IMG/VR virus record: IMGVR_UViG_3300027969_002550
Span: 1-36,171 of that record
Direction: 5' to 3' (one strand)
Source of the DNA: a virus
Length of the DNA: 36,171 bases
Shown here: positions 1 through 36,171 of the stretch, in pieces
Numbering within the stretch: position 1 is the stretch's first letter
Layout of the letters: each line of letters opens with the position of its first letter
Notes under the pieces: generated by a model
What the model was told of the DNA's origin: nothing
Seen by the model: the letters and a program-made list of their open reading frames with translations, nothing else
Databases searched by the model: none
Translations under genes and position numbers: made by a program

Positions 1-2490
1 ATAACCGTCTGGGAATGTTAGCTCACCATCTTCGCCAAACTGCCATCTACGCAGAGTTGAGTCTGCAAGATTGATGTCAATGTTGATGTTGCCGTTGCTG
101 CGGATATCACCTTGAACATAGTTGATTGTGATGTTGCCTTCTGCATCACTGGCAGTAGTAATACCGCCTGCACCTATAAACTTAACGACTTCATCTGCGT
201 TTATTAATCGCTGTGTTGAATCATCTGCTGCTACACTAAATCCAGTCCAAGCTGTGGTTTGTGTTGTACCGTTGGGGAATTTTATAGCGCCAGGTAATAT
301 TAGAGCGCCATCACTGCTTCTAAATGTAAATTTATAGTTGCCAGCGTTGATGTCAGTGCTGGCCAATAATGCTTCGTATGACGCAATCGTACTAAGCGAT
401 AAGTAGGAACGCATTTGATCATGAAAATCTTTCGAGATTGCCAAGTATGGATACGGATTAAGAGGATCAGGGCCCGCCTTTTGCCACTTAAACATTTCCG
501 CTAACTGCGATTTAAATGACAGTTGTTGGGCCGTGGTTAACACATCGGTGTTGAGCCAGAAGTATGGAATGTAGCTATTTGGATAGGTAGCAGGATCTAC
601 TGCATGAAATCTATTGAGCCTATCAACAGCTTTGTTTTGTTGATCGCAGAGCGCTCTCCAGCCTTTATTATAACTAAGAACAGTTTGACGAGCTGCTTCA
701 ATCTCAGCATTGCTACTGGTAATAGTAGCACCGTTAGGCAATGTTAAACGACCTTTTCTATCTGTAGTAAAATTAGCCTGTGACCAAGTGTTGTCTATGT
801 CAAAACTCCAAGTAGCCAAGCCCGAGGTAATATCTAAAGCACGAACACCAGCACCGCCAGTGGCTTGAGGTTTAATAGATTTATTTTGTTCTTCAGCTGC
901 TTGTACCTGTACCCATGCTTGTTTTACCGCCAAGGCTTTATTTCTTAACCCACTATTAGGTGCAGTTACAAACTCAAGATCATAATATAGAAACGCAGGA
1001 TTGTAGCCGCCCTGCCATAGCCATCCATTGTCAGCGTCAACTTGTACCCAAGTATCGTAGGTTGTGTAGTCCGCTCGCTTGAATCTAGCGGGTATGGTCC
1101 AAAAATTAGTTGCAGCAAAGACACCATCTTCCCATTGACTTAACATTACTGCAAACTCACTTACTCGTTGATTGTATGATGACTGTGCTGTTGCTAAAGA
1201 TACAGCATTGGTAGGCAATGTTAGAATTATGTTTCTAGCCAGTAGATCATTTTCCACTGTGACATTACTGTTGAATATCACACTAGGAGTCATAGTGATT
1301 GCTGAGCTGTCTGCGCTGTCGATTAGGTTGGTAAATATGCTGGGTGCATCAATCGCACCCGGAGCAGTCAGTATACCATCTTCACCAAACTGCCATCTGC
1401 GTAGCGTAGAATCTGCAAGGTTGATGTCAATGTTGATGTTGCCGTTGCTGCGGATATCACCTGGAATATATGCTGTGGTCTGTACTGTGTTATCTGGGAA
1501 TGTTAGCGTGCCAGTTTGGCCAAACTGCCAGATATTGCCATTGGCGTTTACATTTACATTTCCATTAGCACCTAAATGACCACCATTGTATCCGTTGGCA
1601 GTTGTTAATGGCAGGCGTAATTCACCAGTTTCTGTAAATATCCAATAATAATCTCCGTTGTTTGAAGACAGTCTAACCGTGCCGCCTGTACCAGCCTGTA
1701 GTTGAATGCCACCGTTGAAGTTGTCTGTTATTCTAGCACCACCCGGTATTACCAACTGGCCATCTTCCCCAAACTGCCATCTGCGCAGTGTTGAGTCTGA
1801 CAGGTTGATGTCAATGTTGATATTGCCGTTGCTTTTGATATCACCTGGTAGTGTTAGACTGCCATCTGTGCCAAGGCTCACAGTTTTTGTGCTGTTAACT
1901 AGACTCGATGTTGTTCCTTGTGTGATAGTGATTCTGCCCTCTGCATCACTGGCTGTAGTAATGCCGCCCGCACCTACAAATTTAACTACTTCATCTGTGC
2001 TTATTACTCTTTGTGTGGAATCATCCGCTGCCACTGAGAATTGATATGTGCCTGCAATATTAGGTTTGTTGGTTAGGTCAGCATAACTGCCACTGAACAG
2101 AGTTGGCTTGCCAGTTAGGTCAGCATAGGCACCTGTGGTAGCCACAGCGGTTAATGCGGGTTTACCTGACAAGTCAGCATAACTACTTGTTATTAAACTT
2201 CCGTTAATCAATAGATTGCCTGCACCGTTTACAGATAATGCTGTGCCACCTAGATAGATAGTATTGGTACTAACATATAAACTGCGCCACTGGCGTGTAG
2301 GACTGCCTAGATCGTAGGTATTTGTAGCTGAGGGAATTATATGTGATCCAATGTTTAAAAGATCTAATCCACCACCTGTAGCATTATAAAGCTCAGTAAA
2401 GTTGGCATTGATCTTTTGAAAAGATGCCCGGAGACTGTCACCTCTATTGTCGTTGGGTGATGTTCCTACATTGATTGATTGTTTAGCCAT
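1..2490 (-). CDS. Tail-fibre-like structural protein with internal repeats (3' end outside window)
   Basis: The frame is open for 830 codons from ATG 2490 to the window edge, so the C-terminus is missing. The start MAKQSINVGTSPNDNRGD is typical of marine T4-like virion proteins. Residues about 103-147 hold three YADL(S/T)(G/N)KP units. A block around NINIDINL(A/S)DSTLRRWQFGEDG occurs near residues 215-243, 343-371 and 793-821, and a block with ADDSTQR...DEVVKF...GAGGITTASDAEG near 150-190 and 750-790. Such beta-rich repeats are common in trimeric phage fibres and adhesins; the exact role (fibre or other virion decoration) is inferred. The start overlaps the stop of the upstream gene by 8 bases, so the two are probably co-transcribed. 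Confidence 0.8.
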   Translation of the reverse strand, partial: MAKQSINVGTSPNDNRGDSLRASFQKINANFTELYNATGGGLDLLNIGSHIIPSATNTYDLGSPTRQWRSLYVSTNTIYLGGTALSVNGAGNLLINGSLITSSYADLSGKPALTAVATTGAYADLTGKPTLFSGSYADLTNKPNIAGTYQFSVAADDSTQRVISTDEVVKFVGAGGITTASDAEGRITITQGTTSSLVNSTKTVSLGTDGSLTLPGDIKSNGNINIDINLSDSTLRRWQFGEDGQLVIPGGARITDNFNGGIQLQAGTGGTVRLSSNNGDYYWIFTETGELRLPLTTANGYNGGHLGANGNVNVNANGNIWQFGQTGTLTFPDNTVQTTAYIPGDIRSNGNINIDINLADSTLRRWQFGEDGILTAPGAIDAPSIFTNLIDSADSSAITMTPSVIFNSNVTVENDLLARNIILTLPTNAVSLATAQSSYNQRVSEFAVMLSQWEDGVFAATNFWTIPARFKRADYTTYDTWVQVDADNGWLWQGGYNPAFLYYDLEFVTAPNSGLRNKALAVKQAWVQVQAAEEQNKSIKPQATGGAGVRALDITSGLATWSFDIDNTWSQANFTTDRKGRLTLPNGATITSSNAEIEAARQTVLSYNKGWRALCDQQNKAVDRLNRFHAVDPATYPNSYIPYFWLNTDVLTTAQQLSFKSQLAEMFKWQKAGPDPLNPYPYLAISKDFHDQMRSYLSLSTIASYEALLASTDINAGNYKFTFRSSDGALILPGAIKFPNGTTQTTAWTGFSVAADDSTQRLINADEVVKFIGAGGITTASDAEGNITINYVQGDIRSNGNINIDINLADSTLRRWQFGEDGELTFPDGY
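26..112. repeat. 87-bp direct repeat in tail gene, copy A
   Basis: This segment is a close copy of 1376-1462 and a more diverged copy of 1760-1846. It encodes the NINIDINLADSTLRRWQFG unit of the tail protein. Few base differences separate copies A and B, suggesting recent duplication or gene conversion. Confidence 0.85.
121..241. repeat. 121-bp direct repeat in tail gene, copy 1
   Basis: It aligns without gaps to 1921-2041 and encodes the ADDSTQR...DEVVKF...GAGGITTASDAEG block. The differences are mostly at third codon positions, so the protein is conserved. Confidence 0.8.
1376..1462. repeat. 87-bp direct repeat in tail gene, copy B
   Basis: Second copy of the 87-bp unit, nearly identical to 26-112 over its last 50 bases. 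It is in the same frame as the other copies, so the protein repeat is preserved. Confidence 0.85.
1760..1846. repeat. 87-bp direct repeat in tail gene, copy C
   Basis: Third and most diverged copy of the 87-bp unit. It encodes INLSDSTLRRWQFGEDG in place of INLADSTLRRWQFGEDG. Confidence 0.8.
1921..2041. repeat. 121-bp direct repeat in tail gene, copy 2
   Basis: Partner of 121-241. It lies in the N-terminal part of the tail protein, whereas the other copy is close to the window edge. Confidence 0.8.
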
Positions 2491-2719
2491 TGTTGTTCAT
2501 TCCACTAAGTTTGCGTATTCTTTCTAACTCTGAATTATCACCCTGTTTGCTCATAAAACCGATGATTTCGTTGTACTGTTCCATGCCAATAACACCCGGC
2601 TGGCTGAGTTTTGTGACAATTTCTGCGACATCGTGTATGTCAGCATCGTCTTTGATTTCTTCGCGAGCCAGCTCTAGCAGGCGAATAAAAAGGGGTACGT
2701 CCAGTTTGATTATATCCAT
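2483..2719 (-). CDS. Small conserved-looking protein upstream of tail gene
   Basis: This 78-residue acidic helical protein begins MDIIKLDVPLFIRLLELARE. I do not recognise a domain. It overlaps the tail gene by 8 bases, and its placement suggests a structural or assembly role such as a chaperone for the fibre; that is inference. A GATAAATA element (complement of 2727-2734) lies 7 bases before the ATG, matching a T4-type late promoter. No Shine-Dalgarno sequence is visible. Confidence 0.7.
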   Translation of the reverse strand: MDIIKLDVPLFIRLLELAREEIKDDADIHDVAEIVTKLSQPGVIGMEQYNEIIGFMSKQGDNSELERIRKLSGMNNNG

Positions 2720-2726
2720 AGTCGTG

Positions 2727-2734
2727 TATTTATC
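2727..2734 (-). promoter_or_regulatory. Possible T4-type late promoter (GATAAATA)
   Basis: GATAAATA on the minus strand lies 7 bases from the start at 2719. T4-like phages use TATAAATA-type elements read by a phage late sigma factor. A second TTAAATAA lies at 2737-2744 facing the ALA synthase gene. The motif is short, so chance occurrence is possible. Confidence 0.4.
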
Positions 2735-2751
2735 GGTTAAATAACATTACT

Positions 2752-3954
2752 ATGATTAACAAAACGCCCTTTAACACCCTACTTAAAGACATGAAAGACA
2801 CGGGCAGATACCGTGTGTTCAACGATATTATACGTGAAGCAGGCAAGTTTCCCAACGCCATGTGGTACGGTCCTTATAACATCAAGAACATTGTGAACTG
2901 GTGTTCAAATGACTACCTGGGTATGGGGCAGCATAAAGTTGTTCTAGATGCCATGCATACTGCTCTAGATCACACAGGATCAGGCAGCGGAGGCACTCGC
3001 AATATCGGTGGTACCAGTCATTATCACGTGGCACTTGAACACGAGCTGGCCCTACTACACAACAAGGCCAAGTCTCTGTTATTTTCGTCTGCCTATGTGG
3101 CCAACGAGTGGACCTTGATTGCTCTGGCCAAGATCATTCCCAACATACATTTTGTTTCAGACAGTGAAAATCACAACAGCCTAGTCATAGGTATGCGTCA
3201 TAGTAGAGCAGCAAAAAGCATTTTTGAACACAACAATCTAGCTGATCTAGAAGACAAGTTAACCAGTATACAATTAACGGGTAATACACCCTGTATTGTG
3301 TTTGAGTCAGTCTACTCAATGGATGGCGATGTAGGGCATATCAAAGAGATCTGTGACCTAGCTGATAAGTACGGTGCCATTACATATATCGACGAAGTAC
3401 ATGCGGTAGGACTCTATGGTCCCCACGGTGGTGGGAAAGTTGAAGAGCTTGGGCTACAATCCCGTATTGACATAGTCAATGGTACATTAGGGAAAGCCTA
3501 TGGAGTCCAAGGCGGCTATATAGCTGCCGATGCTGAGATCGTCGATGCCATCCGTTCAGTAGCTGCGGGTTTTATATTCACCACTTCAATGAGCCCTGTT
3601 TCATGTGCCGGTGCCCTGGCTGCTGTAAAGTATCTCAAAGATCACAATGAGCTACGTGAGCAACATCAAGAACGTGCCCGTAAACTAAAGTATAGATTAA
3701 TCAAAGCAGGCATACCTGTCATGGAATGCTCGACTACGCACATAGTACCTGTGTTAGTGGGAGAAGCCAAGAAGTGTAAGGCCATGAGTGATGCTCTGTT
3801 AAACGATCACAACATCTATGTGCAGCCAATCAATCATCCCACAGTTGCAGTAGGAACAGAACGACTACGCTTTGCTCCAACACCCTTTCACGATGATGGC
3901 ATGATTGAAGATCTAGTTATGGCTCTCAAAGATGTGTTTAATAGAAGCTACTAG
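2752..3954 (+). CDS. hemA: 5-aminolevulinate synthase (ALAS)
   Basis: It makes 5-aminolevulinate from glycine and succinyl-CoA, the Shemin entry to haem synthesis, using pyridoxal phosphate. The protein is 400 residues, the usual length of bacterial ALAS. Family motifs are present: [10 protein letters not shown] (50-59), [11 protein letters not shown] (78-88), [13 protein letters not shown] (136-148), the cofactor aspartate in YIDEVHAVG (D214), and the Schiff-base lysine in [14 protein letters not shown] at K248, the position known in alphaproteobacterial ALAS. The GGTRNI and NDYLGMG sequences favour ALAS over the related KBL and BioF enzymes. It looks catalytically intact. It stands alone on the plus strand and its 3' end overlaps the convergent epimerase gene by 17 bases. 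No Shine-Dalgarno sequence precedes the ATG. Confidence 0.9.
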
Positions 3955-4813
3955 AATTTAAATATTCTACGTATTGCTCTATACCCGATCCAATATTTAA
4001 AAAACTCTTGACATCAACGCCTGCATCTTTTAATGCAGCGATATCGGCCCTAGTATTCATTTGATACTGTGCCTTTAGATCTTCAGGCATAATGATGAAA
4101 TTCTTACTGCCTTTGCGACATGCAGATGCAAGAGTATCTGCTACCGTTTCAAAGTCTACACTGGCGCCTGTGCCTAGATCATAGATGCCTGGCTGATAGT
4201 TATTGACAAAGTGATAGACTGTTTTTGCAACATCTTCTACGTAGACTAAATCTCTGCGCATCTGTCTGCTTCCTTCAAACAGTTTGTACTGGCCTGTTTC
4301 TTGTATTTGATTGTACCAATGCAGAATGGTACTGGCCATACGACCTTTGTGATATTCGTTAGGTCCGTAGACGTTGAACAGTCTCAGCACCACTCCTGTA
4401 ATCTCTTGTTCGCTTACCTGTTTGCTAAACGCATATTGATTAAGAGGTCCGTTGCCATTACCGTAGACTGCGGCCGAGCTGGTAAAGATAAATGGTATTG
4501 CGTGTTCTAAACAAAAGGTATTCCACATGCGTGTCGACAGAACATTGGTTTTGTAGATGGATGGCCAATGGCGTTCTAGTGTGCTAGAGTTAGCACCAAT
4601 ATGTATCACTGCATCAATATCTTTAGGATTGAATGTAGTCTTTTCAAATGTGGAGTGCGGATGAATACTCTTAAACCGCTTGCCCACAAGGTTGCGGTAC
4701 TGTGTTTCGTTTGTCAAATCATCAAACAAGACAACATCAGAGATGCCCTGCTTGTTTAGATAGCCCAACATCACGCTGCCAATAAAGCCACCTGCACCTG
4801 TTAGTATAATCAT
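3938..4813 (-). CDS. hldD: NAD(P)-dependent sugar epimerase, HldD-like (ADP-heptose 6-epimerase)
   Basis: This 291-residue short-chain dehydrogenase/epimerase has the Rossmann motif GAGGFIG (6-12), SSAAVYG (S112/S113) and the catalytic pair Y127-x3-K131 in QYAFSKQ. Overall order and the neighbouring heptose genes point to ADP-glyceromanno-heptose 6-epimerase, the last step of ADP-L-glycero-D-manno-heptose synthesis. A different nucleotide-sugar epimerase cannot be ruled out. The start overlaps the kinase stop by 4 bases (translational coupling). It is the last gene of the minus-strand operon. Confidence 0.8.
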
Positions 4814-5577
4814 TTTATTTCCTCTGGTCTAGGAGCATATACTCCTACATGTTGTACTGTGACACCAGCAGCTTTGTTGGCAAATTTAACAGCATCTGGC
4901 ATGTGCTCTGTATCTAAGAATTTGTACGCAAGTGCAGCTAAAAATGTATCACCGGCACCGCATACATCAGTCACATCGCCCACAATCTCAGCGGCATATA
5001 CCCAACCATCCCATTCTGCACCATCGCTGCCGTGTGTCACAATCAAATGTTTTGGGTCGGGCAAACTGATTGCGCGACTTTTTTCTAGTTGATTAATCTT
5101 GACATAACATCCTGCTAGTCTTGCTAGGTCTGTTTTCTTTGTGTCAACAAAGATGGGCACCTTGACTTCTCGAACTAGTTCTTCAATCAGTTCGTAGGTC
5201 ACTGTGCCTTTGTTGTAGTCACTGATCACAATGGCATCGTACCCGGGTGGTATTGCTGTTTCAAATGTAATAGGTTCACTGGCAACATCTTTATCCATAC
5301 GTAATAATTGTTGCTTAGTACGTTCATCAATTAGTCTGTTCTTCTCGCTGGTTTTACCGTGTAGGAAGTTAACTGTGCATCCCAATGCTTCTAGATTCTT
5401 GCACACGTTGCCTGCCATACCATCTTTGTGAATGGTATAGTGAGGTTCGAATACAGGAACGGGTGCTTCGGGACTGATACGATTTACATAACCATAAGTG
5501 TAAATGTCGTGACAGTCGTCACCTATTAGCAATATCTTGTATTTTGTTTGTGGTTGAGTAGTTTTTAAATCTGTCAT
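4810..5577 (-). CDS. PfkB-family sugar kinase, HldE kinase-domain-like
   Basis: This 255-residue protein matches the kinase half of HldE (RfaE), which phosphorylates D-glycero-D-manno-heptose 7-phosphate at C1. It has RISPEAPVPVF (33-43), the glycine-rich MAGNVCKNLEALG (54-66), ISDYNKG (118-124) and the catalytic DVCGAGDTF (D210). It is shorter than the usual roughly 310-residue HldE kinase domain, mainly between residues 65 and 115. In most bacteria the kinase is fused N-terminal to the adenylyltransferase; here it is a separate gene and lies downstream. Its 5' end overlaps the adenylyltransferase gene by 59 bases. Confidence 0.82.
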   Translation of the reverse strand: MTDLKTTQPQTKYKILLIGDDCHDIYTYGYVNRISPEAPVPVFEPHYTIHKDGMAGNVCKNLEALGCTVNFLHGKTSEKNRLIDERTKQQLLRMDKDVASEPITFETAIPPGYDAIVISDYNKGTVTYELIEELVREVKVPIFVDTKKTDLARLAGCYVKINQLEKSRAISLPDPKHLIVTHGSDGAEWDGWVYAAEIVGDVTDVCGAGDTFLAALAYKFLDTEHMPDAVKFANKAAGVTVQHVGVYAPRPEEIK

Positions 5578-5920
5578 AAAATTTTATCTCTTTGCAGTAT
5601 TCTGCACCTATTATGGGCTTGTCTTGGTAGTCGCTGCCCTTGACCATAACATCGGGCTCAAAGCCTTTGATTAGATCTATGAGTTCTTGATCAGTGTCAA
5701 ATGTTTCCACACGATCCACATACTTCAAAGCAAACAATAAACTGCAACGTTCATACTCTGTGTTAACAGGCCGATTGGCACCTTTTAATTCTTGCACTCT
5801 ACGATCACTGTCAGTTAACACCAATACATAACTATCGGGGAAACTTTTTGCATATTGCAATAATCTCAAATGCCCTAAATGTATGATGTCAAAGGTTCCA
5901 TTGACAACAACTCGTGTCAT
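5519..5920 (-). CDS. Cytidylyltransferase-fold adenylyltransferase, HldE C-domain-like
   Basis: This 133-residue nucleotidyltransferase carries the HxGH signature in NGTFDIIHLGHLRLL (H14, H17), then KGANRPVN, ALKYVDRVETFD and PDVMVKGSDY, the order found in the HldE (RfaE domain II) ADP-heptose synthase. It would transfer AMP to heptose 1-phosphate. The split from the kinase, with overlapping reading frames, is notable. The start overlaps the phosphatase stop by 4 bases. Confidence 0.85.
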   Translation of the reverse strand: MTRVVVNGTFDIIHLGHLRLLQYAKSFPDSYVLVLTDSDRRVQELKGANRPVNTEYERCSLLFALKYVDRVETFDTDQELIDLIKGFEPDVMVKGSDYQDKPIIGAEYCKEIKFYDRFKNYSTTNKIQDIANR

Positions 5921-6546
5921 GCAAGCGACTCCACAAACTCAGCTAGATTGTCAAAGATGATAGTACGCTGTTTGACTTTTCTGTAGGTCCACTTGTTTAA
6001 CTCTTTTTCAGTTTCTACACCATAACCAGTTCTAACCAACACAGGCCTAGCACCAATATTCATCGCCGCTTTGAGATCTTTGATCTTGTCGCCAACATAG
6101 TATCCTTCTTTGAATCGTATGCCTGGTACTTCTTTCTCACATTTTTTAAACATACCGGTATTGGGTTTGGCATAGATATCTTCCTTGCGGCTGCTGGCAC
6201 TATAATATATTCCATCGATGCTTGTACAGCCGGCTTCTCCTAACAGGCGAAACATGTAATCATGTGTTAGATCTACATCTTCTTGAGTATACAGACCCTT
6301 CTCAATCCCGCCCTGATCAGTGATAATCACAATCTTATAACCTTTTCTCCTGAGTTCGGCAATAGCTTCTATACTTCCTGGTATTGGGTCAAAGGTAGCA
6401 GGACTAAAGCAATAGGTACCTAGATCTCTGTTTATGACACCGTCTCTATCTAGTCCAATAACACACTTAGATCTTATTTGATCCCCGCCACTCCATATTA
6501 TTTTAGGAGGCGTTGGTTGGGGATTGAGGTTGTTTGCCTGCCACAT
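5917..6546 (-). CDS. HAD-family phosphatase, GmhB-like (heptose bisphosphatase)
   Basis: This HAD subfamily IIIA phosphatase has the nucleophile motif GLDRDGVIN (D33, D35), IITDQGG where GmhB usually has TNQSG, KPNTGM, and YYVGDKIKDLKAA with the acidic motif. It probably removes the C7 phosphate of heptose 1,7-bisphosphate between the kinase and adenylyltransferase steps. The cysteine/histidine zinc loop common in GmhB is absent; YYSASSRKEDIYAKP replaces it, so the protein is an atypical member. ATG 6546 overlaps the cupin gene by 44 bases. A shorter start inside the N-terminal tail of about 27 residues is possible. Confidence 0.78.
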   Translation of the reverse strand: MWQANNLNPQPTPPKIIWSGGDQIRSKCVIGLDRDGVINRDLGTYCFSPATFDPIPGSIEAIAELRRKGYKIVIITDQGGIEKGLYTQEDVDLTHDYMFRLLGEAGCTSIDGIYYSASSRKEDIYAKPNTGMFKKCEKEVPGIRFKEGYYVGDKIKDLKAAMNIGARPVLVRTGYGVETEKELNKWTYRKVKQRTIIFDNLAEFVESLA

Positions 6547-6907
6547 GTTGGCTGTCTCCTGGTGCTATTCTATAATTGTCTTCTACTGAGTCGGCGGTAC
6601 TAACTTCAAATATCATCGAGTTAGGTTGTAGTGCAGTAAGTTGATGCGGCATCATTGGTGGGTTATGCCAGGTATCGCCTTCTTTCAGTATCTGTTCTTT
6701 GTAGGTGGCAGTGGTAGTGTCGCACCAAATCAATCTAAATTCGCCTGCATTAACAAACCAAGTTTCATCTTTTTCTTTGTGGAAGTGCATACTGAACTTG
6801 GCTCCTGCTCGTTCAAATACCATGATCTTGCCGCAGTATTTGTCGGTGGTGGCCCAGATGATTTCATAGCCCCAACCCTTGTCTACTTTACCTGTTAGTT
6901 GTGTCAT
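6503..6907 (-). CDS. Small cupin protein (sugar-isomerase-like)
   Basis: This 134-residue single-domain cupin has metal-ligand-type residues in SMHFHKEKDETWFV (about 39-52) and a second motif near MMPHQL. KGWGYEIIWATTDKYCGKIM resembles the N-terminus of cupins near the type II mannose-6-phosphate isomerase/cupin group. Position between clpP and the heptose genes suggests sugar-phosphate isomerisation or sensing. One speculative idea is that it stands in for the missing GmhA isomerase; the fold does not show this. Its start overlaps the ClpP stop by one base (TAATG). Confidence 0.75.
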   Translation of the reverse strand: MTQLTGKVDKGWGYEIIWATTDKYCGKIMVFERAGAKFSMHFHKEKDETWFVNAGEFRLIWCDTTTATYKEQILKEGDTWHNPPMMPHQLTALQPNSMIFEVSTADSVEDNYRIAPGDSQHVAGKQPQSPTNAS

Positions 6908-7494
6908 TATCGTTTGTCAATGATCTTGTCAATGAGTCCATATTCTAGTGCTTCTTCTGCTGACATGAATGTGTCGCGATCCATATCACGTTCAAACTCA
7001 GCATAAGTCTTGCCTTTGGTATTATGCTTGACATATAATTTAGTTAGCACGTCTTTCATCTTGGTAATTTCTTTGTATTGAATTTCGATGTCGCTCTGCA
7101 TGCCACGAGCACCGCCGCTAGGCTGATGTATCATGTGACGAGCATATGGCAACATATAACGCTTGCCAGCTGTACCAGCTTGTGCTAGGAAACTTCCCAT
7201 TGAACAGGCCTGCCCCATTACATAGGTTGCCACATCACACTTGATAAACTGCATGGTATCGTAGATGCTCATGCCACTGGTGATAACACCACCTGGGCTA
7301 TTAATAAACAGCGAAATCTCTTTGTCTGGGTTTTCGCTTTCTAGAAACAGCAGTTGAGCCACAATGGTATTTGCCATCATATCTTCTACAGGGCCGTTCA
7401 ACATGATAATACGTTCTTTGAGCAAGCGGCTGTAGATGTCATAGGCACGTTCCCCTTTGGAGGTTGACTCAATGACCATTGGTACTAAATTCAT
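6907..7494 (-). CDS. clpP: ATP-dependent Clp protease proteolytic subunit
   Basis: This 195-residue ClpP has an intact catalytic triad: S98 in [11 protein letters not shown]123 in MIHQPSGG and D172 in RDMDRD. It has the oligomer-forming INSPGG motif and no propeptide. ClpP forms a tetradecameric chamber fed by ClpX or ClpA, which a phage would borrow from the host. Phage ClpP copies are known in large phages, with roles proposed in prohead maturation or host takeover. It is the first gene of the minus-strand operon and follows a sigma70-type promoter at 7525-7553, with AAAAGGATC as ribosome-binding site. Confidence 0.93.
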
Positions 7495-7524
7495 CGTAGA
7501 TCCTTTTAATTAATAAGAAATTCA

Positions 7525-7553
7525 AGTATAGCAGCTAACCCTGTCTAGGTCAA
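7525..7553 (-). promoter_or_regulatory. Sigma70-type promoter for clpP-heptose operon
   Basis: On the minus strand TTGACC (complement of 7548-7553) and TATACT (complement of 7525-7530) are separated by 17 bases. It drives the clpP operon and is back to back with the plus-strand promoter at 7581. Confidence 0.75.
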
Positions 7554-7580
7554 CTTCAATCTTAGTTATCTAAAAAAACG

Positions 7581-7609
7581 TTGACTAATTACAGTTTTGA
7601 CTGTACACT
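7581..7609 (+). promoter_or_regulatory. Sigma70-type promoter for HNH gene
   Basis: TTGACT 7581-7586 and TACACT 7604-7609, 17-bp spacer. Expected start of transcription is about 20 bases before the ATG at 7638. Weaker hexamers than the promoters further right. Confidence 0.55.
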
Positions 7610-7637
7610 AGTTGTTCTTTGATTAAATACTCGTATA

Positions 7638-8150
7638 ATGACCACCCTAGTATTGAACGCAGATGCGCAACCGGTAAGCCTGTTGCCGTTGAGCATAATT
7701 GATTGGCAAGAAGCCATCCGCTATCTTGTCTTAGACAAAGCCTCAGTAATGAGCTGGTATGATGATTGGATCGTTCATTCAGCAAATTGGGAGACTCGTG
7801 TCCCTGCGGTCATGATGTTGCGTGATTACCAAAAACCAAAAAGCACCATGCGATTATCAAAACGCAATGTGTTTCTTCGTGATGGATATACATGCCAATA
7901 TTGCGGCTGTGAAGTTACGGATCAAACTGCCACATTAGATCACGTGCATCCCACCAGCCAAGGCGGCAAGAGTGTCTGGGACAACTTGTCAACGGCCTGC
8001 AAGCCCTGCAATTATAGAAAGGCTGCTAGTACCAAAATGAAACCAAAGACCATGCCCTACAAGCCAGACTTTTGGCAGCTGATCAATCAACGTAGGACTC
8101 GAGGGTTCCATTTAGCTCACCCCAGCTGGGCAGACTATCTAAACCTATAA
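7638..8150 (+). CDS. HNH endonuclease family protein
   Basis: The 170-residue protein ends in an HNH/McrA-like zinc-bound nuclease domain: CQYCG (C86, C89), LDHVHPTSQGG (D101, H102), WDNLSTACKPCNYRKA (C121, C124). The N-terminal 70 residues (LNADAQPVSLLPLSIIDWQEAI) match the widespread bacterial and phage HNH type that begins with a short beta domain. Function is uncertain: homing, packaging or host-DNA degradation are all seen in the family. No clear Shine-Dalgarno sequence precedes ATG 7638. Confidence 0.85.
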   Translation: MTTLVLNADAQPVSLLPLSIIDWQEAIRYLVLDKASVMSWYDDWIVHSANWETRVPAVMMLRDYQKPKSTMRLSKRNVFLRDGYTCQYCGCEVTDQTATLDHVHPTSQGGKSVWDNLSTACKPCNYRKAASTKMKPKTMPYKPDFWQLINQRRTRGFHLAHPSWADYLNL

Positions 8151-8152
8151 GG

Positions 8153-8181
8153 TTGACAATAATTTTTAACGTGTATATAAT
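8153..8181 (+). promoter_or_regulatory. Sigma70-type promoter for 8211 gene
   Basis: TTGACA 8153-8158, TATAAT 8176-8181, spacer 17. It starts 3 bases after the HNH stop and serves the possible restriction gene and probably the methyltransferase. Confidence 0.85.
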
Positions 8182-8210
8182 ATAAGCTATAGTCGATAGC
8201 AAAGGATACT

Positions 8211-8948
8211 ATGTCTAAAAAAATTATTGTAGAATCTAAGAATGGTGCAGATAACGTTGACAAGAGTCGCCGTGCAACTAACATTTCAAACCTGAACGAA
8301 GACAAAGTACAGTGGAAGAAGATTGTTGACGGCGACACCAAGAGTACTGTGATTCCTACTATTATGAGTCGCTTGGAAAAGAACTTTGAGTACTACGGAT
8401 TTGGCAGTAAAGATAAAATTGACTTTGTTGCTGTCCAGCGTATGGCTAAAAAATATCTAGAAGCCGATGCATGGTTGCAGATCGATTACTGTAGAGACAG
8501 TACTAGACAAAGCATCGACGAAAGCGTACAAACTGCGACCCTTGAAAAGTACATTAACGACTCATTTAAAAACATTCCCAATGGCAAAGAAGTTCCGTTT
8601 AATGGCAAGATTGTTTCAAAGAAAGAAGCAGTGGGGCTAAATGGCAAACAGATCAAAGCTCGAAGTGTTGATGCTGTAGGCGAGATAAGCGGGACCAAAG
8701 TAAAGATATTTCAAAAGTATTCAAAAGTCGCAGGCAGTGGGCAATCACACCAGACACTGGAGACACAAAATTGGCTTGAGGAGTGTTTTAAGATTGAAGA
8801 CAAATCTATTTTATTTGTTGCACAACTAGACGGGGGAGAAGCTGAAAGTCATATTCCAGAACTTCAAACATTGGTAAACGGACATGCAAATATATTTGTT
8901 GGCAACAGTGAACAAGTAATTGACTGGTTAACTTCTATTAATAAATAA
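8211..8948 (+). CDS. Unknown protein next to DNA methyltransferase; possible restriction endonuclease
   Basis: This 245-residue protein is lysine-rich at the N-terminus and soluble. I do not recognise its family. Residues about 165-190 contain SVDAVGEISGTKVKIFQKYSK, where an aspartate, a beta strand and a lysine are spaced somewhat like a PD-(D/E)xK core, and the C-terminus (ANIFVGNSEQVIDWL) looks like an alpha/beta edge. Position just before a TSPPYN methyltransferase, with its own strong promoter, is the usual arrangement of a type II restriction-modification pair. The restriction role is inferred mainly from context. Unrelated phage functions remain possible. Confidence 0.4.
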   Translation: MSKKIIVESKNGADNVDKSRRATNISNLNEDKVQWKKIVDGDTKSTVIPTIMSRLEKNFEYYGFGSKDKIDFVAVQRMAKKYLEADAWLQIDYCRDSTRQSIDESVQTATLEKYINDSFKNIPNGKEVPFNGKIVSKKEAVGLNGKQIKARSVDAVGEISGTKVKIFQKYSKVAGSGQSHQTLETQNWLEECFKIEDKSILFVAQLDGGEAESHIPELQTLVNGHANIFVGNSEQVIDWLTSINK

Positions 8949-8950
8949 AC

Positions 8951-8985
8951 ACACTATCGGTTTGCTGAAAATGCCGCGATAGTGT
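8951..8985 (+). terminator. Hairpin between restriction-like and methyltransferase genes
   Basis: ACACTATCG (8951-8959) pairs with CGATAGTGT (8977-8985), a perfect 9-bp stem with a 17-base loop. No T-run follows, so it may be a processing site, a translational operator for the methyltransferase, or a DNA-binding site for a controller protein. Confidence 0.5.
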
Positions 8986-9004
8986 CAACTGAAAAAGGTA
9001 TATT

Positions 9005-10027
9005 ATGAACTATGAATTACATCTACACGACTGTGTAGACTGGATGAACTCTCAAGCAGAGAAATCCATACCCTGCATTATCACTTCCCCACCTTACAAT
9101 CTCGACATCAAGTATGGCAAGTATGCTGACGATCTGCCACGTGACAGTTATTTAAAATGGCTACATGATGTGGCTGTGGCCATGAAGCGAGTGCTGACTG
9201 ATGATGGCCAATTGTTTTTAAATGTAGGCTATTCCAATATAGATCCTTGGGTGGCAATGGATGTTGCTCAGGTATTCCGGCAGGTGTTTGTGTTGCAGAA
9301 TAACATCACATGGGTCAAACACATTGCAGTAAATGATCAAGGATATGGACAATACAAGCCTATTTCAAGTGATAGATTCTCTAGCGCCACAACTGAATCA
9401 ATATTCCATTTTACCAAAGAAGGCACGGTCAAAGTTGATAGACTTGCCATTGGTCAAAGAAACAAGGCAGAAGGCTATAAGTATCCAGAACTCTACAGCG
9501 AAAGTAGACACATCGCCACTCAGAGGCGCAAGTCAGCTAGACGATTGGGCTTTGACAATTGGATGGGTATCAAGGCCAAAGGTACTGTTGAACAATTGGC
9601 AGAGTTTGAAACCATGCTTGCTGACGGATTAAAAAAGAATCCTTATGACCCGGACAAGAAAAAGTGTATAGGTAATGCGTGGTTCATTCCATACACACCA
9701 ACATCAAAATTAGCAAAAGAAATGGGTGCTGAGAACGATACAGGCACCCGAGACGGCAGTAGGGGCGGACATCCTGCAACATTTCCAGAAACCCTGCCCG
9801 AAATGTGTATCAAGTTCAGTGGCATACCTACAGGCAGTCGAGTCTATGATCCCTTTATTGGAACAGGTACCACTGTTTTGGCTGCTGTTAAAAATGGCAT
9901 GTACGGTATTGGCACAGACATTGACTCCAATTATCTAGCATTTTGTGAACGTAGATTGGATAATATGCTCAATCCAAAATCAGATAAGTCCAACAACATT
10001 TTGGATAGTCTTTTAGAAAGTGATTGA
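9005..10027 (+). CDS. DNA methyltransferase, beta class (N4-cytosine or N6-adenine)
   Basis: This 340-residue amino-methyltransferase has motif IV TSPPYN (27-32) near the N-terminus and the S-adenosylmethionine motif I YDPFIGTGTT near residue 280, the order of the beta class. SPPY is more frequent in N4-cytosine enzymes but also occurs in N6-adenine ones. It is complete. The middle portion (about 130-230) is the likely target-recognition region. It could protect phage DNA from host restriction or pair with the upstream gene. The stop codon TGA at 10025-10027 lies within the -35 box of the next promoter. Confidence 0.9.
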   Translation: MNYELHLHDCVDWMNSQAEKSIPCIITSPPYNLDIKYGKYADDLPRDSYLKWLHDVAVAMKRVLTDDGQLFLNVGYSNIDPWVAMDVAQVFRQVFVLQNNITWVKHIAVNDQGYGQYKPISSDRFSSATTESIFHFTKEGTVKVDRLAIGQRNKAEGYKYPELYSESRHIATQRRKSARRLGFDNWMGIKAKGTVEQLAEFETMLADGLKKNPYDPDKKKCIGNAWFIPYTPTSKLAKEMGAENDTGTRDGSRGGHPATFPETLPEMCIKFSGIPTGSRVYDPFIGTGTTVLAAVKNGMYGIGTDIDSNYLAFCERRLDNMLNPKSDKSNNILDSLLESD

Positions 10028-10052
10028 CAAACTTGCCTATTGGTGTTATACT
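10024..10052 (+). promoter_or_regulatory. Sigma70-type promoter for DNA ligase
   Basis: TTGACA 10024-10029 and TATACT 10047-10052, spacer 17. The TGA in the -35 is the stop codon of the methyltransferase. Confidence 0.85.
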
Positions 10053-10082
10053 ATTAGCATAGTAAACGATTAGGAGCAGAGA

Positions 10083-11402
10083 TTGCGCACACAACCACAG
10101 ACAGTGATTCAACAGCTGGAAGCTGACAACAGCCGTTTGAGCAAGGAACAAATACTAGACATGGCCGCTAAGGAAGGACTCACAGAGTTCTTTGAAGGCT
10201 TGCGTATGGCACTAGATGGCTTATATACGTTTGGCGTCAAGCAAGTACCTATCAAAGAACAAGACGAAGGACAGGGTCTCAGTTGGGACAACTTCCTTGA
10301 ACTAGCAGACAGTCTTTACCGTAGACGTCTTACAGGCCATGCAGCCAAAGATGCCATTGAGTTGGCAATGAATGTTGCTACTAAAGAACAGTGGAACGAT
10401 TGGTATCGTCGCATTCTTATCAAAGACATGCGAGCAGGCTTTAGTGAAAAGACTGTGAACAAGGTACTAAAGATACATGAAGGCATTGCTCCTGTTCCTG
10501 TATTCGAAGTCATGTTGGCACACGATGGTGCCAATCACGACAAGAAGATTGCAGGCAAGAAACTACTCGAACCTAAATTAGACGGAGTTCGTGCTATCAC
10601 TGTAGTTGACTTTGAAAGTCGTACTGCTACAATGTACACACGCAATGGCAAAGTGTTAGACAACTTTGGACACATTACAGACTATCTAGAAAAGCATATG
10701 GATGAGATTGGTCGTTCATATGTGTTAGACGGTGAAGTTGTAAGCAATTCATTCCAGGATCTCATGAAACAGGTCCACCGTAAATCAGATGTGCAGGCAC
10801 AAGATGCACGTCTATGCCTGTTCGATGTTGTTCCACTTGTGGAGTTCAAAGCTGGCAAGAGTGTGATGGCACAGCGTCGACGTTCTAAGTTCCTCAAAGA
10901 GAATTTTAACAATCTGTTTGGGGATAGTGGCTGTATTGAAATTATTCCGCAGATTGAAGTTAACCTAGACGAGTTTCTGGGTGATATCGAATACAAGGAC
11001 TACAACAAGAAAATGGTTGCCGAAGGCTTCGAAGGCATTATGATCAAAGACCCAGAGGCCAAATATGAATGTAAAAGATCTGTTTCGTGGCTCAAACAAA
11101 AGCCTTTCATTGAAGTTTCACTCACGGTCCGAGAAGTGGAAGAAGGTACTGGAAGAAATGTTGGACGTCTTGGTGCATTTGTCTGCGAGGGCGTCGACGA
11201 TGATAAGACAATTTGCGTCAATGTGGGTAGTGGTTTTAGCGATGGGGATCGTGGCTCTTATTGGGCGGAACGTGATACAGTGGTTGGGCAGGTAGTAGAA
11301 GTACGTGCCGATGCAGTCACCCAGAATCAAGACGGTACCTATAGTCTACGCTTTCCACGCTTCCTTCGATTCCGTGGCTTCATTGCCGGGGAGAAGATCT
11401 AA
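10083..11402 (+). CDS. ATP-dependent DNA ligase (T4 gp30-like)
   Basis: It seals nicks in duplex DNA through a lysine-AMP intermediate. Motif I EPKLDGVRA places the adenylated lysine at K165. Motif III is VLDGEV, motif IV EGFEGIMIKD and motif V SWLKQKPF; an OB-fold domain follows to residue 439. Length and layout match the T4-type ligase, including the N-terminal helical DNA-binding region of about 150 residues. The start is TTG 10083, preceded by AGGAGCAGAG; no in-frame ATG lies near the ribosome site. It heads a run of small genes to 12226. Confidence 0.93.
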   Translation: MRTQPQTVIQQLEADNSRLSKEQILDMAAKEGLTEFFEGLRMALDGLYTFGVKQVPIKEQDEGQGLSWDNFLELADSLYRRRLTGHAAKDAIELAMNVATKEQWNDWYRRILIKDMRAGFSEKTVNKVLKIHEGIAPVPVFEVMLAHDGANHDKKIAGKKLLEPKLDGVRAITVVDFESRTATMYTRNGKVLDNFGHITDYLEKHMDEIGRSYVLDGEVVSNSFQDLMKQVHRKSDVQAQDARLCLFDVVPLVEFKAGKSVMAQRRRSKFLKENFNNLFGDSGCIEIIPQIEVNLDEFLGDIEYKDYNKKMVAEGFEGIMIKDPEAKYECKRSVSWLKQKPFIEVSLTVREVEEGTGRNVGRLGAFVCEGVDDDKTICVNVGSGFSDGDRGSYWAERDTVVGQVVEVRADAVTQNQDGTYSLRFPRFLRFRGFIAGEKI

Positions 11403-11668
11403 TGAAAGAACAAATTGGATTTATTCGTTGGTGGTGCTCAAAGTTAGAGATATGGCAATGGATCTTGTTGGCTAGTCTGGTTCTTAACGTAGGCAGTCTG
11501 TTTGCCATAGGCACAGAAATATCCTCTAATATGAATCTAGTCGGAATGATTCTGTTGCTGATAGTATTTTTTAAATGGTTTATGTTGGATCCTTTGAAAA
11601 CCAGTTGGACTCGTTATAAAGAACAACGAAACTCTTTATTAACTACTATCAAAGAAAGTGACAAATAA
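11402..11668 (+). CDS. Small two-helix membrane protein
   Basis: The 88-residue protein has two predicted membrane segments (about 18-36 and 42-60) and a basic, polar C-terminal tail. Its ATG overlaps the ligase stop by one base. No family recognised. The C-terminal LLTTIKESDK resembles the end of the 12280 product (LLTSIKESE), which may be chance or shared ancestry. Confidence 0.7.
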   Translation: MKEQIGFIRWWCSKLEIWQWILLASLVLNVGSLFAIGTEISSNMNLVGMILLLIVFFKWFMLDPLKTSWTRYKEQRNSLLTTIKESDK

Positions 11669-11669
11669 A

Positions 11670-11918
11670 ATGGCTTATGATTTTACAGAGTTAGATAAAG
11701 TGGTTGCAGGTTGGAAAGCTAACGAAGCAAAATACGATTTTCAAAGCATACAGCCAAACAACATCACAATGATCAACGGCGGCAAAGAAATGCTTCGTGT
11801 TGCTGAGGATGGATTCTATATTCGAGGCGAAAAGGTTCCTGTAGATGACAAGGAAGCTGCCACAGTGTATAATGCTTTCAAAGAGTTCCTAGTTTGGAAC
11901 AGATTAAGCAGAGAATGA
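11670..11918 (+). CDS. Hypothetical 82-residue protein
   Basis: It starts MAYDFTELDKVVAGW at ATG 11670, one base after the previous stop. A longer GTG start at 11658 would run into the upstream gene and is less likely. The fold looks alpha/beta: NITMINGGKEMLRVAEDGFYIRGEKV resembles small phage proteins that bind or present beta strands. No function assigned. Confidence 0.7.
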   Translation: MAYDFTELDKVVAGWKANEAKYDFQSIQPNNITMINGGKEMLRVAEDGFYIRGEKVPVDDKEAATVYNAFKEFLVWNRLSRE

Positions 11919-12226
11919 CCGCCGACCCCAACAAATTTTGGACAGTGCTCAAAGGTGCAGAGCACTACTGCCATAAACTAGCCCAAGAAATGCAGGCTGT
12001 GCATGGTAGACAAAAAAAGTTTCACCGTAAGGTAGATCAATCAATTTATTTTATTATGGAGAATTTCACAGATCAAGAAGTGGTCAACTGTGTGCATACT
12101 TGGTTAAAGATATATGGCTTGCCTGTAGATCCAAATCAATTGAATTCATTTGATGACTTTCATGCCAAATACGGTATAGGACTATTACCAAATGCTGAGT
12201 TGATAAAAAACATAAAACCCTATTGA
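11915..12226 (+). CDS. Hypothetical 103-residue protein
   Basis: ATG 11915 overlaps the previous stop (ATGA) and starts MTADPNKFWTVLKGAEHYCHKLA. An upstream TTG 11894 extends the frame but lacks support. It is a mixed helical protein of unknown role. The TGA stop at 12224-12226 lies in the -35 box of the next promoter. Confidence 0.7.
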   Translation: MTADPNKFWTVLKGAEHYCHKLAQEMQAVHGRQKKFHRKVDQSIYFIMENFTDQEVVNCVHTWLKIYGLPVDPNQLNSFDDFHAKYGIGLLPNAELIKNIKPY

Positions 12227-12251
12227 CTTTTTTCTAACAAGACTGTATAAT
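12223..12251 (+). promoter_or_regulatory. Sigma70-type promoter for 12280-13163
   Basis: TTGACT 12223-12228, TATAAT 12246-12251, spacer 17; the -35 contains the upstream stop codon. Confidence 0.8.
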
Positions 12252-12279
12252 ATACACATAGCAACAAAGAGAGACTGAT

Positions 12280-12615
12280 ATGAGCGGCTGGAATACCATT
12301 CAACGAATGAAACGTGTTGAACAAGCAGTTGACGAGCTGGGCTTCAAGTTCAGCAAGAGTAAGCACTCAGATTGGACAGAAGATCACGGTGCTCTGAGTC
12401 TTGTACCAAAAGACTCAGAAGCTCTTCCAATTTACAGTCGTGATGCTGAATTATTTGTGGGCAGTCTTGAGCGCCTAGAAGATTGGTTGGCAGGTGTTAA
12501 GTGGGCTCGAGACTACGACATGCTGTTGCGATTGAGCAACGATACCAAGAGGGCTCGCAAAGAGCAAGATGAGAGAAATAAAAAATTGTTAACTTCTATA
12601 AAGGAATCAGAATGA
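12280..12615 (+). CDS. Hypothetical phage protein, 111 residues
   Basis: It starts at ATG 12280 after AGAGAGACTGAT. The sequence MSGWNTIQRMKRVEQAVDELGFKFSKSKHSDWTEDHGALSLVPKD is of a type seen in T4-like marine phages, without known function. A central acidic/aromatic region is followed by a basic helical tail. It overlaps the next gene by 4 bases (ATGA). Confidence 0.75.
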   Translation: MSGWNTIQRMKRVEQAVDELGFKFSKSKHSDWTEDHGALSLVPKDSEALPIYSRDAELFVGSLERLEDWLAGVKWARDYDMLLRLSNDTKRARKEQDERNKKLLTSIKESE

Positions 12616-13163
12616 TCACGATGAAAGAATGGATGGAGTTGGTTGACTATAAAATCACTGAGGGCAGTGATTACATGTGGTCATGTTATGGACCTAATGC
12701 CTATACACTAGACTCGTGGAACGGTGAGCAGGATGGCTATAGTTTTAGCATTGTGTTCAGTACCAAAAGCCAAAAGGTCTACGAAGTCAGCATGTGCGAC
12801 TATACTAATAACCGTGCCTATCGCATGATCAATCCTAAAAATGTTGAGAAACAACGTAAGGAATCTGAGTCTAAAAGTGTATTGGCCAACCAGGCCTGGG
12901 ATGATGTCAACTATATTGATTTGGATGTGGCTGATGACTTCATTCAAAAGGCTCTAGCTATCCGGGCTGGTGAACCCTATGACACTCGAGTGTCAGTACC
13001 AGTCGACTTCACAGACGAAGAACTCTTGACCTATATGAAGATTGCACATGAACGTGATATCACATTCAATCAATTGGTTGAAGACGCTCTTCGAGAAGCT
13101 ATTAAGCATCATTTGCCAGAGCTCAATGCTTGGCCGTTTGATGACGAGGAAGAGTTGATTTAG
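12612..13163 (+). CDS. Hypothetical protein with C-terminal ribbon-helix-helix-like segment
   Basis: The 183-residue protein has two parts. Residues 1-115 form an alpha/beta domain with several tyrosines and tryptophans. Residues about 135-170 (VSVPVDFTDEELLTYMKIAH, then FNQLVEDALREAIKHH) match the strand-helix-helix pattern of ribbon-helix-helix DNA-binding domains. It may regulate phage transcription. ATG 12612 is coupled to the upstream stop; ATG 12621 is an alternative. The last 41 bases overlap the convergent radical SAM gene. Confidence 0.72.
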   Translation: MITMKEWMELVDYKITEGSDYMWSCYGPNAYTLDSWNGEQDGYSFSIVFSTKSQKVYEVSMCDYTNNRAYRMINPKNVEKQRKESESKSVLANQAWDDVNYIDLDVADDFIQKALAIRAGEPYDTRVSVPVDFTDEELLTYMKIAHERDITFNQLVEDALREAIKHHLPELNAWPFDDEEELI

Positions 13164-14052
13164 TTGCCAGTATATCAAAACTATTTCTACATGCGTTTAA
13201 TGTACAGGGCTTAGGCTGAGTGGGCCACACTATGTTTTTATCTTTGATATTACCCATAAAGCCACCCTGCCTGCAATGTCCTCTGTAGACTCTACCCCAG
13301 GCATCGACTACTACCTGTTCGATGCCTGCCCAACATTCATACCCTTCAAATTTGTTTCTACCTTCTAGTACCAATGTTTGGTAATCAGTGTATTCCACAT
13401 TGGCTTCTGTTGTTATCTTGATATCGCCGTGTTGTTTTTTCAGTTGCACAATTTGTTCTTGTGTGTATTCTTTAGGGCTCGTATTGAATACGGGATCATC
13501 GAACAACATACGCCTGTTGAGCCTGATATAGGGCCACTTTAGCTGTATTTTGTCATAGACTGCTTGGCTGTCTTCCCAGGTATCCTTTAGCATGTTTAGA
13601 TTGACTGTGACAGATATTCCAGCATCCACGGCAGCGTTGACTGCTAGTAAAAAATGTGCGGGACTGGTATGTTCAGGATGATATTCTATCAGTATGTCGT
13701 TGACTACTGCTAGATACTCCTGCCAACGATTCAACCCTAGATTGGCATTGGTTCTAATGTGAGTTTCACAGCCCTGACTGTGTGCATGAGTTAGTAGCTC
13801 TAGAAAGTCTGTCCACTCTGTGACTTCGCCTCCTGTGAATTCTATCCTAGGTGTCTTGTTTTGATTGACTGCAAAGAACACAGCATCGGTGACAAATTGT
13901 TTACAGTCATTGAGGTAGGGCAAATCAATATTGCCCTTGCGTATAATATCATGGCAATAGGAACAGGCCCATGAGCAGTGATTCATCAACCACCAATTAA
14001 TATAAAACTTATTCTGTGGTCGTGTGCTGGCAACCAGCTTCACACCATCCAC
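13123..14052 (-). CDS. Radical SAM protein with SPASM-like C-terminus
   Basis: This 309-residue protein has the [4Fe-4S] motif CxxxCxxC at C26, C30 and C33 (HCSWACSYCH), EFTGGEVTEW for S-adenosylmethionine contacts, and a (beta/alpha) core. The C-terminal part (CWAGIEQVVVDAWGRVYRGHC, GFMGNIKD, PCTLNACR) resembles a SPASM or twitch cluster-binding region used by peptide-modifying enzymes. The substrate is unknown. It is the last gene in the minus operon with halogenase and nitrilase, so modification of a peptide or virion protein is possible. It overlaps the AlgH gene by 13 bases at its start, and the convergent plus gene by 41 bases at its end. Confidence 0.85.
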   Translation of the reverse strand: MDGVKLVASTRPQNKFYINWWLMNHCSWACSYCHDIIRKGNIDLPYLNDCKQFVTDAVFFAVNQNKTPRIEFTGGEVTEWTDFLELLTHAHSQGCETHIRTNANLGLNRWQEYLAVVNDILIEYHPEHTSPAHFLLAVNAAVDAGISVTVNLNMLKDTWEDSQAVYDKIQLKWPYIRLNRRMLFDDPVFNTSPKEYTQEQIVQLKKQHGDIKITTEANVEYTDYQTLVLEGRNKFEGYECWAGIEQVVVDAWGRVYRGHCRQGGFMGNIKDKNIVWPTQPKPCTLNACRNSFDILATKSTLPRHQTAKH

Positions 14053-14597
14053 GAGTCCACCGCTTGTTGACTACATATACTGCAACTACTGCTCCATAGT
14101 TGCTCTGGTTCAAGATCTGTAATCCAATTTGGATCTGGATGTTTCACTGCCAACCAGCTAGACCTGTGACCCCAGGGTTCTTCTCCCTCTATTTCAGCAT
14201 CCAACTGCCCTGCATCCCAAGTAGCATGACCAATCATGATACGAAATCGTTTGGGCCACACACCTTTACTCAGCTGATGAAACATTTCTTCGTGACTTGT
14301 TATATTCCAATGCTCGTTGATCTGCATGGTATTGCTCACTGACCAATCTTTATCGTGAAGCATCCATACTGTGCTTAGGCTTACAGGGCCACCCCAGTAC
14401 AAGGGTTGGTCATTGACAAACTCTAGGCCTAGAGGTTTAACTATTTCATTTAGTGTATAGTCAGTCTGCCGGTTTAGGCAAAGTGCATAAGCACCACGGG
14501 TGTTGTAGTGTGTTAGGAATAACACACTTTTGTTAAATCTAGGATCCGGCATATTGGGCGGTGCTACTATGATATCACCTGCTGCAACTTTGATCAT
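14040..14597 (-). CDS. YqgE/AlgH family protein (UPF0301)
   Basis: This 185-residue protein matches the DUF179 family: AAGDIIVAPPNMPDPRFNKS, LFLTHYNTRGAYALCLNR, YWGGPVS, LHDKDWS, and GHATWDAGQLDAEIEGEEPW near residues 120-140. The family is widespread in bacteria without a settled biochemical role; AlgH was linked to alginate regulation. The C-terminal SSSCSICSQQAVDSWMV has cysteines not usual for the family. Its start is 6 bases from the stop of the upstream gene at 14604. Confidence 0.85.
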   Translation of the reverse strand: MIKVAAGDIIVAPPNMPDPRFNKSVLFLTHYNTRGAYALCLNRQTDYTLNEIVKPLGLEFVNDQPLYWGGPVSLSTVWMLHDKDWSVSNTMQINEHWNITSHEEMFHQLSKGVWPKRFRIMIGHATWDAGQLDAEIEGEEPWGHRSSWLAVKHPDPNWITDLEPEQLWSSSCSICSQQAVDSWMV

Positions 14598-14603
14598 CTA
14601 GGG

Positions 14604-15128
14604 TTAACTCCAGTCTGGTAGAGGGCCGCCATACTTCTTGCCCTTGATCTTTTTGCCTTTTACTGTGGTTCGCTCGTTGCCAATTTTATGGCTCTTATTA
14701 CCGTGTCGTCCACGATAGCCCTGACTCTTGCATGATGCCAGCTGACTGGCTCCTAGTGCAGCATTGGGCTTGCCGCTGGTGCATAGGGCACGACTGGCAG
14801 GCTCTTCTTCTAGATCTGCGTCTTCATCTAGATCACCTTCTACCACATCGTCAGTTTCTGCTCCTGTGCCGTTGAACATGAGGTCGTCGTTGATGGGAAA
14901 GTCTAGATCCATAAAGCGTTCTGGCAGCTGACTGTTGGCAATAATGAACTCCAGTTCTTCTTGAGTTGGGTGTACCTTGAGCAGGACCTTGGCAGCTTCG
15001 TCATGTGCTTCACCGTTTTCCCACACGTTGATATCATAGTGATTCTTGTAGAGTTCTGCCACGGCCTGCATGACCTTGTGGTAGTCTGTGGTGAAAATGT
15101 TTTCTTGTAGTATTTCGTTAATACGCAT
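14604..15128 (-). CDS. Hypothetical protein with basic C-terminal SHKIGN/KGKKYGGPLPDWS domain
   Basis: The start is ATG 15128 (MRINEILQENIF), which leaves 4 bases after the upstream stop; a longer start at 15155 would overlap the upstream gene. Residues 1-90 are helical and acidic, 90-110 strongly acidic (GDLDEDADLEEE). The C-terminus is small and basic: SRALCTSGKPNAALGASQLASC, KSHKIGNERTTV, KGKKIKGKKYGG. Similar basic tails are familiar to me from marine phage proteins, but I cannot name the family. Acidic-then-basic halves suggest nucleic acid or protein-complex binding. Confidence 0.72.
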   Translation of the reverse strand: MRINEILQENIFTTDYHKVMQAVAELYKNHYDINVWENGEAHDEAAKVLLKVHPTQEELEFIIANSQLPERFMDLDFPINDDLMFNGTGAETDDVVEGDLDEDADLEEEPASRALCTSGKPNAALGASQLASCKSQGYRGRHGNKSHKIGNERTTVKGKKIKGKKYGGPLPDWS

Positions 15129-15132
15129 GTTG

Positions 15133-15369
15133 TTATCCCAGTTGAGCCACAGCATAAACAGCCATGACCAAAGCAGTCTTTAGTTCTAGGTCCGCACACT
15201 CTCGATCCAGAGCATCCATGCGGGCCACATCTCTGCAGAGTTCTTGATACTCACCAGCTGTGATCTGTTGTGTGTTCACTGCTTCTGTTAGTTGCAGTAC
15301 ATATTGAGCCCTGGCTGAGATAGCTGGGTCCGGGCTAGTGGCTAATTGGCTAAGCGCATCAATACTCAT
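15133..15369 (-). CDS. Hypothetical helical protein, 78 residues
   Basis: Alpha-helical, starting MSIDALSQLATSPDPAISARAQYVLQLTEAV. The single mildly hydrophobic end (ALVMAVYAVAQLG) is too short for a sure membrane helix. It follows the lipoprotein gene with a one-base overlap, so a paired function such as a cell-lysis or envelope role is conceivable. No recognised family. Confidence 0.65.
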   Translation of the reverse strand: MSIDALSQLATSPDPAISARAQYVLQLTEAVNTQQITAGEYQELCRDVARMDALDRECADLELKTALVMAVYAVAQLG

Positions 15370-15758
15370 TAGAATCTTCCTAGTATAACGTCAGCAGCTC
15401 TAGCTGCCTGCTCTTGTAAAGCTCGTTTCTTTAGATCACAGTAGACTCTACTGGCATCTTGTTGTTGTGTACGAGTCACAAAGTCCGCTACTGATTCCTG
15501 CATGGGCTTGATGATGCGTATAACGTCTTGATTGCGTATGCCCGCTGATTCTGAATACAATTCAAACCAACGTAGGTCACGTTGTATGGCCACGGCCTGA
15601 ACGTGCTGTGATCTAGCACAGTCTAAAGAGTCTACACTCATTCTAACATCTATGATCTTTTGACTTTGATTCACATCGTTGAAGCTGGGTATCCAGGTCT
15701 GTATTGTGGCACAGCCCGAAAGCATCGTGAAGGCAAGAGCAGCAATTAAGTTTTTCAT
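15369..15758 (-). CDS. Small lipoprotein (possible outer spanin)
   Basis: ATG 15758 gives MKNLIAALAFTMLSGCATIQ: basic residue, hydrophobic core, lipobox LSGC with the acylated cysteine at about residue 16. The mature part of about 113 residues is helical and rich in glutamine and arginine. Phage lipoproteins of this size serve as outer-membrane spanins or superinfection-exclusion factors; the role is inferred. A longer start at 15779 would put seven residues before the signal and is less likely. Confidence 0.75.
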   Translation of the reverse strand: MKNLIAALAFTMLSGCATIQTWIPSFNDVNQSQKIIDVRMSVDSLDCARSQHVQAVAIQRDLRWFELYSESAGIRNQDVIRIIKPMQESVADFVTRTQQQDASRVYCDLKKRALQEQAARAADVILGRF

Positions 15759-15783
15759 ACTAATATTTACCAATTGCAACCGA

Positions 15784-17301
15784 TTAACTCTGTTGATTAA
15801 CTGCCTTGCGGCGTGCTCTCATATCAGCTATGTATTCCACATGTGAACGATTTTGACCATAACGCTGTGTCATCGCCTGTTGATGATCATAGTAGGCCAG
15901 CTCTTGAGCAAATAGATCGTCTGGATTGTGCATGTGTTGAACACCATCAAACAGTCCTAGCCCGCCCATGACCCACGAGTAAAGACTCCATCCGGCAACA
16001 CCCCAATACCTGGGAAAGTCATTGCTGTTTAACAGTCTTGCTTGTGCTGTGGTCACTAGAGTTTTAACAAAGTCTGTTTGGGTAGCACCACTAGATATAT
16101 AACGCCAAAACTCTGAGTCAGTTCTACCACCCTGATAGTGCATGACCAAGAAGTCTTTGAGGTCGTCTATCTGACGACTCCAGCGTTGATTGTATAACGT
16201 AATAGTACCCGGGTTCAGAGTGGTTTCTACGTGATCAGTTATGTATTCTGTAAACAGCATCTTGATCTGCACAATACTGGTATGTATGCTGGTGGCTTCT
16301 AGCGGCTCTAGAAAACTTGAGCTGAGCCCTATGCTCACACAGTTGTCAATCCATGCAGCTGACTGTCGACCCGCATCAAAGGGTATGATCTTGATAGGCG
16401 TAATCTTACGGCCTAACTGCTGTTCAATTTCTGCTTGGGCCTGCTCATCTGTGACGTGATCACTAGAGTACACATAGCCGTTGCCCTTGCGATCCAACAA
16501 GGGGGTGGTCCACATCCAACCATTTTTCTGGGCATGGGCTGTGGTCCAAGCTTCGGGCTGCTCACCCTCTTGATACTGCTCTTGAAAGGGCATGCCACGA
16601 TCCACGGGTAGCCACTGCTTGTAGCTGACCCACTTGGCACCCATCTCTTTGATTAGGAGTCTAGCAAAGCCCGTGCAGTCAATGAATAGATCACCCTCTA
16701 GATCATCGCCATTGGTCAGGGTTAATGCTGTGATCCTACCCCCGGGGTCTCTTGTAATTTTAGACACTTCGCTGTCTACCAATCGACAGTTGGCATGTTT
16801 GAGCCCATGCTGTTTGAAGTATTCTCCAGTCAGTCGCCCGTCCACATGCAGGGCATGTCCGTGAGCCATGAACTGGCCCTGCTGTGACATGTTGCTGAGC
16901 CCATGGCGCATGAGCCAACCCGTATGGCTCACTGTGATCCTATCCTCACTGCTCAACTGACTGAGAGCATATTCAAACTGACGGTCTCTAGGGTCAAACT
17001 GTGTGGAGCTGCCGTCTAAGGGTGCTAGGTAGCTGGTACCCACAGTACCCCAGTCTTTGTGATGTATGCCCAGCTTGCAGGTGGCCCCTGTCTTGATCAT
17101 GAAATCGTCGTGATCCACCCCCATGGCTCTAAGATCGTTGGTCATAACGTCAGTAAAGAACCCTGTGGTGCTTTCACCCACGCCAATGATACCCACCTTT
17201 GAGCTTTCTATAACTGTGTAGTCATGTGAGCCAGCATGGGCCAGACCCAATATGGCAGTGAGCCATCCTGCTGTACCACCCCCTACTATTACTATTTTCA
17301 T
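15784..17301 (-). CDS. FAD-dependent tryptophan halogenase family protein
   Basis: This 505-residue flavin-dependent halogenase has the FAD motif GGGTAGW (7-13), the catalytic lysine (K76 in TGATCKLGIHHKDW), the WxW signature in NGWMWTTPLLD (W262, W264) and the conserved glutamate E335 in FLEPLEATSIH. The key residues are intact. These enzymes use FADH2 from a separate reductase and hypohalous acid to halogenate tryptophan or related aromatics. Similar genes are known in marine cyanophages, where the substrate is unknown. ATG 17301 is preceded by GAGGAAA and a possible late promoter at 17319-17326. Confidence 0.9.
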   Translation of the reverse strand: MKIVIVGGGTAGWLTAILGLAHAGSHDYTVIESSKVGIIGVGESTTGFFTDVMTNDLRAMGVDHDDFMIKTGATCKLGIHHKDWGTVGTSYLAPLDGSSTQFDPRDRQFEYALSQLSSEDRITVSHTGWLMRHGLSNMSQQGQFMAHGHALHVDGRLTGEYFKQHGLKHANCRLVDSEVSKITRDPGGRITALTLTNGDDLEGDLFIDCTGFARLLIKEMGAKWVSYKQWLPVDRGMPFQEQYQEGEQPEAWTTAHAQKNGWMWTTPLLDRKGNGYVYSSDHVTDEQAQAEIEQQLGRKITPIKIIPFDAGRQSAAWIDNCVSIGLSSSFLEPLEATSIHTSIVQIKMLFTEYITDHVETTLNPGTITLYNQRWSRQIDDLKDFLVMHYQGGRTDSEFWRYISSGATQTDFVKTLVTTAQARLLNSNDFPRYWGVAGWSLYSWVMGGLGLFDGVQHMHNPDDLFAQELAYYDHQQAMTQRYGQNRSHVEYIADMRARRKAVNQQS

Positions 17302-17318
17302 TGTGTTTTCCTCACGGA

Positions 17319-17326
17319 TATTTATT
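17319..17326 (-). promoter_or_regulatory. Possible T4-type late promoter (AATAAATA)
   Basis: AATAAATA on the minus strand, 17 bases upstream of the halogenase start, with the ribosome site between. Of the three late-type elements reported it has the most normal spacing. Confidence 0.5.
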
Positions 17327-17336
17327 GGCTCTGGTG

Positions 17337-18086
17337 TTAGCTAACTGTGAACTTGAAGTAGTCAACAGCATGGTCGTGACCCTTGACCAGCCACTCACTG
17401 TTTCTTCCCACAATGCCCACGGGACATGCCGCCCGATCTGCGGTTTGATCACTGATCACAGTGTTCCAATCGCCCGTCAAGGAGCACATGCGGAGACAGC
17501 TGTCAGTCCAGGTGTAAAACAGCTCCTGTTGTTCTTCGGCAGGGGGCATGTTGGCACTGACAACGATGATGTCCACCTTGCGCCTCATGAGTTCTTGTAA
17601 GAGTTCTGCTGACTCCCCGGGCCATAGTACAGGATTACTCCAAATGTCGTTGCAGATCAGGCCCGCAATCTTGAACTCTCGGTAGTTTATCACAGTCAAC
17701 CGATGTCCTTGCGTGTAGACATCTCGTTCTGCGCCAAACAACACCTGCTTTTCATAGTGATCCACACAGTGGCCCGCCACAATGAAGGCCTGCATGTTGG
17801 CCCACTCACCCTGGGCGTTATAACAGGCCGTGCCCAACACAAGATCCACAGCCTTGAGCAGAGAGTATTCTTGTATCTGCATCAAGCAGTCAGCGAGTTG
17901 TTGAACCCTGGGATCCTGTCTGTTTTGTGGTGCCCATAGATAACCTGTAAGAGCACACTCGGGAGTGACCAAAAGGTCTACTTGATTGTCATGGGCCCAA
18001 TCTATGGCTCGCATAATCTCAATGACATTGGCTGCAATATCCATGCCTACGGGTATTCTACAGCCCGCTATAGTAAGTTGTTTCAT
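17337..18086 (-). CDS. Carbon-nitrogen hydrolase (nitrilase superfamily)
   Basis: This 249-residue amidohydrolase keeps the Glu-Lys-Cys triad: E43 in TPECALTGY, K113 in HYEKQVLFGAERD and C145 in AGLICNDIW. It would cleave a C-N bond in an amide, carbamoyl compound or nitrile. The family covers many substrates and the sequence does not choose one. The gene precedes the halogenase by 35 bases on the same strand, suggesting one pathway or the same late expression. No Shine-Dalgarno sequence is seen at ATG 18086. Confidence 0.87.
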   Translation of the reverse strand: MKQLTIAGCRIPVGMDIAANVIEIMRAIDWAHDNQVDLLVTPECALTGYLWAPQNRQDPRVQQLADCLMQIQEYSLLKAVDLVLGTACYNAQGEWANMQAFIVAGHCVDHYEKQVLFGAERDVYTQGHRLTVINYREFKIAGLICNDIWSNPVLWPGESAELLQELMRRKVDIIVVSANMPPAEEQQELFYTWTDSCLRMCSLTGDWNTVISDQTADRAACPVGIVGRNSEWLVKGHDHAVDYFKFTVS

Positions 18087-18114
18087 CTAGTAGTTATCAG
18101 CAATTTTGGGCGAG

Positions 18115-18126
18115 AGATAATTATCT
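18115..18126. repeat. 12-bp perfect palindrome AGATAATTATCT
   Basis: It lies in the divergent intergenic space between the nitrilase and the 18194 gene. It may be an operator or replication-protein site. Confidence 0.6.
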
Positions 18127-18127
18127 G

Positions 18128-18153
18128 GCAGCTCGAAGAGCTGCGCGAAGCGC
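18128..18153. other. Two adjacent GAA-loop hairpins
   Basis: GCAGCTC-GAA-GAGCTGC is followed directly by GCGC-GAA-GCGC, then an A-rich tract. Both stems are perfect and share the same triloop. As neither flanking gene ends here, they are not ordinary terminators; they could be DNA or leader-RNA binding sites. Confidence 0.55.
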
Positions 18154-18180
18154 AAAAATTTGCAGCATTTTTCCACCCAC

Positions 18181-18188
18181 CATAAATA
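18181..18188 (+). promoter_or_regulatory. Possible late promoter (CATAAATA)
   Basis: The element ends 5 bases before ATG 18194, which would give an almost leaderless transcript if used. Short motif, weak support. Confidence 0.35.
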
Positions 18189-18193
18189 GCAAT

Positions 18194-18397
18194 ATGCGCA
18201 TAGAACCTGCTGTAATCACTGCTATTAGCACCACACAAAACGTACAATCAAATCGTGTAGAAACTGTTCGTAGACAGTATGTGGATGTGGGCGGCCGTAT
18301 AGAAATTCGTGAAACCTATTACTACTACACACTGTATGATCGAAAGGGCACGATCGATCAAAGCAAACCCCGGGGCAAAATAGATCTAGAGGTATAG
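18194..18397 (+). CDS. Small hypothetical protein, 67 residues
   Basis: It starts MRIEPAVITAISTTQNVQ and has a tyrosine-rich segment (ETYYYYTLYDRKG), probably beta-rich. The N-terminal repeat-like pattern resembles short virion proteins. No family recognised. It converges with the minus gene at 18386, overlapping by 12 bases. Confidence 0.55.
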   Translation: MRIEPAVITAISTTQNVQSNRVETVRRQYVDVGGRIEIRETYYYYTLYDRKGTIDQSKPRGKIDLEV

Positions 18398-18601
18398 GTC
18401 CTTTTGCAACTGTCGCTTCAATAATGGAAAAGCTAGCAGTAGTATTGACGCATACTGATAGGGTATATAGTAGTCATAGTGACCACCTGGCAGTGCAGTG
18501 AGTGTGCCCCCATGTCGTTGTACCAAACTCCATATGGATTCGGGATCGTAGGCTAGCCAATAGGGCAACTGGTAGCACAAGATGCCGGGCTCATCAGTCA
18601 C
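18386..18601 (-). CDS. Hypothetical protein, 71 residues
   Basis: It uses GTG 18601, whose GTGA overlaps the TGA of the upstream gene by 3-4 bases, a coupled arrangement. It has PEGILC-like N-terminus, then HYDYYIPYQYASILLLAFPLLKRQL, one moderately hydrophobic helix. Function unknown. Confidence 0.55.
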   Translation of the reverse strand: MTDEPGILCYQLPYWLAYDPESIWSLVQRHGGTLTALPGGHYDYYIPYQYASILLLAFPLLKRQLQKDLYL

Positions 18602-18771
18602 ATTAGACTCAGCAGTGTGGCAGTGGGTGGATCGCAGTCAACTAAGACTATATAGTGATCTTTAAGATCGTCATAGAGTAGGTGTATGATACGTGCTATG
18701 TTGTGTTTGGCTAGAACATAATCATGACAGCGTTCTAATTGATCCTCAGAGTAATCAAATGTATACAGCAT
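18598..18771 (-). CDS. Hypothetical protein, 57 residues
   Basis: ATG 18771 gives MLYTFDYSEDQLERCHDYVL. An upstream TTG 18786 adds five residues. The sequence has an alternating helix-strand pattern with DHYIVLVDCD near the end. It is coupled to the next gene. No function assigned and no ribosome site seen. Confidence 0.5.
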   Translation of the reverse strand: MLYTFDYSEDQLERCHDYVLAKHNIARIIHLLYDDLKDHYIVLVDCDPPTATLLSLM

Positions 18772-18860
18772 ACCAAATGATCGCAATTGTAATAGAAGCT
18801 ATGAGTGATGAGAGTTTTGTGTCCATATGATATTTAACTGTTGATTGAAGAATGGATATA

Positions 18861-18871
18861 GGCCCCGCTGC
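18861..18871 (+). repeat. GGCCCCGCTGC motif, copy 1
   Basis: First of six identical 11-base copies, all on the plus strand. It sits in non-coding sequence after TATA. Confidence 0.7.
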
Positions 18872-19071
18872 TTGATATACTGTCATGCATGTGTATACGT
18901 ATAGTAGCGAGTGAGTGTACATGTATATGTATAAGCGTGTGTAGAGTGGTCAAGGGCTCAGGGCCTGCGGCAGCTCTAGAGAACTAGTAGTATAGTGTAT
19001 ATGTAGAGTAGATCAGTATGTGCAGAATTGTGTGAAATACTGATCGGATGATAGGGGGTGGAACGCATAGT

Positions 19072-19082
19072 GGCCCCGCTGC
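19072..19082 (+). repeat. GGCCCCGCTGC motif, copy 2
   Basis: Non-coding copy preceded by GCATAGT. Confidence 0.7.
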
Positions 19083-19335
19083 GTAGGGTACATGATGTGA
19101 GCAAGTGCAATAAAGTGTGAAAAAGTGTTGAATTGTGTGAATTTTTTGTATGCCTCATAAGCCACAGTAAGAAGATTCTTATATTACTGTAAGTTATATA
19201 GAGTACCGTGCTCAAATGACTCTTTCTATTCTGATTTCACCGTGAGAAATAGCTGCTGCCAGTATTTATCCACTCTAAATCACGGTGGTCGTGTGCAGCG
19301 ACTCAGTCTACACTGTCTACCGTGAACCCATAATA

Positions 19336-19346
19336 GGCCCCGCTGC
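19336..19346 (+). repeat. GGCCCCGCTGC motif, copy 3
   Basis: Non-coding copy preceded by ATAATA and followed by T, sharing AT-A flanks with copy 1. Confidence 0.7.
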
Positions 19347-19402
19347 TGTATATAATACACTATACGTATATAACAGACATATCACTGTGTGAGTATACGT
19401 AT

Positions 19403-19591
19403 ATGAAAGACATATCATGTTGTAAATATACTATGATGACACAGTCAACTACTCCCTATACTACACGATCATACTCTACTACAGCTAGAGACTTCACCCC
19501 TGATCCCTTGCTTGCACCAAAACCGCAGCCATTTCAGCCAGAGGCCCCGCTGCTCATACCACCATTTCAGGTTGACAACTCACTCAAATGA
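19403..19591 (+). CDS. Doubtful small proline-rich protein
   Basis: The frame could encode 62 residues; ATG 19433 or 19436 would give shorter forms. It is low in complexity: TTPYTTRSYSTT, then PDPLLAPKPQPFQPEAPLL. No ribosome site is clear, and the frame contains one GGCCCCGCTGC repeat and part of the next promoter. It may be a real short linker-like protein or a chance frame. Confidence 0.35.
   Translation: MKDISCCKYTMMTQSTTPYTTRSYSTTARDFTPDPLLAPKPQPFQPEAPLLIPPFQVDNSLK
19543..19553 (+). repeat. GGCCCCGCTGC motif, copy 4
   Basis: This copy falls inside the small frame at 19403-19591, where it encodes part of PEAPLL, which questions either the gene or the motif's non-coding role. Confidence 0.65.
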
Positions 19592-19600
19592 TCATATAAT
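19572..19600 (+). promoter_or_regulatory. Sigma70-type promoter for 19646 gene
   Basis: TTGACA 19572-19577, TATAAT 19595-19600, spacer 17. Transcription would begin near 19607, about 39 bases before the chosen start. Confidence 0.8.
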
Positions 19601-19645
19601 AAGTACATGCTTAAGAAACGAGCCTTATCTAGGAGCAGAGAATCA

Positions 19646-19987
19646 ATGACATTACCAGACGAAAGATACCGCAGCATCATGCAGGCCAAGCGGCTCATGG
19701 AAGAACTAATGGATCCCCGGCTGACTCCTAGAGTAGCTGCGGGTATACGTGATCGTGCTAGAGGGGCTCTGAGACACTATCCATCAGAATACGAGCTCAA
19801 GCAACTAGAACAATTCGCTCCACATATCATACAGCATGAAATGGAACCCCTATACAAGATGATCAAGCAGCATGAGATGGCGGAATCTGTAGCCAAGGAT
19901 TACGCTGCGGAGGGGCTCATCAAGCAGCATTCTACAGCAGCTAAGAAGATCAATCTAGACGATCCAAACTGGGAACCACACACATAA
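19646..19987 (+). CDS. BPSL0761-like small protein
   Basis: ATG 19646 is preceded by AGGAGCAGAG and begins MTLPDERYRSIMQAKRLMEE, matching my memory of the BPSL0761 family pattern (M-T-x-P-D-E-R ... tP...vR..A..LLRHYPS) found in proteobacteria and phages; function unknown. LRHYPSEYEL is present near residue 50. The frame extends up to ATG 19607, but that start would have no leader. The C-terminal half is a helical, basic extension (IKQHEMAES...AKKINLDDPN) beyond the usual family length. Confidence 0.65.
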   Translation: MTLPDERYRSIMQAKRLMEELMDPRLTPRVAAGIRDRARGALRHYPSEYELKQLEQFAPHIIQHEMEPLYKMIKQHEMAESVAKDYAAEGLIKQHSTAAKKINLDDPNWEPHT

Positions 19988-19997
19988 CAGTTAACAA

Positions 19998-20075
19998 GGG
20001 CCCCTAGCTCATGTTGGTTAGAGCAGTGGACTCATAATCCATTGGTGCCGTGTTCGACTCACGGGGGGCCCACCA
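19998..20075 (+). tRNA. tRNA-Ile2 (CAT), possibly Met
   Basis: The acceptor GGGCCCC pairs with GGGGCCC, followed by A and an encoded CCA. The T arm is CCGTG-TTCGACT-CACGG. The anticodon loop is CTCATAA on a GTGGA/TCCAT stem, giving CAT. Similarity to the E. coli minor isoleucine tRNA (GGCCCCTTAGCTC...) favours Ile, read after lysidine modification by host TilS; elongator Met cannot be excluded. Confidence 0.9.
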
Positions 20076-20081
20076 AATCCA

Positions 20082-20166
20082 GCTCGGGTGGTGAAATAGG
20101 TAGACACAAGGGACTTAAAATCCCTCGCAGCAATGCATACCGGTTCGATTCCGGTCTCGAGCACCA
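20082..20166 (+). tRNA. tRNA-Leu (TAA)
   Basis: A class II tRNA with acceptor GCTCGGG/CTCGAGC, discriminator A and CCA encoded. The anticodon loop CTTAAAA on a GGGA/TCCC stem gives TAA. The long variable arm and the T loop TTCGATT are intact. Confidence 0.95.
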
Positions 20167-20178
20167 CGCAGCATATCC

Positions 20179-20255
20179 CAGCCCTTAGCTCAGTTGGATA
20201 GAGCAACAGCCTTCTAAGCTGTAGGTCACTGGTTCGAATCCAGTAGGGCTGGCCA
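20179..20255 (+). tRNA. tRNA-Arg (TCT)
   Basis: Acceptor CAGCCCT pairs perfectly with AGGGCTG, discriminator G and CCA encoded. The anticodon stem ACAGC/GCTGT encloses CTTCTAA, anticodon TCT, reading AGA/AGG codons that many bacteria use rarely. T arm ACTGG-TTCGAAT-CCAGT. Confidence 0.95.
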
Positions 20256-20257
20256 TC

Positions 20258-20288
20258 TACGCTGCTGTTGCAGCAGTTACGCAGCGTA
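20258..20288 (+). other. Nested hairpin after the tRNA cluster
   Basis: TACGCTGC (20258-20265) pairs with GCAGCGTA (20281-20288). An alternative inner stem CTGCTG-TTG-CAGCAG competes with it. No T-run follows. It may mark tRNA precursor ends or termination. Confidence 0.5.
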
Positions 20289-20333
20289 CTCAATCACGTT
20301 ACTCCACGTGGCTTGCAAGTGCCTTGACATTTC

Positions 20334-20345
20334 TGTTCGCGAACA
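20334..20345. repeat. 12-bp perfect palindrome TGTTCGCGAACA
   Basis: It follows a lone TTGACA (20324-20329) that has no matching -10 at 17 bp. A repressor operator is possible. The rest of 20256-20421 shows no gene. Confidence 0.55.
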
Positions 20346-20421
20346 ACGACTTAGCCCAATCTGTGGCATTTTGGCTACAGTTTGGAAACCCTACACGGTC
20401 AAGGGTCATTATTCCGTTTGG

Positions 20422-20450
20422 TTGACAGCCTAGCCAAAAGACGCTATAAT
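20422..20450 (+). promoter_or_regulatory. Sigma70-type promoter for GIY-YIG gene
   Basis: TTGACA 20422-20427, TATAAT 20445-20450, spacer 17. The expected start of transcription coincides with the ATG at 20457. Confidence 0.85.
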
Positions 20451-20456
20451 TATGAC

Positions 20457-20795
20457 ATGACACAGACAAACACCATTCGTAAAAAGCGCACAGACCGTAA
20501 TCATATCATATATGAATTGCGTGTTGCGGGCGGCAATTACATAGGCGTGACTGCCAAGACAGAAAGCACTATTAATAAGAGCGTTCTTGCTAGAGCAGCC
20601 AAGCACTATTACCGTGCTAAAAAAGAAGCCAAGGATTGGGCTCTGTGTCATGCCTTGCGCACTCTCAGCGACAAAAGCGAGATCGAAGTATACGTACACG
20701 AAGTGATTCGTGGCAAAGCTCAAGCCCACAAGCGCGAAGTTGAACTACGCCGCTTGATTAACCCCACCCTTAACACTGATACAAGAGGAGATTGA
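20457..20795 (+). CDS. GIY-YIG nuclease family protein
   Basis: The 112-residue protein has the GIY-YIG core in IIYELRVAGGNYIGVT (about 17-32), then a helical part and HKREVELRRLINPTLNTD, where the family's catalytic glutamate and terminal P-x-LN are expected. It is a short stand-alone domain, as in small phage endonucleases. The start is ATG 20457; the frame is open to TTG 20382 but that lies upstream of the promoter. The mRNA would then be leaderless. It lies just after the tRNAs, a frequent location for such nucleases. Confidence 0.75.
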   Translation: MTQTNTIRKKRTDRNHIIYELRVAGGNYIGVTAKTESTINKSVLARAAKHYYRAKKEAKDWALCHALRTLSDKSEIEVYVHEVIRGKAQAHKREVELRRLINPTLNTDTRGD

Positions 20796-20796
20796 C

Positions 20797-20967
20797 ATGT
20801 ACGATTCATTGGTAGCAACTGCGAAACAGTTTGGGCACGGTGATCTGTTGGTAGGCTTGTACTACATCAAATTGAACCGACACAAGTTCACTGCAGAGCA
20901 ATTGGCAGTGTTTGATCAGTTCATGGCAGAAGGAGCACGTATGATGGCTCCGGTTGACACGGATTGA
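20797..20967 (+). CDS. Small hypothetical protein, 56 residues
   Basis: ATG 20797 has AGAGGAG eight bases upstream and follows the nuclease stop by one base. It is helical: MYDSLVATAKQFGHGDLLVG, YYIKLNRHKFTAEQLAVFDQ. No function assigned. Its last codons overlap the -35 and spacer of the next promoter. Confidence 0.75.
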   Translation: MYDSLVATAKQFGHGDLLVGLYYIKLNRHKFTAEQLAVFDQFMAEGARMMAPVDTD

Positions 20968-20982
20968 TTTTGGTGCTATAAT
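20954..20982 (+). promoter_or_regulatory. Sigma70-type promoter for 21015-21886
   Basis: TTGACA 20954-20959, TATAAT 20977-20982, spacer 17. It lies inside the end of the 20797 gene. Confidence 0.85.
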
Positions 20983-21014
20983 AGACACTTACACTAACAA
21001 ACATGGAGCGAAAC

Positions 21015-21281
21015 ATGCAAGCATTGCGTAAATTTATAGAGCAGAAGAATCATTGGAACTCATTCTTCCAGGGTGAGCAATACGAGATCGCTACAGCCCA
21101 GGGTCGTCAACGGGTGGCAGACATGATTGATTCTGCTCTGAGTCCAGAGAACTTGACCTGCGATGGAGAGCTGCCCCGCGCAGAGGTTAACCGCCGCTAC
21201 CGGGAGCTGATGACAGCGGCCAAGCAATTGCGCCAATTGGACCCTAAGGTCAAGTTTTACGAATACGAAACGGAGATCTAA
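21015..21281 (+). CDS. Hypothetical phage protein, 88 residues
   Basis: ATG 21015 is chosen because GGAGCGA, the ribosome site, sits six bases upstream and would be coding if ATG 21003 were used. It starts MQALRKFIEQKNHWNSFFQG and is helical with a basic middle (NRRYRELMTAAKQLRQ). The pattern is known from several phages, function unknown. Confidence 0.8.
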   Translation: MQALRKFIEQKNHWNSFFQGEQYEIATAQGRQRVADMIDSALSPENLTCDGELPRAEVNRRYRELMTAAKQLRQLDPKVKFYEYETEI

Positions 21282-21659
21282 ATGCGACACTACGAAGAAC
21301 TGGCAGTATACGAGCGTGAAGGCTACGAGATCATTGTGGACAAGAGCTGGGAAGATCTAGATCCCAAAGACTGCTTTGACGAAAGCTGCTACGACATGAA
21401 AGAACTGTATGCAGACATTGAGTCGGGCAAGCTGGACTGGTTCATGCTCAGGGTTCGTGTACTGGTAGAGGGTCTGGAGCTGGATTCGGAGTACTTGGGC
21501 GGATGCTTGTATGCTGACCCTAAGGAAGTGCTCACGGACGGTACAGCAGAGGATCTCATTGCGCAGAGCATGGCTAATGCTAAACAGCAGGTGTACAGGC
21601 TCTACAAGAAGTTCCAGGACCTGAGCTGGGAACTAGATGCTGCTGGAGTGGCACAATGA
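21282..21659 (+). CDS. Hypothetical acidic protein, 125 residues
   Basis: It follows the previous stop directly (TAAATG). The protein is very acidic (DKSWEDLDPKDCFDESCYDM) and could be a DNA mimic, though only charge suggests it. Central helices continue to the end. Overlaps the next gene by 4 bases. Confidence 0.75.
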   Translation: MRHYEELAVYEREGYEIIVDKSWEDLDPKDCFDESCYDMKELYADIESGKLDWFMLRVRVLVEGLELDSEYLGGCLYADPKEVLTDGTAEDLIAQSMANAKQQVYRLYKKFQDLSWELDAAGVAQ

Positions 21660-21886
21660 TCACAGCAGAACAGCTCACCACCCTGTCAACGTTTACAGCG
21701 GCAGCATTGACTAGGGCTGTGGATGATGAGGACTACCAATTCACGGGCGCCAAGTTCTTGGGCATCACAAACGGTGGCGAGTTCTGCTATCTGTGTACCT
21801 TCCCTGTAAAAGGTGGCACTGACAGCACCAAAGTGTTTCTCAAGTATAACCATGCTAGTGGTAGTGTTAATGCCACAGTAGGTTGA
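21656..21886 (+). CDS. Hypothetical protein, 76 residues
   Basis: ATGATC overlaps the previous TGA. It has an N-terminal helix and a beta sheet (FLGITNGGEFCYLCTFPV, TKVFLKYNHASGSVNATVG). Its TGA stop at 21884-21886 is inside the -35 of the next promoter. Function unknown. Confidence 0.72.
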   Translation: MITAEQLTTLSTFTAAALTRAVDDEDYQFTGAKFLGITNGGEFCYLCTFPVKGGTDSTKVFLKYNHASGSVNATVG

Positions 21887-21911
21887 CAAGCTGCTGAAAT
21901 GATCGTATAAT
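21883..21911 (+). promoter_or_regulatory. Sigma70-type promoter for 21944 gene
   Basis: TTGACA 21883-21888, TATAAT 21906-21911, spacer 17. Confidence 0.87.
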
Positions 21912-21943
21912 AGACACTTAACTTAACAACATTGGAGCGAACA

Positions 21944-22408
21944 ATGGCAACACGAAGCACAATTGCATTAGAATACGCAGACGGCACAATTGGACAGGTA
22001 TACTGTCACTGGGACGGATACTTGGAGTACAATGGCCAAATGCTGCAAGAGTACTACAGCAACCCATTCATCTTGCGTGACTTGATGGACTTGGGTGACC
22101 TAAGCAGCTTGAAGCCCACCATTGGTACCCAACATGCCTTTGGCTACCACGGCACGGACATGGACGCTGAGACTTACGAAAAGCTCTACGGCGACATGTG
22201 TACCTTCTACGGACGCGATCGTGGCGAAGAGGGTACTCAGCAGAAGACATTTGTAGACTTCCAAGACTACATGGTGCGCTTCCAGCATGAGGAATATGCC
22301 TACATCCTGCGCAAGGACGGCAACTGGTACGTCAAGGCCTACAGCAACGAGTTCGAGCTGTTGACACAAGCACTGAGCAAGTGCAAGCAAGAGGAATGTG
22401 TGGCTTAA
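21944..22408 (+). CDS. Conserved phage protein (MATRSTIAL type)
   Basis: ATG 21944 follows GGAGCGA; the frame opens upstream at TTG 21932 only because the ribosome site is in frame. The 154-residue sequence (MATRSTIALEYADGTIGQVY, then CHWDGYLEYNGQMLQEYY) is a pattern I know from many phage and plasmid hypothetical proteins. Aromatic and acidic residues recur through an alpha/beta fold. No biochemical role is known to me. Confidence 0.82.
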   Translation: MATRSTIALEYADGTIGQVYCHWDGYLEYNGQMLQEYYSNPFILRDLMDLGDLSSLKPTIGTQHAFGYHGTDMDAETYEKLYGDMCTFYGRDRGEEGTQQKTFVDFQDYMVRFQHEEYAYILRKDGNWYVKAYSNEFELLTQALSKCKQEECVA

Positions 22409-22429
22409 ATGCCACAGCACAAATAGGGG

Positions 22430-22458
22430 TTGACAAGACCCCTAGAGTGCGCTATAAT
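22430..22458 (+). promoter_or_regulatory. Sigma70-type promoter for AAA ATPase gene
   Basis: TTGACA 22430-22435, TATAAT 22453-22458, spacer 17. Confidence 0.87.
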
Positions 22459-22490
22459 AGAGACTTACTAACACACACATGGAGCGAAAC

Positions 22491-23558
22491 ATGCCAGCAA
22501 TTATCGAAATTAAAGAAGGTACTTACAAGATCCGCGGTCGCGACACTAGTATGAGCGGTTGCCGTTTTGAGCTCGTAGAGGGCTTCAAGTTTGGTTCAAC
22601 AGGTGGCTTTGTCACAGTAGAGGGCGGTAGTGCTCAACCTGTGAACCCAGCCATCCCCGATCGCAAGATCAAAATCAAGTGCGAAGGCATTGAGAGCTAT
22701 ACTGTAGTCTCTGAAATAGCACATTCACCAGTAGGAGACAAGAGCTTGGAACAGATTAAGATTAGCGACAGCGTGGTTGCACACAAGACAGACGAAGAGA
22801 TCATTGAGAAGACTCGTGCTCGCTTCCAAGTACTGTCAGACATGACTAAGGCTGTGAAAGCAGGCGATGTTCGTGCAATGATTGTGACAGGCCCCCCAGG
22901 TGTAGGCAAATCGTTTGGTGTTGAAGAAGTACTTACCAAAGACGACTTGTTCAATACTCTAGGCGAGCGCAAGCCACGCTACGAGATCGTCAAGGGTGCT
23001 ATGAGTGCCATTGGCCTGTATGCCAAGCTCTACGAGTTCTCTGCAGAGAAGAATGTTATCGTGTTTGATGACTGTGACTCAGTGCTGTTGGACGACTTGA
23101 GCTTGAACATTCTCAAGGCCGCTTTGGACAGTTCCAAGAAGCGTACTATCAGCTGGAACACTGACAGCCGTATCTTGCGCTCAGAAGGTATCCCAGATCG
23201 CTTTGAGTTCAAGGCTGGTGCGATCTTTATCACCAACATCAAGTTTGAGAATGTACGCTCTAAGAAGCTACAGGATCACTTGGCAGCTTTGGAAAGCCGT
23301 TGCCACTACATTGATCTGCAGATGGATACAGATCGCGAGAAGGTGTTGCGTATCAAACAGATCGTACAGGACGGCATGTTGGATGCATACGAGTTCGCTG
23401 ACGTTCAGCGTGACGAGGTTGTGGACTTCATCATTGACAACCGTGCTAGCTTGCGTGAGCTCAGCTTGCGTACAGTGCTCAAGGTAGCAGACCTGCGTAA
23501 GGCATTTACTGCTAACTGGAAAGCAATGGCTGAAGTCACTGTGATGAAGCGTGGATAA
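22491..23558 (+). CDS. AAA+ ATPase
   Basis: ATG 22491 is set by GGAGCGA upstream; ATG 22479 contains the ribosome site. The 355-residue protein has a beta-rich N-terminal domain of about 90 residues, Walker A GPPGVGKS (134-141) and Walker B VIVFDDCD (189-196), sensor-1-like AIFITNIKF, and a helical lid. The N-terminal domain may bind a substrate or DNA. AAA proteins of this layout in phages act as remodelling factors; which target is unknown. Followed by a coupled gene 1 base after its stop. Confidence 0.85.
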   Translation: MPAIIEIKEGTYKIRGRDTSMSGCRFELVEGFKFGSTGGFVTVEGGSAQPVNPAIPDRKIKIKCEGIESYTVVSEIAHSPVGDKSLEQIKISDSVVAHKTDEEIIEKTRARFQVLSDMTKAVKAGDVRAMIVTGPPGVGKSFGVEEVLTKDDLFNTLGERKPRYEIVKGAMSAIGLYAKLYEFSAEKNVIVFDDCDSVLLDDLSLNILKAALDSSKKRTISWNTDSRILRSEGIPDRFEFKAGAIFITNIKFENVRSKKLQDHLAALESRCHYIDLQMDTDREKVLRIKQIVQDGMLDAYEFADVQRDEVVDFIIDNRASLRELSLRTVLKVADLRKAFTANWKAMAEVTVMKRG

Positions 23559-23559
23559 T

Positions 23560-23790
23560 ATGACACAAGAAACCGCAGGGTGCCAATACATTGGTCCGGA
23601 GCAGAAGGAGTGGCCGTACAAGATGTGCGGTTGCAAGCCCTTCCCGGGCCGTGTATACTGTGAAGACCATATCTGGACTGTGTACAAGAAAGGTACCAGT
23701 TCAGGTAATAAACGAAAGATCAAAGAGATCGAGAAAGAACTTGCAGAAGTTAAACGAATGCAAGAAATAGCGGAGTATGAAAATGAATAA
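23560..23790 (+). CDS. GcrA-like zinc-binding small protein
   Basis: The 76-residue protein starts at ATG 23560, one base after the ATPase stop. It has C-x-Y-IGPEQKEWPYKMCGC, then VYCEDHIWTVYKK: the spacing C...P...CGC...YC..H resembles the C-terminal part of alphaproteobacterial GcrA and related phage zinc proteins. A lysine/glutamate-rich coiled coil follows. It could be a transcription regulator; the assignment is by motif only. Confidence 0.6.
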   Translation: MTQETAGCQYIGPEQKEWPYKMCGCKPFPGRVYCEDHIWTVYKKGTSSGNKRKIKEIEKELAEVKRMQEIAEYENE

Positions 23791-23974
23791 GATTGCGTTG
23801 ATTGTGGTCCTTGGTGTGTTGGTCGTGGCATTGGTTGTGCTAGGACCCTTGCTGACCATCTGGGCTCTGAACACCCTGTTTCCCGTCCTGGCCATACCCT
23901 ACAATTTCTACACCTGGGCGGCTGTTTTGGTCATGAGTGCGTTCTTCCAAACCAAGGTATCCGTTAAGAAGTAA
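23777..23974 (+). CDS. Small two-helix membrane protein
   Basis: ATG 23777 or 23783 can serve; GGAG at 23771 sits at better distance from 23783. It has two strong membrane helices (ALIVVLGVLVVALVVLGPLL and a second near the middle) and ends KVSVKK. It overlaps the zinc protein gene by 14 bases. Role unknown. Confidence 0.75.
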   Translation: MKMNKIALIVVLGVLVVALVVLGPLLTIWALNTLFPVLAIPYNFYTWAAVLVMSAFFQTKVSVKK

Positions 23975-23991
23975 ATTGGTAAACCTCAGGG

Positions 23992-24020
23992 TTGACTTTA
24001 ACCCTGGGGTCCTATATACT
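23992..24020 (+). promoter_or_regulatory. Sigma70-type promoter with inverted repeat on -35
   Basis: TTGACT 23992-23997, TATACT 24015-24020, spacer 17. CAGGGTT/AACCCTG flank the -35 box with a 6-base gap, a possible operator. Confidence 0.8.
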
Positions 24021-24064
24021 AGTATGACGCTGTTAGAAAACAGCTCTAACAAAGGAAACTTAAA

Positions 24065-24337
24065 ATGAAACGATTCAATCCAGAAACAAAGACTTTCAAG
24101 GTCTTCACAGCACTCTACAATGGTGCAGCTCTTACAGCATCTAAAGCCAAGCATGACTTGGGTGTTGGCAACTTGAGCGCAGAAGTTAGCCGCATCAAGC
24201 AGAACGGTTATGCTATCTATAGCAACACCCGCAAGGCAGGCAATGGTGTTCAGATCACTGAATACACCATGGGCACACCATCACGTGAAATCGTTGCTCT
24301 AGGCTACAAGGCCAAGGCAATGGGCATCACTCTGTAA
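24065..24337 (+). CDS. Helix-turn-helix protein, 90 residues
   Basis: It is preceded by AAAGGAAAC and a leader hairpin GCTGTT-AGAA-AACAGC. The pattern FKVFTALYNGAALTASKAKH-DLGVGNLSAEVSRIKQNGYAI is a winged helix or HTH of the kind that reads DNA. YSNTRKAGNGVQITEYTMG could be the wing. It may regulate promoters in this array, including its own, given the inverted repeat there; that link is speculation. Confidence 0.7.
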   Translation: MKRFNPETKTFKVFTALYNGAALTASKAKHDLGVGNLSAEVSRIKQNGYAIYSNTRKAGNGVQITEYTMGTPSREIVALGYKAKAMGITL

Positions 24338-24387
24338 TTAGAGCTATCACAAAGACAAGCCGATTCGCTCCCGGGGCGTCTTTTGAG

Positions 24388-24415
24388 GGTGTTGTAGAAA
24401 TACAACACCTTTTTT
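24388..24415 (+). terminator. Rho-independent terminator after HTH gene
   Basis: Stem GGTGTTGTA/TACAACACC with a GAAA tetraloop, followed by six T. A textbook terminator. Confidence 0.93.
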
Positions 24416-24441
24416 CTTGACCGGCACTCCAGCCAAAGGGG

Positions 24442-24470
24442 TTGACAAAATGGATACATAGTGTTATAAT
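24442..24470 (+). promoter_or_regulatory. Sigma70-type promoter for 24499 gene
   Basis: TTGACA 24442-24447, TATAAT 24465-24470, spacer 17. Confidence 0.88.
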
Positions 24471-24498
24471 AGATACATATTAACACATAGGAGCGACT

Positions 24499-25131
24499 AT
24501 GTTTACAGCAGATCAAGTTTGGGGCCTTGCAGTAGAAGCAGATCGTATCAACGATGGATATCTCAAAGACGACAAATGGGAACAGGTCAACGACCAAGCC
24601 CGTAAGGTAAGTGATGCCAACAAGGTCATGGTCAAGGCTTGGCTACGTGAGAATCGTCAGCCCAGTGCTGAGGATGTTGAAAAAGGCCGTGAATATCGCA
24701 AGTTCTTCAACGGCTACACCCTCAAGGCCCTTATGGGCAACCTAAGCGACTTCGATCGTCAGGCTCTGCGTATTGCACAGATGGACGAGTTCACGGGACG
24801 TAATATGCTAGAGTTTGCTATCATAAGCTGCTTGCCTAGCTCAGCTAGACGTGAACAAGAGCGCACAGAGCTCAAGCGAGAGCTGTTCACATCCGTTCAG
24901 CTCGACGGCAACATAGGTGAAGTCATACGTGGGGATATCGAAGTGGTTGGCTGTTCCTTTTCATCGATGTATAACAAGTTCAAGATCAAGGCCCGTATGG
25001 GTGAAGCGTTCGTGGACTTTTGGTTCGGTACGCCCTTAGACAAAGGTGTCACTCGTACCGTACAGGCCAAGATCAAAGCAGTGCGTGGCGATAAAACAAC
25101 AGCCCTTAACTATGTGAAAATTAGGGGTTGA
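24499..25131 (+). CDS. Hypothetical protein, 210 residues
   Basis: ATG 24499 follows AGGAGCGAC. The N-terminal part is helical (QVWGLAVEADRINDGYLK, RKFFNGYTLKAL), and the C-terminal half beta-rich (VRGDIEVVGCSFSSMYNKFK, then FGTPLDKGV). Likely two domains. No family recognised. The final TGA, 25129-25131, lies inside the next -35 box. Confidence 0.75.
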   Translation: MFTADQVWGLAVEADRINDGYLKDDKWEQVNDQARKVSDANKVMVKAWLRENRQPSAEDVEKGREYRKFFNGYTLKALMGNLSDFDRQALRIAQMDEFTGRNMLEFAIISCLPSSARREQERTELKRELFTSVQLDGNIGEVIRGDIEVVGCSFSSMYNKFKIKARMGEAFVDFWFGTPLDKGVTRTVQAKIKAVRGDKTTALNYVKIRG

Positions 25132-25156
25132 CATTTGGAGCAGGTGGTGTTATACT
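25128..25156 (+). promoter_or_regulatory. Sigma70-type promoter for MoxR gene, with inverted repeat over -10
   Basis: TTGACA 25128-25133, TATACT 25151-25156, spacer 17. GTGTTA/TAACAC (25147-25152, 25159-25164) frame the -10 box; the same sequence is at 29858-29875. Confidence 0.87.
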
Positions 25157-25212
25157 ATTAACACTGAGAAAGTAATTGTTTAACCCGTAGTAAACTTAAA
25201 GAGGTCTTAAAA

Positions 25213-26298
25213 ATGGCAAAGTCAACAGATATCAGCGTTCGCCAAGTTGGTCCCAAGAACGCAAAGAAGTCAATCCGTTTCGCAATTAAGAAACGCCGCC
25301 CTGTTTTCCTTTGGGGCCCTCCAGGTATTGGTAAGTCAGACATCGTTAAGCAGATTGGCGAAGACGCTGGTCGCGAAGTCATCGACGTTCGCCTAGCCCT
25401 GTGGGAGCCTACAGACATCAAGGGCATCCCTTATTACAATGCAGACAAGGGCACAATGGTTTGGGCTCCCCCTGCAGAGCTTCCTACAGACCCAGAGTCG
25501 ACAGCAATCATCTTCTTGGATGAGTTGAACTCTGCACCCCCAGCTGTTCAGGCCGCGGCCTATCAGTTGATCCTTAACCGTCGTGTTGGTACATACGAAT
25601 TGCCCAAGGGCGTTGACGTAGTGGCGGCGGGTAATAGAGAAGGCGACCGTGGCGTGACATATCGTATGCCAGCTCCGTTGGCTAACCGTTTCATTCACTT
25701 GGAAGCAAAGGTAGACTTTGATGACTTCCAGGAGTGGGCTGTTATGAATGACGTTCACCCTGAGGTGTTAGGCTATGTGGGTTTTGCCAAGCAGGACTTA
25801 TACGACTTCGATCCTAAGTCGCCCAGCAAGGCCTTTGCAACTCCACGCTCGTGGGTGTTCGTAAGCGACCTGTTGAAAGACGAGGACTGCGATGTTGACA
25901 CCATGCACAATTTGGTTGCGGGTGCCGTAGGTGATGGCCTGGCTATTAAGTTTATGGCTCACCGCAAGATTGCAGGACGCTTGCCCAAGGCGTTGGACAT
26001 CTTGGAAGGCAAGGTCAAGGACCTGCAGATTAAGGAAGTGAGTGCCATGTATTCCTTAACTGTTAGCCTGTGCTATGAGCTTAAGGATCAAGCAGAGAAG
26101 AAGTCCAAAGGTTGGGACGCTATGGCAGACTGCTTCTTCCGCTACATGATGGACAATTTCCCAACTGAGTTGGTGGTGATGGGTGCGAAGACAGGCCTTA
26201 CTAATTACAACTTGCCCTTTGACGCAACAAAGATGAAGAGCTTCGACGAGTTCCACAAGCGTTTTGGCAAGTATGTTTTGAGTGCAATGGAGAATTAA
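25213..26298 (+). CDS. MoxR-like AAA+ ATPase
   Basis: This 361-residue AAA_5/MoxR ATPase has Walker A GPPGIGKS (35-42), Walker B IIFLDELN (99-106), and AAGNREGDRG with sensor-1 and the arginine-finger region PAPLANRF. The C-terminal 130 residues form a helical domain. MoxR proteins work with VWA-domain partners to insert metals or remodel complexes; the partner is the next gene. It has a strong promoter and the ribosome site AAAGAGG. Confidence 0.88.
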   Translation: MAKSTDISVRQVGPKNAKKSIRFAIKKRRPVFLWGPPGIGKSDIVKQIGEDAGREVIDVRLALWEPTDIKGIPYYNADKGTMVWAPPAELPTDPESTAIIFLDELNSAPPAVQAAAYQLILNRRVGTYELPKGVDVVAAGNREGDRGVTYRMPAPLANRFIHLEAKVDFDDFQEWAVMNDVHPEVLGYVGFAKQDLYDFDPKSPSKAFATPRSWVFVSDLLKDEDCDVDTMHNLVAGAVGDGLAIKFMAHRKIAGRLPKALDILEGKVKDLQIKEVSAMYSLTVSLCYELKDQAEKKSKGWDAMADCFFRYMMDNFPTELVVMGAKTGLTNYNLPFDATKMKSFDEFHKRFGKYVLSAMEN

Positions 26299-26358
26299 GA
26301 CCTCGCCCTTGCAGGGGCGGGAGGCTTCTCAGGGCTTGCCCGCCCACCTATTGGAGTG

Positions 26359-26388
26359 CCAGGGTGTTGCGTAAATACAACATCCTGG
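26359..26388 (+). terminator. Long hairpin after MoxR gene
   Basis: CCAGGGTGTTG pairs with CAACATCCTGG (11 bp, one G-U) around an 8-base loop. Only short T content follows. A second GC-rich hairpin-like stretch lies at 26300-26323. The terminator role is likely but not certain. Confidence 0.6.
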
Positions 26389-26392
26389 CCAC

Positions 26393-26421
26393 TTGACAAC
26401 TTCGTCGTTTGGTGCTATAAT
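26393..26421 (+). promoter_or_regulatory. Sigma70-type promoter for VWA gene
   Basis: TTGACA 26393-26398, TATAAT 26416-26421, spacer 17. Confidence 0.88.
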
Positions 26422-26446
26422 ATATACATACTAAGGAGAGCGACAC

Positions 26447-27655
26447 ATGGACCCAATCATCGATAAACTAACTACTGCCAGAGTAGGCCTACTGCTCAAA
26501 GCACCGTTCTTTGGCAACATGGCAACTCGTATGCAATTGATTGACGCCAGCGAATGGTGTCCTACTGCGGCGACTAATGGCCGTAATTTCTATTACAATA
26601 AGAAGTTCATTGAGAAGCTCAGCGTTAAGAAGCTGGAGTTCCTATTCGGACATGAGATTTGCCATTGCGTGTTTGATCACTTTGGTCGTGTAGGTTCACG
26701 CGATCGCCAGTTATCTAACATCGCACAAGACTACGCTGTCAATCAGATCCTTGTTGATGAGCGCATTGGCGAGAAGATCACAGAAGTTAAGATCTGCTAC
26801 GATCCAAAGTATCGCGGCAAGGCTTGGGAAGAGATCTACGACGAGCTCTACGAAAAGGCAGAGAAGATATCTATGCCTGACTTGCTCAAGCAATTGGGCG
26901 ACCTGTTGGACGAGCACATTAACGAAGATGGTTCAGGCCCAGGCAAAGAGGGTGAAGGCAAAGATGGCAAGGGCGGTATGCCTGGCATGACTAAAGAAGA
27001 AGCACAGGCCATCCGCGATGAGATCAAAGAAGCAATGGTGCAGAGTGCCGCGGCGGCAGGTGCTGGCAAGGTGCCTGCAGGTATCCAACGCTTGATCAAA
27101 GACATGACTGAGCCTAAGATTAGCTGGCGCGATCTTGTGCGTCAAGAGATACAAAGCATCATCCGCAACGACTATTCGTTCACTCGTCCTAACCGTAAGA
27201 GTATGCACTCCGGTGCCATACTGCCGGGCATGAAAGAAGCAACTACCATTGACATTGGTATTTCAATTGATATGTCAGGTAGTATCGGACAAGAGGATGC
27301 AACTGTATTCCTGTCAGAGGTTAAGGGCATTGTTGATCAGTACGAGGACTTTAAGATCAACCTGTGGTGCTTTGATACTGCAATTTACAATCACAAAGAG
27401 TTCTCGCAGGACAATAGTGAAGAGCTATTTGAGTATGAGCCAGAAGGTGGTGGCGGTACTGACTTTGCTGTGAACTGGGAGTTTATGGAAGAGAATGGTA
27501 TTCGCCCTAAGAAGTTCATTATGTTCACAGACGGCTATCCTTGCGGTAGTTGGGGTGACGAGGACTACTGCGACACTATCTTTATCGTTAAAGGTAATGA
27601 AACTGCCGAAGCACCATTCGGACAAACGGTTATCTACGAGAAAGAAGTGGCCTGA
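26447..27655 (+). CDS. VWA-domain protein with N-terminal metallopeptidase-like motif (MoxR partner)
   Basis: The 402-residue protein has GHEICHCVFDH (HEICH at 69-73), a zinc-peptidase-like HExxH, in an N-terminal domain. A glycine/lysine linker (DGSGPGKEGEGKDGKGG, about 161-177) follows. A C-terminal VWA domain has the metal-adhesion site DMSGSIG (D275, S277, S279) and EGGGGTDF (about 341). This matches the VWA-like metallopeptidase family (DUF2201 type) found next to MoxR. Whether it cleaves proteins is unknown. It follows the MoxR gene under its own promoter. Confidence 0.87.
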   Translation: MDPIIDKLTTARVGLLLKAPFFGNMATRMQLIDASEWCPTAATNGRNFYYNKKFIEKLSVKKLEFLFGHEICHCVFDHFGRVGSRDRQLSNIAQDYAVNQILVDERIGEKITEVKICYDPKYRGKAWEEIYDELYEKAEKISMPDLLKQLGDLLDEHINEDGSGPGKEGEGKDGKGGMPGMTKEEAQAIRDEIKEAMVQSAAAAGAGKVPAGIQRLIKDMTEPKISWRDLVRQEIQSIIRNDYSFTRPNRKSMHSGAILPGMKEATTIDIGISIDMSGSIGQEDATVFLSEVKGIVDQYEDFKINLWCFDTAIYNHKEFSQDNSEELFEYEPEGGGGTDFAVNWEFMEENGIRPKKFIMFTDGYPCGSWGDEDYCDTIFIVKGNETAEAPFGQTVIYEKEVA

Positions 27656-27672
27656 TTGGAAGTGCCGGCGGG

Positions 27673-27690
27673 TGTGGCTTTTTAGCCACA
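27673..27690 (+). other. Hairpin after VWA gene
   Basis: TGTGGC-TTTTTA-GCCACA, 6-bp stem, 17 bases past the stop and directly before a GGCCCCGCTGC copy. A weak terminator or a processing site. Confidence 0.5.
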
Positions 27691-27701
27691 GGCCCCGCTG
27701 C
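27691..27701 (+). repeat. GGCCCCGCTGC motif, copy 5
   Basis: It directly follows the hairpin and precedes the next promoter by 24 bases. Confidence 0.7.
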
Positions 27702-27725
27702 TATACGTGTACAGGAATCTAGGGG

Positions 27726-27754
27726 TTGACAGATTGGCAGATTGGTTGTATAAT
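27726..27754 (+). promoter_or_regulatory. Sigma70-type promoter for 27787-28509
   Basis: TTGACA 27726-27731, TATAAT 27749-27754, spacer 17. Confidence 0.88.
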
Positions 27755-27786
27755 ACATACTTACACACACAGAAAGGTTGGTTAAT

Positions 27787-27912
27787 ATGGGATATCTAAT
27801 TTCGTTTTTGCTAGGGATCTTTGTTGCAACCGTGGGCATCTCAGGTGTTGCCAACGTGGCTGACAAGGGTGTTAATCAAGTTCAATCGGTCATGAAAGAA
27901 GCGGCCAAATGA
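27787..27912 (+). CDS. Small membrane protein, 41 residues
   Basis: ATG 27787 with GAAAGG upstream. MGYLISFLLGIFVATVGISG is one membrane helix, then a short polar tail (ADKGVNQVQSVMKEAAK). It is coupled (ATGA) to the next gene. No family recognised; too short for a search to be decisive. Confidence 0.7.
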   Translation: MGYLISFLLGIFVATVGISGVANVADKGVNQVQSVMKEAAK

Positions 27913-28121
27913 TGACTGCAACTGTAGACGGCAAGCCCGTTAAGGTAGGCGACTGGGTGGGCTTCAAGAGCGACATCGAGCAGTCAGGCCAGATAGTAGA
28001 GATCAAGAAGTCATACATGGGTTGTAGCCTTGTGCTAGAGAACAAGTCAGGCTTCAGTGGTGGCTACATTGGCGGCGACACTGTGACTACAGAGCTGGCC
28101 TCTGACTGCTGGGTGGACTGA
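27909..28121 (+). CDS. Hypothetical beta-rich protein, 70 residues
   Basis: Beta strands dominate: VDGKPVKVGDWVGFKSDIEQ, GQIVEIKKSYMGCSLVLENK. This could be a small SH3/KOW-like barrel. It overlaps the preceding gene by 4 bases and the following one by 1 base, so the four genes 27787-28509 form one coupled unit. Confidence 0.72.
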   Translation: MMTATVDGKPVKVGDWVGFKSDIEQSGQIVEIKKSYMGCSLVLENKSGFSGGYIGGDTVTTELASDCWVD

Positions 28122-28330
28122 TGGCTAAGTACACATTCTGGCGCAATGCCATTGTCGCTGAAACATATATCGTAGAAGCAAAGACTGAAGAAGCTGCACG
28201 ACAGCAGCTCTGGGATGGTGAAGTAGAAGTATTCAGTGAAGAGTTTATTGACTGGGCTACCTCTGACTTTCAGCTAGAAGACGTTGAAGACGAATTAGTG
28301 ACATTTTTACAATCAAAGGAATTAACATGA
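28121..28330 (+). CDS. Hypothetical acidic protein, 69 residues
   Basis: Starts MAKYTFWRNAIVAETYIVEA, a strand-loop-strand start, followed by helices with acidic stretches (WDGEVEVFSEEFIDWA). Function unknown. Start overlaps upstream stop by one base. Confidence 0.72.
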   Translation: MAKYTFWRNAIVAETYIVEAKTEEAARQQLWDGEVEVFSEEFIDWATSDFQLEDVEDELVTFLQSKELT

Positions 28331-28509
28331 GCAAAATGGCAGACCTTAGTTATGACATTCAAGAATTGTACATCGAAGGCCACAGTGCCAAGGTGATTGC
28401 AATCATGTTGGACTGTCCAATCGAGCAGGTGCTTGGCGCACTAGAAGATATGGGTGTGGCAGATGCGCCACAGGAAGACTTTAGCCCCTACGTGTCTATG
28501 AATTCATAG
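28327..28509 (+). CDS. Hypothetical HTH-like protein, 60 residues
   Basis: MSKMADLSYDIQELYIEGHS followed by AKVIAIMLDCPIEQVLGALE fits a small helix-turn-helix of resolvase-like spacing. It may bind DNA; that is only a pattern. ATGA overlap to the upstream gene. A terminator follows. Confidence 0.65.
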   Translation: MSKMADLSYDIQELYIEGHSAKVIAIMLDCPIEQVLGALEDMGVADAPQEDFSPYVSMNS

Positions 28510-28530
28510 TTCTCCTTGCAGTACTTTAAT

Positions 28531-28557
28531 AACCCTACGCAATGTAGGGTTTTTTTT
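28531..28557 (+). terminator. Rho-independent terminator
   Basis: AACCCTAC-GCAAT-GTAGGGTT followed by a run of T. It ends the 27787-28509 unit. Confidence 0.92.
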
Positions 28558-28565
28558 GATTCTGG

Positions 28566-28594
28566 TTGACAGATTGGACGAATGGCGCTATAAT
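28566..28594 (+). promoter_or_regulatory. Sigma70-type promoter for 28627-29548
   Basis: TTGACA 28566-28571, TATAAT 28589-28594, spacer 17, starting 9 bases after the terminator T-run. Confidence 0.88.
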
Positions 28595-28626
28595 TAATGC
28601 TTACACACACTAAACAGGAGCTGAAT

Positions 28627-28980
28627 ATGAATGCAATCGCAACAGTGATCACAGAGCAGGCAGTACAGGACGCAACCAACGAAGCTGGTATGCAGGCTCG
28701 TACAGCCGCTAAGGCATTCCTGCAGAAGCATGGCGATCGTGATGCTTGTGGCTTTGCTTGGGTGGATGTCTACGGTGTCCGTTCTAACTCCAAGTTGGGC
28801 AAGTGGTTGCAGGCCGCAGGCTTCCGCAAATCCTACACAGGCAGTCTCCAACTTTGGAATCCAAGCCAAGCAGGTGTTCAGAGTGTCAGCGTTCTGGAAG
28901 CAGGTGCTGAGGCCTACGCAGAAGTGATCAAGACCAAGTTGGGCTTGGACAAGGTCTACGCAGGAAGCAGGTTGGATTAA
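28627..28980 (+). CDS. Conserved phage hypothetical protein, 117 residues
   Basis: ATG 28627 follows AGGAGCTGA. ATEQ-type helical N-terminus, then FAWVDVYGVRSNSKLGKWLQ and AGFRKSYTGSLQLWNPSQAG. I recognise this pattern from several phages as a conserved hypothetical, without known role. The upstream frame to 28597 lies before the ribosome site and is excluded. Its stop overlaps the next start (TAATG). Confidence 0.78.
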   Translation: MNAIATVITEQAVQDATNEAGMQARTAAKAFLQKHGDRDACGFAWVDVYGVRSNSKLGKWLQAAGFRKSYTGSLQLWNPSQAGVQSVSVLEAGAEAYAEVIKTKLGLDKVYAGSRLD

Positions 28981-29300
28981 TGGAAGCGGTCCGCGAAACA
29001 ACCGGGGGATTATTTCCCCCGCACATATACCTACTAGATGGAAACAATCTGGTATCGTATATAAAGAGTGGAGAAACAGAACCATTCTATTTTAAGAATC
29101 CTATTAAAGGGTTTGACAAGCGAGGCAGGAAGTTTGCAACTGTAAACCCTAATCCGTTTAAAGTCAAGGCGCAATCTAATCTAATCACAGTTCAAGGAAG
29201 CAACGGCAATGTCTACACAATCGATCCAGAAGAAAAAACCTGTAATTGTCCCGGGTTCACTTTCAGGGGTACCTGCAAACACGTGGGAAAATATGATTAA
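28980..29300 (+). CDS. SWIM zinc finger protein
   Basis: The 106-residue protein ends with the SWIM signature CxCx(n)CxH: TCNCPGFTFRGTCKHVGKY, with C88, C90, C99 and H101. SWIM fingers bind DNA or proteins. The first 60 residues look like a strand-rich lead-in (YLLDGNNLVSYIKSGETEPF). No catalytic domain is attached. Confidence 0.75.
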   Translation: MEAVRETTGGLFPPHIYLLDGNNLVSYIKSGETEPFYFKNPIKGFDKRGRKFATVNPNPFKVKAQSNLITVQGSNGNVYTIDPEEKTCNCPGFTFRGTCKHVGKYD

Positions 29301-29317
29301 GGTATTGATGAAGTAAT

Positions 29318-29548
29318 ATGGGATTCATAGTTTATAACACCGCAAGTGGCCGAGCCGAACGATACTACAAGAAGGAAGGTGTCGCTAAGGCTCAGGCTAC
29401 CAAGCTCAATCGCTGTCCCTATCGTAGCAAATACGATGCGGGTGAGTTTGTGGTCTGCAACTATAGGGACTACGAGGGAGTCCTGATGGGAGTGCGGGGT
29501 GATGCCCTAAAGTATTGGTCGTGGTTGAACACCGCAAACCGTGGCTAA
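29318..29548 (+). CDS. Hypothetical basic protein, 76 residues
   Basis: MGFIVYNTASGRAERYYKKE, then CPYRSKYDAGEFVVCNYRDY. Strands and basic residues suggest nucleic acid binding, not shown. It follows the SWIM gene by 17 bases without its own promoter. Confidence 0.7.
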   Translation: MGFIVYNTASGRAERYYKKEGVAKAQATKLNRCPYRSKYDAGEFVVCNYRDYEGVLMGVRGDALKYWSWLNTANRG

Positions 29549-29566
29549 AATACAACACCCATTTGG

Positions 29567-29595
29567 TTGACAGATTGGACGATTGATCGTATAAT
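29567..29595 (+). promoter_or_regulatory. Sigma70-type promoter for 29627 gene
   Basis: TTGACA 29567-29572, TATAAT 29590-29595, spacer 17. Confidence 0.88.
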
Positions 29596-29626
29596 ATACA
29601 TATACTGAAACACAAAGGAGCGCGAA

Positions 29627-29833
29627 ATGGCATTCATCACCCTGGGCAAGAGAGACGAAAAGTGGCAACCACGCAAGGGCTTGGAAGGACCGTTTTGGTT
29701 CGTTGATCGGGTTCTGTATTACGATCCAAAGGCAGGCCAGTACTGGGATCCCACTACAGACTTCTATGTGGAGAACGCAGAAGTAGATCGCTTGCAGAAC
29801 CGCTTGATGGAAGTGATGCGAGCCGGCGTTTAA
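29627..29833 (+). CDS. Hypothetical protein, 68 residues
   Basis: Preceded by AGGAGCGCGAA. Aromatic-rich start MAFITLGKRDEKWQPRKGLE and VLYYDPKAGQYWDPTTDFY, then a helix RLQNRLMEVMRAG. No known family. Monocistronic under its own promoter. Confidence 0.72.
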   Translation: MAFITLGKRDEKWQPRKGLEGPFWFVDRVLYYDPKAGQYWDPTTDFYVENAEVDRLQNRLMEVMRAGV

Positions 29834-29838
29834 TTTGG

Positions 29839-29867
29839 TTGACACTTTGGTGTTTTGGTGTTATACT
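29839..29867 (+). promoter_or_regulatory. Sigma70-type promoter with inverted repeat over -10
   Basis: TTGACA 29839-29844, TATACT 29862-29867, spacer 17. GTGTTA/TAACAC arms at 29858-29863 and 29870-29875, same as at 25147. Confidence 0.87.
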
Positions 29868-29902
29868 ATTAACACTGAGAGATTAACTAGAAGGAGCGAT
29901 GT

Positions 29903-30229
29903 ATGAAATTTACTAAAGATGCAAATGCAAATATGACCAGCCTAAAGGGCGAAGTCAATATTACTTTTTCAGAACTATGTGAAGTGTTTGGCAAGCCTGA
30001 TCATGGCCCAAATGCAGACATGGACAAGGTCACTTGCGAGTGGGCATTGAAGTTTGCAGACGGAACGATTGCTACGATCTACGATTGGAAGACAGGGCAC
30101 ACACCGTTTGGACCCTATGAGTGGCATATCGGTGGACATGACTACACAGCCGTAGAGCGTGTGTTGTTTGAAATCGAAATGCATAGAGATAAACTTGTTA
30201 AAATGGTGAAGGGATACGCAAATGCCTAA
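29903..30229 (+). CDS. Conserved phage hypothetical protein, 108 residues
   Basis: AGGAGCGAT precedes ATG 29903. It starts MKFTKDANANMTSLKGEVNI and contains ATIYDWKTGHTPFGPYEWHI with GGHDYTAVERV. This combination of a small beta domain and terminal helix is familiar in phage genomes, role unknown. It overlaps the next gene by 8 bases. Confidence 0.78.
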   Translation: MKFTKDANANMTSLKGEVNITFSELCEVFGKPDHGPNADMDKVTCEWALKFADGTIATIYDWKTGHTPFGPYEWHIGGHDYTAVERVLFEIEMHRDKLVKMVKGYANA

Positions 30230-30842
30230 TTGGTGCAACAACACACTGACGCTGACACACGAAGACCCAGCAATGATCCTTCGTGCCAAGGAAGCTCTTG
30301 ATCGCGGAGAGTTCCTGAATGAATTCATTCCTGTGCCAAAGGACCTGCAAATCACTTCAGGCTTTTTGGGCAATGGCGATGAGCAGAAGGAACTGGAACG
30401 CAAGACTGCTGAGAATGTAGAAAAGTATGGCTACGGCAACTGGTATGACTACTGTTGCGGTGAGTGGGGCACCAAGTGGGATGTGGGCGGTGATGGTCAG
30501 AGTGATATCCACCCTGATGGCAAGATGCTACACACATCCTTTGATTCAGCATGGAGCCCTCCAGTCGCTGCCTACGACAAGTTAGTAGCCATGGGCTTTG
30601 GTGTCAATGCCATGTATTACGAAGGTGGAATGGGCTATGCTGGCGCCTATGATGAACACGGTGATCAAGAGATCAACATCGAAGGCATGAGTGCTGATGA
30701 AATCGAGCAGAATCATCCTGAGCTGGACGAAGCCTTTGCCATATCAGAAAGCATTCGTGAATACGAAGCAGAGCAAGAGGAAGAGCTCACTGCTTGGATC
30801 AAGGATGGTGCTGATCAAAAAGCAAAGTTGATTGCTCTATGA
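30222..30842 (+). CDS. Api92/YubB-like ferredoxin-fold protein
   Basis: The 206-residue protein begins MPNWCNNTLTLTHEDPAMIL, the signature of the DUF1281/Api92-like family (ferredoxin-like fold) of phages and plasmids. WYDYCCGEWGTKWD and FDSAWSPPVAAYDKL are further family-type features. A glutamate-rich C-terminal tail (EYEAEQEEELTAWI) is added. The family's biochemical role is unknown; it may counter host functions. Confidence 0.83.
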   Translation: MPNWCNNTLTLTHEDPAMILRAKEALDRGEFLNEFIPVPKDLQITSGFLGNGDEQKELERKTAENVEKYGYGNWYDYCCGEWGTKWDVGGDGQSDIHPDGKMLHTSFDSAWSPPVAAYDKLVAMGFGVNAMYYEGGMGYAGAYDEHGDQEINIEGMSADEIEQNHPELDEAFAISESIREYEAEQEEELTAWIKDGADQKAKLIAL

Positions 30843-31132
30843 AAGTGATCAAACTTGATAGACGCTACAGTGGCTACGGCACTTGGACACACAGAACCAA
30901 TGGTGGTCATTGGTATGGTGAGGATGCTCGTGCCCAAGGACTCGTGGCCTTCTATGACATGCGATGCTACATGACCCAGATGAATGGAGTGGGCTGTTTC
31001 ATACACGAAGCGTGGGCCCTAAAGAAGGCAGGTCGTGCAGTGCCGGAATGGGCCTGGGACATAGATGGCAATGTGTTCTTTCGTGAATCGGCTCTGGTTA
31101 ACTTTACTCTAGCAAAGGAAAGATGGTTATGA
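30839..31132 (+). CDS. Hypothetical protein, 97 residues
   Basis: ATGA overlap to the Api92-like gene. It begins MKVIKLDRRYSGYGTWTHRT and holds many aromatic and histidine residues: HWYGEDARAQGLVAFYDMRC. Hard to place. Coupled to the next gene by another ATGA. Confidence 0.72.
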   Translation: MKVIKLDRRYSGYGTWTHRTNGGHWYGEDARAQGLVAFYDMRCYMTQMNGVGCFIHEAWALKKAGRAVPEWAWDIDGNVFFRESALVNFTLAKERWL

Positions 31133-31323
31133 CAAGGAAATACGAATTTAAATTCACAATCGAGTGCGCTAGCAATGGCACACCCGATATGGATCGAATC
31201 GAACACATGATCGATTTGAACATGCAGGATCTGGTCTTCGACGACGAGTTCATCGCCGCCTTAGACGAGAAGGAAAGCGTCAGTATTCAAGTTGTTCCGC
31301 AATTTGGTAAACCAAACAGTTGA
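31129..31323 (+). CDS. Hypothetical protein, 64 residues
   Basis: Start chosen at ATG 31129 (MTRKYEFKFTIECAS), which gives a 4-base ATGA overlap; ATG 31123 is two codons earlier. One beta hairpin and a helix with acidic residues. The TGA stop at 31321-31323 lies inside the next -35 box. Confidence 0.68.
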   Translation: MTRKYEFKFTIECASNGTPDMDRIEHMIDLNMQDLVFDDEFIAALDEKESVSIQVVPQFGKPNS

Positions 31324-31348
31324 CCAATTCGAATATTGATGCTACACT
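31320..31348 (+). promoter_or_regulatory. Sigma70-type promoter for 31404 gene
   Basis: TTGACC 31320-31325, TACACT 31343-31348, spacer 17. Weaker hexamers than most. A short CATGC/GCATG hairpin followed by five T in the leader (about 31355-31380) may attenuate it. Confidence 0.65.
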
Positions 31349-31403
31349 AATAACATGCTGAATAATTGGCATGCTTTTTACACACACAGAAGGAAACTTT
31401 AAA

Positions 31404-31709
31404 ATGAGTACGGATAAGAAATTTGCAGTAGCTGGTGTATCAACACTGGAAGGTAAGACAAAGCTGCGTTTTGCCAACGATACAATGCGTATCAAGATTC
31501 TGGCTAAGAACGGCCACACCAACGTTGAGTTGGTAGAGCTGCCAGTAGAGATGACTAAAGGCGAAGCTGTACAGCACCTTAAGTCTATCGAGTTCGGTAA
31601 TGGTGATGCTGCTATCCAAGGCGCAATTGCTTACGCAGAGAAAAAGAACCCAGCTCCCCAAGCTGTGGTCAAAGCTCCTGTCGCGAAGACAGCGGCTGTG
31701 GTTGCCTAA
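31404..31709 (+). CDS. Hypothetical protein, 101 residues, lysine/alanine-rich tail
   Basis: AAGGAAAC precedes ATG 31404; the frame open to 31371 lies before the ribosome site. Starts MSTDKKFAVAGVSTLEGKTK, strand-rich, with helix KGEAVQHLKSIEFGNGDAAI. The end (QAVVKAPVAKTAAVVA) is low complexity. Unknown role. Confidence 0.73.
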   Translation: MSTDKKFAVAGVSTLEGKTKLRFANDTMRIKILAKNGHTNVELVELPVEMTKGEAVQHLKSIEFGNGDAAIQGAIAYAEKKNPAPQAVVKAPVAKTAAVVA

Positions 31710-31745
31710 TACTGGTTCGCTCCCAGACTAGAGGCAACCTTGATA

Positions 31746-31778
31746 GAGACCCTATGTAGTGTAGGGTCTCTTTTTTTT
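31746..31778 (+). terminator. Rho-independent terminator
   Basis: GAGACCCTA pairs perfectly with TAGGGTCTC around a 7-base loop, followed by eight T. Confidence 0.95.
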
Positions 31779-31780
31779 GG

Positions 31781-31809
31781 TTGACATTTTGGACGTTGTG
31801 CGTTATAAT
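31781..31809 (+). promoter_or_regulatory. Sigma70-type promoter for 31839 gene
   Basis: TTGACA 31781-31786, TATAAT 31804-31809, spacer 17, two bases after the terminator T-run. Confidence 0.88.
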
Positions 31810-31838
31810 AACAGCTTACACACACAAAAGGACACAAA

Positions 31839-32090
31839 ATGTTTACACAGTGCATAGCATACGCAAAGCTAGTTTACAACAAAAAAATTAACGCATACAA
31901 AGTGCAAATTGCATTTAACGTACACAAAGAGTTAGTAGGCACTAACTACAAATATAAGTTTCCTGTGCAAGCTAAATGCAACTATGTTAGCGGGGACTTA
32001 CTTGCAGAAGATTTGCAAAACGAAGTGCAACGCACTGTGGCTTATGCACAACAAAACTTGCGTACAACACAAATAGTATTTGTAGACTAA
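31839..32090 (+). CDS. Hypothetical protein, 83 residues, atypical composition
   Basis: MFTQCIAYAKLVYNKKINAY: rich in Tyr, Asn, Ala, Gln. Contains only one TC dinucleotide in 252 bases and very few CC or GG, unlike the genes around it. No known domain. First member of a three-gene block with the same peculiarity. Confidence 0.72.
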   Translation: MFTQCIAYAKLVYNKKINAYKVQIAFNVHKELVGTNYKYKFPVQAKCNYVSGDLLAEDLQNEVQRTVAYAQQNLRTTQIVFVD

Positions 32091-32109
32091 ACTGTAGGGT
32101 CTTTATAGC

Positions 32110-32138
32110 GCACACTTGCATTTTGGATGCAAGTGTGC
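32110..32138. repeat. 12-5-12 perfect palindrome inside promoter
   Basis: GCACACTTGCAT (32110-32121), gap TTTGG, ATGCAAGTGTGC (32127-32138). It covers the -35 region and ends one base before the -10 box. A strong operator candidate. Confidence 0.85.
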
Positions 32139-32144
32139 TATAAT
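32116..32144 (+). promoter_or_regulatory. Diverged promoter embedded in palindrome
   Basis: TATAAT 32139-32144 with TTGCAT 32116-32121 as the -35, spacer 17. The weak -35 and overlapping palindrome suggest regulated or activator-dependent use. Confidence 0.65.
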
Positions 32145-32167
32145 ACGTTTTTAACAAGGAGTACACT

Positions 32168-32512
32168 ATGTTTTACGCACTTAACGCACTTGCACATGCT
32201 AACAAGCCCGCTGTAGCACTAACAAAACAGCACGTAAAGCAAATTAATAAACTAATGTATGCGACTACAATTAGCTATATTAAATGCTTTGCAACTTGCA
32301 GGGACGCTGACACTAGCATGTACGCTATGTATGCACAAGACGTTGCATACAACACAAACGCACTGCTGGAGTTTAACACTACGTTAAATGTACAAGCACT
32401 GCACGATGCAATTATGCAACAGGACACACTTGTACGCGAATATTACATTGCTGTGCTACAGTACATAGAACGTAAGCGTTTAATTACAGCAGACAATTTT
32501 TGTTGCATATAA
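32168..32512 (+). CDS. Hypothetical protein, 114 residues, no TC dinucleotides
   Basis: ATG 32168 with AAGGAG upstream. Alpha-helical and rich in Ala, Tyr, Asn, Cys: MFYALNALAHANKPAVALTK, QINKLMYATTISYIKCFAT. The 345 coding bases contain no TC dinucleotide: Phe is always TTT, Ser always AGC, Ile ATT or ATA, while NAC and TGC codons are used freely. No family recognised. Confidence 0.72.
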   Translation: MFYALNALAHANKPAVALTKQHVKQINKLMYATTISYIKCFATCRDADTSMYAMYAQDVAYNTNALLEFNTTLNVQALHDAIMQQDTLVREYYIAVLQYIERKRLITADNFCCI

Positions 32513-32521
32513 GCATAGCAG

Positions 32522-32551
32522 AGACCCTACTAGCACTAGGGTCTTTTTTTT
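32522..32551 (+). terminator. Rho-independent terminator
   Basis: AGACCCTA/TAGGGTCT stem with a 7-base loop and eight T. A -10-like TATAAT follows at 32556-32561 without a recognisable -35. Confidence 0.92.
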
Positions 32552-32583
32552 ATGTTATAATACAGTTTTAAAGGAAGTACAAA

Positions 32584-32826
32584 ATGGGTCAATACGCAGC
32601 TACAGTTAACGCATACGCAGAATCTGCTGCCTATGCACAAGTTTACACAATGCAAAATCGTTTGCAAAGCTACGGACAAACAGCACAGCAACTTAATGTT
32701 AGCACAGCAAAGTTCCGCAGAGATATCGAAGCTAAAAAAATAAAAATAATTGCTAACTTAGAAAAAGACAAAATTGTGCAAATGCAACTAGAGATTGCTC
32801 GCTTGCAAGCAAAGCAACTAGCATAA
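32584..32826 (+). CDS. Hypothetical helical protein, 80 residues
   Basis: MGQYAATVNAYAESAAYAQV, then a coiled-coil-like stretch IIANLEKDKIVQMQLEIARL. Poor in TC (six in 243 bases), milder than its two neighbours. AAGGAAG upstream. Its promoter is unclear: only a -10 at 32556. Confidence 0.7.
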   Translation: MGQYAATVNAYAESAAYAQVYTMQNRLQSYGQTAQQLNVSTAKFRRDIEAKKIKIIANLEKDKIVQMQLEIARLQAKQLA

Positions 32827-32832
32827 CCCTAG

Positions 32833-32850
32833 AGCCCGTAAGGGCTTTTA
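32833..32850 (+). terminator. Short terminator
   Basis: AGCCC-GTAA-GGGCT followed by TTTATTTT. Short stem but well placed. Confidence 0.7.
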
Positions 32851-32856
32851 TTTTGG

Positions 32857-32885
32857 TTGACCATTTGGACAATGTGTGCTATAAT
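32857..32885 (+). promoter_or_regulatory. Sigma70-type promoter for 32911 gene
   Basis: TTGACC 32857-32862, TATAAT 32880-32885, spacer 17. Confidence 0.83.
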
Positions 32886-32910
32886 GTACACATACACTAA
32901 GGAGCGAGCG

Positions 32911-33228
32911 ATGCAAGAATTTAACTCAGCAGCAGACCTGTTAGACGAAGTCAACGATATGGTTAGTCGTTATGTACAAGGCATGCGCAAGGAGCCAGCG
33001 AGCCGTTTGGGCCTGGATGATCGTTGCGGCAAGCTGTTCGTAGATCAAGACACCATTGTGGCATACACAGGTTCACGCTTGGACTACTACGGTGGCTTCG
33101 AGTACATCAAAGAAGGCGAAGGCCGCACCACATTGGGCGAGTTCACTTTCTACTCAACGGAGTCGGATCGTGTTAGCGATGCTCTGGAGTGCCTTATGGA
33201 ACATGACGGCCTTTGCCAAAGCGAATGA
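32911..33228 (+). CDS. Hypothetical acidic protein, 105 residues
   Basis: ATG 32911 follows AAGGAGCGAG. Starts MQEFNSAADLLDEVNDMVSR, with GKLFVDQDTIVAYTGSRLDY in the middle. The extended frame to 32857 runs through the promoter and is excluded. Composition returns to the normal type of the region. Unknown role. Confidence 0.74.
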   Translation: MQEFNSAADLLDEVNDMVSRYVQGMRKEPASRLGLDDRCGKLFVDQDTIVAYTGSRLDYYGGFEYIKEGEGRTTLGEFTFYSTESDRVSDALECLMEHDGLCQSE

Positions 33229-33235
33229 CCATACT

Positions 33236-33246
33236 GGCCCCGCTGC
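33236..33246 (+). repeat. GGCCCCGCTGC motif, copy 6
   Basis: Located 8 bases past the preceding stop and 10 bases ahead of a promoter, a context like copy 5. Confidence 0.7.
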
Positions 33247-33256
33247 CCAACGGTGG

Positions 33257-33285
33257 TTGACATCTTGCCAAAACCATGCTATAAT
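33257..33285 (+). promoter_or_regulatory. Sigma70-type promoter for 33316-34339
   Basis: TTGACA 33257-33262, TATAAT 33280-33285, spacer 17. Confidence 0.88.
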
Positions 33286-33315
33286 ACATTTATACTAACA
33301 CACTTAGGAGCCGAG

Positions 33316-33606
33316 ATGAATATCAAACAAATCAATCAAGCGATCATGTTCAGTGACTTAACCAACGATGAGTTGACCAGCGTGATCGATGCGGTCAAGT
33401 GGAAGCGAGCAACTATCGCCAAGCTGACCAAGGCCAGCTTGAGTATTGGCGATAACGTCAATTTCACATCAAGCAAGACCGGCATGAACATGACCGGAGT
33501 GGTTATGAAGATCGCTATCAAGTATGTTACAGTCCGTACCCTACAGGGTGCATGGCGAGTGCCAGCGAATATGCTGACTAAAATCGAAGACACGGAGTTT
33601 GCGTAA
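33316..33606 (+). CDS. Small SH3/KOW-like phage protein, 96 residues
   Basis: ATG 33316 follows TTAGGAGCCGAG. An N-terminal helical part (MNIKQINQAIMFSDLTNDEL) is followed by SIGDNVNFTSSKTGMNMTGV and a VRTLQGAWRVPANML segment. This last pattern, a small barrel ending in RWxVP, occurs in many phage proteins and may bind nucleic acid. No specific function. Confidence 0.75.
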   Translation: MNIKQINQAIMFSDLTNDELTSVIDAVKWKRATIAKLTKASLSIGDNVNFTSSKTGMNMTGVVMKIAIKYVTVRTLQGAWRVPANMLTKIEDTEFA

Positions 33607-33614
33607 ATAAACAT

Positions 33615-33941
33615 ATGAGCAAGTTAGAATACCATAACCGGCCCTTAGTGGCCTTCAATCCCTACAACAAAGATCACAGACGCTACTACGCAGAGTTCCT
33701 TGACCATCGTGGTTGGGGCCATTGCCCGGTTCGATTCATCTGCCCTGACGATTCGGGCAGTGATCTTACGGTAATGATCAAGAGTCAATTGGTGCAATAC
33801 TACATTGATCGTGAGTTTGGTGGCGGCAAGATGGCCACTGAGCGATCAAAGAGTCTAAACGATCAAGCAGGCAATCTGTACAAGAAGGCTGGTGTGCTTC
33901 GCAAGGAAGCAGCCGCATTGACCAAACCCCGGAGACGATAA
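33615..33941 (+). CDS. Hypothetical basic protein, 108 residues
   Basis: Starts MSKLEYHNRPLVAFNPYNKD, with LDHRGWGHCPVRFICPDD and a basic C-terminus (RKEAAALTKPRRR). Looks like a small DNA- or RNA-associated phage protein. Follows the previous gene by 8 bases. The next ATG overlaps its last base. Confidence 0.73.
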   Translation: MSKLEYHNRPLVAFNPYNKDHRRYYAEFLDHRGWGHCPVRFICPDDSGSDLTVMIKSQLVQYYIDREFGGGKMATERSKSLNDQAGNLYKKAGVLRKEAAALTKPRRR

Positions 33942-34339
33942 TGGAATGGCTAGACCAAAATCTGTGGGGCATTGCGTTGGGAGTGTTCATAGGCGGCTTT
34001 ATCGGCTTCAAGGCAGCTGAGCACATACACACCACAATCTTCAAAGACATCTTGATGAAGTTGAAGGTCACAGATGCAGATATGAAGACCATGATGCGGG
34101 ATCTGCAACAGGATCTGCCCGAAGACCACGAGGATGCCATGCCCAGGGTTCTGGTCAAGGTTGAGTGTGTCAACGACCAACTGTTTGTATACCGTTTGGA
34201 TACCATGGAGTTCCTTTGCCAGGGTGCTGACCGTGAAGCTGTTCTAGCTTCGTTGGCCAAGCGATTCCACAAGGATTTCAAGATTGTACTGTCAGAAGAG
34301 CATGGCGCCAAGTACCTGAAGGAAAGCCCTGGAGTCTAA
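33941..34339 (+). CDS. Membrane-anchored hypothetical protein, 132 residues
   Basis: One N-terminal membrane helix (LWGIALGVFIGGFIGFKAAE) and a soluble C-terminal part: KVTDADMKTMMRDLQQDLPE then a beta region VLVKVECVNDQLFVYRLDTM. The soluble domain is predicted to face the cytoplasm or periplasm; orientation is not evident. Last gene in its unit. Confidence 0.73.
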   Translation: MEWLDQNLWGIALGVFIGGFIGFKAAEHIHTTIFKDILMKLKVTDADMKTMMRDLQQDLPEDHEDAMPRVLVKVECVNDQLFVYRLDTMEFLCQGADREAVLASLAKRFHKDFKIVLSEEHGAKYLKESPGV

Positions 34340-34350
34340 AGGGCCTTTGG

Positions 34351-34379
34351 TTGACATTTTGGCAGTTCAGTGTTATAAT
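34351..34379 (+). promoter_or_regulatory. Sigma70-type promoter for membrane gene
   Basis: TTGACA 34351-34356, TATAAT 34374-34379, spacer 17. The transcription start would fall on the ATG at 34386. Confidence 0.88.
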
Positions 34380-34385
34380 ACACAC

Positions 34386-34616
34386 ATGAACAAAACAAAT
34401 GAACTAATACAATGGGCAGGGACAGCATTCATTTTAGCAATGTATGTGATTTCCAACTTCTTTCCAGGCTACGATGACCTGCGCAATTCAGTGGCCTTGG
34501 TAGGTGCTGCCTGCTTCTTTGCATGGAGTTATCGTGTGGCCAACAAGCAACAGATGATTATCAACGGTGTAGCAATAGTCCTATGTGTTGTAGGGTTATT
34601 GAGAGCAGTCGGTTGA
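34386..34616 (+). CDS. Small membrane protein, 76 residues, probably leaderless mRNA
   Basis: ATG 34386 is only 6 bases after the -10 box, so the mRNA begins at or next to the start codon. The frame is open to 34347, but that lies upstream of the promoter. It has membrane helices (AGTAFILAMYVISNFF; VALVGAACFFAWSY; MIINGVAIVLCVVGLLRAV). No ribosome site. Stop TGA 34614-34616 lies in the next -35 box. Confidence 0.75.
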   Translation: MNKTNELIQWAGTAFILAMYVISNFFPGYDDLRNSVALVGAACFFAWSYRVANKQQMIINGVAIVLCVVGLLRAVG

Positions 34617-34641
34617 CACATTGACGTTTTGGCGATATAAT
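34613..34641 (+). promoter_or_regulatory. Sigma70-type promoter for 34675 gene
   Basis: TTGACA 34613-34618, TATAAT 34636-34641, spacer 17. Confidence 0.88.
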
Positions 34642-34674
34642 AGACACATAGCAACAAACAAGTAGGAGAACACA

Positions 34675-35124
34675 ATGGATTATGACAACATGGTAGACAC
34701 ACAAAAGGGCATGGCACAGATGCTGGGCAAGACCTTTGTCAAGGTGACTGGATCTGTTGACAGCGACGAGATGCTGTTTGAAACCGCAACAGGTGAGCGG
34801 TTCTTGTTCGCTCATCAGCAGGACTGCTGTGAGACTGTGAGAATCAACGACATCGTTGGTGACCTCGAGGACCTGGTTGGCGCACCTTTGTTGGTTGCTG
34901 AAGAAGTCAAAGGTGCTACTGAGCCAGACGAAGAGCACTATGAGAGCTATACCTATACCTTCTACAAGTTCGCTACCCGCAAGGGCTATGTGGATGTGCG
35001 TTGGTTGGGTGAGAGCAACGGCTACTACTCAGAGAGTGTGGACCTGTTCGTAGAGGGTGTGGCAGTGGCACAAACGCCACAGACCAGTCTAGGAGAATTG
35101 CTCCGTGAGAAATTAAACGGTTGA
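34675..35124 (+). CDS. DUF7448-like phage protein, 149 residues
   Basis: The family pattern is clear to me: MLGKTFVKVTGSVDSDEMLF, FAHQQDCCETVRINDIVGDL, EDLVGAPLLVAEEV, YTFYKFATRKGYVDVRWLG and SNGYYSESVD. It is common in phages and bacteria, with no known biochemical role. Complete, with AGGAGAACAC upstream. Its TGA stop (35122-35124) is in the -35 of the ncRNA promoter. Confidence 0.83.
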   Translation: MDYDNMVDTQKGMAQMLGKTFVKVTGSVDSDEMLFETATGERFLFAHQQDCCETVRINDIVGDLEDLVGAPLLVAEEVKGATEPDEEHYESYTYTFYKFATRKGYVDVRWLGESNGYYSESVDLFVEGVAVAQTPQTSLGELLREKLNG

Positions 35125-35149
35125 CAGTTTGGAAGATTGGTGCTACAAT
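35121..35149 (+). promoter_or_regulatory. Sigma70-type promoter for putative ncRNA
   Basis: TTGACA 35121-35126, TACAAT 35144-35149, spacer 17. Transcription would begin near 35156. Confidence 0.85.
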
Positions 35150-35155
35150 AGATAC

Positions 35156-35373
35156 ATAGACAGTTAGGAAAGAGTTAGAGGTTACCTAGACCACTAGGCG
35201 ACTGGGATGATGACAGTACCGACGGGCGCTGGTCAAGTCCAGGAGCATGAAACAGGCGCAAGCCGGACTTGCGGTGGACAATCTAGGAGTAATGACCGTG
35301 CAGGCCTACGTGAGACGTTTGCGTATGGTAGAGATAGATGCACAATGGTTCCTTTAGTTCTTTTCTAACTGTC
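35156..35373 (+). ncRNA. Structured non-coding RNA candidate, about 218 nt
   Basis: A promoter precedes a stretch with no supportable gene. Bases 35159-35181 pair with 35351-35373 in 23 uninterrupted pairs, four of them G-U, so the RNA ends close on each other. Inside are CCTAG-ACCA-CTAGG (35185-35198), CAAGTCC/GGACTTG (35234-35240, 35265-35271) capped by GGC-GCAA-GCC, a GNRA tetraloop hairpin, a bulged GACAGT/GCTGGTC stem (about 35211-35234), and ACGT-GAG-ACGT near 35308. I do not recognise the family; tRNA, tmRNA and RNase P signatures are absent. The wobble pairs favour RNA over DNA palindrome selection. A chance frame of 53 codons (35207-35368) ends inside the closing stem and lacks a ribosome site. 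Confidence 0.75.
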
Positions 35374-35383
35374 CATAACTAGG

Positions 35384-35412
35384 TTGACAACTAGCCAAAT
35401 TAGTTGTATAAT
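35384..35412 (+). promoter_or_regulatory. Sigma70-type promoter with spacer inverted repeat
   Basis: TTGACA 35384-35389, TATAAT 35407-35412, spacer 17. ACAACTA (35387-35393) and TAGTTGT (35401-35407) bracket the spacer. Confidence 0.87.
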
Positions 35413-35446
35413 AGACACATAGCAACACACATTAGGAGCGACCCAA

Positions 35447-35830
35447 ATGGCCAAAGTAAATTATGATGCATTCGCCTCGTTTGACATTAACGAGTGCTGT
35501 GACCACTTTGACAGTGAGAAGCAGAGCAACTGGAAGAAGATCGGCAAGTTCATAGTGGCAGATGGACAAGAGTACGCCCACATTATGGAGTCAGAGTTTG
35601 ACTTTGAGGATGTAGGTTCAGGCGAGTACGAGGCCTTCCAAGCAGGCGTCAAGTATGCCCTTACCAAAATGAACATTGCCTTTGAAGCCGCCGCAGTGGA
35701 CCTGCAGGTCTGCGAGGTGGACTTGGTAGAGAGCATGGGCTTTGTGCTGGTACGTGCAGATGACGAGCCCGAGGACTTTGTGAAACGGGTTATGAAGAAG
35801 CCTGTCATGATGGTTGACAGCTGGGTATAA
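35447..35830 (+). CDS. Hypothetical acidic protein, 127 residues
   Basis: AGGAGCGACC precedes ATG 35447. Starts MAKVNYDAFASFDINECCDH and is acidic throughout, with FDFEDVGSGEYEAFQAGVKY and helix EDFVKRVMKKP at the end. No domain recognised. Confidence 0.75.
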   Translation: MAKVNYDAFASFDINECCDHFDSEKQSNWKKIGKFIVADGQEYAHIMESEFDFEDVGSGEYEAFQAGVKYALTKMNIAFEAAAVDLQVCEVDLVESMGFVLVRADDEPEDFVKRVMKKPVMMVDSWV

Positions 35831-35837
35831 AGACCCT

Positions 35838-35863
35838 AGGGCCCCTAAGGGCTCTTGCTTTTT
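35838..35863 (+). terminator. Rho-independent terminator
   Basis: AGGGCCC-CTAA-GGGCTCT (7 bp with one G-U) followed by TGCTTTTT. Confidence 0.8.
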
Positions 35864-35865
35864 GG

Positions 35866-35894
35866 TTGACAGTTTGGCGAAACGATCGTATAAT
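35866..35894 (+). promoter_or_regulatory. Sigma70-type promoter for two mini-membrane genes
   Basis: TTGACA 35866-35871, TATAAT 35889-35894, spacer 17. Confidence 0.88.
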
Positions 35895-35921
35895 TAACAC
35901 ATAGCAACAAAGGAGCACAAC

Positions 35922-36035
35922 ATGCTTAAATTGATTGGTTTTTGTTTTGTGATCTACTTGGGTTGGATTACCGGCCTGATCCAAACTGTCTTGTTGGTTG
36001 TGGCTGGTGTGTTAACCACGATTGCGGGCGCCTAA
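35922..36035 (+). CDS. Mini membrane protein, 37 residues
   Basis: ATG 35922 follows AGGAGCACAA. It is almost wholly hydrophobic with GWITG (about 14-18) in the middle. The final TAA overlaps the next ATG by one base. Below the usual gene-calling length but with promoter, ribosome site and coupling. Confidence 0.7.
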   Translation: MLKLIGFCFVIYLGWITGLIQTVLLVVAGVLTTIAGA

Positions 36036-36115
36036 TGTCAGCGGCCTACATATGGGGTTGGATCACAGGCATTGGCTTGATCGTGGGTGTCACATTAGGC
36101 CATCTTTTTGGTTGA
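36035..36115 (+). CDS. Mini membrane protein, 26 residues
   Basis: MSAAYIWGWITGIGLIVGVT, one membrane helix. It shares GWITG with the preceding mini-protein. Its TGA stop 36113-36115 is part of the next -35 box. No separate ribosome site, so it would depend on coupling. Confidence 0.55.
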   Translation: MSAAYIWGWITGIGLIVGVTLGHLFG

Positions 36116-36140
36116 CACTTTGGCTATTTGATCGTATAAT
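36112..36140 (+). promoter_or_regulatory. Sigma70-type promoter for gene starting at 36166
   Basis: TTGACA 36112-36117, TATAAT 36135-36140, spacer 17. AAAGGACAC and ATG 36166 follow, and the gene runs off the window after two codons. Confidence 0.88.
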
Positions 36141-36171
36141 AAACACATACACACAAAGGACACACATGAAG

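Follow-up and report, generated by a model that had tools for sequence, protein, structure and literature searches.

The tRNA cluster of phage T4 holds the stable non-coding RNAs C and D, which have no known function and are smaller than the RNA described here, and HK022 put and Bacillus EAR are structured, promoter-proximal antitermination RNAs. Elaborate non-coding RNAs of phages are few. The best known of them, GOLLD and ROOL, which are encoded near tRNA islands and form RNA-only cages, are still without a function (PMC12286853). In the case of 16S rRNA, folding and maturation are helped by boxA and by a long helix that flanks the RNA (PMC10250234).

Here we analyse a virus fragment of 36,171 nt (IMG/VR record IMGVR_UViG_3300027969_002550, positions 1 to 36,171; the window) in which positions 35159-35373 are, judged by fold, covariation and reading frames, a gene for a non-coding structured RNA of about 215 nt and not for a protein. 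By its homologues this RNA is a member of an uncatalogued family of jumbo tailed phages, carried on contigs of up to about 380 kb.

Results

Promoter, fold and parts of the RNA

A preliminary description of the window, made from its letters, had pointed out at this locus a promoter with a 17-bp spacer, ends that pair over 23 bp, a GNRA-capped helix and the lack of a supportable gene, and had proposed an undescribed, promoter-driven, phage-specific structured RNA. Each of these features was recovered, and the proposal is strongly supported by covariation, by the lack of an Rfam match and by the lack of coding. The promoter consists of TTGACA (35121-35126), 17 bases and TACAAT (35144-35149), with 11 of 12 consensus letters, and the predicted transcription start at about 35156-35157 lies 2-3 nt 5' of the closing stem P1. 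In the predicted fold 35159-35181 and 35351-35373 form 23 consecutive pairs. The minimum free energy of 35150-35380 is -80.9 kcal/mol, as compared to -62.0 ± 4.6 kcal/mol in 200 dinucleotide shuffles (z -4.2), none of which was as low; this comparison had been suggested in the preliminary description. The features, all on the + strand, are:

35121..35149, + strand: sigma70-type promoter, TTGACA-17-TACAAT (sequence; same promoter at the same distance in stand-alone relatives)
35159..35181, + strand: 5' strand of the closing stem P1, ending in conserved AGG (fold, own versus swapped duplexes in 13 P1 clusters, pair counts)
35180..35198, + strand: conserved GGUUACC-UAGA-CCACU-AGG (alignments), containing J1/2 (UUA) and the 5' strands of P2a (35185-35189) and P2b (35191-35195) (C-G/G-C/U-A/A-U swaps in P2)
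35199..35246, + strand: P3, an irregular, variable hairpin, with apical CC-GACG-GG (35219-35226) and basal CUGGG/UCCAG (35202-35206 with 35238-35242) (alignments, folds)
35247..35251, + strand: near-invariant joining strand AUGAA (alignments)
35255..35264, + strand: P4, the GNRA-capped hairpin GGC-GCAA-GCC (GNRA caps with changing stems in relatives; pair changes)
35271..35287, + strand: conserved GCGGUGGA..CUAGG, with the 3' strands of P2b (35273-35277) and P2a (35283-35287) (alignments, pair counts)
35288..35295, + strand: near-invariant junction strand AGUAAUGA, leading to P5 (alignments)
35296..35348, + strand: P5 domain, outer CCGUGCA/UGCAC-AAU-GG (35296-35302 with 35339-35348) (folds, alignments)
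35314..35318, + strand: conserved loop GACGU of the P5 inner hairpin (inner-helix covariation; loop co-variation with the P3 loop)
35351..35373, + strand: 3' strand of P1 (fold, swap test, pair counts)
35384..35412, + strand: separate promoter of the next gene, TTGACA-17-TATAAT (sequence; begins 11 nt after P1)

The promoter at 35384..35412 argues for the RNA being an independent gene rather than the leader of the gene at 35447-35830. The window contains no terminator 3' of P1, so that a separate mature RNA would need processing, and the fragment carries no second copy of the RNA. The surrounding region (34616-36171) is an early region built from short gene cassettes; a near-consensus TTGACA-17-TATAAT promoter stands immediately before each of them and abuts the preceding gene. 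Elsewhere in the window, at 15784-17301 on the - strand, lies a tryptophan-halogenase-like gene (PHROG 2928, E 1.8e-102).

Homologues and distribution

Homologues were obtained from 160 loci of related phage contigs (up to 383 kb), reached via the neighbouring proteins encoded at 34675-35124 (a PHROG of unknown function) and 35447-35830, and BLASTN revealed divergent copies of the RNA in these loci. The conserved motif AGGTTACCNANNCCGNTAGG occurs in at least 120 stretches in IMG/VR, most of them real members and a minority chance matches in other DNA. A covariance model built from 21 members (model 1) gave 93 matches of 31 to 204 bits in 100 sources, i.e. the window and 99 fetched loci, and 46 matches in 100 further loci, some of the matched loci overlapping or sharing a contig. 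Model 2, built from 30 diverse members, behaves like model 1; the score of the copy on a GOLLD-bearing contig rose from 43.6 to 93.1 bits, though this copy was among the training members.

Homologues are found at more than 100 IMG/VR loci, usually as a single copy per phage contig. Exactly one copy is present in 16 of 20 large phage contigs, or in 9 of 13 when only those fetched via a neighbouring protein are counted, and since four related large contigs have no detectable copy the RNA is not universal in the lineage. Locus L253 carries two different copies in tandem (90-286 and 316-517, - strand) in one tRNA array. Among cultured phages the relatives are jumbo phages, for example PA5oct and Phosso (shared protein, 43-44% identity).

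The Rfam covariance models, which the preliminary description had proposed to run, matched 35159-35373 with no family of Rfam 15 at gathering or permissive thresholds, the only matches being two chance snoRNA matches far below gathering; a tRNA-like or rRNA-like fragment was rejected on the same ground. BLASTN against 50,697 phage records returned the promoter only (S-RIM2 cyanophages) or chance words. The covariance models found no match in the named jumbo and T4-like phages examined, where more than 2 million bases of phage records were searched under stricter filters that may lose weak matches. In the genomes of 84,980 bacterial and archaeal species, a scan for exact matches to a single strict sub-pattern, which the window's copy does not match either, found none. 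The RNA is described nowhere in the open-licence PMC literature searched.

The fold is kept through sequence replacement

The covarying fold is a branched junction, in which P1 is followed by P2, carrying P3 and P4, and then by P5. P1 is about 20-24 bp long and closes a conserved multi-branched core. Across the family GGUUACC leads to P2, which consists of two short helices, CCNANN and CCGYU; P4 is very variable in length and often GNRA-capped, a simple scan finding such hairpins at this place in 37 of 65 distinct cores; the loop of P5 is usually GACG(U/G), and GUUCC then returns to P1. The single-sequence minimum free energy fold places a competing hairpin at the P4 site, but the recurrence of GNRA caps in relatives supports the GNRA-capped helix as real.

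In alignments that were fitted to the covariance model and hence lean towards it, 93.5% of the pair cells of the whole fold are paired, as compared to 75.4% in shuffles, a value that none of 500 shuffles reached. Both sides have changed in 27 of the 36 pairs, with 347 such cells versus 98 in shuffles, and the covariation score is 0.43 versus 0.15 (0 of 500). Sliding the register lowers the paired cells to about 36-56%, and in a diverse subset of 30 members 93.0% of the cells are paired and 28 of 36 pairs show double changes. The apical part of P3 shows covariation in all five modelled pairs.

The closing stem was assessed independently of the model fit by exchanging P1 strands between sequence clusters (54 distinct strand pairs in 13 clusters). 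Own duplexes have a mean of -18.6 kcal/mol and exchanged ones of -5.9 kcal/mol, a comparison in which the 3' strand of a few members was picked by best pairing and a few clusters (e.g. L009, L192) pair over a short inner part only. The preliminary description had looked to compensatory changes in this stem, and they are present: homologues keep the pairing through wholesale sequence replacement, which settles the reality of the stem. In L009 the core is 94% identical to that of the window over 177 nt and P1 and the flanks differ; by this comparison, the core is portable.

Stop codons interrupt all three forward frames in 63 of 65 distinct homologous cores and core lengths vary modulo 3, so the open reading frame at 35207-35368 is not conserved.

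The loop types of P3 and P5 vary together, 47 members combining GNCG with GACGK and five GGCA with GAUGCG, with no mixed cases. This suggests a loop contact, within or between molecules, for which the evidence is weak as the members are related and the pairing would span 2-3 bp only.

Stand-alone genes and tRNA arrays

The family occurs in three settings: stand-alone, in tRNA arrays, and in tandem with another small RNA (see below). In the stand-alone setting, that of the window's own copy, which has no boxA, 29-30 nt separate the end of the -10 box of a near-perfect promoter from the inner GG of P1, and transcription is predicted to begin at P1; the window's promoter and spacing (30 nt) recur in L007, L011, L076, L185, L191, L214, L219, L224 and L252, among others.

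Many other members head a phage tRNA array or are placed close to its head, with the promoter about 87-105 nt upstream. A tRNA is located within 500 nt of 40 of 68 distinct members, often 20-60 nt downstream, and 34 of 67 distinct upstream regions contain an rRNA-type boxA (GUUCUUUAAAA and variants) in the 450 nt before the RNA, against an expectation of 0.007 per region, both fractions coming from a sample biased by loci fetched with the RNA motif itself. The boxA, a motif to which the rRNA antitermination factors of the host bind, is mostly positioned 61-74 nt before the inner GG of P1. Many of these members have, directly next to P1, a hairpin that is often GNRA-capped and whose 3' strand continues into the 5' strand of P1 (own pairing -12.5 versus swapped -6.6 kcal/mol); it could be a folding switch while P1 forms. 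The layout of promoter, rRNA-type boxA, hairpin, long P1 helix and tRNAs resembles that of an rRNA operon. In L206, L221, L248 and L272 the RNA is placed after one or more tRNAs.

As an observation in its own right, rRNA-type boxA motifs occur in the leaders of phage tRNA arrays (L163, L184, L187, L206 and others), suggesting that these phages borrow host Nus-factor antitermination for tRNA transcription.

Other RNAs near the family

A second RNA, independent of the main one, promoter-driven and about 88 nt long, lies in the same early locus of relatives and has the sequence AAGGCGAUCCUCAAAUGUAAGAACCCAGC..GCAAAAAGGGUUGUAACCAAGGGAUACGAAG..GAGUUU.GAGACUC..GCCU; the window has none. It is found at L218:3792-3886, L265:1335-1427, L005:9835-9925, L007:9841-9929, L054:9620-9707 and others, either by itself or as the upstream partner of the main RNA in a tandem, with a mean column identity of 84% and paired changes from AACCC/GGGUU to GACCC/GGGUC and from GAUCC/GGGAU to GGUCC/GGGAC. 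No Rfam family matches it. Since this small RNA gene, which also occurs alone, forms the upstream neighbour of the main RNA in L009, L265, L054 and other loci, it is less likely that the core is a domain of a longer RNA.

A third conserved non-coding element lies 3' of the main RNA (L265:1630-1762, L009:1004-1107, L172:3149-3287, L191:11462-11561) and shows an apparent pseudoknot, e.g. GGGUCA-AUCAUGGUG-UGACCC..CCAUGA; the L265 and L172 copies have no Rfam match. Phage-encoded tmRNAs are located near the main RNA at L178:3466-3806 and L174:3106-3624 (both on the - strand), and both also match the permuted tmRNA model. At L206:7981-8445, and likewise in the L210 and L047 records, there is a GOLLD RNA with an embedded tRNA-like stretch. 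L206 and L210 have it in one tRNA array with the main RNA, about 1.4 kb further downstream, and in the L047 record the main RNA is not detectable.

Discussion

The RNA is probably a stable, trans-acting phage RNA that is released from its transcript via the P1 helix and acts during infection, a reading that builds on sequence comparison. Transcription would start at P1 or read through from the leader of a tRNA array, and P1 would pair once its 3' strand emerges, shielding both ends. In a role analogous to that of the leader-trailer helix around 16S rRNA, P1 would offer cut sites to host nucleases, namely RNase III, together with RNase P at the next tRNA. A phage RNase III was rejected as the processing enzyme since none of 19 related phage contigs encodes one; host RNase III and RNase P would thus process the RNA. 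The freed, compact RNA would then act in trans during infection, and its likeliest target would be the translation machinery, given the frequent co-location with phage tRNAs behind boxA. A role in trans agrees with the presence of one copy per genome, with a core that is portable and with transcription in two unlike settings. More tentatively, and at somewhat less than even confidence, the family may represent a new class of trans-acting structured RNA that giant phages make from units which, like an rRNA operon, line up promoter, boxA, leader hairpin, long leader-trailer helix, structured RNA and tRNAs. Host enzymes of rRNA and tRNA processing would release it, and during takeover it would act on the translation or transcription of the host. 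A Y RNA working with a phage Ro protein was rejected, the 19 related contigs containing no Ro (TROVE) gene while the control carrier was positive; this leaves room for a host-encoded Ro.

An element acting in cis would also suit the usual place near the promoter. The main rival, with a lesser but real chance, is processive antitermination or transcript protection as by HK022 put or Bacillus EAR, in which the nascent RNA would act on its own polymerase so that neither Rho nor terminators stop the transcription of long untranslated tRNA arrays. Like RNAs of this type the RNA is structured and promoter-proximal, with a strong promoter usually within about 100 nt; boxA is found just upstream in the tRNA-array members, and the RNA is often the first element ahead of the tRNAs. 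In the window and several other stand-alone members, however, no more than about 15 nt separate the RNA from a promoter that belongs to the next gene, which leaves little for antitermination to act on, four loci place the RNA behind tRNAs, and put RNAs are smaller and less conserved than the core.

A homo-oligomer in the manner of the ornate RNAs GOLLD and ROOL, which would form as a multimer through intermolecular contacts of the GNRA and GACG loops, is rather improbable. The setting in phages and tRNA islands is the same, one tRNA array holds both the main RNA and GOLLD, and the joint change of the P3 and P5 loops suggests contacts within or between molecules. Yet the RNA has about a third of the size of GOLLD and ROOL and matches neither in sequence or by model, and the loop pairing would span 2-3 bp only, with a co-variation that is weak evidence among related sequences.

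Even less probability attaches to a 6S-type RNA that binds RNA polymerase in trans for an early takeover of host transcription. Its own early-type promoter, closed ends and compact structure agree with such an RNA; a fold with several branches and invariant junction strands, GNRA and GACG loops that suggest tertiary packing, the tRNA arrays of many relatives and the missing Rfam 6S match do not. A 5' leader or riboswitch of 35447-35830 has very little left to recommend it beyond the RNA lying directly upstream of that gene in the window, being largely refuted by the gene's own promoter after P1, by L005, where RNA and gene are about 6 kb apart, and by the tRNAs or other genes that follow the RNA in most other members. 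A chance hairpin or a small protein gene at 35207-35368 is refuted by covariation beyond all 500 shuffles and by the stop codons in homologous cores, and is virtually excluded.

The family is compact, very well supported by covariation and easily detected by a covariance model, and its size suits cryo-EM and probing. The tRNA-array and boxA ties of many members give concrete hypotheses, namely rRNA-style processing, NusB/S10 recruitment, and ribosome or RNA-polymerase binding.

Comparison with known systems

The covariance model of the main RNA found no match in T4. HK022 put and Bacillus EAR differ in size and sequence, and stand-alone members of the family precede no long untranslated unit. 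With 6S RNA the RNA shares paired ends that close the molecule and a promoter of its own, but its core is multi-branched, where 6S RNA, which binds RNA-polymerase holoenzyme and templates pRNA, is a single long irregular hairpin whose central bubble mimics an open promoter, and many relatives reside in tRNA arrays; membership fails on the Rfam model and on architecture. Of the comparisons drawn in the preliminary description, that with 6S-like RNAs thus falls as family membership, though the RNA may act on RNA polymerase, and the likeness to phage-specific structured RNAs stands.

Tied to its tRNA-array members is the likeness to pre-16S rRNA, with boxA upstream, a long helix closing a structured RNA, and tRNAs downstream (compare PMC10250234), although the enclosed RNA is not rRNA and stand-alone members, the window's included, have no boxA. 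Like GOLLD (RF02032), the RNA is phage-borne, structured and often near tRNA islands (PMC12286853), and the two share the L206 tRNA array. GOLLD differs in its 416-position model, its length of up to more than 800 nt and its conserved sequences; its model (gathering 150 bits) has no match in the window, the L206 GOLLD is a separate locus, and GOLLD occurs in 2 of 19 related phage contigs, one of them without the main RNA. ROOL is likewise a non-coding RNA of phages and prophages near tRNA islands (PMC12286853), but with about 660 nt it is far longer, and the Rfam ROOL model does not match. The trait that GOLLD and ROOL have in common, encoding by phages near tRNA islands, is shared by those 40 of 68 distinct members, the window's copy being stand-alone. 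The tRNA-array setting of many relatives points towards an RNA of the GOLLD/ROOL kind, and 35159-35373 is best called a new family within the broad kind of structured phage non-coding RNAs associated with tRNA islands.
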